Origin: Rosa chinensis
Lineage: Eukaryota > Streptophyta > Magnoliopsida > Rosales > Rosaceae
Length of the DNA stretch: 64,000 nucleotides
Assembly: GCF_002994745.2 (NCBI RefSeq)
Contig: NC_037092.1
Location: 85,480,824-85,544,823 of the forward strand
Direction of reading: 5' to 3'
In this document: one piece after another, positions 1 to 64,000 of the stretch
Position numbering within the stretch: the stretch's first letter is position 1
Layout of the letters: every line of letters begins with the position of its first letter
The notes under the pieces: model-generated
What the model was told of the DNA's origin: nothing
Seen by the model: only the letters and a program-made list of their open reading frames with translations
Database searches by the model: none
Translations under genes and position numbers: made by a program

Positions 1-163
1 AGTACATTAATGTACCGATACATCAAGTAGACTACATTCAATACAAAGGTAGACTAGCTCAATACATGGGTAGACATACATGGAGTTAGTCTACCCTTGT
101 ACCGAGCTAGTTTACATCTATATTGAACCTAGTCTACTTAATGTATCGGTACATTAATGTACT
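1..163. repeat. Long imperfect inverted repeat (hairpin/MITE-like)
   Basis: Bases 1-76 and 88-163 are near-perfect reverse complements. Both outer ends read agtacattaatgtac, and both arms contain gtagacta/tagtctac blocks. Transcribed or single-stranded, it would fold into one long hairpin. The left end coincides with the window edge, so the true boundary and any target duplication cannot be seen. It resembles a foldback MITE; no protein is encoded. Confidence 0.75.
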
Positions 164-897
164 GAAGTATTTTCCTTGTTTCTATGGTCTGTTTTACAGT
201 TGTCAGTATTATTATTTAGGTTCTTCACATCTATTACTGGATTGTATTTACAGTAGTTTGCAGACCACTGACCCTTTTGTTGAGTTGTTTGCAGAAGTAA
301 TTGATTCCCTAGCATATCAAAAGAACAATGAATAAATAAACAAGGATGTATTGTCTATTTTTCTACTCTGTTTAATTGTAAAGGTTGTGATTTAAAAGTA
401 TAGGATACCGTCAATTTTGTTTGTTTCTATAGTTAATTATACCAATGTATTATTTCTGTATACATATGGATGTGTAAATGTATTGGGTCAGTTGGTTGGT
501 GGAAGGCTGGGAGCAACGCGCTGATCTCCGAAATCCAGGGACATACCAGGTATGTTGCTCCTTTCAATTAATCAGTTTGATGTAAATGTTATACGGTGGC
601 ATGTATGTTTTTGTTTAGTTTCTTGAAGATTACTTATAGACATAGCTACCTTGCTTGGGCTGAAATATATCTGCAGGTATGACTTGATCTCAGTTAAATC
701 AGTTGTTATTTCTGTTTATGTATCTCTACATATAACCGGTTCATGGCTATAAATGAGTTTGATTTTTTTTTTTTTTAAAATTATTCTACTAAAAGGAACT
801 AAAGAAGAATGGTTCGATCTTGTGCGTATGATATGATATCATCTGAAAATGAAATCACAATTCAATTGATAAATGAACTTGGTCCAGTTAGGCCCGG
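164..897 (+). other. No confirmed gene; two exon-like segments
   Basis: Nothing is firmly identifiable. A segment following a tttacag acceptor near 255 reads SLQTTDPFVELFAEVIDS and on to a TAA at 333-335, overlapping an AATAAA, so it could be the last exon of a plus-strand gene. A second segment ending at about 549 reads WLVEGWEQRADLRNPGTYQ and stops at a good splice donor (cag|gtatgt). I do not recognise either peptide. They could be relics of a host gene or chance ORFs. Confidence 0.2.
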
Positions 898-1034
898 GAT
901 ATAATTAAGGAGGGATCGAGTTCCCTTGGGTGAAAGACCCTAAACCCGATTGGGGCTCGTGGATTCGAGCGGATAATTAAGTAGGGATTGTACCTCCCTA
1001 GGGTGAAAGACCCAAAACCCAATCGGGAATCCGC
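898..1034. repeat. Diverged tandem duplication, about 73 bp unit
   Basis: Two adjacent units start at 898 and 971. Both carry ggat(at)aattaag..aggga and the core gggtgaaagaccc followed by aacccgattggg or aacccaatcggg. No coding potential is seen. Confidence 0.7.
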
Positions 1035-1095
1035 TTAGTACAGGGTGTGCTCGGTGGCCTTAATGAGAGCAATGGGCTCTAACCGGGAAAAAAAA

Positions 1096-1390
1096 GAGTA
1101 AAGAAAGAGATTGTTATTTGACAAATTCAAAAGAAGCATGCTGAATGAATGCTGCCAATGGCCAAACTCGATGAACACATTGGACTTGGCTATTTGGATC
1201 AAATAATTGTCAAAGATGATGATGTGTTCTGATATGAAAGAGAGAGTAAAGAAAGAGATTGTTATTTGACAAATTCAAAAGAAGCATGCTGAATGAATGT
1301 TGCCAATGGCCAAACTCGATGAACACATTGGACTTGGCTATTTGGATCAAATAATTGTCAAAGATGATGATGCGTTCTGATATGAAAGAA
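1096..1390. repeat. 148-bp tandem duplication
   Basis: The unit starting gagtaaagaaagagattg at 1096 is repeated at 1244 with only a couple of mismatches, for example gatgtgttctg versus gatgcgttctg. The near identity indicates a recent local duplication. Non-coding. Confidence 0.9.
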
Positions 1391-1816
1391 ATGGAGAAAG
1401 GAGGGATAGAGACAAGGAGAAGAAGCTTTCTCTCGCTTGAGGGAGGGAACTCAATCTCGTCTCTCTCCTCTCACTGATGCGTAGCCGAAACCCATACTTC
1501 TAAGTTCTAACTCTCTCTCTCTCTCTCCCCCTCTTCTCTTGCACGGTTGCACACCCAACAATTAGAGACGAATCCCGTTCTTTATAGCTGAGATTCAAAT
1601 TTTGATTTGTATGGTACAGTGCAACGCAATCTAGCTTTCTCTATCTGTGTATTGGTACCATCGCCAGAGATTTGGGTCATGCTGTTACAACGTAGTCTCA
1701 CCTCATGCAACAAGGTGAACCACCATACAGCTTGTGTCGTCTCTCTCTATCTTTATACTGTGAGAGGAAAAAAAGAGTGATCGATCTAGATTTAGTCATC
1801 ATCTTCAGTTATCAAG

Positions 1817-1853
<37 letters not shown>

Positions 1854-2414
1854 CAGCGAGAGATAAAGAGAGAGAGAGAGGGACATCGGAGGCAAATCCG
1901 TAAAACATAGAGTCGTCGCCCAGTGAAGTCAATTGAATCCTATAATTTCAAGCTTGGGTCATTCTGTCATCTAATTCTCAGGTCTGATTTCTGCGAAATT
2001 GTGGGTTTCAAATTTCCGGGATATTGTCTTGATTCCATTCTTCTGGGCTTGGTTATTGTGGTGTTTGGATGGAAATTGGGGGTTTTGGATTTCTGGGTTT
2101 TTGGTGAAATTAGGTTTTGGGTTTGGTTTGTTTGATTTTTGATTGTGGAATTTGAGAATAAGGGTTTGGTTTTTGCTTCATTGTTTATGGCTTGGGTGAT
2201 AACGGTGTTTGTTTGTTTGTTATTGTTTGTTTGTTTGATATGTGAATTGCTGATGTCGAATTTTTAAGGCATCTAACTATAGACTTCTTCATTTGAGTTG
2301 TTAGTTCGACATACATATGAAATATACTTTTAGAGATTAAATTTTTGGCTGCTTTGTTGGTTTGCAAGATAAAGGATGAACCCGGCCAGGCAGAATGGTA
2401 GGATATGCATTCTA
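1391..2414 (+). other. No gene; CT-rich and (GA)n 5'-UTR-like sequence
   Basis: This stretch has a ct-repeat tract near 1510-1545, a pure (GA)n microsatellite at 1820-1848, and then T/G-rich sequence resembling a plant leader and first intron. Bases from about 1927 to 2060 resemble 31449-31690, sharing caattgaatcc, ataatttcaagct and gggctnggttatt, so the block belongs to a dispersed family. No convincing ORF is present. Confidence 0.5.
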
Positions 2415-3168
2415 AAGAAAGTGATAGTATGATAAAGTGGTTGACATTTGAACAAAGTGTCTTATATATATCAGACAGATAGTCAATTGTAACTATAGTG
2501 ATCGTATATATCTAGAGTGAAACTAATTCAAAGAATGAATGATTGTTATACATTTGAGTTTGGTTTGGATAGTACGGATTGCAGATATGAGCAATTTTCA
2601 ATGAAATGATTTTATCAATTTTGGTAACTTAAAAACTTTTATCAATTATTATTTTGTTATATCCTCTTTAGCCTAAGTTTGGTAAGAAATCTAATGTATG
2701 AGTAATTCTGAGATTACATGAACAATTAAATCAGATTTATTTCACAATTGCTTGCAATAGTCTCTGTACACAAACATTTTTCATTATAAAATGTTTGTAT
2801 TATGCTGATTGGTCCTCTTTTTTTTCCAGTATTGTTGTAATAATTAGATTCAATTGATAATCTGTTTCCACATTTGTACTTCATAACATCAGTATAGCTG
2901 AAATTGAAATAGAAATGAAATATTGATAGATTATTAATTACCAAAGGTATTCTAGCAACTGTTCATTCAACTGTTCCTCAACACTGTTTATTAAAGTTGT
3001 GGTCTTTGGATGGGAATTGCGGGTTTCGGATTTCTGGGTTTTTCCATTGGTTTTTTTTTTTTGGTGAAATTGGGTTTTCTGTTCGGTTTGTTTGATCCTC
3101 GATTGTGAAATTGGGTTTTGTGTTTGGTTTGTTTGATCCGTGGGTGCTTGGTAGAGTAGTGGCTCTTG
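2415..3168 (+). repeat. Dispersed repeat block A, copy 1
   Basis: It is nearly identical to 29858-30612, from aagaaagtgatagtatgata to gtagtggctcttg. Near 2953 it contains the phrase actgttcattcaactgttcc, which resembles phrases at 10950 and 31217. The minus-strand reading frame across 2938-3312 is low-complexity and not supported as a gene. Confidence 0.85.
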
Positions 3169-3958
3169 CTTGCAATTCATCGTTTTACACCCCTTTTCTT
3201 TCTGGATTTCTATGTGTTGGTTGAAAAGAGACATTAGGTTGTTGAGTTGAGTTGAGTTGTTTTGTTCTGTATCGTTATGGAAGTTTGTTAAATTAAGGCT
3301 GTTCAATTGCAATGGGTATTTTCATTGGATTATATTTCTTTCTATTTTTTTTAATTTTATTTCTCAGACATTAGATAGTGGCTTCCTTGATTGGATGAAT
3401 TTTTGTATGTCTTCCTTGATTTGATATGATTATACTTGAAGTGCTGGTGTGAAATTGGAATGTGTGCTGCTGCTATCTGTTTTTGTTTGATTTTTTTTTT
3501 GTTGGTCTGTTGATTTTGAAGTTTTTGCTTGAGGTAACTTTTCTTTGTTGTTTTCTTTGTTCAGTGTTCTTAACAAGTTTGATTAGTCTTTTGGTGGTGA
3601 GTGTTTTTTTTTTCCCTCTTTTTTTGAAAGTGAGTTGTTGGAGCTTGGTTTTCTTAGAGAGGTTTTGGGTTTGGTTTCGTAATTATCGTGCTCTGAACGA
3701 TATTTAATAGTGGATTCTGAGTAAGTGGGGATCAATAAGATGTGATCTTCAAACAGCTAACGCATTAAGAGTAATCTTAAATAGTATAAGTGAAAATTGG
3801 CTGTCAGCTTTATTTAAAACAACAGAGAGAACAATTTCTGTTTTATGCGAATTTGTGACTAAAGACAATGTTGGGAATTTCTGATGTTAGAACTAATTTT
3901 GTTTTATCTCTAAATAACTTTTGATTTTCCATAATTTGTAGTCTTTGTAAAGTCTGAG
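2991..3958 (+). repeat. Dispersed repeat block B, copy 1
   Basis: It matches 31695-32662 almost base for base, from ttaaagttgtggtctttgg to gtaaagtctgag. It overlaps block A at 2991-3168. Non-coding, T-rich, intron-like sequence. Confidence 0.85.
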
Positions 3959-4845
3959 GCACGCAGCGTGAAGAAACCCCTGAGGTTGTTTTTGTGTTCT
4001 GTGTTTGATAGAGAGAGAGAAATTAGATCCAGATATAGAGAGAGACGGAGACGGAGAGACAGCGAAAGAGAACCAGAGAGGAGGCCCATCAGGATTTCGT
4101 CAAGGTTGACCAGGTCAGGCTCTTTGATCTAATCTTCGTGTGTTTCTGTTGGAGTTTTTTTTTGGTTTTCATTAGAGTTTTTGTTGTGGTTGGTTTTCAA
4201 TAGATAATATGGGTTTTGATGTTTTAGGGTTATTGTTTGTTCTTCAGTTTGGGATTTCGGTTATTTTAGATCATTTCTGAATTTTGGCTTTCAGTTAATA
4301 TGTGGGTTGCACGGTATGTGGTTGATTGGATTCGATGGATTTCGTTTCTCAAATTTTTACAATTTGCTCTTGATTTTTTTATTACATTGGTTGCTATTGA
4401 ATGTTGTTAATTTTTTCAGAATCTGTCAAATTTCGTTCACATAGTTATTGGATTTGGCTCATTTGTGATTGAGAGGTGGATTAGTTTTACTGACGGAAAT
4501 TGATTCCTTTTTTTGCTTCATTCTCACAGTCTTCGCATTTTGGTCTTGATTTCATTATTAAACCTCCTCTTCCTTGCCTAAGCCTCACTGATCCTTCATT
4601 GATCACTAACATCAAACCAATGATGTCCCCTGATACTAATCATGACTGTTTGGTTAAATGATTTTGACGTACGTGTTTTTAGTTATGACTCTTGATGTTG
4701 GATGTGATAAGTAATTATAGATAGATGCAATTATGAAAACATTGCTTGCCTACCTTTCTGTCAAAAGCTGAAGTCAATTGGGAAGAACAAAGAACAAAGT
4801 GGTAACTTGGTAGCTTTGCAATTATGAAGACATAGCTTGCCTATG
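3959..4845 (+). other. No gene seen; left flank of the Gypsy element
   Basis: The stretch has a GA-rich segment (about 4012-4080) and then T-rich intron-like sequence. Near its right end a short phrase is duplicated (gcaattatgaa.aca..gcttgcctay at about 4729 and 4818). The five bases before the LTR (ctatg) do not match the five bases after the right LTR (gcgta). Confidence 0.5.
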
Positions 4846-5346
4846 TGCTAGGGGCCGCACTTGTAATGCCGCAAGCAACCTTGTCCAGGGTCATTAGTTA
4901 AGCCTTTGGTTGGTTTGCTTGCGTGCTAGGGATGTTTTGGTAATTTACAAATTATGTAATTTATTTTATTTAGCAATTAGTCTCCTCGGCCTTTTTCATG
5001 TTTCCTCCTGCCAGGTTCATGTAAGGCCGATATGCTCTATAGGGAGGGGTTCCTAGTCGGCATAGTTTGGACTACGGAACTAGTATAGGTAAGCACATGT
5101 ACTTTTGCCTCCCTTACCGTCTTACCATCAATAAAAGAGGAATTGTTCTCTGATCTTTCCTTTCGATTATTCATTGTTCTTCGTGGTTGCCCCAACATTC
5201 ATATAATTGTGTTCTTGCTTGTCACTAGCACTATTTTAATATCGTGTGGCTTTCATTGTTCCTTGCAAGGTACTCACTTGGCTGACTTGCTTGCTAGCAA
5301 GTGCCGCACGGTCCACTTTGCGCATTGCAAAGTTCGGCCCGTGACA
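4846..5346 (+). repeat. Left (5') LTR of the Gypsy element
   Basis: 501 bp, starting TGCTAGGGGCC and ending CCGTGACA. It contains an AATAAA-like signal (atcaataaaagag, about 5129). It aligns with 10098-10625 but lacks a 27-bp segment seen there. Confidence 0.93.
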
Positions 5347-5348
5347 GT

Positions 5349-5360
5349 TGGTATCAGAGC
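5349..5360 (+). other. Primer-binding site (tRNA-iMet type)
   Basis: TGGTATCAGAGC lies two bases after the left LTR. This is the standard plant initiator-Met tRNA complement used to prime minus-strand DNA synthesis. Confidence 0.9.
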
Positions 5361-5386
5361 CAACTCGGCTCAAGAAGCTCACTACG

Positions 5387-8035
5387 ATGACAGGGAAGAT
5401 GACAAACCAACAAAGATTCGATTGGTATGACCAACAACTCGGAGAACTTGCGGGAGTGCCTGATAGGTTGATTGATATCACTAATGTGTTGGACCGCGTC
5501 GACCTAGATGAGTTGGCGGCGCGGATGGTAGAGGTGGAGAGCCTGAAGGACCGAGTTGTGACCCTTGAAAAACGTAAAGCTCGAGGTAGCGGAGGGGAGA
5601 GAAATGAGGAAGAAACTCCTGTTCTGAACGAGCAAATGGGGGCGATGAGTGATGCCCTTGACACACTCCAGGTGACCGTGGACAATATGGCGGAAGATGT
5701 CCGAGCCACCATTGATGCTTTCAGAAACGAGTTGGTGGAGATGAATACCAAGCTCAATCTGACCATCCGTGCGATGGGAAACCAGCCTGTGACGGACTAC
5801 ATGAAGGTAAAGATACCAGAACCTCAAGCTTTTGGAGGGGCGCGGGATGCCAAGGAGCTTGAGAATTACTTATTTGATATGGAGCAATACTTCCGAGCAG
5901 TGAAGCCAGATTCGGAAGAGGTGAAGGTGAACATGGCAACAATGTATTTGTCAGGATATGCTAAACTATGGTGGAGGACCAAGTATAATGACATACAAAG
6001 AGGGGTATGCACCATTGACACTTGGGAGGATCTTAAGAAGGAGCTCAAAGCTCAATTCTTCCCCGAGAATGTAGAGTACATTGCTAGAAGGCAACTAAGG
6101 GAGCTCAAGCACACCAACAACATCCGAGACTTTGTAAACAAGTTCTCGGTGCTCATGCTTGACATCCCAGACATGTCAGAGAAGGATCGGTTGTTCTATT
6201 TCCTGGAAGGCTTAAAGCCATGGGCGAGGACAGAACTTCAGCGGCAAAGGGTCCAAGATTTGGCCTCCGCACAGGCTGCTGCTGAAAGGTTGACGGACTA
6301 CACATTCGAGGAGAACTCTACCAAGAAGACTCAGCCATTTTCGAATGTGAATGTCAACAGAAATATAAGGCCTGGACCGGGTAGAAGTGGGGGAGCGGAG
6401 TCCAAATTTTCCAACTCAGGAGGAGGGGACAGGAGAGCAGTGAATGCGAGGGACACGGCAACGTCCAAGCCTGTTGCTTCGACAGGGGTCTTCACCCCTC
6501 AACCTTTTAATCCCTCAGGCTATGTTCCAAAGCCACTAGCATGCTTCTTATGCAGAGGACCACATAGAGTGAATGAATGCCCTCATAAGACTGCCCTCTC
6601 TGCCCTACAGGCTCATATTCACAGAAAAGAAATGGAGGATCAGCAAGAGCCAGAGGAGGAACCTAGTCACATGGGAGCTCTGAGATTCTTGGGTGCGGTG
6701 GAGAAGGGACCACAATCACCTAAGAAGGCCCAGGCTAAAGGCTTGATGTTCATAGATGGTAGTATTAATGGGAAAGTAGCCAAGAGCGTGATGGTTGACA
6801 CAGGCGCTACTCACAACTCTGTGTCAGAACCTGAAGCACGGAGGTTGGGGCTGAAGTTGGAGAAGGATGTTGGCCGCATGAAAGCTGTGAACTCTAAGGC
6901 CTCACCTACAACTGGACTATCTCAAGGGGTATCACTCAAGTTGGGTCACTGGCAAGGGAAGACCGACCTCGTAGTTGTCCAAATGGATGACTTTGATGTC
7001 ATATTAGGGATGGAGTTCTTATTGGCGAACAAAGCTATTCCCATTCCTAGTGCCCAACACTTACTTATTATGGGAGAAAGGCCGTGTGTGGTTCCGGCAA
7101 GAATAGAACAACCAAGTGAACCCCGTCTCTTGTCCGCCCTCCAGTTCAAGAAAGGCGTGAAGCGACATGAGCCTACCTATGTAGCAGTTCCCCTGATAAG
7201 GGATGAGACTAAAGGAGAAGTGATTCCGAAGGAGATTGAAGAGGTATTGGAGAGCTACGTAGATGTGATGCCTCCTGAACTTCCCAAAGAATTACCTCCA
7301 AGGAGGAGTGTGGACCACGAGATCGAACTGCTTCCGGGGGCCAAACCACCTGCAAAGGCACCTTACAGAATGGCTCCCCCAGAACTGGCGGAACTTCGAA
7401 AGCAGCTCGAAGACCTGCTCAGGGCGGGATTCATTAGGCCATCTAAAGCCCCCTTTGGTGCGCCCGTGCTGTTTCAAAAGAAGCATGATGGAAGTTGGAG
7501 ACTGTGTGTGGACTATCGGGCTCTCAACAAAGTCATGGTGCGCAACAAGTACCTGATCCCTCTGATTGCAGATCTGTTTGACCAACTCAGTGGTGCCAAG
7601 TATTTCACAAAGTTAGACCTCCGCTCGGGGTACTATCAAGTTCGTATTGCAGAAGGAGATGAACCCAAGACAACGTGCGTCACCCGCTCTGGCGCCTTTG
7701 AGTTCCTGGTGATGCCGTTCGGATTGACCAATGCGCCAGCCACATTCTGCACTTTGATGAACCAAGTCTTCCACGAATACTTAGATAAGTTCGTGGTAGT
7801 CTATCTGGATGACATAGTGGTGTACAGCTCTACCCTAGAAGAACACGTAGAGCACTTAAAGTTGGTGTTCCAACGGTTGCGGGACAATCAGTTGTATGTC
7901 AAGCGCGAAAAGTGCTCCTTCGCGCAAGTGACCATCAAGTTTCTAGGTCACATTATTGAAAGGGGTCAAATCAGGATGGATATGGAGAAAGCCCAAGAAT
8001 GTGAAAGAGCTACGTTCTTTTCTTGGGCTGGCTAA
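5387..8035 (+). pseudogene. Gypsy gag-protease-reverse transcriptase (frame broken at 3' end)
   Basis: I chose the ATG at 5387; the open frame extends upstream through the primer-binding site without an ATG. An N-terminal coiled-coil-like stretch is followed by a retrotransposon gag domain (roughly residues 140-305, with GYAKLWW and [10 protein letters not shown]). Then come a zinc knuckle ([14 protein letters not shown]-x2-C-x3-H-x4-C, near residue 390), an aspartic protease active site (VDTGATHN, near 470) and reverse transcriptase with [10 protein letters not shown] and the catalytic YLDDIVVYS. The frame ends about 45 bases after the RT fingerprint FLGHII because the sequence shifts frame at about 7991. 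Downstream coding continues in another frame. This looks like a deletion of roughly two dozen bases, not a programmed frameshift, since conserved residues between RT and RNase H are missing. Confidence 0.92.
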
Positions 8036-10103
8036 TTACTACCGACGTTTCATTGAGAACTACTCAAAGAAGACGACCCCCTTAACTGAACGCTTGAAGA
8101 AGGGAGTGACATGGGACTGGAGTACTAATTGTGAGAAGGCCTTTCAAGATTTGAAGAAGGCCGTGATGGAAGATCCGGTCCTTGCCTTACCCCACCTGAA
8201 CCAGCCATTTGAAGTCCAGAAAGATGCTTCTGACTTCGCCTTAGGGGGAGTTTTGCTGCAACAGGGGCATCCTGTTGCATATGAAAGTCATAAACTCTCG
8301 GAAGCTGAGAGGAGGTACGCGACTCAGGAGAAGGAGTTGCTAGCCGTAATTCACTGTTTGAGGACATGGCGACACTATTTGCTGGGGTCAAAGTTCCTTG
8401 TGAAGACAGACAATTCTGCAGTCAGCCACTTTCTGACCCAACCAAAGTTAACTCCAAAGCAAGCCCGATGGCAAGAGTTTCTCGCTGAGTTTGACTTCCA
8501 TTTTGAACACAAGGCTGGGCACACAAACCAAGTTGCTGATGCTCTAAGTCGCAAGGCTGACCTTGCCACCCTCAAGGTGTTGGCTGCTTTGTCGAGCAGC
8601 ATCGTTGCCACAGACATCAAGCAGCGTATCAAGGAGAGTCTGGATAAGGATTCTGTGGCGCAATCCCTCATGAAAATGGTGAAGGAAGGGAAGAGCCGTC
8701 GATTTTGGATAGAGGATGGCATATTGATGGCCAAAGGAGGACGAGTGTTTGTTCCGCGAGCTGACGGACTGCGAAGAATGCTCATGAGGGAGTGTCACGA
8801 CACCCTGTGGGCAGGTCACCCTGGATGGCAGAGGACCCACGCACTCCTCAAGCAAGGTTACTACTGGCCCCAGATGCGAGACGATGTCACAGAATACACC
8901 AAGACTTGCCTAACATGCCAGCAAGACAAGATTGAGCGCCAAAAGACTCCAGGGCTGTTAGAACCACTGTCTATTCCGACTCGCCCATGGGAGAGTGTCT
9001 CCCTTGACTTTATTACCAACCTCCCGAAGGTGGGAGACTTATCAGGCATCCTGGTGGTGGTTGACAGGTTTTCAAAGTATGCCACCTTTGTGCCAACCCC
9101 AAAGTATTGTTCGGCGGAAGACACAGCAAGCCTCTTCTTCAAGCATGTTGTAAAGTATTGGGGTGTGCCTCAGAACATAGTCAGCGATCGAGACACTAGG
9201 TTCTCGGGAACATTCTGGACCGAGCTGTTCAAGTTGCTCGGGTCTGAGCTCAACATATCTTCAAGTTATCACCCACAGACTGATGGGCAAACAGAAAGGT
9301 TCAACGGGATGTTGGAGGAGTACTTGCGCCATTTTGTTCATGCCAATCAACAGAATTGGGCGCAATTGCTCGATGTTGCACAATTTTGTTTCAACTCGAA
9401 GAAGAGCTCATCCACCAACAAGAGTGCTTTTGAAATTGTCACTGGCCAACAGCCTCTCTTGCCTCATACTGTGCAAGAAGTCTACAAAGGAGCAAATCCG
9501 CGTGCTTTCAACTTCACAAAAGAATGGAAGACTAATGTTGAAATCGCTCAAGCCTACTTAGAGAAAGCGGCAGGGAGAATGAAGAAGTGGGCAGATCAAG
9601 GCCGCAAGCCCAGGGAGTTTCAAGCAGGGGACATGGTCCTTGTCAAGCTGCTCCCAGAACAACTCAGGTTCTTGCGTTCCAGGGACAAGCGTCTATTCAG
9701 GAAGTATGAAGGACCACTCCCCATCATTTCTAAAGTGGGGAAATGCTCCTACAAAGTCGATATTCCCGCCTGGATGAGAGTTCACCCCGTCTTCCATGTC
9801 AGCAACCTCAAGCCGCACCAGCCAGACCGTGAAGATCAAGTACGCAACCAGCCTGTTCGAGAGCACGTCGACATCAGACCCCCAAAGCCGAAAGAAGTGG
9901 AGGAGATCCTAGCAGAGAGAGTGACCCGAGTGTCAAGGCGGCCGTGCCAGCAGTTCCTGGTCAAGTGGAAGGGTCTTGGAGATGAAGAAACCAGTTGGGA
10001 GAACGCTGAAGTCCTGAAGAAGAAGTTCCAGCAGAAGATTGAAGACTTCAAGATCAAGGCAGTCGTCGAGAGCGCCGACAGCTTAAGTGGGGGAGGATGT
10101 TAG
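7992..10103 (+). pseudogene. Gypsy RNase H-integrase-chromodomain (second half of pol)
   Basis: This continues pol after the frame break and has no start codon of its own in a sensible place. It opens with the RT-RNase H connection ([16 protein letters not shown]). RNase H follows ([25 protein letters not shown]), then the integrase zinc finger (H and H in [11 protein letters not shown] and C in CLTCQ) and the integrase core ([26 protein letters not shown], giving the D-D-E triad). A chromodomain lies near the end ([24 protein letters not shown]). Chromodomains target integration to histone-marked chromatin. The stop TAG at 10101-10103 lies inside the first bases of the right LTR. Confidence 0.92.
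10086..10097 (+). other. Polypurine tract
   Basis: agtgggggagga sits immediately before the TG of the right LTR, the expected plus-strand priming site. Confidence 0.85.
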
Positions 10104-10625
10104 GGGCCGCACTTGTAATGCCGCAAGCAACCTTGTCTAGGGTCATTAGTTAAGCCTTTGGTTGGTTTGCTTGCGTGCTAGGGATGTTTTGGTAATTTAC
10201 AAATTATGTAATTTATTTTATTTAGCAATTAGTCTCCTCGGCCTTTTTCATGTTTCCTCCTGCCAGGTTCATGTAAGGCCGATATGCTCTATAGGGAGGG
10301 GTTCCTAGTCGGCATAGTTTGGACTACGGAACTAGTATAGGTAAGCACATGTACTTTTGCCTCCCTTACCGTCTTACCATCAATAAAAGAGGAATTATTC
10401 AATCATCTGTGCCCCGTGAGATTGTTCTCTGATCTTTCCTTTCGATTATTCATTGTTCTTCGTGGTTGCCCCAACATTCATATAATTGTGTTCTTGCTTG
10501 TCACTAGCACTATTTTAATATCGTGTGGCTTTCATTGTTCCTGGCAAGGTACTCACTTGGCTGACTTGCTTGCTAGCAAGTGCCGCACGGTCCGCTTTGC
10601 GCATTGCAAAGTTCGGCCCGTGACA
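10098..10625 (+). repeat. Right (3') LTR of the Gypsy element
   Basis: 528 bp, starting TGTTAGGGGCC and ending CCGTGACA. Relative to the left LTR it has an extra 27-bp block around 10400-10427 and about four substitutions. Confidence 0.93.
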
Positions 10626-12215
10626 GCGTAGCACCTTTGTTTTTTGTTTTTTTTTTTTTCTTCTTTTAATTGTTTCTAATATGGGTTCTGATCTTTTAAC
10701 TTTTTCTTTGTTGTAGAAAATTGATGATTATTTTGCTTTCATTTTGTAGGTTCTATGCAAAAAAGTATTTTGATTGTTTTCTTGCCATTGTTCCTGTTTC
10801 TGTTCTTTGATATTGGTTCATTGTTCCGTCTTGATTCAGGTATGGAATGTTGTGTTATTACTGATATTTCCTAATAGCATTGGTTTAAATTGATTTTGGA
10901 AATGCCGGTTTTGGTATATTATTCTAAGTATACTAAAGCGCATACACTGTTCCTAAGCACTGTTCATTCTACTGTTCATACAGTTAAATGACTGTGTTGC
11001 CCACGAACGCAATAGATAAAAACAGTGGTTGATTTTGGAAATGCCGGTTTTGCTCTTAGAGTTTACTGAATAAAGAAAACACCTGATATTGTAGTGCGTT
11101 CGTGAAGGTTCGATTGAAGGCTGGCATCGGACGAATATATCGATCTTCATCGTTAATACTGGTGGAGCAAGATTCTGAACAGATAACAAGTAAGACAGGT
11201 TGGGTTTACAGAGTTTATATGCCGGATTTTGTATTCTGGATTTGATGTAAGATTTCAAGGAGGAAAGATTAGGGACCTGGGTCTGGGTTTGTTTTGGATT
11301 GCTCTACCATGATTTCTAATTTGTTTCATTTATTCTTTGTCAGTTGTTGCCCAAGGGCGGGTGATTGAAGCAGAGGATATATACGGTTCGTATTTGGTGA
11401 GTTCCTTCCTGATTGCTCCATGCACCTCATTTTTGTTTGGTCTAATTATTTATGTCAAAACCCACGTTTCTATTCATCAAAATCGTTACTGGGTTTTGAA
11501 AATGATAAACCAAAAGAAGAACATGAAGGTGGCTCTTTTACAGTTTCATACCTTTTTTTGGATTCGTCTATATCGCTTGAGGAGGGATTAGATTGGAAGT
11601 TTCAGGCTTTGTTTTTGTTTATTAGTATTGAAATTTGGTTTTGACCTAAATGAAATTTTAATGTCTGCTCTTTAATTGATAGTCTGGTTGCGTTTTGTAA
11701 AACATAGATATTTTGACATCTGTTTTGCTTGCATTGTGACATGGATATCTGTTTTGCTTCCAACTGAATTTTTTTTGGCAGACTGAAATAGTAAATATAT
11801 GAATCATGCGAATGAAAATTATACAATAATGAGTGCAATTTTATGACTTTCTGTTCCAAGTTAAGATAATAATGATTGTTATGGTTTTAGTTTAATTGTG
11901 TATTGTTTGCACATCTTATATCATCATAGATCTTATATGATCCAAATGAAAATTAAGTTACAGTAAGCTGATGGTTGGAAAAAGGTTTTCGGAGCAGGTT
12001 AAAACTCTAAAAGGATTTATAGAGGCAAAATTTGTTGGTGAAATTCATTACGGTTTCCTATTGTGTTTTGATATAGGTTAGCAAACTTTTCTTATTGGGT
12101 TCGCCTCATTGAAATGTAGAAATGTAATCCACTTTTTGTATATAGAGAGAAAAACGAATAAATGGAAATTAAAAGCTTTCCAGGTGTAGGATGAAAATCT
12201 GGTGTTATTATTATT
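10626..12215 (+). other. No gene; contains a Helitron-5'-end-like phrase
   Basis: T-rich non-coding sequence. At 10925 it reads TCTAAGTATACTAAAGCGC followed by two actgttcat phrases. This resembles plant Helitron 5' termini (TC..TATACTA) and the sequences at 31190 and 33383. I find no matching 3' hairpin and CTRR end before the next element. Short ORFs at 11337-11644 show no recognisable domain. Confidence 0.4.
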
Positions 12216-12220
12216 CTGTG

Positions 12221-13781
12221 TGTTTGGACCCAAAATGAGCATTTTGGCCTGACAAGGCACGTCTTGGAAAAATTGAGCCAATGTCAGTGGCTCAAGCTAT
12301 ATATTGTCGACAAGTTCGAAATATATTATTTAGAGGCTAAATAAAGCCTACTATGGAGAATTATGCGAGCTGTAAGAAAAGGAAATGATGGAAGCATGGA
12401 AATGAAAAGTCAACTTTAGCATATTTTCTTACTTCGGCTAGGAGAAACCGAGCTAAACAAGGAAAGAGGGGCGGCAGACTAACCAAATGAAATCAAACTG
12501 AGCTGAAACTTTCCAAATTAATACTAGACATCCCAAGGATCATTTTTTATGAAGAGTTCCAGAGATATTTTTGAGTGGAAAGCCTTCAAACAATCAGCCC
12601 AATTTTCTACAGAAGCAAAACTGGAAAACTGGACCTGTAAGAGGTCCAGCAGCATTTCCGGCCCAACCACATGGAAATAAATTCTGAAATTTTACCACAG
12701 TAATCTACACTCATGGTGGATAATTTCATATGAAGAAGTTGAAGGCTTATACTGAATTCTTGTTGGAGAAATAATTGAAGGAATAAAGGGGCAGAGACTG
12801 ACCTAAAACCAGCTCAATATTCACATGTTCATGTTTCCTACCCACATGAAGAAAGCTAGGTGCTTTTCTCTTTTTTCTTGGATATATTTTTCTTCTACAA
12901 TCTCTTTAATAGATCATCATCACTTCCATGTTTCTGCACCTTCATGCTTTGCTTTCATTTCATCATTTCTCTATCTTTTCCATATTTTACAAATCACTTT
13001 CATACTCCACTTTCATTATTTTCTTCCACTCATCATTTCACTCTTCTTTTTCTTCCCTATATAAACACCTTCTCCTCTCATTCTAACACACACATTCACA
13101 ACAACAACAACATCTCTAAGATGATCTAAGTTCTCTCTAGAGCAACCTCTCTAAGAGCAACTCCTCTCCTTCTCTTTCTCTTATCGGTGATCACACTCTA
13201 AGTCCTAGTCTCCTCAGGAGCCGACTATTAGTGCCACCAAACCCTTTGTCAAAGTGCTTCGATCCTAGTCTCCTTGGGAGCCGATTGTAGTACCACAACC
13301 AAACACCAACACCAAGAGACATTCACAACAACAACATCTCTAAGATGATCTAAGTTCTCTCTAGAGCAACTCCTCTCCTTCTCTTTCTCTTACGGTGATC
13401 ACACTCCTAGTCCTAGTCTTCTCAGAAGCCGACTTTCAGTGCCACCAAACCCTCTGTCAACATACTTCGGTCCTAGTCTCCTCGGGAGCCGACGGTAGTG
13501 CTGCGACCACAACGGTTACAGAACCAGCCAAGCAAGGGTAACGCCCTAGCAACCCAGCCAAGCTAAAGTCACGCTTTAACAAGATCTCAATACTTCCCGG
13601 TGATTTCGCTCTGCTCAATCTGCAATATTGAGTATCGATTGTGTGAACAAGAAGAAACTACAGCAAAGTCCTCACAGAAGTCAGGTCAAGGGACACCCCC
13701 GACGACCGCACCCGAACGGTGCTGGCACGCCCGCGCATAAAAGAGACTGTTGACCAGCTACTACAAAACTGGAGCCAAACA
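12221..13781 (+). repeat. Left LTR of the gene-carrying element
   Basis: 1561 bp. The 3' part contains a promoter (TATATAAA at 13058-13065) and an internal tandem duplication of about 225 bp (acattcacaacaac..catctctaagatg at about 13091 and 13319), with repeated cctagtct.ctcnggagccga phrases. It lacks the 59-bp block found in the right LTR. Confidence 0.93.
13058..13065 (+). promoter_or_regulatory. LTR TATA box
   Basis: TATATAAA in the context tccctatataaacacct, repeated in the right LTR at 23044-23051. Transcription of the element would start about 30 bases downstream, near the cattctaacacacac stretch. Confidence 0.7.
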
Positions 13782-13784
13782 TTT

Positions 13785-13953
13785 TGGCACGCCCGGTGGG
13801 ACCACATCAGAAGCTTTTCTCTTGAAGCACATTCAACCACCGGGCTTGAAAACCAACATTTTGGCACGCCCGGTGGGACAAGGTTAGAATTTTTTTTTTG
13901 AAGACATTCAACCACCGGGCTTCAAAACAAACATTTTGGCACGCCCAGTGGGA
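13785..13953 (+). repeat. Triplicated primer-binding-site-like unit with hairpins
   Basis: The 17-base phrase TGGCACGCCCGGTGGGA begins three bases after the left LTR (13785-13801), recurs at 13862-13878, and recurs with one mismatch at 13937-13953, about 76 bases apart. Each later copy is preceded by its own inverted partner (ccaccgggc at 13837-13845 pairs with gcccggtgg at 13868-13876), so each could form a stem-loop. The first copy is in the right place to be the tRNA primer site. Confidence 0.75.
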
Positions 13954-14039
13954 CTACACTAGAGTCTTTTTGCATTTGTTCGCCATCGTTGAGATGCTAG
14001 GGGAAAATCTTTACCAAAAGAAATTCCTAAAGTGAATAG

Positions 14040-14927
14040 ATGGTCAATGTTGCCACCACTGGCGATACTACCATTAATGATGAGTTTATGCCTATTCCCA
14101 TCCCAGAGGGGGCAAGCATTGAGGAACAGCTCGCGATCATCATGGCCAACAGCGAGAGGCATAAAGAAAAGCAAGTCAGGGACAAGGCCAGTTTGATCTC
14201 AAAAACAAAGCAGAGGTTTCGCGATTGGGACCTACAAATTGAGCAGAACGCTCGAGAAGCTAGTGAACAATTCCATAAGCCTTTCTTGAGCAGCAACAAA
14301 CAGACCACTCAACATGCCGCGAACATCACATCTGAGTTCACAACCTTACGCGAGGAAGGTTCCAGCTTGGCTAATTCGCAGCAAGGCGAATTGGAATGTC
14401 AAAAACCTGCTCGCGAAGAGGTCATTTCTGAGACTAACTTTGCTATAGGTGGCAATCAACCTAAGGGTCTCACTGGTGAGTCACAGCCTTACACAGAGGC
14501 TGTGCATGGAAAATGTCATCAACAAGATTGTTCTTCTGACAATACAATTGTCTCTGAGCAAATATCTGATTTCTCTACTGATCAAGCCAAATATGTGGCT
14601 ACTGATCAGATGCATGGGGGGCAAGATATGACCCATGATCATCCCTTTGATCAAGAGAAGTTGGCGACTGTTGGCGACAAAGCCGATCTTGGGACACCGT
14701 CATCTCCCAAATTACAATTGAAGATCATGTTTCGCCAACCAACAAAGATACTTGGGGGGCAAGATTACTCCTCCTACGAGCCAAATTTTTCCCAAGTTTT
14801 TGATGAGAAGTATCTTTGTTCTTTTCCTACAAGCTCTCACAGGAGGGATTTTTACCGTACAAATTTTGATACATCGGAGCTTGGAATGAAGCATAGATGG
14901 CCTCCCCCATGGTCATCTAGAGGTTAG
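14040..14927 (+). CDS. Unknown 295-aa protein in gag position of the LTR element
   Basis: An intact ORF starting ATG at 14040 and ending TAG at 14925-14927, about 250 bases after the left LTR, where gag is expected. It is acidic and hydrophilic, with a charged, probably helical N-terminal third (about residues 28-95) and a C-terminal part with DYSSYEPNFSQVFDEKY and RHRWPPPW-like aromatic motifs. I see no zinc knuckle, no typical gag core and no protease site. It may be the N-terminal part of a gag-like protein kept by the non-autonomous family, or a protein of unknown role. Being intact while the PMD gene in the same element is decayed suggests it may matter for mobilisation. Confidence 0.55.
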   Translation: MVNVATTGDTTINDEFMPIPIPEGASIEEQLAIIMANSERHKEKQVRDKASLISKTKQRFRDWDLQIEQNAREASEQFHKPFLSSNKQTTQHAANITSEFTTLREEGSSLANSQQGELECQKPAREEVISETNFAIGGNQPKGLTGESQPYTEAVHGKCHQQDCSSDNTIVSEQISDFSTDQAKYVATDQMHGGQDMTHDHPFDQEKLATVGDKADLGTPSSPKLQLKIMFRQPTKILGGQDYSSYEPNFSQVFDEKYLCSFPTSSHRRDFYRTNFDTSELGMKHRWPPPWSSRG

Positions 14928-15552
14928 CCAAACGTGTCATTGCTAGCTCCTTGCTTTTTTGTTAATTTCCTATCAGTTTTCAATTGTTTTTTACCTTTAT
15001 TTTCATAGTTAAAAAAAAAAAAAAAAAAGGTTGAATTTGGTAAGGGTTTGTGAATCATAACGGGATAGGCGAAGTTTCTTTTGTTAATATTGGTCTAAAC
15101 TCCTTATTGGTGCCTAGTTCAGGTCCCTTAAGGTTAAGGGCGGCTTTTATTAACACTTGTTAAACTGTCTTCACACTTATGACATTTCTTATCTTAATGA
15201 GTATAGCCTATGTGAAATGGTGTCTAGAAAGGGGACAACGTTCATGACATGTTCTTGAATCCAGAAGTGCCTGCAAATGAGCCTAAACCACTATGTGGGA
15301 GTAGCTCATGCCAAAATGGATTCTGCCTCTCTTGTTCACTCTCCCCCACTTGGCCATTTCAGTAAGGTTGCCCAAAGGATTTGAAAGAAAATTTGTGTCT
15401 AGGCGACTATACTTGGGCCGCATGTCTAAACCTTGATTCACATTGTCTTATTGAATTTAGCTACTTATTAAAAAAAAAAAAAAAAAGTCATAAATACAAC
15501 TCTTCGGGGGCAATTCTAAGTGTCCCTACACTCGCGAAGCTACTAAGCCGAG
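14928..15552 (+). other. Non-coding spacer of the LTR element
   Basis: The sequence has A-runs (about 15010-15029 and 15471-15486) and phrases such as cttcgggggcaattctaag, typical of internal spacers in such elements. It ends at the 3' side of the homeobox ORF. No protease or RT remnant is visible. Confidence 0.55.
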
Positions 15553-16134
15553 TCAGCGGCTCCAGAAACTTTTTCCAGCTTTGCCCTCGCAGGAAAGGCT
15601 GAGCTCAAGGGAAATGTAAGAGCCACCACCGTGACCACCACCTCCGTCGGAAGTAGTCTTCATGTTGCCAAACATTTCCTCACTGTGCATGGGAAACAGT
15701 GGAAGGGTTTTAACCTCCTGGTGATCTTCTCCTCGTTGTTCCATGATGGATCCACCAACATCAGCAGAACTAGTTGACCCAAAATTGAGATTAATGGATC
15801 CACCAACAAGCCCTGATCTTTGCTTGGGCACTTGAACATCCGAAGTGAGATTCTTCTTTTTCAGCTTCTCCCGAGCCCTTTGATTCTGGAACCAATAAAA
15901 GACGTTCTTGTTCTCGATCTGTCCGTACCATTTTAGCTGGAGAGTGATCCTCTGAACCTGCTCTACAGTGGGGGACTTAACTCCCTTGTCATCGTAAAGC
16001 TCCTTGAGGATTCTTATCTGATCTGTAGTAGGAAGCCACCTGGTATTACTCTGCTTGCAGTGCATGTTAGGACTACTCTCGGCGGCTTTGTTGCTTCCTC
16101 CATCCTCGGTTGGATGCCGGTTTTGTGGTTCCAT
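15553..16134 (-). CDS. WUSCHEL-like homeobox (WOX, WUS clade) ORF inside an LTR element
   Basis: A complete 193-residue ORF, ATG at 16134-16132, stop TGA at 15555-15553. Residues about 30-95 form a WUS-type homeodomain: TRWLPTTDQIRILKELY, SPTVEQVQRIT, then the recognition helix NVFYWFQNQRAREK, with the invariant W, F, N and R kept. Residues 143-150 are a perfect WUS box (TLPLFPMH). Residues 175-181 (SLELSLS) form an EAR-type repression motif near the C-terminus. WUS proteins are nuclear transcription factors that maintain stem cells in shoot meristems. This copy is shorter than typical WUS (about 290 residues), mainly between homeodomain and WUS box, and its helix reads QRAREK where WUS usually has HKARER. 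Plant WUS genes have introns; this copy has none, which suggests capture from an RNA copy. It runs antisense to the retroelement. Identification as WUS clade is confident; function is inferred. Confidence 0.9.
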   Translation of the reverse strand: MEPQNRHPTEDGGSNKAAESSPNMHCKQSNTRWLPTTDQIRILKELYDDKGVKSPTVEQVQRITLQLKWYGQIENKNVFYWFQNQRAREKLKKKNLTSDVQVPKQRSGLVGGSINLNFGSTSSADVGGSIMEQRGEDHQEVKTLPLFPMHSEEMFGNMKTTSDGGGGHGGGSYISLELSLSCEGKAGKSFWSR

Positions 16135-16300
16135 TGATGATGGATTAAAGAGAATGTGAGAATGAAAGAGTGATGATGATAAGTAATTAAGAAAGATTGA
16201 TGTTGATGAAACGATTTTGGGATTGGAAATTTGGGTTTACAATATGGAGGAAGATATAGGCATCCAAATGTCCGCTCTTGGATGGACGGTCAAAGAGAAG
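16135..16300 (-). promoter_or_regulatory. Putative leader/promoter of the WUSCHEL-like ORF
   Basis: On the minus strand, a TATA-like ctatatctt lies about 115-125 bases upstream of the ATG. It is followed by a pyrimidine- and A-rich leader with tcatcatcac and ctctttcattctcac phrases, and the ATG context catcaATGG is good. From about 16274 outward the sequence joins a unit that is repeated at 17732-17848, so the promoter could come partly from the retroelement rather than from the ancestral gene. Confidence 0.35.
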
Positions 16301-16497
16301 AGTCAAGTTTCAGTAAAGCGTGATTAAAGTTGCCCTAAATTTCGGAAAAGAAGGAATTATTGGCGCGTGAGGGAACCGTACGGTTTTCGAGGAGGCAACT
16401 ATTCTATTCACGAGATTATTTTTTCACGACTTTGGTTTTTCAACGAATGATTAGTGCCTTAAATCTCGGAAAAGAAGGAATTATTGGCGCTAAGAGT
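16274..16497 (-). repeat. Repeated unit upstream of the homeobox ORF (copies a and b)
   Basis: Copy a (16274-16395) runs from cttggatggacggtcaaagag through ttcggaaaagaaggaattattgg to cggttttcgagg. Copy b (16447-16497) repeats ccttaaatctcggaaaagaagg. Copy c lies at 17732-17848. The units are probably native to the retroelement and may include regulatory sequence. Confidence 0.7.
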
Positions 16498-17731
16498 TTT
16501 GAGTTGGGAGCCAGCAAGTGGATCCTAAAGATACATATTTTCTCGAAACCCTCGTCGCGAGGCTCGATTTGACGCCGAACATATTTTAAGTTCATATTAT
16601 TTTCAATATGCAACTAGGGGGGCCTATATTTGGGGCCTTGCGAGACACAATTATTGGCTTCTCACGGATATTGGAATATCAGGATAAGAAAATATTATTG
16701 TATTCATAAAGTGGCTGTGCGGCCAAAAGCAGTACATTCATTACAAAGCCAAAAGTGGCTAGAATACAAAACAGGAATCTTCAGATATCTTCTGAATCTT
16801 TTCTCAAGTGGAAGCAGCTATGGAATCCAACGTCGGGTTGAGCCGCGCCATTATCTCAAGGAGGGCAGACTTCAGGGAAGAAAAAAGAGGAGTACCGGAG
16901 CCCCCGTGCCCCCTTTACATGGAAACGGCAGAGGAATACAACATTGGTTTGCCCAACGCCAGTATCCATCAGAAGGGGAGACACCTGTAAAAGAAAATGG
17001 AGCCTCCAAGCCCCCTCAATTGGAAGCAGCTATGGAATCCAACGCAGGGTTGAGCCGCGCCATTATCTCCTGGAGGGGCAGAGAGTGAAGGAACCGAATA
17101 TCAGCTTGAGTCTCTGCACCCCCTCTAGCCTTGGTAATCACCATTAGCTGGACGTGAAGTACAGGAACAGCCATTTTGTAGCTTGAACCCATTCCTTCAA
17201 AGAGTCCATCCCTTCTCATCCCTCCAAGATTGTATCAAGAAGAGAAAGGGGGAGAAGGAGGTGAGAACCAAAGCCTCTTCCATCTGGAGGGCACAACACA
17301 GGCCGGGTCCAGAAGGAAGGAAACAGAGGAGCAAAGACGAACCTCAATTTGGCTTCCCTCCCTTCCCCGATTTGCTCCGCGTGTAAGGATTATGATGAAG
17401 ATGACTCGCATGATCGTGGATCCCACACTCGGAGCCCCCTCGCGTTTCTAAACCAATCTGAAGCCTGGCATTGTTGTTGCAGAATTTCAGAAGGCCGAAA
17501 CAAGGGGTTGCCTAAGATTATGCCATAAGGCCTAATCTAGGCTTAAGATTACGCCATAAAGCCTAAAAATTTAGAGGCTAAAGGTCATTTCATGAGGGGA
17601 AGATTTGTGAAGAAGGAGAAAGAGAAGCAAGGACTGAAAGGCCATTTCTTGAATGTTTCAGAAAATTTGTTGTGAGTATTACTTGCCCAAAATACAACTA
17701 TTTAAAGGGACTTCAGGAAAATCCCCACCCT
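16498..17731 (-). other. Unassigned internal sequence with short direct repeats
   Basis: A 48-bp phrase (ggaagcagctatggaatcc...cattatctc) occurs at 16810-16857 and 17022-17069. On the minus strand both encode a similar peptide (LQEIMARLNPALDSIAAS in the second), so they may be duplicated exon remnants of the antisense gene. A small minus-strand ORF at about 17645-17571 starts MAFQSLLLFLLLHKS, just downstream of a tttaaatag TATA-like phrase. I recognise no family. Confidence 0.35.
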
Positions 17732-17848
17732 TGGATGGATGGTTAAAGAGTCAAACCGATGTCAGTAAATCGAGTGATTAATGCCTTAAATCTCGGAAAA
17801 GAAGGATTAGCAGCATGTGAGGAGACTGAACGGTTTTCGAGGGGGCCT
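17732..17848 (-). repeat. Repeated unit, copy c
   Basis: It matches the unit at 16274-16395 (cttggatggatggttaaagag, ccttaaatctcggaaaagaagg, cggttttcgaggggg). It overlaps the 3' end of the antisense PMD pseudogene, so the unit flanks both captured genes. Confidence 0.7.
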
Positions 17849-20800
17849 ACAAAGTTTGGCCTGCAAAGCTCAATTTCAAACAAAGTTCCTCCACGTGGCG
17901 TTTCGCTGTAATGGCACTAGCTTCGGCCTGAGTGGCCCGATCTCTGATACGGGCCAGGTTGCGGCCCATTTCTTCAGAAGCAGCCAAAGGTTCATCGAGT
18001 TGAGCTTCTTCTGCAACAATCGCATTCTCAACAAAGGCTAAATGGGCTTGGAGGTCCTCGATCTGAAGTTTGAAGTTGGACCTTTGGATTTGTAGTTCCC
18101 GCATGCGGATGGATCGTTCATTTAAAATATCACGGGAGATGTCCATTTCTTGAGAGACACTATTCAAAGCCTCTTGAGCGTCGTGAGCCTGAGTGTTCAC
18201 GGCCGATTGACGTCGGTGGGCCATATCAAGTTCATTCAGCAGAGAGTCGATAGCACTAAATTGACACAGAGTCAAAACCTTCTCCTGGCGAAGATACCTT
18301 AGAGCTTCCAAGACTCGCGGGAGGATGTCAGTCTCCAATACCTGAGGACCCAGATGTTCGTGAAGTACCATCTTAGCCTCATCGACAGCAGAAGGAGGAG
18401 TTACCTCCAACACCCTCATCAATCTCTTTTATCTGGTAGGAGGAGGAGGCGGCAGAGGCGCCACAGGATCACGAACCACCAATGCAAAAGGGTGGACAGC
18501 TTCCTTAGTTTCTTCATCTTCAACAGGTTGGTCTGTCCCTTCAGCCTCAGGGGAATCTGGAAACTCAACTAGCGGCTCACCATGGGCAAGTGGAGCAGAT
18601 TCAAGCACAGAGCCCTCAGCTTCGACGGTTGTCTCATTTGTTTGCGAGACTTGGGGGGCACCACCACCGTTAGTATCATTTTCCATCTCTGGGGCGACTG
18701 TCCCACCGATAAGACCAGCAGCATTTGCAGCCACCTCCTCGGTACAAACAGAATCTTAGTCAAATTCAGAAATGTCAGATAGCAGGGTTGGATCTAAAGG
18801 GAAATGGAAAGTAATGGCCAAACAGTGGCTTACCTCTCGAGCTGTCCGGTCGATATCTGGTACGTGGTCACCAAGAGGAAGAGGCCTCGCCTCTTTCACC
18901 TTTTGAACCTCTAGTGCCGCGAGAATCTCTGTCGTCATCAGTTCCTCATAAGCGGTAGAAGTCTCAGAGTGGCTTTCCATGCTTTCATCCTCCGAGGAGT
19001 TGTCATCAGAGATCGTTATTAGAATGGTAGGACCTTGCAGATGCTCTATAGTGGGAGATGGGAGAGGTGCCACAGGGTTAGTTGATGCTTGAACTAGCGA
19101 GATAATTGGCTCTTCTGCAGTGGCTGAGGGTCCAGCTTCGCTCAGGCGAGAGGGATCAGTGGTCCTTTGACGAACCCGTCAAAAGATACATAGTGAAAAT
19201 CCTGCCCAGATTTCAAAATTTAAATAGGATAAGACGGGGTCGGAGTTTACCAGTTGCATTCCCAGAGGTTCATCATCTTCAAAACTCTCTTCGACGAGTT
19301 GAGCTCGATCGCGTTTGCAAGCAAAGACAGCAGTGGCCTGTACGAGAAAAGAGTCATAACTCAAAAGGGGAGAAGCACCAAATATACAAGTTTGGGATCG
19401 TTCTTAACCAAATTACCTCAGCAGGATCTTCATCATGCGAAGACTCTCCCTTAGAAGTCTCCTCTGCTATTGCCTTTTTTTTCCCGACCTGAACAGAGGC
19501 TGTCCTGCTCCGGGTAGTTTGCTGCAAAACACACTCAGGAATAAGAACGAGAAAATCAACACAAGGAAATGGAATGGTGAAGAAAGACAAAAACTTACTG
19601 TTTCCCTAGCCTCGTGGATTTGTATCCCTGGACGCAATGAGCGAGAAGGTAGAATAGATCGCGGGGGTTGTTCTGCAGGTTTGGAGAAGCGCTCAAGAAT
19701 CTCGCGGTCCTCCGGACCAGGGCTACTCATGCCACGAAAGATCAGGACGAAGAGTTCGTCATATGGCAGGTCCTAACCGTTCACTGACACTTCTTTCCAC
19801 CAATCAGCATAGTCGTCATCGACATCGTTGAGGGGGTATAGCGCTCTGACCCAAGGGGGAATCACTATCAAAGTAAACTGACTCTGAAAGGGGGCAGACC
19901 CAGGTGGGGCTAATCTCCGCCAAGAGGTGTAATAATTGGCAGAATCAACCAGAGGCCAGGGTACCAACTGGGCCAACCCAAATTGGCGAGCGAAGTGGTT
20001 AGGGGCATAGAGCTCATAACTTACGCAGTCGGTGGTAAGACGAATATCCAAGCAGGAGATGGCGCGACGAAAGGCCAGGAGGGCTCTTTCGCTATGATCC
20101 CGTCCATTGGGTAGAAAGCCATCGTCAAGGGGAGGAGGGAAACGCCTAGAAAGGACTATTTTTGGGTCCGGCATCTCTCCCAGCAAGTACAAGTAAATAA
20201 AACACTCGGAGTAGGGAGGAGCTTGATACCTTACATTGCGGCAAAGCCAGATCCCCAAAAGGGAATCGACTGGAGGTTCCTTTGGAATATCATCGCGACG
20301 GAGGCGAGGGAAATAAATCTGCAGCCAAAAGGCAAGAATCCAGAAAGGACCACTAATGTCGGTATCGAAGGGGCGCATTACGGCCCTATAAAGGGAACGA
20401 TATAACGCACCCAATACAGGTTGCCCAAGGCCAACGCAAATACCATTGTAGAGAGCAGTGGCCAGAGAATTCCAGGGCCCAGTAGGTTTGTTGGAAGAAG
20501 TGCAAAAGATAAATTTGCAAAGCCAAAATTCCAGGAATGTGATACCTCCTGTATGGTCTCGCTAGGTGCAGTAATAGTCGCGCCAGAATGGGTAGGATTT
20601 TCTGTGATGCCCTCGACCAGCCATATCCATTCTCAAAGAAAATTGAATGCCATCAAATTGACCATGCACATAGGGGTCAAAGTCAATGGGCAACCCCGTG
20701 ATGGTAAGAACATCCAGCAGAGTTATGCTCATCTGCCCAAACCAGAAATCGAATGAATTGCTGGAGGTGTTCCAGAAGCAAAGAGCGGCGGCTAGCGGTG

Positions 20801-21230
20801 CAGGGCTAGTATTATGGGGAAGACAGAAGCATAGATCGATGGTTTGGGTGATACCCACCGCGTCCCATCAGTCCAAATCTCTCGCTCGGACCTCCTGATA
20901 CCAAACTTTTTCCTCGGGAGTGACAGTAGGCCAGAAGCCCACTTTCCTCCTTGGTCCCCAACTGCTAAAATCGCCAGGCACTTGCCGAAGAGCCGCTATG
21001 GGACGGCGGATGGGAAGCCCATAATAGGCTATAGCATCATCTGACAAACGATCGCGAGGTGTGGGACCCAGACTCGCTTGACTATCACCGCCACCAAAGC
21101 CCATCAGTCGGCTTCTCTCCTCTCCGGTTTGACGTCTACATCAAATACTCATGTTAGTCCGCCAGTTGAATGCGGCTTTCTCAGTGATTTCATCTGCCTG
21201 ATCGATAACGAATGGTTTCTTGGATGCCAT
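17847..21230 (-). pseudogene. Antisense plant mobile domain (PMD, aminotransferase-like) gene, decayed
   Basis: The minus-strand gene starts ATG at 21230-21228 (MASKKPFVIDQADEI). It contains PMD hallmarks: FWFGQMSITLLDVLTITGLP, EFWLCKFIFCTSS, QPVLGALYRSLYRAV and FWILAFWLQIYFP. C-terminal exons follow, separated by GT-AG introns (donor gtaagt near 19600, acceptor ttgcag near 19521), then a proline-rich exon and a long coiled-coil-like end (MMRVLEVTPPSAVDEAK onward, 18422-17847). In-frame stops are visible at 21143-21141, 20870-20868, 20564-20562, 19775-19773 and 18431-18429, so the copy is not translatable as one protein. PMD proteins occur both as host silencing factors (MAIL1/MAIN) and as passengers of plant transposons. 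Confidence 0.8.
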
Positions 21231-21248
21231 TTCTAGGTTGCAAGGATC

Positions 21249-21522
21249 ACTTCTCCATTACGCCTCGATTTATAGCTCAGATATTTTGGAGATTAATTTA
21301 TTAGTTGGGCCAGTGAGTGGCCCTGGTTGATAATTAATGAGTCATTATTCCATCTTGAGAATCGCATTTAAGGCGACAGTGAAGATACTTCTCCATTACA
21401 CCTCGATTTATAGCTCAGATATTTTGGAGATTAATTTATTAGTTGGGCCAGTGAGTGGCCCTGGTTGATAACTAATGAGTCATTATTTCATCTTGAGAAT
21501 CGCATCTAATGAAGATATTCCA
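21249..21522 (-). promoter_or_regulatory. Tandemly duplicated promoter upstream of the PMD gene
   Basis: A 138-bp unit starting acttctccattac occurs at 21249 and 21387. Each copy contains a minus-strand TATAAAT (first at 21274-21268), about 40 bases upstream of the PMD ATG in the proximal copy. It looks like an antisense internal promoter that was duplicated. Confidence 0.6.
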
Positions 21523-22207
21523 CCTTTTCTTACCACGGCAGGGCCAGCATAGCGGCCTGATGTTTTTTAATTAAAACATGATTAAAACCAATGCGGTTTT
21601 AGATGCTAAAGTTGCAGTAAGTGTGGTGGTTTCACTTGGTCACACGTAATGATGTCGATAGCCATGATCCAATCATCCTCTTCGGCATAAGACTCGCGAA
21701 GGATTAAATGACAGCAAATAGTTTGCTATTTTGCATCTTATGTCGCCAAGTACTATAGGCCTTGATCAAGTCAGGAAAGCGGCTCCAACCCCCTACATTT
21801 GAGAAAATCAACAGAGAGCCAGCGAACAAGGCAGATACTTGTTGCTATACACATGGCGAAGCAACCACCAAGGAAGAGAAGGATCCTCATTCGCGATCAA
21901 AAGCAGTCTCCTTCGCATGGGGGGCACGCTAAAGTTCTGATCTCCTAAAACCTGTCCAAGTTTCATCAATTCACGGCATACCAGACATCAGATCCATGGG
22001 GGGCAATAAAGTTGGCAAAGAAAGCGTCAGTTCATGACAAAGGCAATTCACTAGTGGCATTCAAGCTTTATGGCCTATTTAGAGGCCTATGTGGAAACAG
22101 TCAAGCCAATACAAGTGGCTTTGGAGCAACAACATTATAAGAGTAGTGCTGATTCAAGACCTCTTCAGTCAAGACGAAGACCTTTGACTTCGAGGTCTGG
22201 GGGGCAA
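21523..22207 (+). other. 3' non-coding end of the LTR element with polypurine tract
   Basis: No ORF is supported. The sequence has repeated ggggggca phrases (near 21920 and 22000), and the polypurine tract ctggggggcaa (22197-22207) sits directly before the right LTR. Confidence 0.65.
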
Positions 22208-23827
22208 TGTTTGGACCCAAAATGAGCATTTTGGCCTGACAAGGCACGTCTTGGAAAAATTGAGCCAATGTCAGTGGCTCAAGCTATATATTGTCGACAA
22301 GTTCGAAATATATTATTTAGAGGCTAAATAAAGCCTACTATGGAGAATTATGCGAGCTGTAAGAAAAGGAAATGATGGAAGCATGGAAATGAAAAGTCAA
22401 CTTAAGCACATTTTCTTACTTCGGCTAGGAGAAACCGAGCTAAACAAGGAAAGAGGGACGGCAGACTAACCAAATGAAATCGAAATGAGCTGAAACTTTC
22501 CAAATTAATACTAGACATCCCAAGGATCATTTCTTATGAAGAGTTCCAGAGATATTTTTGAGTGGAAAGCCTTCAAACAATCAGCCCAATTTTCTACAGA
22601 AGCAAAACTGGAAAACTGGACCTGTAAGAGGTCCAGCAGCATTTCCGGCCCAACCACATGGAAATAAATTCTGAAATTTTACCACAGTAATCTACACTCA
22701 TGGTGGATAATTTCATATGAAGAAGTCGAAGGCTTATACTGAAGTCTTGTTGGAGAAATAATTGAAGGAATAAAGGGGCAGAGACTGACCTAAAACCAGC
22801 TCAATATTCACATGTTCATGTTTCCTACCCACATGAAGAAAGCTAGGTGCTTTTCTTTTTCCTTGGATATATTTTTCTTCTACAATCTCTTTAATAGATC
22901 ATCATCACTTCCATGTTTCTGCACCTTCATGCTTTGCTTTCATTTCATCATTTCTCTATCTTTTCCATATTTTACAAATCACTTTCATACTCCACTTTCA
23001 TTATTTTTCTTCCACTCATCATTTCACTCTTCTTTTTCTTCCCTATATAAACACCTTCTCCTCTCATTCTAACACACACATTCACAACAACAACAACATC
23101 TCTAAGATGATCTAAGTTCTCTCTAGAGCAACCTCTCTAAGAGCAACTCCTCTCCTTCTCTTTCTCTTATCGGTGATCACACTCTAAGTCCTAGTCTCCT
23201 CAGGAGCCGACTATTAGTGCCACCAAACCCTCTGTCAAAGTGCTTCGATCCTAGTCTCCTTGGGAGCCGATTGTAGTACCACGACCAAACACCAACACCA
23301 AGAGACATTCACAACAACAACATCTCTAAGATGATCTAAGTTCTCTCTAGAGCAACTCCTCTCCTTCTCTTTCTCTTACGGTGATCACACTCCTAGTCCT
23401 AGTCTTCTCAGAAGCCGACTTTCAGTGCCACCAAACCCTCTGTCAACGTACTTCGGTCCTAGTCTCCTCGGGTGCCGACGGTAGTGCTGCGACCACAACG
23501 GTTACAGAACCAGCCAAGCAAGGTTAACGCCCTAGCAACCCAGCCAAGCTAAAGTCACGCTTTAGCAAGATCTCAATACTTCCCGGTGATTTCGCGCTGC
23601 TCAATCTACAATATTGAGTATCGATTGTGTGAACAAGAAGAAACTACAGCAAAGTCCTCACCACAAGGCATAAAGAATCTCGCGACGAGGTTGGTGCTCT
23701 CCTCGTCTACAATCGCTCGACAGAAGTCAGGTCAAGGGACACCCCCGACGACCGCACCCGAATTGTGCTAGCACGCCTGCGCATAAAAGAGACTGTTGAC
23801 CAGCTGCTACAAAACTGGAGCCAAACA
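22208..23827 (+). repeat. Right LTR of the gene-carrying element
   Basis: 1620 bp, starting TGTTTGG and ending AAACA, followed by the target duplication CTGTG. It is longer than the left LTR by a 59-bp block (near 23662-23720). TATA box at 23044-23051. Confidence 0.93.
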
Positions 23828-23832
23828 CTGTG

Positions 23833-24266
23833 TGTGAAAGGTTTGAACTTATAATAGCAGTGCCACTATTGTGTTTGAGATGCTCAAGTGAGCTCTCAAA
23901 TAAGAATGGAGCATAGGACCTACCTAGATTCAGAAGAGCCTCTTCACCCAGCTAAACCAACCGTTAATAAACTAAGGGCCTTCCTTTACCCAGCAATGAT
24001 CCTATCTCTAAATCCCCATTGTTAATGTTTCGTTTAAAAAAAAAAAAAACTGCTTTTAGATGAATTTATTTGAAAACAGGGGTCAATTAATGATCAGTTT
24101 GATGGAAAAAAGTTACCAGTAAGCATGACAATATTGAAATGAGCATACTACCACTGTCATGACTAAATGCATTAAACTTGCATTTCGAGTGGCGGACCTT
24201 TGCTTCATGTTCCAGGGACCTTAAGATAAATTAAAATCAGTTTTGCTTTCAGTTTTAAAGGTCTGC
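23833..24266. other. No feature seen between two elements
   Basis: AT-rich sequence without a convincing ORF. It separates the LTR element from the first CACTA transposon. Confidence 0.5.
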
Positions 24267-24295
24267 TAACACTACTACAAAAACATGATTTAAGG

Positions 24296-24780
24296 ACATT
24301 GAAACCGTGTCCTTAAATACATACAAGGACTCTTTAAAAAAGAGTCCTCTATCCGGGAGTCATTGTAAGTCCGAAACAAGGACACCGGAAATGTGTCCTC
24401 TTATCTATACGAGGACACAGTTGATGTGTCCTAATAGCTTTGGACGAGGTGTCCTTATATCCATAAGAGGACACCTAAATTGCATCCTTATATTATGAAA
24501 TAAGTGTCCTTTTTTCTATACGAGGACACACAAATGTGTCCTAAAAGATCTGGAAATGGAGTCCTTAAATGTATGAGAGGACACAAAACCAACACTCCCA
24601 AATGTGTCCTCTATTTTATACAAGAACACATAAATTGTGTCCTAAAAACTCTGAAAATAGAGTCCTTAAATCTATAAGAGGTCACACAAAATACACTATC
24701 AAATGTGTCCTCTTTTCTATATAAGGACACACAAATTATGTACTCGAAGTATTAAATCCGTAAGGGAAACGATCTCATAT
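24296..24780. repeat. CACTA 1 subterminal repeats
   Basis: About a dozen copies of gtgtcct(t/a/c) alternate with (g)aggacac, spaced roughly 25-60 bases apart. They are mirrored near the other end (29500-29620). In CACTA elements such arrays bind the accessory transposition protein. Confidence 0.85.
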
Positions 24781-25147
24781 TATAAAAAGTGCGCGCATAA
24801 CAGCGAGTACACATCAAACAAGTCTATATATATAGAACATTCCTTAATACATGTCTAAGATCCAAAAGAAGTAGCCTGCAAAAACCAAAAGTCCAACATG
24901 GCCAGAATGTTCTACTATGACTAATTTGAAGCTAGCTACATAAGTCAAAGCTAGCTGCTGCTGCTACATATATAACTGAATTCATACCATCCAAAACAAG
25001 TAATACCTGCAAAAACAACAAGTCCAACATCCAGAATTAATGTACTACTACTACTGATCGTAAGACACATAATTCAAAGCTAGTTGTTGCTACATATAAA
25101 ACTCAATTCATACCCAGAAATAAGAAATATACGTACTTGCATATGTG

Positions 25148-26147
25148 CTAGTATTTTACTTCATCTTGGATATATCCATCAACCTGCTCTGCCCACTCTA
25201 CTCGAACTACATCAATCTCCTCTTGAGTGTATGTCTCTTTTCCCTCAAACTGAAATGATCGATCAATAGATATATTTATTACATTATTATATAATGAATA
25301 TTACAATAAAAAGTTTATGACCACATTAAGAATCAACTTGCTAGTAAGCAATCACAATTAATCATAACATGTAAGCAGTACACAAGCATGAGGTACAACT
25401 ATCTCAAAACAACCAGTTGGACCAAAATTGAGGTACAATTAATCAAAGCATGCAAGCAACACTTGGAATTGAGCTAAAACTGATCCAAACAACTAGTACA
25501 CAAAAATGATCGGGCTACAACTAATCAAAACATGCAACCAGTAACAAACTGAGTGTGTCTTTTTCCTTAAACTGAAATGATGAGCATTAGTGAATATTAC
25601 ATTAAACAAAAAAGCAACCCAGTAAGCATGTGCACAACTAATCAAAGACAACAGTACATATAATTGACCTGAAATAACAAATAGAGGAAGATCTATAAGG
25701 CTTTAATGAATGCACTAGTACACACTAAGAAGAATCTGTAAGGGTGTTGGCTTAAAACAGAACATGTAAGGTAGATATTCATTTGTTTGAATTGAGCATA
25801 AGGTACTAACTCTCTGCCACCAGTGTCAACGTTAACAAATAAATCTACTTTATAAGGGAAAATACCTCTAGAGAGCAAAGATAATAACTTGCAAGGCTAG
25901 ACTTAGAACCTGCCACTTAAGTAGCAATAGCATCTCTTAGTCCTGCTGCAATCTAAGGATCACCTGCATACTCCATAAAGACTAATATAAAACCATAATA
26001 TAATGCACATATATGCAATAAACACAGGGATGACCTCTACCTCAAGATGTGACCTTTCTGATTTACCACTTATCGAACTGCTGGTGAATTGAGGAGAATT
26101 AGCAGGAAGTAAAAGATACGCCTGTCCTGGAGCTGGTGCAGCTATAC
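25148..26147 (-). pseudogene. Two exon-like segments of an unassigned gene in CACTA 1
   Basis: An exon at 26147-26041 (GIAAPAPGQAYLLLPANS...) is bounded by ctcag and a gtagag donor. A terminal exon at 25249-25148 (FEGKETYTQEEIDVVRVEW...) follows a tttcag acceptor and ends at TAG. Splice signals and amino-acid composition look genuine. They could be the 3' exons of another captured host gene or remnants of a CACTA accessory gene. I do not recognise the family. Confidence 0.4.
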
Positions 26148-26914
26148 CTGAGAAAACTAAGCAAATCATAATCTTATACATGAATTATATCCAACTGCAC
26201 AAACAATTTAGGTGACTTCCACATGTGCTACCGTACTCTATAATCAGTTGATAACAAATGTCAAAAATGCAGCCTAGCATGCAAAATGATTGCCATAAAT
26301 ATAGAATCTTTAAGAAAGAAGTGTAACAAATTACAATTCAACAATTCTAGTTAAGTAGTTCAATCTACTACATCTTGTAGGTTTGTAGTTGCTTAATCTG
26401 ATTCCCAATATCTTCAATCACGAGTTCAGGTAACCTTGAAACTGCTCATATCCAAAAACTGATGTGAAACTTAAAGCTCACACAAACTTTGCCCTACAAA
26501 CAATGAATTAGTCACTTGAAGATAGGGAAGCAGGGGTCATTACCCACAGAAGAACGAAAAACAACTTAACTAATGAACAAAAAACAGATCAACTACAACT
26601 CTGACCAGAAACCAAAACAAAAATAAAAACCTAACCTAAACTACTCTAATTTCAATGAAATGTTATAGGCATTACGATAACACACTAAACCGGATACAAA
26701 GTATAAAGCAAAAAGCAGGTTTCAGTGTTGAAAGATGCATAAATGGATAAAGGAGGGTAATAATATAGTGCAAGACACATCTACTTGGGAGGTTTGGATA
26801 TTCAACATTGTATTAGGTCAAATTATATTCGAGTCTAGGAAATAGACGACACAGTTTTCTATTTGGAGATAAATTTTTCAAACATAAGAGAAGAGTCATT
26901 TTAATAAAGCTTAC

Positions 26915-27621
26915 CTGGTCCATAATCCCGTTTCACTATGCCGTAAGCTTATACAATGGTCACATCGCGAGTACCACAAAGCAGCTTGCCGCTGAGCCTC
27001 CTCAGGAGCAATGAGATTGGTCTTCCTTATGATAACATCCTCACCCTAAGGTGATTATAAAAAAGAAAGTTGGTTAGAAAATATAGTTTAAGGTACCAGG
27101 TAAGAAAGTAAACAAATTCCCATGTACTTACAGGAGGTGCAAGACCATCATCATCCAATTTATCATAAGAACCATGTCACATACCCTGAAAGCCGTATCA
27201 AATCTTAGAATGGCGTCCAGCAATAACATAAGCAGTAGTAGCAAAAACATAAAGTACTCCAAAAACAAATTTTCACCATCGTATTTGCTCTGTCTAGATG
27301 TCCAAAGAAAAGAAATGAGAAACTAAAAGAAAGAGAGATATTTACAATTCCAGCTGGAAGTTGCCTGAAGGGAAGATGCTCCATGGCTCGTGTAGTGACA
27401 AGCGGCTTCTGAGGCTAGGGTAGTACTGAACATGAGCCAGTGTACCGTGAGTGGACCAACAAGGTGAGTTAAATTTTTTTTTTTCTAGTCAACTGTAACA
27501 TACAACAACATGCAATACATAATTTACAATGACAAGAACCAAAGCACACCATTCGGAACTGATAGTTAGTGACTTAAATTCCCATAGCTTGTTTTCCCAT
27601 GGCGGATTGATATGTATTACG
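26915..27621 (-). pseudogene. RPB2: Captured fragment of RNA polymerase II subunit RPB2
   Basis: Four exon pieces lie in the order of the RPB2 gene, separated by intron-like sequence. (1) 27621-27551 reads RNTYQSAMGKQAMGI, a TAA, then VTNYQFRM. (2) About 27435-27357 reads QKPLVTTRAMEHLPFRQLPA after a small frameshift. (3) 27185-27132 reads HGSYDKLDDDGLAPP with a TGA where an Arg is expected, then a gtaagt donor. (4) About 27047-26915 reads GEDVIIRKT, EEAQRQAA and SLRHSETG, ending at a gtaagc donor. These are highly conserved blocks of the second-largest Pol II subunit. Introns are kept, so capture was from genomic DNA. Stops and frameshifts make it non-functional as a protein. Confidence 0.88.
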
Positions 27622-28319
27622 TGGACTGTTTACCCAAAAAAAAAAAGGGTCTTTCATTAGGAGCAACCAAACAAAATAACAGATGGTACAAATTAGTATA
27701 ACATGTAAACCAGTAAAAGAAAATATACCTAATTATGATTAGGAAATGGTATACTTGATGCTCAAACACCCAATATAAGTGACGGGTGAATTTCACAATG
27801 TGTAAGTGTCCTATGTTGAAGACCATGCAATGAAATAGTATAAAAGCTTCAAATTAATGAAGACCATGCATATCAACCTCGTCTTTTGATCTCCCAAACA
27901 AAATGGAATCAGACTAAATGCAATTATTGGTTTTGTTCAAAGAAGATTAATGCAAGGAATTGTTATTACATTGTTGAATGGTGTGAAACTGAATCAAGAT
28001 GTCAAAGTCATGTCATCATGTCCAGCATAAAATGGTAGTCCTATGTTGACATAACATCAGAATCAAACTATACTGAAATGAGAACTGAAGTGGCAATCAA
28101 AGACATAAGCTGGCAACAATAGCTCAACATATTATATTAACTTTGAAGTTTTGGGACTAAGGCACAGAACAAACTTTTTAACTATCTGAAACATATTTTA
28201 CGCAAACCATTCATATATGAATATCTTACAACAAGAGATAACGGCATCCAAACAACTTAAACCGCCATACTCACAGATAAAAAAAAAATATTTGTCGGAG
28301 AAAAAATAGAACTTACTTC

Positions 28320-29129
28320 CTTGTCTCGAGACACTGGCAATCCATCAAAAAATCCCATATTGAGCTTTCACCTTAACAAATGCTGAAACTACTAACAAAA
28401 AACAGATAAAAACAAAATTATATTGGCCTCCAAAAGTGGGAACAAACAAAAACAGATCCTTTTATCAGCCAATCGTAAAGTAACCATCACCATTAGATTT
28501 CCAAAAGTTCTTAGTTATTAAACTAATGTTAAACTCCTACAAACCAAGCCTCTTTTAATTCAGGAAAAGGAAAACAGGCAATGTGATACCTTACTGCAGC
28601 CTATGTAATCATCAATGATGACTAGTGGCTTTCCTTCAGACCCAACCCCCTTTGATTCCGTAAGAGGTAATTCAAAACTCTGAAAAGAAGAGAAAAAAAA
28701 AAAAGAAGGTTAACTAAATACAAATTCAGATTATTGATACGATACAATTTCTGAAAGTGGTAATGTGATAACTTGACAGAGCCTAGCTATAAAATCATTA
28801 ACAATGACTGGTGGCTTTCTTTCAAACCAAACCCACTTTTAATTTTAAAACAAGGAAATCCAAAATTCAAAGTACCGATAATCTGTCTTCACTACCTCTA
28901 TGGAGGCAGATGAGAAGTAATCCTGCTGAATAGCATCAAGAAGCCCTTCCTCAGATACTTTAGGCTCCACCGAAGTTTTCACAGGTACACCATTGCCAAA
29001 GTCCAGAGTACAAAACAATAGCTGGAAGTCACCAAATACAGAACATTGAACCCAACAGTAGCAAAACCAAACACAAAACAAAACCAAAAGAAATTTGGGA
29101 TCGAGTAACCTCTGATCGTATAACCTCAC
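28320..29129 (-). other. Further exon-like segments in CACTA 1, family unknown
   Basis: The segments are NMGFFDGLPVSRDKE (about 28370-28320), SFELPLTESKGVGSEGKPLV (about 28685-28600, with a ttcag acceptor and an aag|gtatca donor) and VSEEGLLDAIQQDYFSSAS (about 28955-28900). They look like exons, but they match no part of RPB2 that I know. They are possibly a third captured source. Confidence 0.3.
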
Positions 29130-29857
29130 CTTGAATTGAAATTCTTGTCAGAATTTGTCGACCCAGAGTATATCTCACACCGAGTAACCTCACTACGAGT
29201 TTAACTGACTCAAATAGTCACCGCCGCCTCCACCGAATCGAAACAGATCGAATCTGTTTTCAGCTCCAGTTTCTTTCCTTTTTTCTATTACAACTAAAAA
29301 CTGAAAAGAGAGTGAATGAAACATCTTTTCTCTAATTGGTGAGGTTTTCAATTGAAGACGGAAGCCGAAAATGGAGAAGGAGGGAAGTCGAAAATGGAGA
29401 AGGAGGGAAGTGAAATTTCGGGAGGGAGTCGAAAACGCCAAGTACTGCAGCTCTGCCTTTTTTTATTTCAATTGGATTTCAAATTTAGAGCCCAATAGTA
29501 GGACACGACATAAATGGTTTAGGGTGTCGTTAAAAACTGTCCACCCGCTAAAAAAGGCTCAATTTGAAGCCGTGTGTCCTTAAAAACTTTCAAGGACTCC
29601 ACATAAATTATGTGTCCTTGTATGTGTTTTTTCTAGTAGTGTAACAAGAAAAGAAAAAACAAAAAGAATTTATGTTACTGTTGCTACTAGGAATCTGTTA
29701 AAGGGTTGCAAGTTGTGTCACTCTGTTGTGACTATTTCAGTCTCCAACAACAAAAGGCTACCTCCAAACTGACCCTCTCCTTACAACACAGCAAGAGTAG
29801 TAGGGGAAATAAACTGCTTGAAGGTGGTTGTAGGTCATGTGCTATCTCTCATTATTG

Positions 29858-30612
29858 AAGAAAGTGATAGTATGATAAAGTGGTTGACATTTGAGCAAAG
29901 TGTCTTATATATATCAGACAGATAGTCAATTGTAACTATAGTGATCGTATATATCTGGAGTGAAACTAATTCAAAGAATGAATGATTGTTATACATTTGA
30001 GTTTGGTTTGGATAGTAGGGATTGCAGATATGAGCAATTTTCAATGAAATGATTTTATCAATTTTGGTAACTTAAAAACTTTTATCAATTATTATTTTGT
30101 TATATCCTCTTTAGCCTAAGTTTGGTAAGAAATCTAATGTATGAGTAATTTTGAGATTACATGAACAATTAAATCAGATTTATTTCACAATTGCTTGCAA
30201 TAGTCTCTATACACAAACATTTTTCATTATAAAATGTTTGTATTATGCTGATTGGTCCTTTTTTTTTCCAGTATTGTTGTAATAATTAGATTCAATTGAT
30301 AATCTGTTTCCACATTTGTACTTCATAACATCAGTATAGCTGAAATTGAAATAGAAATGAAATATTGATAGATTATTAATTACCAAAGGTATTCTAGCAA
30401 CTGTTCATTCAACTGTTCCTCAACACTGTTTATTAAAGTTGTGGTCTTTGGATGGGAATTGGGGGTTTCGGATTTCTAGGTTTTTCCATTGGTTTTTTTT
30501 TTTTTTGGTGAAATTGGGTTTTCTGTTTGGTTTGTTTGATCCTCGATTGTGAAATTGGGTTTTGTGTTTGGTTTGTTTGATCCGTGGGTGCTTGGTAGAG
30601 TAGTGGCTCTTG
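29858..30612 (+). repeat. Dispersed repeat block A, copy 2
   Basis: Nearly identical to 2415-3168. It starts about 215 bases after the end of CACTA 1. Confidence 0.85.
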
Positions 30613-30622
30613 TTTGATCCGT

Positions 30623-31282
30623 GAGTATTCTGTGCCTTTTCTCATTTAAGTATATTTCTCGCTTTAAAATAGGACAAGTGGAAGTTATTTGTGACTTTCT
30701 GAGAATGTGATTTGAAATTCTTTCTGGGTGTTGTATTTGATGGGTGAAGGATTGGAATAGTTGATGATAAGAAATGAGGTTTTGAATCATTTTGTGATTG
30801 CTCTTGATGAGCCGCCATTTTATTTTCCAGATTCTAGGAACAGTTTGCAGCCACATTCTTCAGTTGTCTTGCATTCTGGTATGGATTTTGTAACAGTTCG
30901 AATTGTGTCTATATTTAGCAGATTATGAATATGCAAATGATTGTGCTCTCTTTCTTCAGTTTCTCTTTTTGTTTGATCCATTTTTCTTATATCTGAGAAT
31001 AATATGATTGATCCTAAGATTTTGGTTGTAAATGTGTGTTTAAATATATAGTGGATGAGCTTTGCATTTCTGATTTTCACTCACTGTGATATACTTTTCA
31101 GGCCATTTTCACATGCCTGCAGTTTTTTCTTTCTTTATATCAAAATCGCATCTGCAGTTATAACTGAATAGTTTATTTGTAAACTTGAATTTTTACTATA
31201 TACTAAAGCTCCTGCACTATTCATTTTACTGTTCCAACTATAACTCAAAGCAGTATTGTACTTCAGTTTTTCTGTTGTTTTA
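30623..31282 (+). repeat. Dispersed repeat block C, copy 1
   Basis: It matches 32812-33471 (gagtattctgtgccttttctc to ttttctgttgtttta). It contains tttttactatatactaaagc at about 31189, followed by actattcattttactgttcc, which resembles a Helitron 5' end. Confidence 0.85.
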
Positions 31283-31694
31283 TGTACTGAGTCGATGAAG
31301 AATTGGACAGCCTTCCCTTCCGCTTTGCTACTACCTATATATACTGGCCTCTGTTGCCATTCTAGATAATCAATGAAATATAAAACTTTTCCAATTTCTT
31401 TCAATTTTCTTCTACTTTCTGAACTTTTCCAGTTCTAGGTACTTATTAGTCAATCCAATTGAATCCGATAATTTCAAGCTAGGGTTCCAAAGTTTGAACC
31501 TTTAATCCGGTAATTCTCTCACCTAATTCTCAAGTCTGATTGCATCTGAATCTGAATATTGTCTCGATTCGTCTGGGCTCGGTTATTCTGGGTTTTGTTT
31601 AAAGTTGGTGGTCTTTGCAGGAGATTGGGGGTTTCGAATTTCTGAAATATTGTCTCGATTCAATTTTTCTGGGCTCGGTTATTGTAGGTTTTGT
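31283..31694 (+). other. Spacer with similarity to 1927-2062; no gene
   Basis: A diverged copy of the block at about 1927-2060 lies at 31449-31690, with internal repetition of gggctcggttatt. No coding sequence is supported. Confidence 0.5.
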
Positions 31695-32662
31695 TTAAAG
31701 TTGTGGTCTTTGGATGGGAATTGGGGGTTTCGGATTTCTGGGTTTTTCCATTGGTTTTTTTTTTTTGTGAAATTGGGTTTTCTGTTCAGTTTGTTTGATC
31801 CTCGATTGTGAAATTGGGTTTTGTGTTTGGTTTGTTTGATCCGTGGGTGCTTGGTAGAGTAGTGGCTCTTGCTTGCAATTCATCGTTTTACACCCCTTTT
31901 CTTTCTGGATTTCTATATGTTGGTTGAAAAGAGACATTAGGTTGTTGAGTTGAGTTGAGTTGTTTTGTTCTGTATCGTTATGGAAGTTTGTTAAATTAAG
32001 GCTGTTCAATTGCAATGGGCATTTTTATTGGATTATATTTCTTTCTATTTTTTTTAATTTTATTTCTCAGACATTAGATAGTGGCTTCCTTGATTGGATG
32101 AATTTTTGTATGTCTTCCTTGATTTGATATGATTATACTTGAAGTGCTGGTGTGAAATTAGAATGTGTGCTGCTGCTATCTGTTTTTGTTTGATTTTTTT
32201 TTTTTTGTTGGTCTGTTGATTTTGAAGTTTTTGCTTGAGGTAACTTTTCTTTGTTGTTTTCTTTGTTCAGTGTTCTTAACAAGTTTGATTAGTCTTTTGG
32301 TGGTGAGTGTTTTTTTTCCCTCTTTTTTTGAAAGTAAGCTGTTGGAGCTTGGTTTTCTTAGAGAGGTTTTGGGTTTGGTTTCGTAATTATCGTGCTCTGA
32401 ACCATATTTAATAGTGGATTCTGAGTAAGTGGGGATCAATAAGATGTGATCTTCAATAGCTAAAGCATTAAGAGTAATCTTAAATAGTATAAGTGAAAAT
32501 TGGCTGTCAGCTTTATTTAAAACAACAGAGAGAACAATTTCTGTTTTATGGGAATTTGTGACTAAAGACAATGTTGGGAATTTCTGATGTTAGAACTAAT
32601 TTTGTTTTATCTCTAAATAACTTTTGATTTTCCATAATTTGCAGTCTTTGTAAAGTCTGAGA
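31695..32662 (+). repeat. Dispersed repeat block B, copy 2
   Basis: It matches 2991-3958 from ttaaagttgtggtctttgg to taaagtctgag. Differences are sparse substitutions and homopolymer length changes. Confidence 0.85.
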
Positions 32663-32811
32663 CATTCAAATAGGAAAGGGAAGAAGGGAAATCAGTTTCA
32701 TCTCGAATTTCATAGGTGAGACTTCAATCTTTTATTCTGTGCCTTTTCTCATTTAAGTATATTTCTCGCTTTCAAATATGATCAAGTAGCTGGTCCTGTG
32801 TTTGGTTGATT

Positions 32812-33471
32812 GAGTATTCTGTGCCTTTTCTCATTTAAGTATATTTCTCACTTTAAAATAGGACAAGTGGAAGTTATTTGTGACTTTCTGAGAATGTGAT
32901 TTGAAATTCTTTCTGGGTGCTGTATTTGATGGGTGAAGGATTGGAATAGTTGATGATAAGAAATGAGGTTTTGAATCATTTTGTGATTGTTCTTGATGAG
33001 CCGCCATTTTATTTTCCAGATTCTAGGAACAGTTTGCAGCCACATTCTTCAGTTGTCTTGCATTCAGGTATGGATTTTGTAACAGTTTGAATTGTGTCTA
33101 TATTTAGCAGATTATGAATATGCAAATGATTGTGCTCTCTTTCTTCAGTTTCTCTTTTTGTTTGATCCCTTTTTCTTATATATGAGAATAATATGATTGA
33201 TCCTAAGATTTTGGTTGTAAATGTGTGTTTAAATATATAGTGGATGAGCTTTGGATTTCTGATTTTCACTCACTGTGATATACTTTTCAGGTCATTTTCA
33301 CATGCCTGCAGTTTTTTCTTTCTTTATATCAAAATCGCATCTGCAGTTATAACTGAATAGTTTATTTGTAAACTTGAATTTTTACTATATACTAAAGCTC
33401 CTGCACTATTCATTTTACTATTCCAACTATAACTCAAAGCAGTACTGTACTTCAGTTTTTCTGTTGTTTTA
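32812..33471 (+). repeat. Dispersed repeat block C, copy 2
   Basis: It matches 30623-31282. A further partial copy of its first bases (tattctgtgccttttctcat) starts near 32734. It ends where the Helitron-specific sequence begins. Confidence 0.85.
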
Positions 33472-33648
33472 AGTGGTCTGAATTAACATTCTTTCATTTG
33501 ATCGTTTTTCCCCATTTCTACCACTATATATCCTGAAAGAAATATATATCACGGTTTATTAGACATGATCTATATCTTGGAATCCAGGACCTGGATTCTA
33601 TGTATTCCCAAAAAATCAGTGTTTGTTTTCTTCACAACTTATGCAGCG

Positions 33649-34330
33649 ATGGAATCAAGACCTAGAAAAGTCAAGGGAAGAAGTGATGAAATTAAGTCAA
33701 GAAGGTGGAAACAAGGTGAGTACAGATTGTCACTTTGTCAGCTTTAACATGTTGATTTGAACAAGTATCTTTACCAGAATCTGATTTGTATTTAGAAATT
33801 TGAAGTGAGTAATATTGTTTAAATTTCGTTTGTAGTATCTCAGCCGATAGTGGCAACAGATAATGAAGCTCTGGAGATGACGAATGAAGATATGAGCATA
33901 TTGGAACATCGAGATAAACGGATTAGAACCAATCGACAAATTCCTACTGTTATTGTGAATCAACCTCTCTCTCTTGATGAACATTCAAGTAACAATAATA
34001 CAGTTGAAATTAGTAATATAATATTTTACATAATATTAAAATCATTGAGTAGTATATACATAGTTTTTAATTAGCTCTTTCAATGTTTATATGCAGTTGT
34101 ACCTGAACATGTGGTGAATAGTAATTCCTTGCAATTTGCAGAGAGTGCTGACATCAGAGGTATATCTATTTCTACATAATAACAATTAAAGAATTGTTGT
34201 TTTAATGAACAATGTAATTTATTTATTTTTATTTATTTTTTTCAAAATGTACACAGGTGAATGTTCTCAGTCTTTTGGTCAAGCATTATATCAAAGAACT
34301 AAACAAGGTTGTTACTTTAAAATCTTATTT
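33649..34330 (+). pseudogene. Helitron Rep-helicase N-terminal exons
   Basis: ATG at 33649 gives MESRPRKVKGRSDEIKSRRW, then a gtgagt donor at about 33716. Further short exon-like segments follow (ATDNEALEMTNEDMSILEHR around 33851, VVPEHVVNSNSLQFAESAD around 34097, ECSQSFGQALYQRTKQG around 34259), with intron-like AT-rich gaps. The basic, low-complexity start and small exons are typical of plant Helitron proteins. Exon limits are approximate. Confidence 0.5.
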
Positions 34331-34397
34331 GACATGGTTTAAAAAATTAGAAGTTACATAAATTATTTAACAAGAAATTATTTTTTTGTTTTCAGGA

Positions 34398-36322
34398 TCA
34401 GTTGTTACATATGAAGATTCAGGGGACAATGTTTACACATGTAAGTATTTTAATGCATGTTTTTGGGTTGAAGAAGCTATCAAACAAAAATCTACAAAAG
34501 CATTGCCCATTTATACAAATTGTTGTCAAAAAGGAGAAATCAAGCTTCCTGTACCTAAACCAACTCCTAATTTGCTTAAAACATTATTGAATCCAAATAA
34601 TGGTCCAGATAGCAAGCTTTTTAAAGAGAATATTAGAGTGTATAATTCAATGTTCTCTTTTACATCAATGGGAGCAACAATTGATCATAAAATAAACACT
34701 GGATCAGGTCCATATGTATTCAAAATTAGTGGTCAAGTTCATCATTTGATGGGTTCTATTTTACCTTCTGATGGTGAATCCCCTAAATACGCACAATTAT
34801 ATATATATGATACAAACAATGAGATTTCAAATCGTATTAACGCAATTGATCCTCTTCATGTTAATCAAAATATTAAACCAGAAATTGTTGAAGGACTTAC
34901 TAAGATGTTTGATGAAATTAATGAATTAGTAAAACAATTTCGAACAATAAAAGTTAAATTTGAAAATCATTCACTACCTTTATTTAACATGAGCCTACTT
35001 GATTGTCTACCTACTGATAACAAACAATATGAAAGACCAACATCTAAAGAAATTGGTGGTTTAATCGTTGGTGATATTGGACAACATGACTCGAATAGAG
35101 ATATAATTATTGAATCAAATGATAGACACTTACAACGAATCTCTAAAATACACCCAAAGTATATGTCATTACAATTATCCAATACTTTTTCCATATGGTG
35201 AAGATGGGTATAAACCGAATTTACCAATGCAAAAAGCTTCGACAAATTCTCAACGAAAAAGAGAAAGAATATCAATGCGTAGTTATATTACATATCAAAT
35301 TCAAGATAGAAACAATATAGAAAATACTTTGTTACAAGGTGGATGATTATTTCAACAATTTTTAGTTGATTCTTATGCAACTGTTGAAGAAGATCGTTTA
35401 GATTGGATTAGAAAAAATCAAAAAAATTTAAGAAGTGAAGTTTATGAAGAAATGTATACTGCATTTTCATCTGGAATTAATAAAGGTCATGACTTAGGAC
35501 AAAAAATTATTTTCCCAAGTTCTCATACAGGAAGTCCTAGAGATATGATTAATAATTATCAAGATGCAATGACAATTTGTAGACAATACGGTAATCCAGA
35601 TTTATTTATAACTTTTACCTGCAATGTTAAATGGCCAGAAATACAAAGATATTTTAAAGAAAAACCTGAATATAAAGCTGAAGATAGACCTGATATAATT
35701 TCAAGAATGTTTAAAATAAAATTACAAAATATGATCAGTTATATTAAATCTGGAGAACCTTTTGGAGAGATTGATGCAGATGTTCATACAATAGAGTTTT
35801 AAAAAAGAGGACTTCCTCATGCTCATATGTTATTTTGGTTAAAAAAAGATTACAAATGTTATACAGCAGCGGATATATATAGATTCTATTATTTCAGCAG
35901 AATTACCTGATAAAAACATTGATCCAGAACTTTTCAAAATTGTTAGTGAATTTATGATTCATGGACCCTGTGGACAGATAAATTCAAAATCTCCTTGCAT
36001 GAGAAACGGAAAATGCACTAAATCTTTTCCAAAACCATATAATTCAAAGACTACATTTGAAGCAAATTCACCACCAACATATAAACGCAGTGATGATAAT
36101 ACAAAATTTGTCATAAAAAATGGTGTGCATGTTGGTAATAATTTTGTAAGTATTCACATTAATGTTGAATCATGCTCCCAATTTTATAATTCAAATTTAT
36201 TATTAAGATATAACGCTCACATTAATGTTGAATCATGCTCCCAATCTATGCTAATTAAATACTTATTTAAATATATTAATAAAGGTCCGACCGAGCTCGA
36301 ATTTTACTACAAGAAAATTTAA
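34398..36322 (+). pseudogene. Helitron Rep (HUH nuclease) region, with stops and frameshifts
   Basis: The frame from about 34398 runs to 35201 and contains FSFTSMGATIDHKIN and GPYVFKISGQVHHLMGSI, the Helitron-like N-terminal domain. After a frameshift it continues with YPILFPYGEDGY. The nuclease motif GLPHAHMLFWL (the HxH of the HUH site at 35818-35826) is preceded by an in-frame TAA at 35801-35803. The tyrosine motif IKYLFKYINKG lies near 36250-36290. A 44-bp phrase (cacattaatgttgaatcatg...) is duplicated at about 36157 and 36214. Rep would nick and join DNA during rolling-circle transposition; this copy cannot make an intact protein. Confidence 0.85.
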
Positions 36323-36345
36323 ATGATGAAATTCAAACTTACCTT

Positions 36346-38159
36346 CACTGTCGTTGTTTAACTCCTCATGAATCTGTCTGGAGATTATTCGAATATCCAA
36401 TTAATTCTCGACATCCTGCTGTACAACGGTTACATATTCATTTACCTTTACAACAAAATATAATTTTTGATGAATCAACCTCTCTTGAATCAATAATAAA
36501 ATACAGAAGTACGGAAAACACTATGTTGACTGGATGGTTTGAAGCAAATAAAGCTTATCCAGAAGCATGTGGATTAACTTATGCAGAATTTCCAACTAAA
36601 TTTGTTTGGCATGATTCCGAAAAATCTTGGGCGCCACGAAAACGATACGAAGCAATTGGACGAATAACATATGTGCCTCCTACAAAAGGTGAATTATATT
36701 TTATGAGAATGTTATTAAATATTCAAAAAGGTTGTTATGATTTCAATTCAATAAAAACTGTCAATGGCATTATGTACCCTTCATATCAAGAATCCTGTCA
36801 AGCTTTAGGTTTATTGGGAGATGATAAAGAATGGATTGAAGCATTAACAAATTCTTCATTTGTTGCAACAGTTTCTGAAATGCGTCAACTTTTTGTTACA
36901 ATAATTTTATTTTGTGATGTTGCAAATGCTCGAATACTATTTGATTCACATTGGTCGAATATGTGCGATGATATTTTACATAAAGCTAGAACTGAAATTC
37001 AAAATCCAAATTTAATTATACCTGAATCAGAATTAAAAAATAGATTATTGTTTGAACTAGAACATCTATTTAATATGTCATCAAGTTCATTAAAAGATCA
37101 TCAATTACCAATGCCTGATACAGATAGAATGTTAGAGTTGAATAATAGACTATTAAGAGAAGAATTGGATTACAATTCTGCTGAATTAAAACACCAACAT
37201 ACAAATTTAGTCGCCCAATTAAATACAGATAAAAAAATTGTCTACAACGAAGTCATTGAAGGAATTGAAAAAAGAACATGTAATACTTTTTTTGTTCATG
37301 GTCATGGAGGAACTGGTAAAACCTTTTTATGGCACACAATAATAAGTAAATTAAGATCCGAAGGAAAAATTGTTTTAGCTCATTCAAGATTTAAAATACC
37401 TCTTACAGTGAATAATCTATCAATCTGTCCAATAAAAAAAGGTAGTCATCTTGCAAAATTAATTCATCAAACAGAACTAATTATTTGGGACGAAGCCCCA
37501 ATGTGTCATAAATATTGTTTTGAATCACTGGATAAATCTTTACGCGATATTCTATCATGTTCAAATAATACACAAGAAAATAAACCTTTTGGTGGTAAAC
37601 CCATTTTATTAGGCGGAGATTTTAGACAAATTTTACCAGTTATTGCAGGAGGAACTAAAGAGTAAATAATAGAAGCTTCATTAAATTACTGATACCTCTG
37701 GCAATCATTTAAAATATTTCATTTAACAGAAAATATGAGACTATCAAAAAAAAATTTAACTGAGGAAGATAAAAAAAATATTTCGACTTTTGCAAATTGG
37801 TTATTACAAGTTGGAGAAGGTAAAATACATTCAATGAATTATGAAAATGATACAGACATGTCTTGGGTTGAAATTCCGAATGATATACTCATTGACACTT
37901 ATATAGATCCAATAGAAGCAATTTTTACTGCAACTTATTCAAATTTTTATGCTAATTATGATAAATTTGATTACTTAAGAGAACGTGCAATAGTTACACC
38001 ACAAAATGCTACAGTAAAAGATATAAATGATTATGTTGTGAATTTACTACCAGGTAATACAACGACTTATCTAAGTTCAGATACTATTGTTCAAGATTCC
38101 CAAAGTAATGAAAATATTCATCTTTTGTATCCCACAGAATTTTTAAATAAACTTGAATT
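36346..38159 (+). pseudogene. Helitron PIF1-like helicase, N-terminal part
   Basis: A linker region (SRHPAVQRLHIHLPLQQN near 36400) leads into superfamily 1 helicase motifs. Walker A is GHGGTGKTFLW (about 37302-37334), Walker B is IIWDEAPM (about 37480-37503), and motif III is LLGGDFRQILPVI (about 37609-37647). A TAA at 37663-37665 interrupts the frame, which resumes near 37735 and is cut at 38159 by the Copia derivative. The frame continues in register at 41488. Confidence 0.88.
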
Positions 38160-38312
38160 TGTTAAGGGTAAATGTGTAATTAGCTCCACATGGACTTGGT
38201 ATATATAGTTGAAGGTTCTTCTTTCCGAATGTATCAGAGCATATACCTTCTAATATAATTTCTTTCTCTCTCAATTTCCTTTATTTTCTTGCTTTTCTTC
38301 TTCAAGCTTTCA
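38160..38312 (+). repeat. Left LTR of the Copia derivative
   Basis: 153 bp, TGTTAAGGG to CTTTCA, with a TATA-like ggtatatatag. Paired with 41335-41487. Confidence 0.92.
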
Positions 38313-39059
38313 TGGCATCAAGAGCCAGGTTCTGATCGGGACCGGGTTTCTTCATCAGAGCACTGGAATCTTCGTCAGAGCTCTAGCCACTCAAGTAAAG
38401 CTTACTTTCTCAGTGTCCTTAATCGGCCTTTTCAGAGATTTTGTGTGCTGGTTCTTGAGATAAGCTCAATTTCATAGTTCTGCGATTTGATTTTGTCAAG
38501 ATTTGGTGCAATATATCAATGATTTGTTGAAGAATTCTGGTACAAAAGCATACTTTTAGTGATTAAAGCAATTTGTTTTTAGTTATCTGATTTGGAAAGT
38601 TGAAAGTGAATAATTGAAACCCTAGCTTTTTCGATTGAGGAAATTCAAGACTCAGATTTGTTGCTCTCTTCTCTGTGTGAGAGATAATCGATTTTACATA
38701 CATTCAGATACTATTCAAGCCAACATTTTATTACCTGTGTTCGATTTTGTGTTTACTTGAAGTTACTCATCTCTAGCATACAGTCCTTTGGTTCACTCTC
38801 AATCTCTACTTGCTCTTGTGTGCTCTTACCTTCAGAAATTTGGGGAGTTTGATTAATAGTGTGAAAATTTAGAAGAACGTCTCTGAACTCTGAGATTTTG
38901 GGAATAATTGAAGCAACTCAGTATTATTGGTTTTCTTGTGAAGAAGTTGAAGGCTTGGAAATTGGGTTTCTCCAGATTTCTTTGTTTGGTTTTCTTTTGA
39001 AGAAGTATCTTATACTAGTATTCGGTTATGTGTTTCTTATTACCTCTGCTCTCATAATC

Positions 39060-39846
39060 ATGAATACTAATTGGTTGGATGATTGTCTCCTTTCCAACTT
39101 CTGCAATCTCATCACTCTGCAGTTAAATGATACTAACTATGTGACTTGGAGATTCATGCTAGAGTCAATGTTAGTAGGGTGTGATCTAATGGGATATATT
39201 GATGGGTCTGTGCCTTGTCCTCCACAATACAAAATCGCAGAGATTGGTATTACCCCTGAGTTTACACAAGAGTATAAGGATTGGAGGAAGAATGACTCTG
39301 CTTTGATTACTTTACTAGCTACTACTTTGTCATCAGATGCTCTTTCATTCATTATTGGAAGTAAAACCTCAAAAGAACTTTGGTTTTTGCTTGAGGAGAG
39401 ATATGCTAAACTTTCAAAGTTCAAAGCTTTTGAGCTCCGGAACTCTATGCAGAAAATTCATAAAGGTAATGATTGACAAGTATATGGAGCGATTTAAAAC
39501 TATTCGGGAAAAACTTTCATTAGCTGGAGTTTATATTTCTGATGAAGATATAGTGACTTCGATCTTGAATGGATTGCTTGCTGATTTCTCAACCATAAGG
39601 ATTGTCATCAGAGCTAGTAAGACACCGATCACTCTAAGAGAGCTTCACACACTATTATTGGATTTTGAGTCTGACATTGTTCAAGAATCAAGATCTATTG
39701 CTTCTGCTCCCGTGACTACATCTATTGTTAATCATGAGAACCAATCTCCTGGTACACATCTTACTCCTCTCAATTTTCTTGTGTACCTCAACATACTATT
39801 ATGCCTAATAATACCAACTATGTCACTACATCTGTTTCTGCTATGA
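39060..39846 (+). pseudogene. Copia-type gag, split by frameshifts
   Basis: The ATG at 39060 gives MNTNWLDDCLLSNFCNLITL, followed by gag core motifs LNDTNYVTWRFMLESML, DWRKNDSALITLL and TSKELWFLLEERYAK. The frame is lost at about 39470. The next frame continues with YMERFKTIREKLSLAGV, TSILNGLLADF and ITLRELHTLLLDFE to about 39800. This is the UBN2/Copia gag family that forms the retroelement particle. At least two frameshifts are present. Confidence 0.85.
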
Positions 39847-41234
39847 ATATTGCATATGCTGCTAATGCAATGATGCAAAATGGAAATTTTGGGTTACCCC
39901 ATATGTCAAGTAATGGCTCCATGATGACATTCTCTCCCAGTGCATCTGATTTCAGTGTTCATCCTCCTGATGCAAATTTTGTTCACACCTCACCATATTT
40001 GCCTACTGGTTTTTCTCAACATCTTGGTGGCTTTAATCCTGCTAGTTTAGGTATGCCTTTTAATTGCTTTACTCCTGCTAGCACAAACACATATTATATG
40101 CCTTCTGTCACTACTGGGGTCCCAAACTACAGTGCATATAATATGTCTCCTGTTAGCACAAGTCAAGTTGGATATGCTTCGCCACCATCTATGCACTATG
40201 GGTACACACAACAATACAGGTACTCACAGAACAATGTCACCCAGTCAATATTGGCTCCACAACAAGGAAACTTCTCACAAAGTAATACAAGGAATTTCTC
40301 ATGCCAGCAAGCACGTAGTAATGACAATGTATACTCTGATGGTGGATATATGCAAGTTCCCTATAGTGGTAGAATATCACAGCCCTACCATGGTCCACAA
40401 CATGATTTCTCACAGAAATTTGGGGATCCTTCTGGGAAGTTCAATGAAAGAAGCTCTAATAATATTTTAGAGAACAACAACAACAGCTGTTATCCTCAAC
40501 TTCCAATCAACAGGATTCTCAACTACAACAACAAAAACAATGGCAAAGTGGAGACTTTTTCACAGCAGCAAAATGTTGGTTTTCAGCAAAATAACAAATT
40601 GCAACATCTTGGTGCCCTTACACATGAGAGAGAACATATTGACTTGAATAAGGGTGCTGCAGAGAATATGGGAAAACATGTCACTGCGGCAGAAATAAAT
40701 AAGAAGGCTGGAACCAAAGGGGCTGAAGATAGTTTGGACAAGATCATGCTTAAACCTATGCACAGGTTAGAAAGAGAGAAAATGCAAGTCTTGGCAAAGG
40801 GAAACAATTATCAATATCATACACTTGAAAAGAAAAAAGGAGGAAACAATGTTACAGAATGTGAGAGCTTGGACAAAGTTTTAGTAAAACATGTTCCCAG
40901 GCTGGAGAAAGTGAAGATGAAGATGAAATTTGGTGCCTTCACAAAACTTGGTGTTGTGCCTCCTACAACCAACATGAATCAATCTCAACGCGTTGGTTCC
41001 GGCTCTACTGTAGAATGTCAAGCCCAGGCTGCCTTTCCCACCTTTGAACCAATGCTAGTCTCCATTGATACCCCAACATGGCAACAAGCTATACTCAAAG
41101 AAATCAACACTGTGTTGATACAAGGCTCTTCACAGCTACACTCCACTCCTCCAGATAGACCATTAATGAATTGTAGGAAGATCTGTCATGATATGGGGCT
41201 GCAGCAATCACAGCAACTCATTCCACCCGGATAA
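39801..41234 (+). CDS. Chimeric ORF: gag tail, SLDK-repeat segment, RT stub
   Basis: A continuous 477-residue frame. Residues 1 to about 270 are Asn/Gln/Ser/Tyr-rich, like a Copia gag C-terminus, but no CCHC knuckle is present. Residues about 272-376 (nt 40614-40928) are different in character: SLDKIMLKPMHRLEREKMQ and SLDKVLVKHVPRLEKVKMK, a repeated motif that I associate with a plant coiled-coil protein family (from memory, unverified). Residues about 423-466 (TPTWQQAILKEINTVL, PPDRPLMNC) resemble the first residues of a Copia RT. Integrase is absent between them, so the host-like segment replaces it. The frame being open across three sources is notable. No function is assigned. Confidence 0.55.
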   Translation: MPNNTNYVTTSVSAMNIAYAANAMMQNGNFGLPHMSSNGSMMTFSPSASDFSVHPPDANFVHTSPYLPTGFSQHLGGFNPASLGMPFNCFTPASTNTYYMPSVTTGVPNYSAYNMSPVSTSQVGYASPPSMHYGYTQQYRYSQNNVTQSILAPQQGNFSQSNTRNFSCQQARSNDNVYSDGGYMQVPYSGRISQPYHGPQHDFSQKFGDPSGKFNERSSNNILENNNNSCYPQLPINRILNYNNKNNGKVETFSQQQNVGFQQNNKLQHLGALTHEREHIDLNKGAAENMGKHVTAAEINKKAGTKGAEDSLDKIMLKPMHRLEREKMQVLAKGNNYQYHTLEKKKGGNNVTECESLDKVLVKHVPRLEKVKMKMKFGAFTKLGVVPPTTNMNQSQRVGSGSTVECQAQAAFPTFEPMLVSIDTPTWQQAILKEINTVLIQGSSQLHSTPPDRPLMNCRKICHDMGLQQSQQLIPPG

Positions 41235-41334
41235 GATAAACATCCCTGTGCTCTGTGCTCCTGTATTGACTACAATTTTTTTTGTTTCTGTTGCAACCTG
41301 ATGAGTGTTCCTCTCCCATCAGGTTGAGGGGGGA

Positions 41335-41487
41335 TGTTAAGGGTAAATGTGTAATTAGATCCACATGGACTTAGTATATATAGTTGCAGGTTCTTCTTTC
41401 CGAATGTATCAGAGCATATACCTTCTAATATAATTTCTTTCTTTCTCAATTTCCTTGTTTTTCTTGCTTTTCTTCTTCAAGCTTTCA
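41335..41487 (+). repeat. Right LTR of the Copia derivative
   Basis: 153 bp, matching the left LTR with about five or six differences. Followed by GAATT. Confidence 0.92.
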
Positions 41488-41964
41488 GAATTCACTGGAT
41501 TACCATCACATAAATTAAATTTAAAAGTTAGAATGCCTATTATGTTATTAAGAAATTTAAATCAACGATCTGGATTATGCAATGGTACAAGATTAATAAT
41601 AACAGCATTATTTGATCGATTAATCGAAGCAAAAATATTGACAGGAACCAATATAAATAAAAAAAAATTTATACCTCGAATCATTCTTACAGCAACGGAG
41701 AACAAATGGCCATTTATTTTTAAAAGACGTCAATTTCCAATTAGACTATGTTACGCTATGACAATTAATAAGAGTCAAGGACAATCACTAAATCAAGTTG
41801 GTATATATTTACCTAAACCTGTTTTTACTCATGGGCAATTATATGTCGCACTTTCAAGAGTTACATCAAGAAAGGGCTTGAAAGTTTTAATAAAGAATAG
41901 TGATGGTATACCAAACAAATACACTAAAAACATTGTTTACAAAGATGTTTTGCAAAATCTGTAA
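41488..41964 (+). pseudogene. Helitron helicase, C-terminal part
   Basis: This resumes the helicase frame interrupted at 38159, with the GAATT duplication encoding the shared residues. It reads LPSHKLNLKVRMPIMLLRNL, GLCNGTRLII and the C-terminal helicase motifs AMTINKSQGQSLNQVGIYLP and GQLYVALSRVTSRKGLKVL, ending at a TAA at 41962-41964. These bind and hydrolyse ATP for strand unwinding in PIF1-like helicases. Confidence 0.9.
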
Positions 41965-44900
41965 ATTAAAATATTTGTTACACTAATGTGAATACAATTA
42001 TTATTACCAAATATTTATTGTTAAAAATTTTTATCAAGTAATTTAACTGACGTAAATATTCCAAAAGCTTATGTCACCTTTCATTGATTTCAAATCATAT
42101 GAACGTTGAAGCAATCAGTGTCAGAGAAATCATTTGAGCTAGAAGAAGATGAACCTAGAACCATTTTGCAGTTTACGGGGCAAAGAAACATTGTTTAAAG
42201 GAATGACCTTTACAATTACACTCTTGCACTCAAGTTTTGGGGATTTACAATTTGCCATCAATTCTGATATATAAGCAAAACGGATGATCTCTAATGTTCG
42301 GGAAGCCTCCATTACCATCAAGAATCAGTGTTATCTAACCCGAAAGTCAGGGGTGATCAAAATCACTAGCTCGGTAACTCTTCCACTCTGTGAGATCAAC
42401 ATCAATGTCATATTTATTCATCTTTTACTCATTTACCCAAACTGATTTCGTTTCATTCTAGCTATATTAACATGTTCCTGAAAACAATTGATCTGAAATT
42501 GTTTTTCTCTGATTTGCAGTCTCTATAAAACGTCGAGCGTTGAGATACAAAAGAAAAGGTATCTTGATACTGATTCATTTTTGAAATTCTGCAATTTATC
42601 AAAATAAATACCTTTGTTCTCTCCTTCTTTTGTTAATTAAAGATCAATTCAATTCTTTGTATATGAAACTTCATTTCAAAGTCTGCAACTTTTCCTTTGA
42701 AACTTGATTTCAAAGTCTGCAAGTTTAGTCCTCCTCGGTTTCTATCTCTCCCTGCACTAAATGATGTCACTTCAAGTAACTCTTTGGTTTTTGCAATTTT
42801 TTTTTTTTTGGCGTGGTTGCTTCATAGAACATAAGCTTTTTGTTGATTAAGTAAGCTTTTATTCAATGAGTGTATCTCTATTCTGCAAACAAATATTATT
42901 GACCGGTTGTTTTTGCTTTATCCTTTTTCTCTGTGATTCATGATTTACTGGGTCTGAGTAATTCAGAAACTTATTGGCAGTGCTTCATTATTGTCTGTTT
43001 ATGAATTTTCATGATAGATTGGATGTAATTTTTAGTTTTTATTTTTATTCTTTCCCTCCATATGCATGAGTGATTGGGAAGAAAAACAAACTAGGGGTGA
43101 AATCTTGAATTTGGTTTTAGCCTTTCGCATCGAATTGGTTGAAATGTTGAAAAATTTTAAGCTTGCAGTGGCTGCTCATGAAGATACTATGTGGCTGCTC
43201 TCTGGGTTATCTATGGTTTCTGTTAAGCCTCTTTGCTTGCATTTCATTTGGTTGGGTTAGGAAATTGGGGGGAAAAGACAGAGCTAAATTGGATGATGTG
43301 TTGTTATGGGTTCATATCGCAAAGTCAAAACTATGAAGTGTTATTAGATCTGTTGAATTGAACTGTTTCTGGGTTCAAAAGTGCATGCTTTTCCTCTGCC
43401 TATGTGGCTATGTTGTTCTCAGCATATAGTTAACTTTTATGTAATCTGCCAGTGTATATTGATACAACTCACTTGGTCTTGGAAGTCCAGCAATTGCTTC
43501 CTGATGCTCTTTCTTTATGTCAGAAAACTATCTCACAAGATCTGGAGTTGGAATCACTTTTTCCAGGCATGTCTCCATGATCTGGAGTTGGAGAATGGTA
43601 TTGCTGTTCTGAATAAAGGTATCTGCCAATTTTGTTAACTTTTATGTAATCTGCCAGTGTATATTGATACAACTCACTTGGTCTTGGAAGTTCGGCAATT
43701 GCTTCCTGATCCTCTTTGTTTTATGTCAGAAAACTATCTCACAAGATCTGGAGTTGGAATCACTTTTTCCAGGCATGTCTCCATGATCTGGAGTTGGAGA
43801 ATGGTATTGCTGTTCCGAATAAAGGTACGTGCCAATTTTGTTAAACAAGAAAGTATTTACGTTTTTGCTAGGTTGTGATAAATAGCATCACATTTTTCCA
43901 TGTTCTAATATCAAGTCATTTTATCAGAGAAGACAACAGTTTGACTGCATCTTTGATTATCTGAGATACCCATCTTTGCAAAATGGTTTCTTTTGTTGTT
44001 TTTAGTTATAGGGTTTTAGTATTTTAAGCTTTTACTGATTGAAGTTTGTGACTTTAGGTTCTGCCATTGGTATTGGATTTGGAACTTTGGGATCGAAACT
44101 GCTTTAGCTACACTTACATAGGATCTAGAAAGGTACAAAAGTATGCGTAGATTGATTTTGTTATGCAGTTTTTCAATACTTCCACATTATTGTACGAAAT
44201 GTCGATGTTTGCTGATTCAGACAAATTTTTACATGTAAATGTAAGCAACTAGAATAAGGGGATTGAGTTTATGCTTTCGGTCAGCGGAGGCAACATTCTA
44301 TCATGGATTCGACATGATTATTTTGTTGTGGATGATAAGACTGCTGCACATCATGAGGTAATGAACTATTGATGTCATTATTATTAATATGGAGATAAGC
44401 TGATGGGAGAAAAATTATTAAAAGAGAGTATCTGCTGTGCAGCTTAATAATCTATATCTGATGCTAGAGACTAGGAAGCAGATTCGTATTGAAAGAAGTT
44501 ATATCACACTTCATACTTCATGTTAATGAACTTCAAAATGCTACTGATTCTTTTGCTTTCAACTGCTCTTTGGGTTGCTGAATTAATTTGATTCCATGTT
44601 CTCAATTCATTGTATAAATTGCTCTTTGGGTTCCTGAATTAATTTGATAAAATCATGGACAATATACAGGCAATAGGAAACCTATTACTTCAGATGGCTG
44701 TCAATTCATATATGTCATGATATATGTGTTCCTGCTGTGAGAAATTGGGTGAGGACCTTCTCTTCCTTACTCTCACTTCTAGCTTTGTAATCAAGACTAA
44801 ATAGTAAGATCTTTTCTATTCCATTTAAGTAGAATATTTGCTTAAACTATGTTATATGCCTCACTGATGTATAAAAATAAATTACCTAAGTGTTTGTTTA

Positions 44901-45448
44901 TCATTCTACTATTGGTTGATTTGGCTTTTGGATAGTGTGTTTGAGGTATATTAGATTTGGTATTGTTTCATTTGGTTTTGACATAGTCTAATTATTGATT
45001 CTGTATGTTTTTTGTGAAGAGGTTGTCTAAATTTGCCCTGGTTGCACTGATAACTTCTAAAGGAACCAATCATGAAGTTTTCTAAATTGATTATTGCAGG
45101 CCAATGTTTTCTTGAAATTAATTCAATTCATTTTCACAGGTCACACATTGCAGCTTCAAGCATTCTTCAAATCTTGCATACTCCATGGCTAGATGGACAA
45201 AATTTCAACTATTATACTCTACAAAGCATGAAGCTGACAACTTTTCAGATCAATACACGAATGAGCTTCGTGGTTGTTGTACATAGTGTTAAATGAACAC
45301 GTGAAAAATTTGTTTCAAAGTGAAAACTTCATTTGATTATGGGTAGTTGTTAGTTCACTTAGAACAACAGAAATTGATTACTATTATGCATCCCTAAATG
45401 CAGCTATTTTTGTCTATACAAGCTTTTTCATTTGTAATAATACCAAGT
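41965..45448 (+). other. Helitron 3' non-coding region
   Basis: T-rich sequence with no firm gene. A 205-bp unit (taacttttatgtaatctgcc...) is tandemly duplicated at 43431-43635 and 43636-43840. Other phrases are repeated at lower similarity, for example gctctttgggttcctgaattaatttgat near 44570 and 44621. Short exon-like frames exist, but none is recognisable. Confidence 0.55.
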
Positions 45449-45478
45449 CCCGCAGCAAAACGCGGGTAAATTTTCTAG
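45449..45478 (+). other. Helitron 3' terminal hairpin and CTAG end
   Basis: The CCCGC/GCGGG stem with an 8-base loop is followed 8 bases later by CTAG and then host T at 45479. This is the rolling-circle termination signal. Confidence 0.88.
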
Positions 45479-45479
45479 T

Positions 45480-46973
45480 TAACACTATAACATTGGCATT
45501 GTCTGTGGGAATCAACACAAAAAGCTGTGTCACCTACCGGCTCATGCAGCTCTCCTACCGGCTCATGCATGCAACCATGCAGTGAGGTACTTATCCCTAG
45601 CTCACGCATGCAACCATCCAATGAGGTACTTGTCTATAATTGACCAGCTTGGTCACCTGCCCACAACAACAACTACTCATCACATCATCACATTGCCATG
45701 CAACACACCACTACCCAACTAGGAATCCAGGTCCGGTTACATGTAGTGGTAGACCCGGTCGATCAGAACTGCTAGTCTTGCACAACTCCTCTCATGGCAC
45801 TTGTCTATAATTGACTAATGGGTTCATCTCTTCACCGGCATCACCTAGCCATGTTGACCGGAGTTTTATCGGTAGCACACCAAAACCTTCTCTGAGCACC
45901 CTGGACATATATTTATCTTTGCACCCAGAGCCTGTCCTCGCTCGCACACATGCATCTGCGCGCTCACCAGCCAATGCTCGCTCACAACTTAACGTCCCCG
46001 TGATTCTTTCCCATTCTGACATTTCGAATCTCCGGCACCTGAGACCCAACAACCTCTATAGTTCAATTTCGAGTCTCCGTTACCCGATAACACCTCAACG
46101 GGGTCCTGAAGTCAACCATCATCTTCGGCCCAAGCTGAGTGGCAGACGTCCCGACCGACCTCATCAATCATCGACTTTCAAGATTGGCGACCAGCATTTG
46201 GAACTTCTAAGCTCGCTCGTAGTGGTCGAGCAATAACGTGGTCTAGCACGATCTGACAAGATAAGTCAGCTCGGTGAAGCACCCCGGCAGCTCCACTCAT
46301 TGAGCCGTCCGGTACCACCTAATTTGCTCAGTGCACCCGGCCATGGAGACTCGCGTCCCATGCAGCAGCCTCTTCCCCCTACAAGCATCTCCGTTGTGAA
46401 CACCTAAAAGTCACTCTCTGGGCACCCATGCTCACTGGCATCGTTTCACCTCTTGGTGACCCTCCCCGGCAGCACATATACATCTCGTAACCACTCCAAG
46501 ATCTACTCCCGGCCGAGTTGCGGTTGCCGAGTCTCACTTTCTCATTCCCAGACCCGCCGGGTCCCGTCCTGACAACTCCCACGAATCGATCGAGACCCGT
46601 AATTGGTCCTCCGAATCCGATATATCCAGGTCAACCAACGACTTGCTGAGAGACGAGCTGCTAAAGACTCTTTCGAATCCTAACCCGCAACATCTTGATA
46701 GGCATATTGATTAGGACAGTCATCTCTGAAGTTGTGATCTCTCTTGTGCAAGCGAAGTCGAAGTATTGCTTGATCTCATTGTAGCAAACTAGCAATTACT
46801 CGGTGATATTCACCGTTCACGCCATTCCAAAATAATAATAATAATAATGTTTGGGCACCCAGGCAACAACTACTATGGACACTCAGCCAGTTTAATCCCA
46901 ACAACGGCTGCAAGCGCTACCAGCTAAGTAATCCCAGTCTATCTCAGTTCTTTAGAATTGAATTCATGCCTCT
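45480..46973 (+). other. Unassigned, higher-GC sequence; possible retroelement relic
   Basis: Near 45490 the phrase cattggcattgtctgtgggaa resembles the region just after the LTR in some Gypsy elements. Short phrases repeat (catgcaaccat.caatgaggtact, cttgtctataattgac). An ORF at 45811-46236 (141 codons) has no recognisable domain. An (aat)n tract lies at about 46829-46848. Base composition differs from both neighbours. Confidence 0.35.
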
Positions 46974-46976
46974 ACA

Positions 46977-49363
46977 CACTACAGGAAAACTGATTACTCA
47001 CGACGCGAGATTAAATGTACGCTGTGAATGGGTATCATTTACGACTTGCATATAAATGCACGCTATAAATGATAATTTTTTGAACATTTTTACGGCATAC
47101 ACTATATGCGCGCCATTAAACTTGAAATTTTGTGTTCTTTAACTGTGTTTCCTGTTGTATGCCGTGGTTGTTCGAACTTCGAAAAGCGCCCTACCAAAAA
47201 TTAAACTTCCTCTCCTCTCTTTCTCTCCCCCCTCCTCCTCCTCCTCTCAGAGGCTCATTATCTGAAAATCTCCTTTTCAAATTTGATTTCGGGAGTCCGA
47301 TACCGGCGATGCAGGAAGATCTGCCGGAGGCACAGCGATATCCAGAAATCCGACGCCGTTACTGCGATGGTCCTCAGAGCCGAAGAACAAAGGCAACTAC
47401 AGCTCGTTGAACGACCTCTTTGAAGCAATCGATTAGTGTAAGCTTCAAGAACCTTCGGTTCCGTTCAATTTCCGTTACGTACTTCGATTTTACATTTTTA
47501 TCATTTCGCACTGGTAATTGATTTCAATGAATTTTCAAATTCCTGATGGATTTTCTTAGTTTTTGTGGAACTCGCCGGAATTGAGTTTGTTTGTTCACAA
47601 TTTTATGATTAGAAGTAAATTTCAAGCTAAAATTGCTTCAGAAGTGACTAAATCGGAGTTATAATGGAGCGATGAGATTTGTGTGCAGTGATTTCTCAGG
47701 GAATCAATGTCGGAGATGTTTAGAAGCTTCAGGACGCAGGGATATACACCTGCAATGGCTTGATCATGCACACCAAGAATGTAAAGCCAACTTAACCTCT
47801 GAATTTTTGAAACTGTAAATGTTCAAGTTGGATGTCCTTACTATGATTGTGTTTTTGCAGAACTTGACTGGAATTAAAGGTTTATGTGAGGTCAAAGTCT
47901 ATAAGATTTGTGAAGCTGCTGAGAAGATTGTGGTTAGTGCTCAAATTCTGTTGCGGTCTTGTACTAAGTCTGGTATTTGGTCTAGCTGCAAAAATGGTTG
48001 AAGAGCCATTCAGACTTCTGGTAAAGATTTCAGTACTTTACTCCCTCAGTTGGGTCGGATCCCTTTTTTTTCTTTATCTTTGTTTCCTCCCTTAATTATA
48101 CAAGAGTTTTATTTTATTTAAGATCTGCATGGCTTTTAATACATATGGAATTGACCATTCTGTTGGATAATATCTTCCCATAATTATTACTTTGCTTCCA
48201 GTTCAACTTACATTCATGATTCAAGGTATATATTTTGTTTAGGTTGCCAATGTGAATTGTGTGTCCCTAGAGTCATTGCCAAAGTATATATTCATGATTC
48301 AACTTTGCTATACTGCTTCTGATTTTTAATCTTGTTTTGTTTTCAGATAATGAATTTTATGTGTGCTTGCTATCCATCATATCGTTCTTTACATAGGCCA
48401 AGTAAAAATGGGACACTTGAAGGTTAGCCTTTCTTATAACAGTCTGGATCTCCATAATTGACACCATTTGTATTTCACATTCTTTTTTTTTTTCCTTCAC
48501 TTTATCTTTGTTTCCTCCCTTAATTAGTCTATATTTTCTGGAGGAGTTCTTTCCATATTTCGTAGTAAGAAATGATGCCTCCCTGTATTGACAGTTGGGG
48601 AAAACGAAATTCTTGATGCTAAAACTGGTTTACCAAGCAAGAGGCGACGTAGTACCAAGACTGTTAAAAGTGCAGAAATCATCATTTAACAGGTGTGCCC
48701 ATCTGTATATTAGTATCTATTTCTTTGATTTTTTTTTCTTTCATGTGATCCCAATATTACAATGTCAGGTGGTTTCACCTTTTCTTAGAAAATGAAAGTT
48801 GAGATAAGGTAAGTTAAATTTCCACTGTAAAGTTGGAACAATTTTATATTACCTTTACCTCTGTGTTACAATTCATTGAACTAACATGAATCAACAACCA
48901 TATCTTTGTTTCTTTGCAGTTAAGGATACTTCAATATGCACTGGTTGAGTTTATGTTGGTTTGGCCGACTTTGTTCTGTACCATTTTTGTTTTTCAATTT
49001 ATATGTTCTGTACCAACTCCATCTTGTGGAGTTGTTGAGTGGAGCAAGTGGATAATATGATGAGTTTTCCTGCTTGAAGATCAGAATTGTTTCCAAGTGT
49101 TTCAGCAACTTACAAATCACAGATTGTATAAAACTAATAATTTGCATTATAAACTATAAACCCGCAAGTAGAAGCAGTATTAGGAATACTTTGGACATAA
49201 TCAAGATTCAAGAACTAACCGAGATTTGGTATTGCTGTGGCAATATTATGAATTTGACTGCTTCTCAAACTTGGCTATTGTAGAGTCAACCAGTTTCTTA
49301 TATTAACTGCCTTTCAAAATATCAAGTTGCAATGTCTCAGTTCTGATTTGTTCAACTCTGATT

Positions 49364-49404
<41 letters not shown>

Positions 49405-49948
49405 GTGGTATAGCGTGTAGGAGGTTCAAAAGTCATGTTATGCTGCTTGAAGCCCTATTGAGAGGAGTGGCACCAATGTTGACAGCAATAGGTTTGGTTC
49501 CATCATTTCTAGCAACAGATTGAGTTCATATGTTTGTTTTAGTGAATAGGTTGAAAGCTAGAATGCAATTTTCTGTAGATTAGGATCAATAGGTATTGTG
49601 ATTATGTATGTATCCTTATACTTCAAATGATTTTGTAATTGAAGTGGATTATTAACATTCAATGAAGTGTTCATTTCTTTGTTCTACTCTTAGTTTTGTT
49701 ATGCATGTTTTCTTGGCAAGAAATAAATTGATATATTTTTTTTAAATCAAAATGACATTTACGGCGTGCAATGCCTGTTGTAAAATTCAAAGTATTCACG
49801 ATGTTCAGATTGCACACCGTAAATTTATGCACGTCGTAAAATAAAAGTTCCATTAACGACGCGGTTTTTAAGGGCCTGTTTTTGCACGCCGTAAAAAGTC
49901 ATTTACGGCATATTTTGCGCGCCGTAAATGACATTTTTTCCTGTAGTG
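46977..49948 (+). mobile_element. CACTA transposon 2 (non-autonomous, carries DMC1 exons)
   Basis: The left end is CACTACAGGAAAA and the right end is its inverse (tttttcctgtagtg). The flanking target duplication is ACA (46974-46976 and 49949-49951). Subterminal repeats of the type (c/t)atttacggc / gccgtaaatg occur at both ends. No transposase is seen. The interior contains DMC1 exons and an exon-like piece at about 48595-48688 (GENEILDAKTGLPSKRRRS), which may be another source. A (TA)n microsatellite lies at 49366-49401. It is a second Pack-CACTA, of a different family from the first. Confidence 0.92.
47367..48030 (+). pseudogene. DMC1: Captured fragment of meiotic recombinase DMC1
   Basis: Exon 1 at 47367 reads MVLRAEEQRQLQLVER; a small deletion then shifts frame to DLFEAID, a TAG follows, then a gtaagc donor. 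Exon 2 (47689 to about 47781), after a gtgcag acceptor, reads SQGINVGDV, a TAG, then KLQDAGIYTCNGLIMHT. Exon 3 (47861 to about 47932), after a ttgcag acceptor, reads NLTGIKGL and KICEAAEKIV. A last piece near 47985-48022 reads LAAKMVEEPFRLL, from a later exon, so several exons are deleted between. DMC1 is the RecA-family strand-exchange protein of meiosis. Introns are retained, so this is a genomic capture. Stops make it non-functional as a protein. Confidence 0.9.
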
Positions 49949-49951
49949 ACA

Positions 49952-50459
49952 TGAATCTATGTTTACTTTATATACAGGCATGTCAGGCATAACACCCTTC
50001 TTACTATGCACACGTACATAATCTGTTTTGATTCCATGTGTCCACATAACAACTTGTTTGACACGTGTTAGAACAGAGTACAATAAGCAATGGATCGAAC
50101 CTCACAATTAATTGTAAACAAATATAATTACGCAATAAGATAACCAACATAATACAACACTAATATATGAACGAAATCGAAATTTGCTTGAAATTAGAAA
50201 GAAGTAATAAGACACTGACTTGATTTGAAATGGATAAAGGCTTGCGTGTAGCAATCTCTTAAGATAGAAATTCGTCCCTACTCTTGTGCTTGTAGTTCCT
50301 TGGAAACCTATCTTGCAGCATACAACTATCAAATTCAAGCCGAAGCACTTCGACTTGAATCCTGACAAACTCTACTATATGTTTCTCTTTAGAAAGAGGG
50401 AGGGGGAGAAGAGCGGAGAAGCGTACATTCTAATTCTTCTTGTGTTATATTTTATTACA
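49952..50459. other. No feature seen between CACTA 2 and the Copia element
   Basis: AT-rich, without a supported ORF. The last bases (ttaca) are the likely left target duplication of the Copia element. Confidence 0.4.
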
Positions 50460-50651
50460 TGTAAAAGTAAAAATGGATTGGAATGGTCTACTCATTTCAT
50501 TCATAACCCCTTTATATAGGGATAGGATTACAATGGAAATATAAATTACATTGATGATACTAAATGCTGATTGAGCTGTGATTTGTAATTGCTTGATTCC
50601 CTCTTAATCTGTTTCTTTGACGAAGGCACATAATGTGCTTTTCCTTTAACA
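50460..50651 (-). repeat. 3' LTR of the minus-strand Copia element
   Basis: 192 bp. On the minus strand it begins TGTTAAAGG and contains CTATATAAAGG as a TATA box. Confidence 0.92.
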
Positions 50652-50856
50652 CTCCTCCTTGTGCCAAGTCAAAGACAAAATGGTGCATGAGTTGTTACCT
50701 CACTAAAAACCTTGCCAAGTAACAATAAAAACCCTGTGGGACAAAAATAAAACTTGGTCGAAGGAAAAGAGCACAACGCACCTTCTACATTTGAGAATGA
50801 CATGTGTGTGTTAGACTCCCCCTGACGTCTACACCTCCCCCTGATCGTTACATTAA

Positions 50857-53800
50857 TCAAGTGAGCTTGGAAAGTCTTCGTATTCCTATGCTTTTCACAT
50901 GTTTCTCAAATGTGGCCTTAGGCAGTGATTTGGTGAACAAATCTGCCACATTCTCCTCAGACCTTACTTGATTCACTTGAATCTTGAGGAGGGTCTGTTG
51001 TTGCTGATTGTAGAACAACTTTGACGATATGTGTTTTATGTTATCACCCTTAATATAACCTAGCTTCATCTGTTCGATGCAAGCTGCATTGTATTCATAA
51101 ATGCAAGTAGGCTCTTCAGTGGTAGAACTCAAACCACTGATCCCTCGAATATGTGCAATGATAGTTCTTAACCATACACACTCACGAACCGCCTCATGTA
51201 CAACAATAATCTCTGAGTGGTTCGAGGAGGTAGCCACAAGTGTTTGCTTGGTTGATCTCCAAGATATCGCCGTGTTCCCATTGGTAAATACATAACCAGT
51301 TTGGGAACGATCTTTATGTGGGTCAGAGACTTACCCAGTATCAGCAAAACCGACCAAAACGTCATTTGGCGTTTTAGTGTAGGGAGTGGTGCTTTCGCCA
51401 TCAACACTTCCTTTAGGGATTGCAGTTCCATCTACGGTCCCTCTTGTCTCTCTGTAGGGAAAGAACAGTCCCAAGTCAATGGTTCCTTTTAGGTATCGAA
51501 AATGTTCTTGATACCATTCCAATGACGCTGCGTTGGCGCTGAGCTAAATCTAGCTAACAAGTTCACTGAGAATGCAATGTCTGGTCGAGTAAATTGGGCT
51601 AAGTACAATAATGCGCCTATTGCACTTAGATAGAGAATTTCAGCTCCCAACACCTTTTCGTCATCTTCCTTTGGACGAAATGGATCTTTCCTTGCATCAA
51701 AACTTCGACCGATCATGGGAGTGCTAGCAGGATGTGCTTTGTCCATGTTATATCGCCTGACTTTTGGACATATGAAGACTAGTGGATTAGTATTTCACAA
51801 ACTCGGTGTTCTAGTTCAAGGCCTAGATAGAATCGAGTTTTCCCAAGACCCTTCATCTCAAATTCGGATTTCAAGTAGCTCGCGGTTTCTCTTATTTCAT
51901 CAAAGTACCTATTATGTTCATATCATCGACATATACTGCTACAATTGCAAATCTGAAACTTGTTTTCTTTATGAATACGCAGGGGCATAATTCATCGTTC
52001 TTATATCCCTTCCCAATCAAGTAGTCACTTAGACGGGTATACCACATATGTCTGGATTGTTTCAATCCGTAAAGTGAGCGTTTCAACCTAGTTGCAAACG
52101 CACTCCGTGGTTTAGAGTCACTTGGCTTGGGTAATGTAAGGTCATCAGGCACTTTCTTATATATCTTTGAATCTAGATCCCCATAGAGATATGCAGTAAC
52201 CACATCCATGAGCTGCATTTCCAGTCCTTCGGAAATTACTAAGCTAACTAAGTAGCGGAACGTTATAACGTCCATTACAGGAGAGAATGTCTCCTCGTAG
52301 TCAATTCCAGGGCGTTGTGAGAAACCTTGCGCCACAAGGCGAGCCTTGTACCTTAGAACTTCATTCTTCTCATTACGCTTTTTGACAAAGGTCTATTTAT
52401 GTCCTACAGGCTTTACACTTGGTGGGGTTAGCACTACCGGACCAAATACCTGTCTCTTTGTCAGAGAATCTAATTCTACCTGGATTGATTAATTCCATTT
52501 AGGCCAATCTGCTTTTTGTTGACATTTTTCAACAGAGCGTGGTTTGATATCATCGTGCTCTATGATTCCTTGAGCAACAGTATATATCATCAATGTGTAT
52601 GGAAGAACTTTCTATCAACTCATACGCACTCTCGTAATCCTTTGAGATTTCTTTGTTTTCTGGAATCATTTCAAACATCGGAGCGTCCTCCAGTATTGAT
52701 TCATGGACATAACTATAATCAGAGACAATCTCATGAGAGGGATTCTATACATTGATGATTGGTTTGTGCCTTACTCACCCTCTTCTTCCTTGGGTGAGTG
52801 TCAATCGAACCAAGTGACCTCCCCTTCTTCCTTGGGGAGCCACAGCCTCAACCACACCTCCACTAAGTGCGGTTGCAGTGCCTCTATCTGCGGCACCGTG
52901 CCCCTTGTTGGGGACTTATAACCTTGCAGGCACATTTGCAGCCATTATATGTGATCTCCTCACTTTTGCGGTATCAGTAAACGTATCAGGCATCGAATCT
53001 GCTACGTTCTGAATATCGATTATTCTTTTCACTTCACTTTCACATTGTGAAGTGTGGGAATCAAAATGAGACAGAGTGGGGACAAACCACGGCAATTCCT
53101 GTCGTTCCCTTGGAAAATCCTTTTTCCTATCTCCCCCTAACGACGGGAAGACTGTCTCATCAAAGTGACAATCCGCAAATCTAGCAGTAGAGAGATCGCC
53201 TGTCAAGGGTTCCAAATAGCGGATAATGGTTGGGGATTCGTATCCAACATAAATACTTAATTGTCTCTGAGGACCCAGTGTAGTGCGCTGTGGGGGCGCA
53301 ATAGGCACATATATTGCTCAACCAGATATGCGTAAGTGTGAAATGTCAAGCTTATATCCAGTTACCAACTGGTACGTAGAAAATGGTTGGCTAGCAGTGG
53401 GTCTGAAACGAATAAGTAAAGCTGCGTGCAATATTGCATAACCCCATGCAGATATAGGCAGGTTGGTGCGCATAACCAATGCCCTAGCCACCATCTGTAG
53501 CCTTTTGATGGTGGCTTCTGTGAGACCATTTTGTGTATGCACATGGGGTACAGGATGCTCTACATCGATCCAAGTAGATATGCAATAATCATAAAATGCT
53601 TTTGATGTAAACTCTCCAGCATTATCAAGCCTTATATACTTGATAGGGTGATCAGGGTGGTGAGCCCTTAAACGTATAATCTGTGCTAGGAGTATTGCAG
53701 CATTTCTTGTGGACTATTAAACGACATGTGACCAGATTGTCGAAGCATCCACCAGAACCATAAAGTACTTGAATGGTCCGCATTCTGGATGGATAGGTCC

Positions 53801-54540
53801 ACAGACATCTCTTTGTATCCGTTGTAAGAATGGAATGTTTTGTTTTGTATCTTTAGCATAGGAAGGTCTCGATCATGTTTTTACTAAAGAGCAGGCTTTG
53901 CAAAATGAGTGATATGCCTTTGAAATAGTCAATGAGGCATAATGGGAGGGAGGTAGTGCTTCTGGTACTTCAGAAAGCAATGACTGCATTTGAGCAATCC
54001 TAGAACCGACACCTTGCAATGTGGCGGATTTTTCTCCAATTTGTCACTCGAAAGAAGGGATGTCCGTGTGAGTTCTTGAAAAATACGGATCATCATGTCA
54101 CGACCTCGGTGCCATAGGCGGTCATGCAAAAGCCTATATGAGTCAGTGTCCCACATTTCATTGTTGGTGACAGTATAGGATTCAATGATCTGAATCGTAG
54201 TGAGGTACAGTCCACTAAATTGACTCATAAGTTTCTCTAAGATGTGTTTCCTTCCACAGTCATTAGATGTAATATCAAGGTATTCAGTTCCATTCTCACA
54301 GTGTGTTTTTACTGGATAATCGTTGGCACAAATAGCTTTGAAACCTTAACAAGGTTCGATTAGCTCTTGGTGCATATAGAGCGTCTGTGACTTGAAATGT
54401 TGCGCCATTACGTAGCAAAAATTTGGCAGTTCCTCGCCATTTTATTAGTTTTGATAATCCAATCATCGTAGTCACAGAGGAATTATAACTCATATTCTTT
54501 AGAGTATTTCTATTTGCATAGAATGGTATTCTTTTCATTC
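50857..54540 (-). pseudogene. Copia pol remnants (protease/integrase, RT, RNase H)
   Basis: In coding order: a protease-integrase linker piece (54538-54296, GATFQVTDALYAP), the GAG-pre-integrase region (54228-53929, LLHDRLWHRGRDMMIRI), integrase C-terminal pieces (53544-53318, GLTEATIKRLQMVARAL; 53308-52916, YVGYESPTIIRYLEP), RT (52335-51892, AQGFSQRPGIDYEETFSPV, LKRSLYGLKQS, and catalytic AVYVDDMNIIG), the RT-RNase H link (51746-51489, GALLYLAQFTRPDIAF) and RNase H (51237-50857, VRECVWLRTII, HISSKLF, VADLFTKSLPK). Frames change between these pieces and the catalytic integrase core is poorly preserved, so no functional pol can be made from this copy. Confidence 0.88.
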
Positions 54541-54819
54541 TAATAATTTTTCTCTAGATGTATTGCTTTACATCTTTATATTGCAATTTCGAACCATGTA
54601 AATATGTGTATAGTAAATAAATTTGAATAAATTCAGTGCTTCAGAATAAAATTTAAAATTTATTAATAAGCCAACGATAATCAAATCAAGGTCTTGTTCA
54701 GAAATCTTATTCATCAATCCATGATTGAAAATAAACTTTAAGACTAAAACAATAGTCTAAGTAAAAGTGAGGCATTATGCCTTCACAACTGTCTTTGGAA
54801 AATAAATAGATAAAGCAGG

Positions 54820-55894
54820 TCAGTCAAAATCTAGTGCATCCATTAACTGAGCAAGTTCCTTGTTGCTATTGAGGTCTGCAATTGTGAGGTTGACATTTGG
54901 GTCATGGCCTCCTTCTTCCATATAGTGAGTTGCTTGTTCCTTAGACCCCCCATATCTCTTGTAATTGGCTGCTACTCTGTTGCTTGCTTGGCAGTTCTTG
55001 TACCAATGCCCAATGACTCCACACCTATAGCATGGTTCATTGCCAACTCTATTCTGTTTGATTGAAGGGTTCTTAGGTGCCCTTTGCACCTTGTTTCCAT
55101 GACCACTAGGGCCAGTGCCACCATCTCTGCGCCATACATTGGGAGGGCCTCCACGGCCCATATCATGACCCCCATGTCCCTTGCCACGTGGTGCATTATT
55201 GTCACGTGGGTAGGGATCAGCACGTCCAACCCCCTTTGCATTGGGGTTCGTTCCACCTTTCCCTTTGCCATAATTAGCCTCAGGAATTTTCTTTGTCCCA
55301 ACAGGCCTGACATTGTTGTTCAAATGAACCTCATTATGCCTCTCAGCCACTTGCAGTAGGTTGATCAGCTTGTTCAAGGTTGTGATTCTTTTGTTATCAT
55401 ACTCCAGCCTATACTGGTTCGCTAGTATAATTGCTGAAGTAGGAAAAATGGAAAGAGTCTTCTGGATCATATCATTTTCTGTGAGTTCCTTTCCACATAA
55501 ATTTAGACGTGCTTTTAGGCGTAACATATCCTTGTTGAAGTCATTTACCCTTTTATAGTCAAGCAAGCGGATTTCATTCCACTGAACAGTCAGTTCTGGG
55601 GCAATGTGTCATGAATGTTCCAAAACGTCCCTTAAGGGCATCCCACAGTTCTTTGGGTGTCTTCAACTGAAGGTATTCCCAGCGGAGGCTAGGATCAATA
55701 TGTCGCCTTAGAAACATTAAGGCATTTGCTTTCACCTTATCAGACGGTCCATCGTCTTTGGGGTCAGTGGGAGTTTTGATGGTGGCAGTGTAGTCTCTTG
55801 CCACAAAGGCAGTTTCTACATCGAAAACCCAACGGTGGTACTCAAGTCCGTCTGAGTCCAAAATGTCAAACTCAAGTCGAGTTGGATCAGCCAT
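54820..55894 (-). pseudogene. Copia gag, one frameshift
   Basis: ATG at 55894-55892 (MADPTRLEFDILDSDGLEYH). The N-terminal gag domain (KELWDALKGRF) is lost into a wrong frame near 55615, with a stop at 55574. The remainder continues from about 55600 to 54820 in another frame (YKRVNDFNKDMLRLKARLN). A Gly/Arg-rich stretch and a CCHC zinc knuckle (CYRCGVIGHWYKNC) precede a C-terminal acidic tail. Confidence 0.88.
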
Positions 55895-57570
55895 CTACAT
55901 AAACAAGAGAGAAGAAATAAATTACGCAGTCATAAAGACATCCACGTGAATTATTTTCCAAACGTATGAATTAGATTTCAAGACCAAGATTCGTAATGGT
56001 CACATTTTTTTCGTTGCTATGTGAAAATACTTTATCACAGTAAGTGTGTGTATAATGCGCATGAGTTTTATCATGGCCAAACGATATTGATATGTTGCAT
56101 TAAAAATAATCATAGCATATTTAAACATAGCATATATAAAGATAACCTACATGGCTTGCTCAAATTTCACAAATATACAACAAATTATATACTACACATA
56201 ATAATAGCAATAATATAGCATGCGTAAAAATAAAATATAAACAATAGCATCATTAATGGCATGCTTAGGAATAACTATATAAACGTAAATAAAATTCACA
56301 AAACATGCTCAGAATTGCATAAATAATATATAACAAAAAATATATATGGCATGTTCAAAATAAAGTATAAACTATAGCATAATTAAAACATGCTTAAACA
56401 TAATTATGTAAAACATAAATAACAAAACATGCTTAAAAAGATCAAAATTATCTAACTAAACATGCTCAAAAGTTTTAATTATAAATAATGAAAATATGCC
56501 ATAGCATGAAAATAAATAAAAGAGAACATACTTGGTCACGAGAAAATAAAACAATCCTAGCGCACGCGAGTGTTGATGCAGGCGTGCGTAGCGATGTTTT
56601 TTTTTTTCGGGTTCTGCTGGACCTGCTGATTTGTTGGGCTGAGAAGTAGCACTTTTTTTTTTCTCTGGGCCTGATCTTTACTTTGGACCTCCTCCTTTTT
56701 TTTCTTTTCTTTCTCTATTTTTTTTTCTGGCCTGCTAGCCCTTTTTTTTTTTTTCCTTGGGCCATAGGGCCTTTTTTTCTTCTTCTTTTTTTCTGAGTTG
56801 CAGGGCCCCCTTTTGTTTTTCTGGCCGGCTCTTGCTTTGGGCCAGATCCGCTCCTTTTTGTTTCTTCTTTTTTTTTTTTTTTTGAATTGGGTCCTTACTT
56901 TGGCCCGGGTCGAATTTTTTCTTTGCTTTTTTTTGTTCGCTCCCTTCTTCTTCTGCGTCTTCTTTCCTCTCTCCTTCTGCTGGTTTGGTTTTCTGGGTTA
57001 CAGGTGGTGGTTTGCAGATGGAGGCTGCGCTGGCAAGTAGGAAAGGGGCAGTAGCGGAGGCTAGATCGAAGGCTCGATCTTGAGCTGGGCTCGTGTGGGC
57101 TGCTGCAAGGTGGGGAGGAGACCAGACGGGGATGGGCGATGCGCTGGGATCGGTGGCCGCTAGGATTGGTGGGCTGCAGGTTTGCCGGCTGGGTTGCTGC
57201 AGGGATCGGTCTGGACGTGAAGGTGATGGGCTGCCGGAGGCCGGTCTGGCCTGCGAGGACGTGCGCTAGGTGCTACAAGTGATCGATCCGACTTGGCTGC
57301 AGGTGATCGATCCGACTGGGCTGCAGGTGATATATGAGGGAGGTAGGGTCTGCACAGAGGTGTGGGCTGCAGGTGGTGTGGGGCTTGGCCGCTGGAAGAA
57401 GGCGATGTGGGTTGGCTGATCGATCTGCAAAATTTTTTTTTTTTTTTTGTTTGGTGGCAGCAGAAGAAGAAAATATCTTTTCTTCTAGGGTTTGTTTCTT
57501 TTCGTTAGAAAGAAAACTAGAAAATTAATATTTTTTCTGTTAGCTATTTGCTCTGAGCGTGTTGATAACG
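55895..57570 (-). other. Long leader of the Copia element
   Basis: This lies between the 5' LTR and gag. 55980-56520 is very AT-rich with repeated aaacatgct / catgcttaaa phrases. 56590-56960 alternates oligo-T runs with gggcc-type phrases. 57000-57420 is G-rich and contains a 24-bp minisatellite (gtgatcgatccgact.ggctgcag at 57279 and 57303). No coding is supported. Confidence 0.6.
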
Positions 57571-57762
57571 TGTAAAAGTAAAAATGGATTGGAATGGTCT
57601 ACTCATTTCATTCATAACCCCTTTATATAGGGATAGGATTACAACGGAAATATAAATTACATTGATGATACTAAATGCTGATTGAGCTGTGATTTGTAAT
57701 TGCTTGATTTCCTCTTAATCTGTTTCTTTGACGAAGGCACATAATGTGCTTTTCTTTTAACA
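57571..57762 (-). repeat. 5' LTR of the minus-strand Copia element
   Basis: 192 bp, differing from 50460-50651 at three positions. Confidence 0.92.
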
Positions 57763-58074
57763 ATACATTAATCTACTATTAGTTAATATCATAATGCACA
57801 ATAATAATGCGATTAATGTGGGTTTCAATTGACAATATTCAACTGTGTTTTCCTATAGTACATCAATCTATTATTAATTAATATTAACTTCTCGGGTGGC
57901 AATAATAATGCGAGTATGTGGTTGTTAATTTCTACTAGAGGGGGAAAACTCACAATGATAGGCTTGCTATGAGGCATCCCACTGTCGTATGGCTCAGCTT
58001 CTGTGCCTTTCTGTTCTTCACCAAAAACAAGACCATCGTTCCCATCATTACCACATTAATCCTTGGGTTTGTCT
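57763..58074. other. AT-rich flank with a diverged 94-bp duplication
   Basis: atacattaatctactattag (57763) and gtacatcaatctattatta (about 57857) start two similar units that both end near aataataatgcga. No gene is seen here. Confidence 0.4.
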
Positions 58075-58450
58075 TCAAACACTAGCTTTATTGCCTCTGA
58101 AATGATGCGGACCTAGACCCTCGGCCTCCAGTTCCCCAGCTGTGGATTCTAGTGTTATAATTGCGCTCCTCAGTCGGCCCATGTCTAGCTCGAAGAGACC
58201 AACCATTAACTTCAGATTCTCTATGTCCCCTTTCACTGCACCAACATCAGAGCTCACTTTTAATAAATCGTCGACTACAGTTGTTTTTATCCCAGTCTTG
58301 GCATCAATGGATCTAGGTGCTTGCAGGCTTCTATCCCTGAAGTACTTCTTGGTTACACGCACAGTCTCACTTTTAAATCCACCCTCGCTCTCCACTTTTT
58401 CATGAACTCTCTTCAAGTAGTCTCTGCCCCACGTCATCACTGGCTTCCTA
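58075..58450 (-). pseudogene. Fragment of an unrecognised host-like gene
   Basis: On the minus strand the frame reads RKPVMTWGRDYLKRVHEKVE, then TVRVTKKYFRDRSLQAPRSI, then a leucine-rich helical stretch (IENLKLMVGLFELDMGRLRS), ending at a stop at 58075. Composition and absence of stops look like a real 3' exon. The 5' side is cut at 58451 by a Harbinger terminal repeat, whose last bases (ttgctcttag) could serve as a splice acceptor. It may belong to the same gene as 59245-59514. Family unknown. Confidence 0.4.
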
Positions 58451-58451
58451 A

Positions 58452-59244
58452 GAGCAACTCCACCAGTAGTCAAGAAAAGGCAAAGTCGAGAAGTCAAGGC
58501 GTCGACCAGTCAAGTTACTGTTCATTGACACTAGACATGGGTTTCCACCCGTTTTTTTCTTGACCAGTCAAGACTGTTCATTTTACTGTTTATTGAGTAT
58601 TTAAACTGTAAAAAACAATGTTCATTTTTTACTGTTCACCACCGACACTTTTTTATAAAATGAGTACAGACAACACTGACAATTTTTCTTGAAATGAGTG
58701 AAGTCACCACCGACATCTTTTAACGGACCAGATAATTTGCATACTATTCAATCTAACAGTTATTATTGATGTAATCTTATCTAAGATTTCGGATCAGATT
58801 ACGACGACCCAGGAGTGGACACGTGTCCTCGACATCTGATCACGTTTCTTGTGAAAATTGTAAAGCTCACCATTCACACACAAGCTATCTTTGCAAATCT
58901 CCAAAACCACACACAGAAGCTATCTTCGCAAATATCCTTTTTCATATCTCCAAATCCAACACATTTCCTCTCCTTCCCTCATTTCAATGAAGAGATTGTT
59001 CGCTAAGTATCGACAATCTCGAGATGAAGATCATGAAGAGATGTGTAGGACTAATATTCTTGTGGTGGCAGCAGTCGCTGAAGCTGAAGCTTCCTCTCAA
59101 ACACGACGAGGTGGTTCTCGACCGGGGCGTGCACCGAATGAGGAGCGATTTAAGGAATCAAGAGGGAAAAACATGATGGAAGATTACTTTGTGGAGCGTC
59201 CAGTTTTCAGTGAAGAGGAGTTCCGGACAAGGTATCAGACTTCC
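58452..59244 (+). mobile_element. PIF/Harbinger element, right end truncated
   Basis: The left terminal repeat GAGCAACTCCACCAG follows a TAA (58449-58451), the usual 3-bp Harbinger target. It continues with gtcaag / cttgac phrases and actgttcattttactgt. A transposase N-terminus lies at 58987-59240. The matching right terminal repeat is missing; sequence changes character at about 59241-59248, where another ccctaa occurs. Confidence 0.6.
58987..59240 (+). pseudogene. Harbinger transposase N-terminal fragment
   Basis: The ATG at 58987 gives MKRLFAKYRQSRDEDHEEM, then GGSRPGRAPNEERFKESRGK and MEDYFVERPVFSEEEFRTRY. This N-terminal pattern (a basic patch, then a D-Y-F, E-E-F-R-x-R-Y type motif) is typical of plant PIF/Harbinger (HARBI1-like) transposases. 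The frame runs on past 59240 only into unrelated sequence, so the catalytic DDE domain is absent. Confidence 0.6.
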
Positions 59245-59514
59245 CTAAATCTTACTCTTCAGCGCCAATATATCAGAGTCCTTGATGCTTCCTCCAAGGT
59301 CCATATTGCACCCTCCATCCTTGACGCCCATGATGTGCCCAAAGTCTTCAATTGTGATTGTCAGGTTCCTTCCATGTATCTTGATGCATGAGTTCCGAGC
59401 ATCTAAATTTTCAACCTGCATTTGGCACAATCGGAGGTTCAGTTTGCTACAAAGAAATCGTTGCAGTGTCCCAAACCTCATTTGATATGTCGCAACTACC
59501 TTATCATCTAACAA
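59245..59514 (-). pseudogene. Fragment of a PMD/Ulp1-associated-type host gene
   Basis: The minus-strand frame reads VVATYQMRFGTLQRFLCSKL, then CQMQVENLDARNSCIKIHGR and LTITIEDFGHIMGVKDGG. The last block resembles the start of plant proteins in which a mobile-domain-like region precedes a Ulp1-type peptidase (family memory, unverified). The segment ends near gaagagtaaga, a possible splice donor, next to the truncated Harbinger element. Confidence 0.45.
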
Positions 59515-60796
59515 GGCATAGTTTTTCTATAGTGTTTTCCTCGGCACGCTGTTTTGATTGTAACCTGAAGTTCTGATTCTTCATTAACACAGGATAATGT
59601 CTTGCAATCATCATCAGTTGTCCCACTGGCCACTTCAACAGCACTCAGTAACCTGAACCATGTATTGATAAAACACTGGGGGATCGTTAGCTGCCTAAAA
59701 TGATGTCTCCTCTTACAATCTTAAAATTCAAAAATTACGTGACATGGAAATAATGCACATTCTTTTCTTCCTTATTATGTTCTTCCACTTCCGACAATTC
59801 AGTTTGTGTTCCATATTACAGTCACAATTACTGCATATGGTTATGCATTGTCAAAAAAAATGGCAACGACCAACCACTTTTACCGACTTATGTGTCAATA
59901 ACGTAATGCACGTCTTTCCTACTTCGGCAATGATCCCGATTTCTATTCCCTCCGTCTTGCATTTTGCGGTTTCCTTCCAATTGCTCAACAGCTACCTCTC
60001 TCAATTAACAATTCCCCTGTAATGCGTCCCCCAGTAAAGTTCATACATGTCTATCAGTAATCAGAAGAACATTGTTTATAACATTATTGGTTTTAGTGCA
60101 AATTGTTTACAAACTGCCTTCGAATTCCTAGTACATAACCCGGACCTTTATTGGTTTTAGTGCAAATTGTTTACAAACTGCCTTCCAATTCCTAGCACAT
60201 AACCCGGGCATCTATTGTTCCTTATTTTCTATTATCAATCGTATTTTTTATAATAGGGAGTTTTCCTGTTATTTTGTATTGTGTATTGTAAACATGTAAT
60301 GTTAAGATACTAAAAAAAAAAGACATTGAATGTGGATTGTAAAATGTGGAGTGTGGATTTCACTCCCCTTTATAATTACACCTCAATGCAACAGTTAAAT
60401 TTCAAAATTTCATTCATTTACCCTCGATCTATTAGATCACTACGCTGTCTGACAACTGGAACTCATGTACCATCATCACCACGCTCTCTGACAACCGGAA
60501 CTCATGTACCATCATGCAAAATTGCAAGGCTCCATTCATTAGAAAGCGATTATGTACCTTTTTGCGTTATGGAACAGGGCGGCACAGATCCAGTGTGTAT
60601 CCGATGTAATCAACGCCGGAACCTCTGCCCGATTAAAATCTTCAATTTCGGAGCAGATCGGGAATTTCCGATCAACAACCTTCAAGTTCCCCAAACGAGT
60701 TCTCTTTCAACGTAATCGCCGGAGTTCTGGTTGTCAGTCAGAACTTTGCCTCTGCTGTTTCAGATATGTATCTCAGTGGCTTCCTCTTCGAGTATC
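59515..60796 (-). other. No certain gene; tandem repeats and one exon-like minus segment
   Basis: A 64-bp tandem duplication (attggttttagtgcaaattg...) lies at 60086-60211. A shorter duplication of ctgacaac.ggaactcatg is near 60449 and 60491. On the minus strand about 60690-60545 reads KVVDRKFPICSEIEDFNRAE, then TSDTHWICAALFHNAKRY, and stops. It looks coding but is unassigned. The plus-strand frame over the same bases is probably its shadow. Confidence 0.35.
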
Positions 60797-60799
60797 TTA

Positions 60800-62390
60800 G
60801 GGCAACTCCAACCATTGGGTGCCATACCAGAACTGGGCTAAAAATGAGACTTTTCATCTCCAACGGGCCAATTTAGGGGGATTTGGTTCTGGAATTATAG
60901 GACTTGGCCCTAAACTAAGTCTCATATATGAGACTTTTTCAGAACCGAGACCTGTGTACAGTGTATTAGGGCCACAAGTTGGGTTGTGGCAGCCCAAGGC
61001 CGGACGAAACGCGCGAGAGAAGAAGAAGATGGTGACGCGCTGGGCTGGAGGGAAGAAAAGGGCTGAACGCGCTCGTGGTGCGCTGGAGGAAGAAGAAGAC
61101 TGCAATTCAGCTGCTGCTGTGGGCCAGTATACTGCCCTGCCCATCCGCTGGGGCAATTTTTCCACTGCCAATGCATACAATCAAGGCTCCCGATCATCCC
61201 CGGGAATCCCCTTTCTGCAGCTTTGTCGAGTAGCCGTCGCAAATCTGCCGATGTTGATTGGCGGAGGTAAGTCTCATGGTAAACATTCCAGATTGCTTTC
61301 GTGAAGTGCTCAAAAATCTCAATAGCAGTGGACTTCGCAATATCTAGGTAATCATCGCAGAAGTCAGCTGTGATTCCATACGCGAGCATCCTCATGGCGC
61401 ATGTAAGCTTTTGTTCAGTGGACAAGCTGACTCTCCCAGTAGCATCTCTTGTCTGAACAAAATATGGGTCGTAGTTGGCCACATCGCGCATCATCCTGTC
61501 AAAGACCCAAGGTTGCATTCTATATCGCCTACGAAATATGTTTGGTTCATACCTACACGGATCCGTGAAGTATTGAGCTTTGAGTCGAAGATCCATAATC
61601 TCTCGATCCCTGGCCTTATAAGTACGACCTTCTGAGGAACCACCCCATTGTGAATCCTCAGCTTCCAGCTCTTGGATTTGCAAGGCAGCGGCAGACATCA
61701 TCATGGCTCTTCGACGGTTTCTCGTGACGGCCTCTTCTTGATCTTTCTGCAACCATTTCGACAAACGATTCATTGCAGAAATGGTTTGACAAAATCAAAA
61801 TGAAAAGAATATGGAGATTTGTAGGCTTCGGATATGAGAAGGTTTGTGAATTTGTGAGAGATGAGGATGACAATGACCTCATATTTATAGACGGTTTGAA
61901 ATGATAACTATTGTCATAAAATATGACACATGACGGTCAAAGACTCGACCGAAATTTGGACGGCCAATTAGGGATTGACACGTGGCTCATGAAATCACAT
62001 CCAAATTCGGTTGTTTGTCATATATGCCGACACAACACATCAAAATATCTTCTAAATAGTTCGCTCCTTTGTCATACATGCCGACACAACACGACAAAAA
62101 TATTTATTATGAATTTAAAAAAATTAAAAAATGATACGAATAATTTTTACATTTTATGATAAAAATTAAAATTAAGATTTTTACCTTATTTAATTAAATT
62201 AACACATTTTTAATATAATGTTCATAAACATTATAATCATATACTATTTTAATCAAGAATAGTGAAAATAGCACCCCCATATAGCACCTCATTGTTGGAG
62301 ATGAGAATGAGTCTTATATGAATAGTACAACAAGGGGGTGCTAAAATGAGAATAGCACCCCCAAATAGAACCTCCTTGTTGGAGTTGCCC
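60800..62390 (-). mobile_element. PIF/Harbinger element with TTA target duplication
   Basis: The terminal repeats are GGGCAACTCCAAC (60800-60812) and the inverse GTTGGAGTTGCCC (62378-62390). The target duplication TTA is exact (60797-60799 and 62391-62393). The subterminal phrase tctccaac is shared by both ends. It encodes the N-terminal two thirds of a transposase on the minus strand; the catalytic remainder is missing, so it is non-autonomous. Confidence 0.92.
61117..61773 (-). pseudogene. Harbinger transposase, 3' truncated
   Basis: The ATG at 61773-61771 starts MNRLSKWLQKDQEEAVTRN. Recognised motifs: YFTDPCRYEPNIFRRRYRM, VFDRMMRDVANYDPYFVQ, STEQKLTCAMRMLAYG and the first catalytic aspartate in FPGMIGSLDCMHWQWKNCP. 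Homology stops after WAGQYTG at about 61117. The frame then runs to 60922 through unrelated sequence, so the second Asp and the Glu of the DDE triad are absent. Transposases of this family cut at TWA targets together with a Myb-like partner, which is not present here. Confidence 0.88.
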
Positions 62391-62393
62391 TTA

Positions 62394-62550
62394 ATGCCTT
62401 CCTCTTCGAATAAGTATGCCACCACTCGGTAAAGGACCCTTTTGCCATTGCCACGTCCAAGGGATGGCGCTGCAGTAAAACCCTTTTTACCCACCACAAA
62501 TTGCTTGTCGTTTGCGTAACATGAAATTACTCTTTTGCCTTTCTGTTAAC
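62394..62550 (-). pseudogene. Exon-like segment interrupted by the Harbinger insertion
   Basis: After a ttaacag acceptor at about 62546, the minus-strand frame reads KGKRVISCYANDKQFVVG, KKGFTAAPSLGRGNGKR and VLYRVVAYLFEEEG, and runs straight into the transposon. Bases 60796-60765 beyond the other end carry a compatible frame rich in Glu (ILEEEATEIHI) ending at TGA. I do not recognise the family. The clean composition suggests a host exon that existed before the insertion. Confidence 0.4.
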
Positions 62551-62928
62551 GGACGTGTAGGTCGCATTCCAGAGTTTTTCATAGTTTAATTCCTCTCATT
62601 TTAGTGGCTTTATTTCATTGGCTTCAAAACCCAGTACTAAATCTTATAAAAATTTGAAAACCCAAGACAAATCGGAGAAACAATAGAATATAGATTTTGA
62701 TGTAAACAAAAAAAAAAAAAAAACAAAATGCCCGGAACCTAATTGGCTAGGAATTATTCCATCTCTCGGTTGTTTCTTCTTCCATTCATCTTCTCTGCTT
62801 TCTCAGTTTCTCTGCACCAAATTTAATTTTCCTATTAGTTTTCCTGGATTCTTGAATCACATCTCAATCAGTTCTGTAAAAACAATTTGTCTCAGCTCAA
62901 ACCCTTTAGTTGCAAACACATTGTAAGT
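62551..62928. other. Spacer downstream of the resistance gene; no feature seen
   Basis: AT-rich with an A-run at 62708-62723. It is probably the 3' untranslated region and spacer of the minus-strand resistance gene. Confidence 0.4.
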
Positions 62929-64000
62929 TTATGATACAGCTGCGACATACCTTCTCTGTACAATGTCCAAATGTTGTGGATGATTTCGTTGGACTTCGTT
63001 CCTGCTGTGGAAGTCAAATGTTGGAAACCGGGGGCACCTATCCACATACAAGTATTCCAATAAAGGGCACTTAATAACACATCCAGTACCACCGCAGAAC
63101 CTTGTGAGCTGTGGAAGCTTTATCAAAGCCAAGTTCTTCAATTTTGGAAAAACAATCTGGTTGTCCACTGTTTCCTTACTTGCTTCAATAACGTTGTCCA
63201 ATATTGGGCATAGCTCTACTGAAATATCTTTCAAGTGCAAAAGACATTGAGCTACATCAGCCGAGAAGAGATTTTTCAGCTTGTAGCACCCGGAAACTAC
63301 CAAACTCTGAAGATTCTGAAAGATTGCGCAAGGAGCAAGACCATTCCATATCTTTATTAGTCTCCTTAGATTCTCCAATCTCATCTCTTTCAATTGTGTC
63401 AATATCATTTGTTCTGGCTTAAGCCCTTCACATCCAAAAACGTATTCCAATTCATCCATCTCTTCGCAAATAACTTTATCCAGATTTTGTAATCTCTGCA
63501 GCAACCCTGACGGTAGAAGTGCATCCACCAATTCATAACAATGTTTCACCTTCAGTAACCTAAGATTGCATAGAGACCCAGGCGGCAATTCACCAACACA
63601 TAACTCCTTCAGGCAATGCACTTGAATGAGATGCAACTCTTCCAAGTTCTGAAGCACCGGTTCATTCCGAAAGCGAGTTACTGTGTTCATCAACACTTTC
63701 AAGTTCGCATTGGGCCGAATAACAGATAAATACTTCAGTTCATGCAATCTCCCACAGTCATATTCCACAAGAATGTTATCTAATCCCCAACACAATATGT
63801 ACTTTAGTTTCTCTGCTTTCATCGTCACCACATTGATAAACCAACCCGGTAAGGCATTGATGGTTGTATCAAGAGTCAAGGCTCTTGTAAAAGCAGGTGA
63901 AGAACTTGAAACCAAGGACACTTTTCTGATTGATGGGTCTCTGCTGATACAAATATCAAAGTTTAACCAATTTGGCTCAACCTCCACATCTTCAGGCAAA
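62929..64000 (-). CDS. CC-NBS-LRR-type resistance protein, C-terminal LRR part (5' end outside window)
   Basis: A 356-codon open frame that continues beyond the window edge, so start and NB-ARC domain are not visible. It shows irregular plant LRRs: LQNLEELHLIQVHCLKEL, LCNLRLLKVKHCYELVD, LTQLKEMRLENLRRLIKIW, FQNLQSLVVSGCYKLKNLFS, FPKLKNLALIKLPQLTRFC and CPLLEYLYVDRCPRFPTF. The C-x-x-L and KIWNG-type repeats are typical of the RPS2/At4g27190-like CNL class, intracellular receptors that detect pathogen effectors. No stop interrupts the frame, so this may be a living gene. Stop TAA/TGA-type end at 62929. Confidence 0.85.
   Translation of the reverse strand, partial: LPEDVEVEPNWLNFDICISRDPSIRKVSLVSSSSPAFTRALTLDTTINALPGWFINVVTMKAEKLKYILCWGLDNILVEYDCGRLHELKYLSVIRPNANLKVLMNTVTRFRNEPVLQNLEELHLIQVHCLKELCVGELPPGSLCNLRLLKVKHCYELVDALLPSGLLQRLQNLDKVICEEMDELEYVFGCEGLKPEQMILTQLKEMRLENLRRLIKIWNGLAPCAIFQNLQSLVVSGCYKLKNLFSADVAQCLLHLKDISVELCPILDNVIEASKETVDNQIVFPKLKNLALIKLPQLTRFCGGTGCVIKCPLLEYLYVDRCPRFPTFDFHSRNEVQRNHPQHLDIVQRRYVAAVS

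What the first reader, a model, noticed from the sequence alone, without database searches (positions are those of the whole stretch)
15553..16134. Intact WUSCHEL-like homeobox ORF carried inside an LTR retroelement
A complete, intron-free, WUS-clade reading frame (homeodomain, TLPLFPMH WUS box, SLELSLS EAR motif) sits antisense between the gag-position ORF and the PMD gene of an LTR element with perfect target duplication. WUS controls stem-cell identity, so a mobile, multi-copy version could act as a regulator or as a competitor of the native gene. Nearby passenger coding (PMD) has five in-frame stops while this ORF has none. I know of no described retroelement family carrying WUS.
Basis: partly seen in the sequence, partly recalled or inferred. 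Interest (0 to 1): 0.93.

Follow-up and report, generated by a model that had tools for sequence, protein, structure and literature searches.

The report
Rose retrotransposon carrying stem-cell gene WUSCHEL
In roses, a jumping DNA element has picked up an intron-free copy of WUSCHEL, the plant gene that defines shoot stem cells, and spread it as a mostly readable gene to a large number of places in the genome, which probably explains why roses were reported to have hundreds of such genes.

Summary
Confirmed. ORF 16134-15553(-) is an intact WUSCHEL-type protein (homeodomain, WUS box, EAR-like motif) inside an 11.6-kb LTR element with a 5-bp TSD.

It belongs to a large family. Of 20 further copies fetched, 18 show a complete matching LTR with the ORF antisense; all 10 with both LTRs have perfect, mutually different 5-bp TSDs; one LTR pair is identical. 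A second LTR family carries a more diverged WUS ORF, mostly on C2.

Host WUS, with three exons, lies at C2:11.71 Mb. An element-type copy lacks its introns exactly and keeps about 230 nt of leader, so spliced RNA was captured, antisense.

Purifying selection is supported but moderate: ORF less diverged than flank in 19 of 19 copies, motif residues nearly invariant, omega 0.45 (NG86, 22 copies) and 0.77 (codon ML, 42 copies). Against it: 12 of 42 copies have stops, one clade is near neutral, the non-coding leader is conserved too.

This offers a mechanism for the unexplained 381-gene WOX expansion published for rose. No expression data were examined here; benefit to the element is inferred.

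The parts
12216..12220 (.). target-site duplication CTGTG, left
12221..13781 (+). 5' LTR, TG...CA
13785..13803 (+). putative primer-binding site TGGCACGCCCGGTGGGACC, read from the sequence; tRNA not assigned
   Evidence: sequence; assignment is inference
14040..14927 (+). gag-position ORF, 295 aa, no Pfam match; four database relatives (two named Rosa, two unnamed)
15553..16134 (-). mobile WUSCHEL-type ORF, 193 aa, intron-free, antisense to the element
15865..16044 (-). homeodomain (residues 31-90); three helices modelled, closest solved structures are WUS homeodomain on DNA
15685..15708 (-). WUS box TLPLFPMH (residues 143-150)
15595..15612 (-). EAR-like motif SLELSL (residues 175-180)
15553..15594 (-). 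C-terminal tail and stop codon without detected similarity to native WUS: element-derived
16135..16263 (-). captured WUS leader sequence upstream of the ATG, also conserved across copies
17847..21230 (-). PMD (plant mobile domain) gene remnant with in-frame stops
22194..22207 (+). putative polypurine tract GGTCTGGGGGGCAA
   Evidence: sequence; assignment is inference
22208..23827 (+). 3' LTR
23828..23832 (.). target-site duplication CTGTG, right

Best explanation
In the rose lineage a spliced WUSCHEL RNA was copied, antisense, into a non-autonomous LTR retrotransposon. The element then amplified as at least two LTR families into a large number of copies, and the WUS reading frame stayed under protein-level purifying selection. 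Shown here: LTRs and TSDs (window family), antisense position, exact absence of introns in a related copy, a second LTR family, conservation of homeodomain, WUS box and EAR-like motif, lower divergence than flanking DNA, dN/dS below 1. Inferred: capture by a template switch onto spliced WUS mRNA during plus-strand DNA synthesis, which would give the antisense orientation. Also inferred: the ORF works as an accessory gene of the element, transcribed antisense from the captured leader or nearby sequence. Its product would be a small nuclear homeodomain protein that recruits TOPLESS-type corepressors (recalled property of the WUS box and EAR motif, from no call) and changes transcription of host or element in shoot stem cells, the cells from which a plant's germ line derives (recalled), to the element's benefit.
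For: Same genome: 214 matches to the ORF with only 150 of 694 candidates scored. Of 20 fetched copies, 16 have a complete matching 5' LTR, 12 a complete 3' LTR, 18 at least one; all 10 with both have perfect 5-bp TSDs, all different, and in one the LTRs are identical, 0 of 1268. Second family: L049 has direct repeats 98.8% identical over 741 bp around an antisense WUS ORF. Of ten same-strand repeat pairs 5.5-7.2 kb apart that I read, five (L049 included) bracket a WUS ORF listed, each antisense. Spliced origin: native WUS has three exons; L071 runs straight across both intron sites, L073 and L074 across the second. L071's flank on one side is 83% identical to the window's element over 1.2 kb. 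Selection: ORF mismatch 3.0% against 5.7% in adjacent non-coding DNA, lower in 19 of 19 copies, Wilcoxon p 3.8e-6; indel events 0.33 per kb against 2.6 and 4.4 in two non-coding stretches. Averaged by me over the 21 copies tabled, synonymous difference from the window is 0.057, as in the flank, and nonsynonymous 0.025. NG86 omega 0.45, codon bootstrap 0.30-0.69, 22 copies. Codon ML omega 0.774, about 7.5 in 2 lnL over omega 1 on the grid tried, 42 copies. 42 of 42 keep frame through the EAR-like motif. F82, N84, A87, E89, L144, L146, F147, P148, L178, L180 are invariant in 42. 14 of the 150 or so listed matches to the second-family protein have a stop.
Against: ML omega 0.77 is not far from 1. 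Singleton and shared variants do not differ significantly in N/S (82/35 against 86/49, Fisher p 0.35). L064 and L067 give omega 0.89 and 0.83 against native WUS (homeodomain 0.92 and 1.13) and 1.47 against each other. The linker has omega 1.0 and EAR plus tail 0.64. 12 of 42 copies have stops. R88 is lost in 5 and Q83 changed to V in 6 of 42. The non-coding leader is also conserved (3.5% against 5.7%, lower in 18 of 19), so low divergence is not limited to coding DNA. Indels in the ORF were too few to show a multiple-of-three excess (2 of 4 aligned events against 14 of 102 in non-coding, p 0.11). Three copies (L063, L066, L070) end in a different tail. Copies were found by a protein search, which favours open frames. 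WUS-type sites (TGAA, TAAT) are not enriched in the LTR or upstream of the ORF. No transcript was seen; PMC11405225 reports 359 of 364 rose-only WOX genes nearly silent in rooting cuttings.
Confidence: 0.62

Rival explanations
1. Passenger: the WUS copy was captured by chance and rides along without function; frames look intact because the amplification is recent.
For: Codon-ML omega 0.77; near-neutral singleton variants, N/S 2.34 against a neutral 2.52 at kappa 4.76; 12 of 42 copies with stops; conserved non-coding leader; near-silent in one expression study (PMC11405225); young LTRs. By simulation of substitutions alone, a stop-free frame survives with probability 0.18 and 0.07 over half of dS 0.159 and 0.272.
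Against: ORF less diverged than its flank in 19 of 19 and far fewer indels. Motif residues nearly invariant. Frames open across dS about 0.27 (native to window) and 0.48 (window to L049); survival without stops over half of the latter has probability about 0.02 per lineage before counting frameshifts.
Confidence: 0.22
2. RNA-level role: antisense transcripts or small RNAs from the element act on native WUS or on the element's own genomic RNA; the protein is incidental.
For: The captured piece includes leader and coding sequence similar to native WUS (83-91% in aligned pieces), lies antisense to the element's genomic RNA, and its leader is conserved.
Against: Nonsynonymous change is held below synonymous change, which an RNA effect would not need.
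Confidence: 0.1
3. Host benefit: roses recruited copies as ordinary genes and selection acts on single loci.
For: PMC11405225 names five clade I-V genes with transcript counts above 10 in three or more stages.
Against: The ten copies with both LTRs are independent insertions with their own TSDs and little-diverged LTRs; matches lie on all seven large contigs.
Confidence: 0.04
4. Gene-family growth by whole-genome or segmental duplication, as hypothesised in PMC11405225.
For: Proposed in print (section 4.1).
Against: That paper found no collinear pairs within rose; here the copies examined are intron-free and LTR-bounded.
Confidence: 0.02

Closest known systems
WUSCHEL (WUS clade of WOX homeobox genes)
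   Same: Homeodomain, WUS box and EAR-like motif; descends from rose WUS
   Different: Intron-free, internal deletions, element-derived C-terminus, inside LTR elements, multi-copy
Antisense additional ORFs (aORFs) of plant LTR elements: Retand, Grande gene23, RIRE2 (seen: passages of PMC7264820 and PMC11963269, and section 6 of the former)
   Same: Extra ORF antisense to the element; PMC11963269 says its TRP28 protein probably binds DNA
   Different: [quoted passage not shown] here the donor gene is identified. Position also differs: next to the gag-position ORF, not between pol and 3' LTR
Gene-transducing LTR elements such as maize Bs1 (as cited in PMC7264820)
   Same: Host gene sequence captured in an LTR element
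   Different: PMC7264820: usually sense and in one or a few copies; here antisense, two LTR families, many copies, frame conserved
Orchid Gypsy elements with AlkB RNA demethylase (seen: abstract and passages of PMC9289625)
   Same: Host-type domain fixed in an LTR lineage, there shown active in vitro
   Different: Enzyme on RNA in 25-kb elements; here a developmental transcription factor in an element with no pol domain detected
Gypsy elements with PMD (seen: passages of PMC9289625)
   Same: PMD gene present
   Different: PMD is broken in this copy, and the L049 stretch has no DNA similarity to the window's PMD part

Membership tests
WUSCHEL / WUS-clade WOX | Homeodomain of WUS type | tested here: met
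   (best hits 6ryl and 6ryd, TMt 0.92-0.94 for the first three rows, 60-62% identity)
WUSCHEL / WUS-clade WOX | WUS box TLxLFPxx | tested here: met
   TLPLFPMH in the ORF; T, L, L, F, P invariant in 21 aligned proteins, mobile and native
WUSCHEL / WUS-clade WOX | EAR-like motif near the C-terminus | tested here: met
   SLELSL
WUSCHEL / WUS-clade WOX | Multi-exon gene with native C-terminus | tested here: not met
   intron-free; last residues from the element
WUSCHEL / WUS-clade WOX | Maintains stem cells, binds TOPLESS | not testable with these tools
   needs plants and binding assays
LTR retrotransposon | Paired LTRs with TG...CA ends and target-site duplication | tested here: met
   (window and 10 further copies; L047's 5' LTR begins TA)
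LTR retrotransposon | PBS and PPT next to the LTRs | tested here: inconclusive
   plausible sequences at both places; tRNA not assigned
Autonomous LTR retrotransposon (gag-pol) | Reverse transcriptase, integrase, protease, gag domains | tested here: not met
   all 13 other stop-to-stop frames of 100 aa or more in the internal region scanned: PMD in two, weak sub-cutoff matches to DUF2193 and Asp_Arg_Hydrox, no gag or pol family
Retand-type antisense aORF | TRP28 (PF04195) ORF between pol and 3' LTR | tested here: not met
   no such Pfam match in those 13 frames
Transduced host gene in an LTR element | Donor host gene identifiable, introns removed | tested here: met
Transduced host gene in an LTR element | Transcript made and translated | not tested
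   no RNA or protein data available

The most novel reading that the evidence does not exclude
A retrotransposon that uses a stem-cell master regulator as its own accessory gene: the element-encoded WUS protein acts in the shoot stem-cell niche, from which the germ line comes, either holding cells in a stem state or lifting silencing there. This would raise transposition into the next generation and, as a by-product, alter meristems and flowers in roses. It would also show where antisense accessory ORFs of plant retroelements can come from.
Probability: 0.2. Interest if true: 0.97.

Novelty: new variant of a known kind. Interest (0 to 1): 0.88.

Why it matters
[quoted passage not shown] Many entries annotated as WUSCHEL-like genes are then probably retroelement ORFs, which affects gene-family counts and expression studies in rose. 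It gives a traceable origin for an antisense accessory ORF, a class whose origin PMC7264820 calls mostly unknown. If the protein works, a mobile element carries the host's stem-cell switch. In the searches (open-licence PMC papers only; listings seen, few papers opened) I found no report of a WUS-carrying retroelement.

Tried and rejected
Tried without result: related loci in viral contigs and plasmids, no match. Search for long proteins that fuse WUS to other sequence: two hits, neither named Rosa. Tails of odd rose gene models against the window: no convincing match outside the ORF. WUS-site enrichment in the LTR and upstream of the ORF: none. A bacterial promoter scan does not apply to a plant and is ignored. 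only waited.

Rejected: chance ORF (homology, structure and copy number); native gene with a nearby element (the ORF is inside LTRs with TSD); low mutation or gene conversion as the reason for low ORF divergence (synonymous difference from the window averages 0.057 over the 21 copies tabled, the same as the flank's 5.7%); whole-genome duplication.

Dropped before counts: stop codons were masked as missing. In one search codon columns with more than half gaps were left out (193 kept). L052 had lost its stop and was cut at 582 nt. L049 and L050 were left out of the 42-copy counts. In one search two of 21 loci had no usable flank match and were left out of the ORF-flank comparison. 31 variants could not be classified. 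The 42 copies (22, 20) are ones I chose from the list, all with one full or nearly full protein match, so frameshifted copies are under-represented; one search also lists some partial matches, and a pair at C7:2201474 and C7:2201843 that looks frameshifted.

Full report
What is there. The minus-strand ORF 16134-15553 is complete and has 193 codons. It has a homeodomain, and its nearest solved relative is WUSCHEL by sequence and by fold. In an AlphaFold2 model three helices lie in residues 37-98, with block means of pLDDT 89-95 over residues 31-90 and mostly below 60 elsewhere; the top Foldseek hits are WUS homeodomain on TAAT and TGAA DNA. The WUS box TLPLFPMH and an EAR-like SLELSL follow. 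The ORF lies antisense inside an element with LTRs 12221-13781 and 22208-23827, K2P 0.014, TG...CA ends and TSD CTGTG on both sides. The 13 other stop-to-stop frames of 100 aa or more in the internal region gave no gag or pol family; two carry PMD pieces and two have weak sub-cutoff matches to unrelated families. The element looks non-autonomous.

Whose genome. The best 26 database relatives (P0002-P0027) are all named Rosa chinensis or Rosa rugosa (120 of 355 hits were listed). The window's assembly has 515 Mb, and its contigs C2 and C7 have exactly the lengths of contigs behind Rosa chinensis proteins. P0103 bears 'Chr2' in its source name and lies on the 88,556,329-base contig, so C2 is chromosome 2. 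The species is inferred from this.

Many copies, and they moved. The same genome gave 214 matches to the protein with 150 of 694 candidates scored, and the 5' LTR gave 91 matches with 40 of 4238 scored. I fetched 20 copies with identities from 87 to 99%. Relative to the LTR direction the ORF is antisense in each copy where an LTR was found. 16 have a complete matching 5' LTR, 12 a complete 3' LTR, 18 at least one; one shows only part of an LTR within the stretch fetched and one shows none. All 10 with both LTRs have perfect 5-bp TSDs, ten different ones. LTR differences in these range from 0 of 1268 to 36 of 1304. These are independent insertions, some very recent.

A second family. More distant WUS ORFs sit in another LTR family. 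L049 has repeats 98.8% identical over 741 bp, 7 kb apart, with an antisense WUS ORF between; L050 shows only a 180-bp repeat. A search with the L049 repeat gave 55 matches, mostly on C2, with 40 of 5735 candidates scored. Of the ten same-strand pairs 5.5-7.2 kb apart that I read from it, five (L049 included) bracket a WUS ORF listed, each antisense and roughly 2.2-2.5 kb from the 5' match; for the other five no ORF was listed, but only 150 of 711 candidates were scored there. I could not check TSDs for this family. The call reports 151 matches to this protein; 14 of those listed have a stop. That the remaining rose-only WOX genes are element-borne is likely but not shown.

Origin. Native WUS lies at C2:11711808-11713110(-). 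It has three exons, with a spliced CDS of 900 nt that translates without internal stop. The copy L071 is 94-97% identical to it in three pieces and lacks both introns exactly; L073 and L074 cross the intron-2 site in the same way. L071 begins about 230 nt upstream of the start codon and loses similarity about 20 nt before the native stop; the C-terminus and stop codon come from element sequence. L071's flank on one side is 83% identical to the window's element over 1.2 kb, so it is probably an older, full-length form of the same capture; it has three stops and its own LTRs were not looked at. The window's ORF has since lost the middle of the protein. Removal of introns, antisense orientation and truncation at the 3' end fit a template switch onto spliced WUS mRNA during plus-strand synthesis; that step is inferred.

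Selection. (a) Against the window, ORF mismatch averages 3.0% and the adjacent non-coding stretch 5.7%, lower in 19 of 19 copies (p 3.8e-6); indel events are 0.33 per kb in the ORF against 2.6 and 4.4 in two non-coding stretches, but too few to show an excess of multiples of three (2 of 4 against 14 of 102, p 0.11). (b) NG86 over 22 copies: omega 0.45, bootstrap 0.30-0.69; homeodomain 0.31, WUS box 0.23, linker 1.0, EAR plus tail 0.64; from the table of that call I average a synonymous difference of 0.057 and a nonsynonymous one of 0.025 from the window over 21 copies, so the synonymous value equals the flank. (c) Codon ML over 42 copies: omega 0.774 with kappa 4.76; on the grid tried omega 1 loses about 7.5 in 2 lnL. 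The higher ML value allows for the transition bias and is the safer one. (d) All 42 keep frame through the EAR-like motif; three end in a different tail; 12 have one or more stops. (e) Singleton variants are near neutral (N/S 2.34, neutral 2.52) and shared ones lower (1.76), but the difference is not significant, p 0.35. (f) Between deep lineages: window to native 0.63 (homeodomain 0.41), window to L049 0.47; but L064 and L067 give 0.89 and 0.83 to native, and 1.47 to each other. (g) In a simulation of substitutions alone a stop-free frame survives half of dS 0.48 with probability about 0.02, and shorter spans with 0.07-0.18. (h) In 42 copies F82, N84, A87, the WUS-box core and two EAR leucines are invariant and W81 is intact in 41 (a stop in one), while R88 is lost in 5 and Q83 altered in 6. 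(i) The non-coding leader is also conserved, lower than flank in 18 of 19 copies, which may mean a kept promoter but also shows that conservation is not limited to coding DNA. Together this supports moderate protein-level selection, with much neutral decay after insertion. The copies were found by protein search, which biases towards open frames.

How it may work. Inference: an accessory gene of the element, coding a small nuclear homeodomain repressor made from the antisense strand. No binding-site enrichment in the LTR or leader supports a direct autoregulatory loop, so action on host genes in stem cells is at least as likely. No expression data were examined here. PMC11405225 reports almost no expression for 359 of 364 rose-only genes during rooting; meristem and germ-line tissue are the ones to look at.

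Relation to what is in print. PMC11405225 (abstract, its sections 2, 3.2, 3.3 and 4 read, passages searched) counts 381 WOX genes, 364 in clades found only in rose, 226 on chromosome 2, no collinear genes within rose, and asks for further evidence; the string 'transpos' does not occur in its main text. Its clade V motifs resemble the second family here. PMC7264820 (passages and section 6) calls the origin of most antisense aORFs unknown. PMC11963269 (passages) and PMC9289625 (abstract and passages) describe other antisense or extra domains; neither holds WUSCHEL or homeobox in the searches I made. My paper searches showed no WUS-carrying retroelement; they cover open-licence PMC papers only.

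Verdict. It is a new variant of a known kind: host-gene capture by an LTR element, here antisense, amplified in at least two families, with a stem-cell master regulator as cargo. The function for the element is the open question.

Noticed in passing
L072 901-1271 on the reverse strand (native WUS upstream region, C2:11.71 Mb): The native rose WUS upstream region holds an insertion of about 355 bp between two copies of a 16-bp direct repeat, beginning with a T run, SINE- or LINE-like by eye; the captured copy L071 lacks it, so it came after the capture or was not in the donor allele.
   Followed up: partly
L049 5988-6560 and L050 3820-4398: The second family carries a sense frame of about 190 aa containing MARTKVTPRRG, where the window's element has PMD; its start resembles a histone H3 tail by eye only, and no search was made.
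   Followed up: no
proteins P0007, P0014, P0022: Some rose WUS-like proteins carry in-frame tandem repeats of a GGSINLNFGSTSST-like unit in the linker, as if the linker grows and shrinks by whole units.
   Followed up: no
window 13778-13954: The sequence with the putative primer-binding site is tandemly repeated just inside the 5' LTR; several copies show more such repeats.
   Followed up: no
window 4846-10626: A separate element with long gag-pol-like frames (5345-8035 and 7947-10103) lies just upstream, flanked by direct repeats 94% identical over 529 columns, one gap included.
   Followed up: no
P0028 and P0124: A WUS-like protein and a relative of the gag-position ORF both come from an ENA contig listed as 3015 bases long; possibly the same contig, which would link the two ORFs independently.
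   Followed up: no
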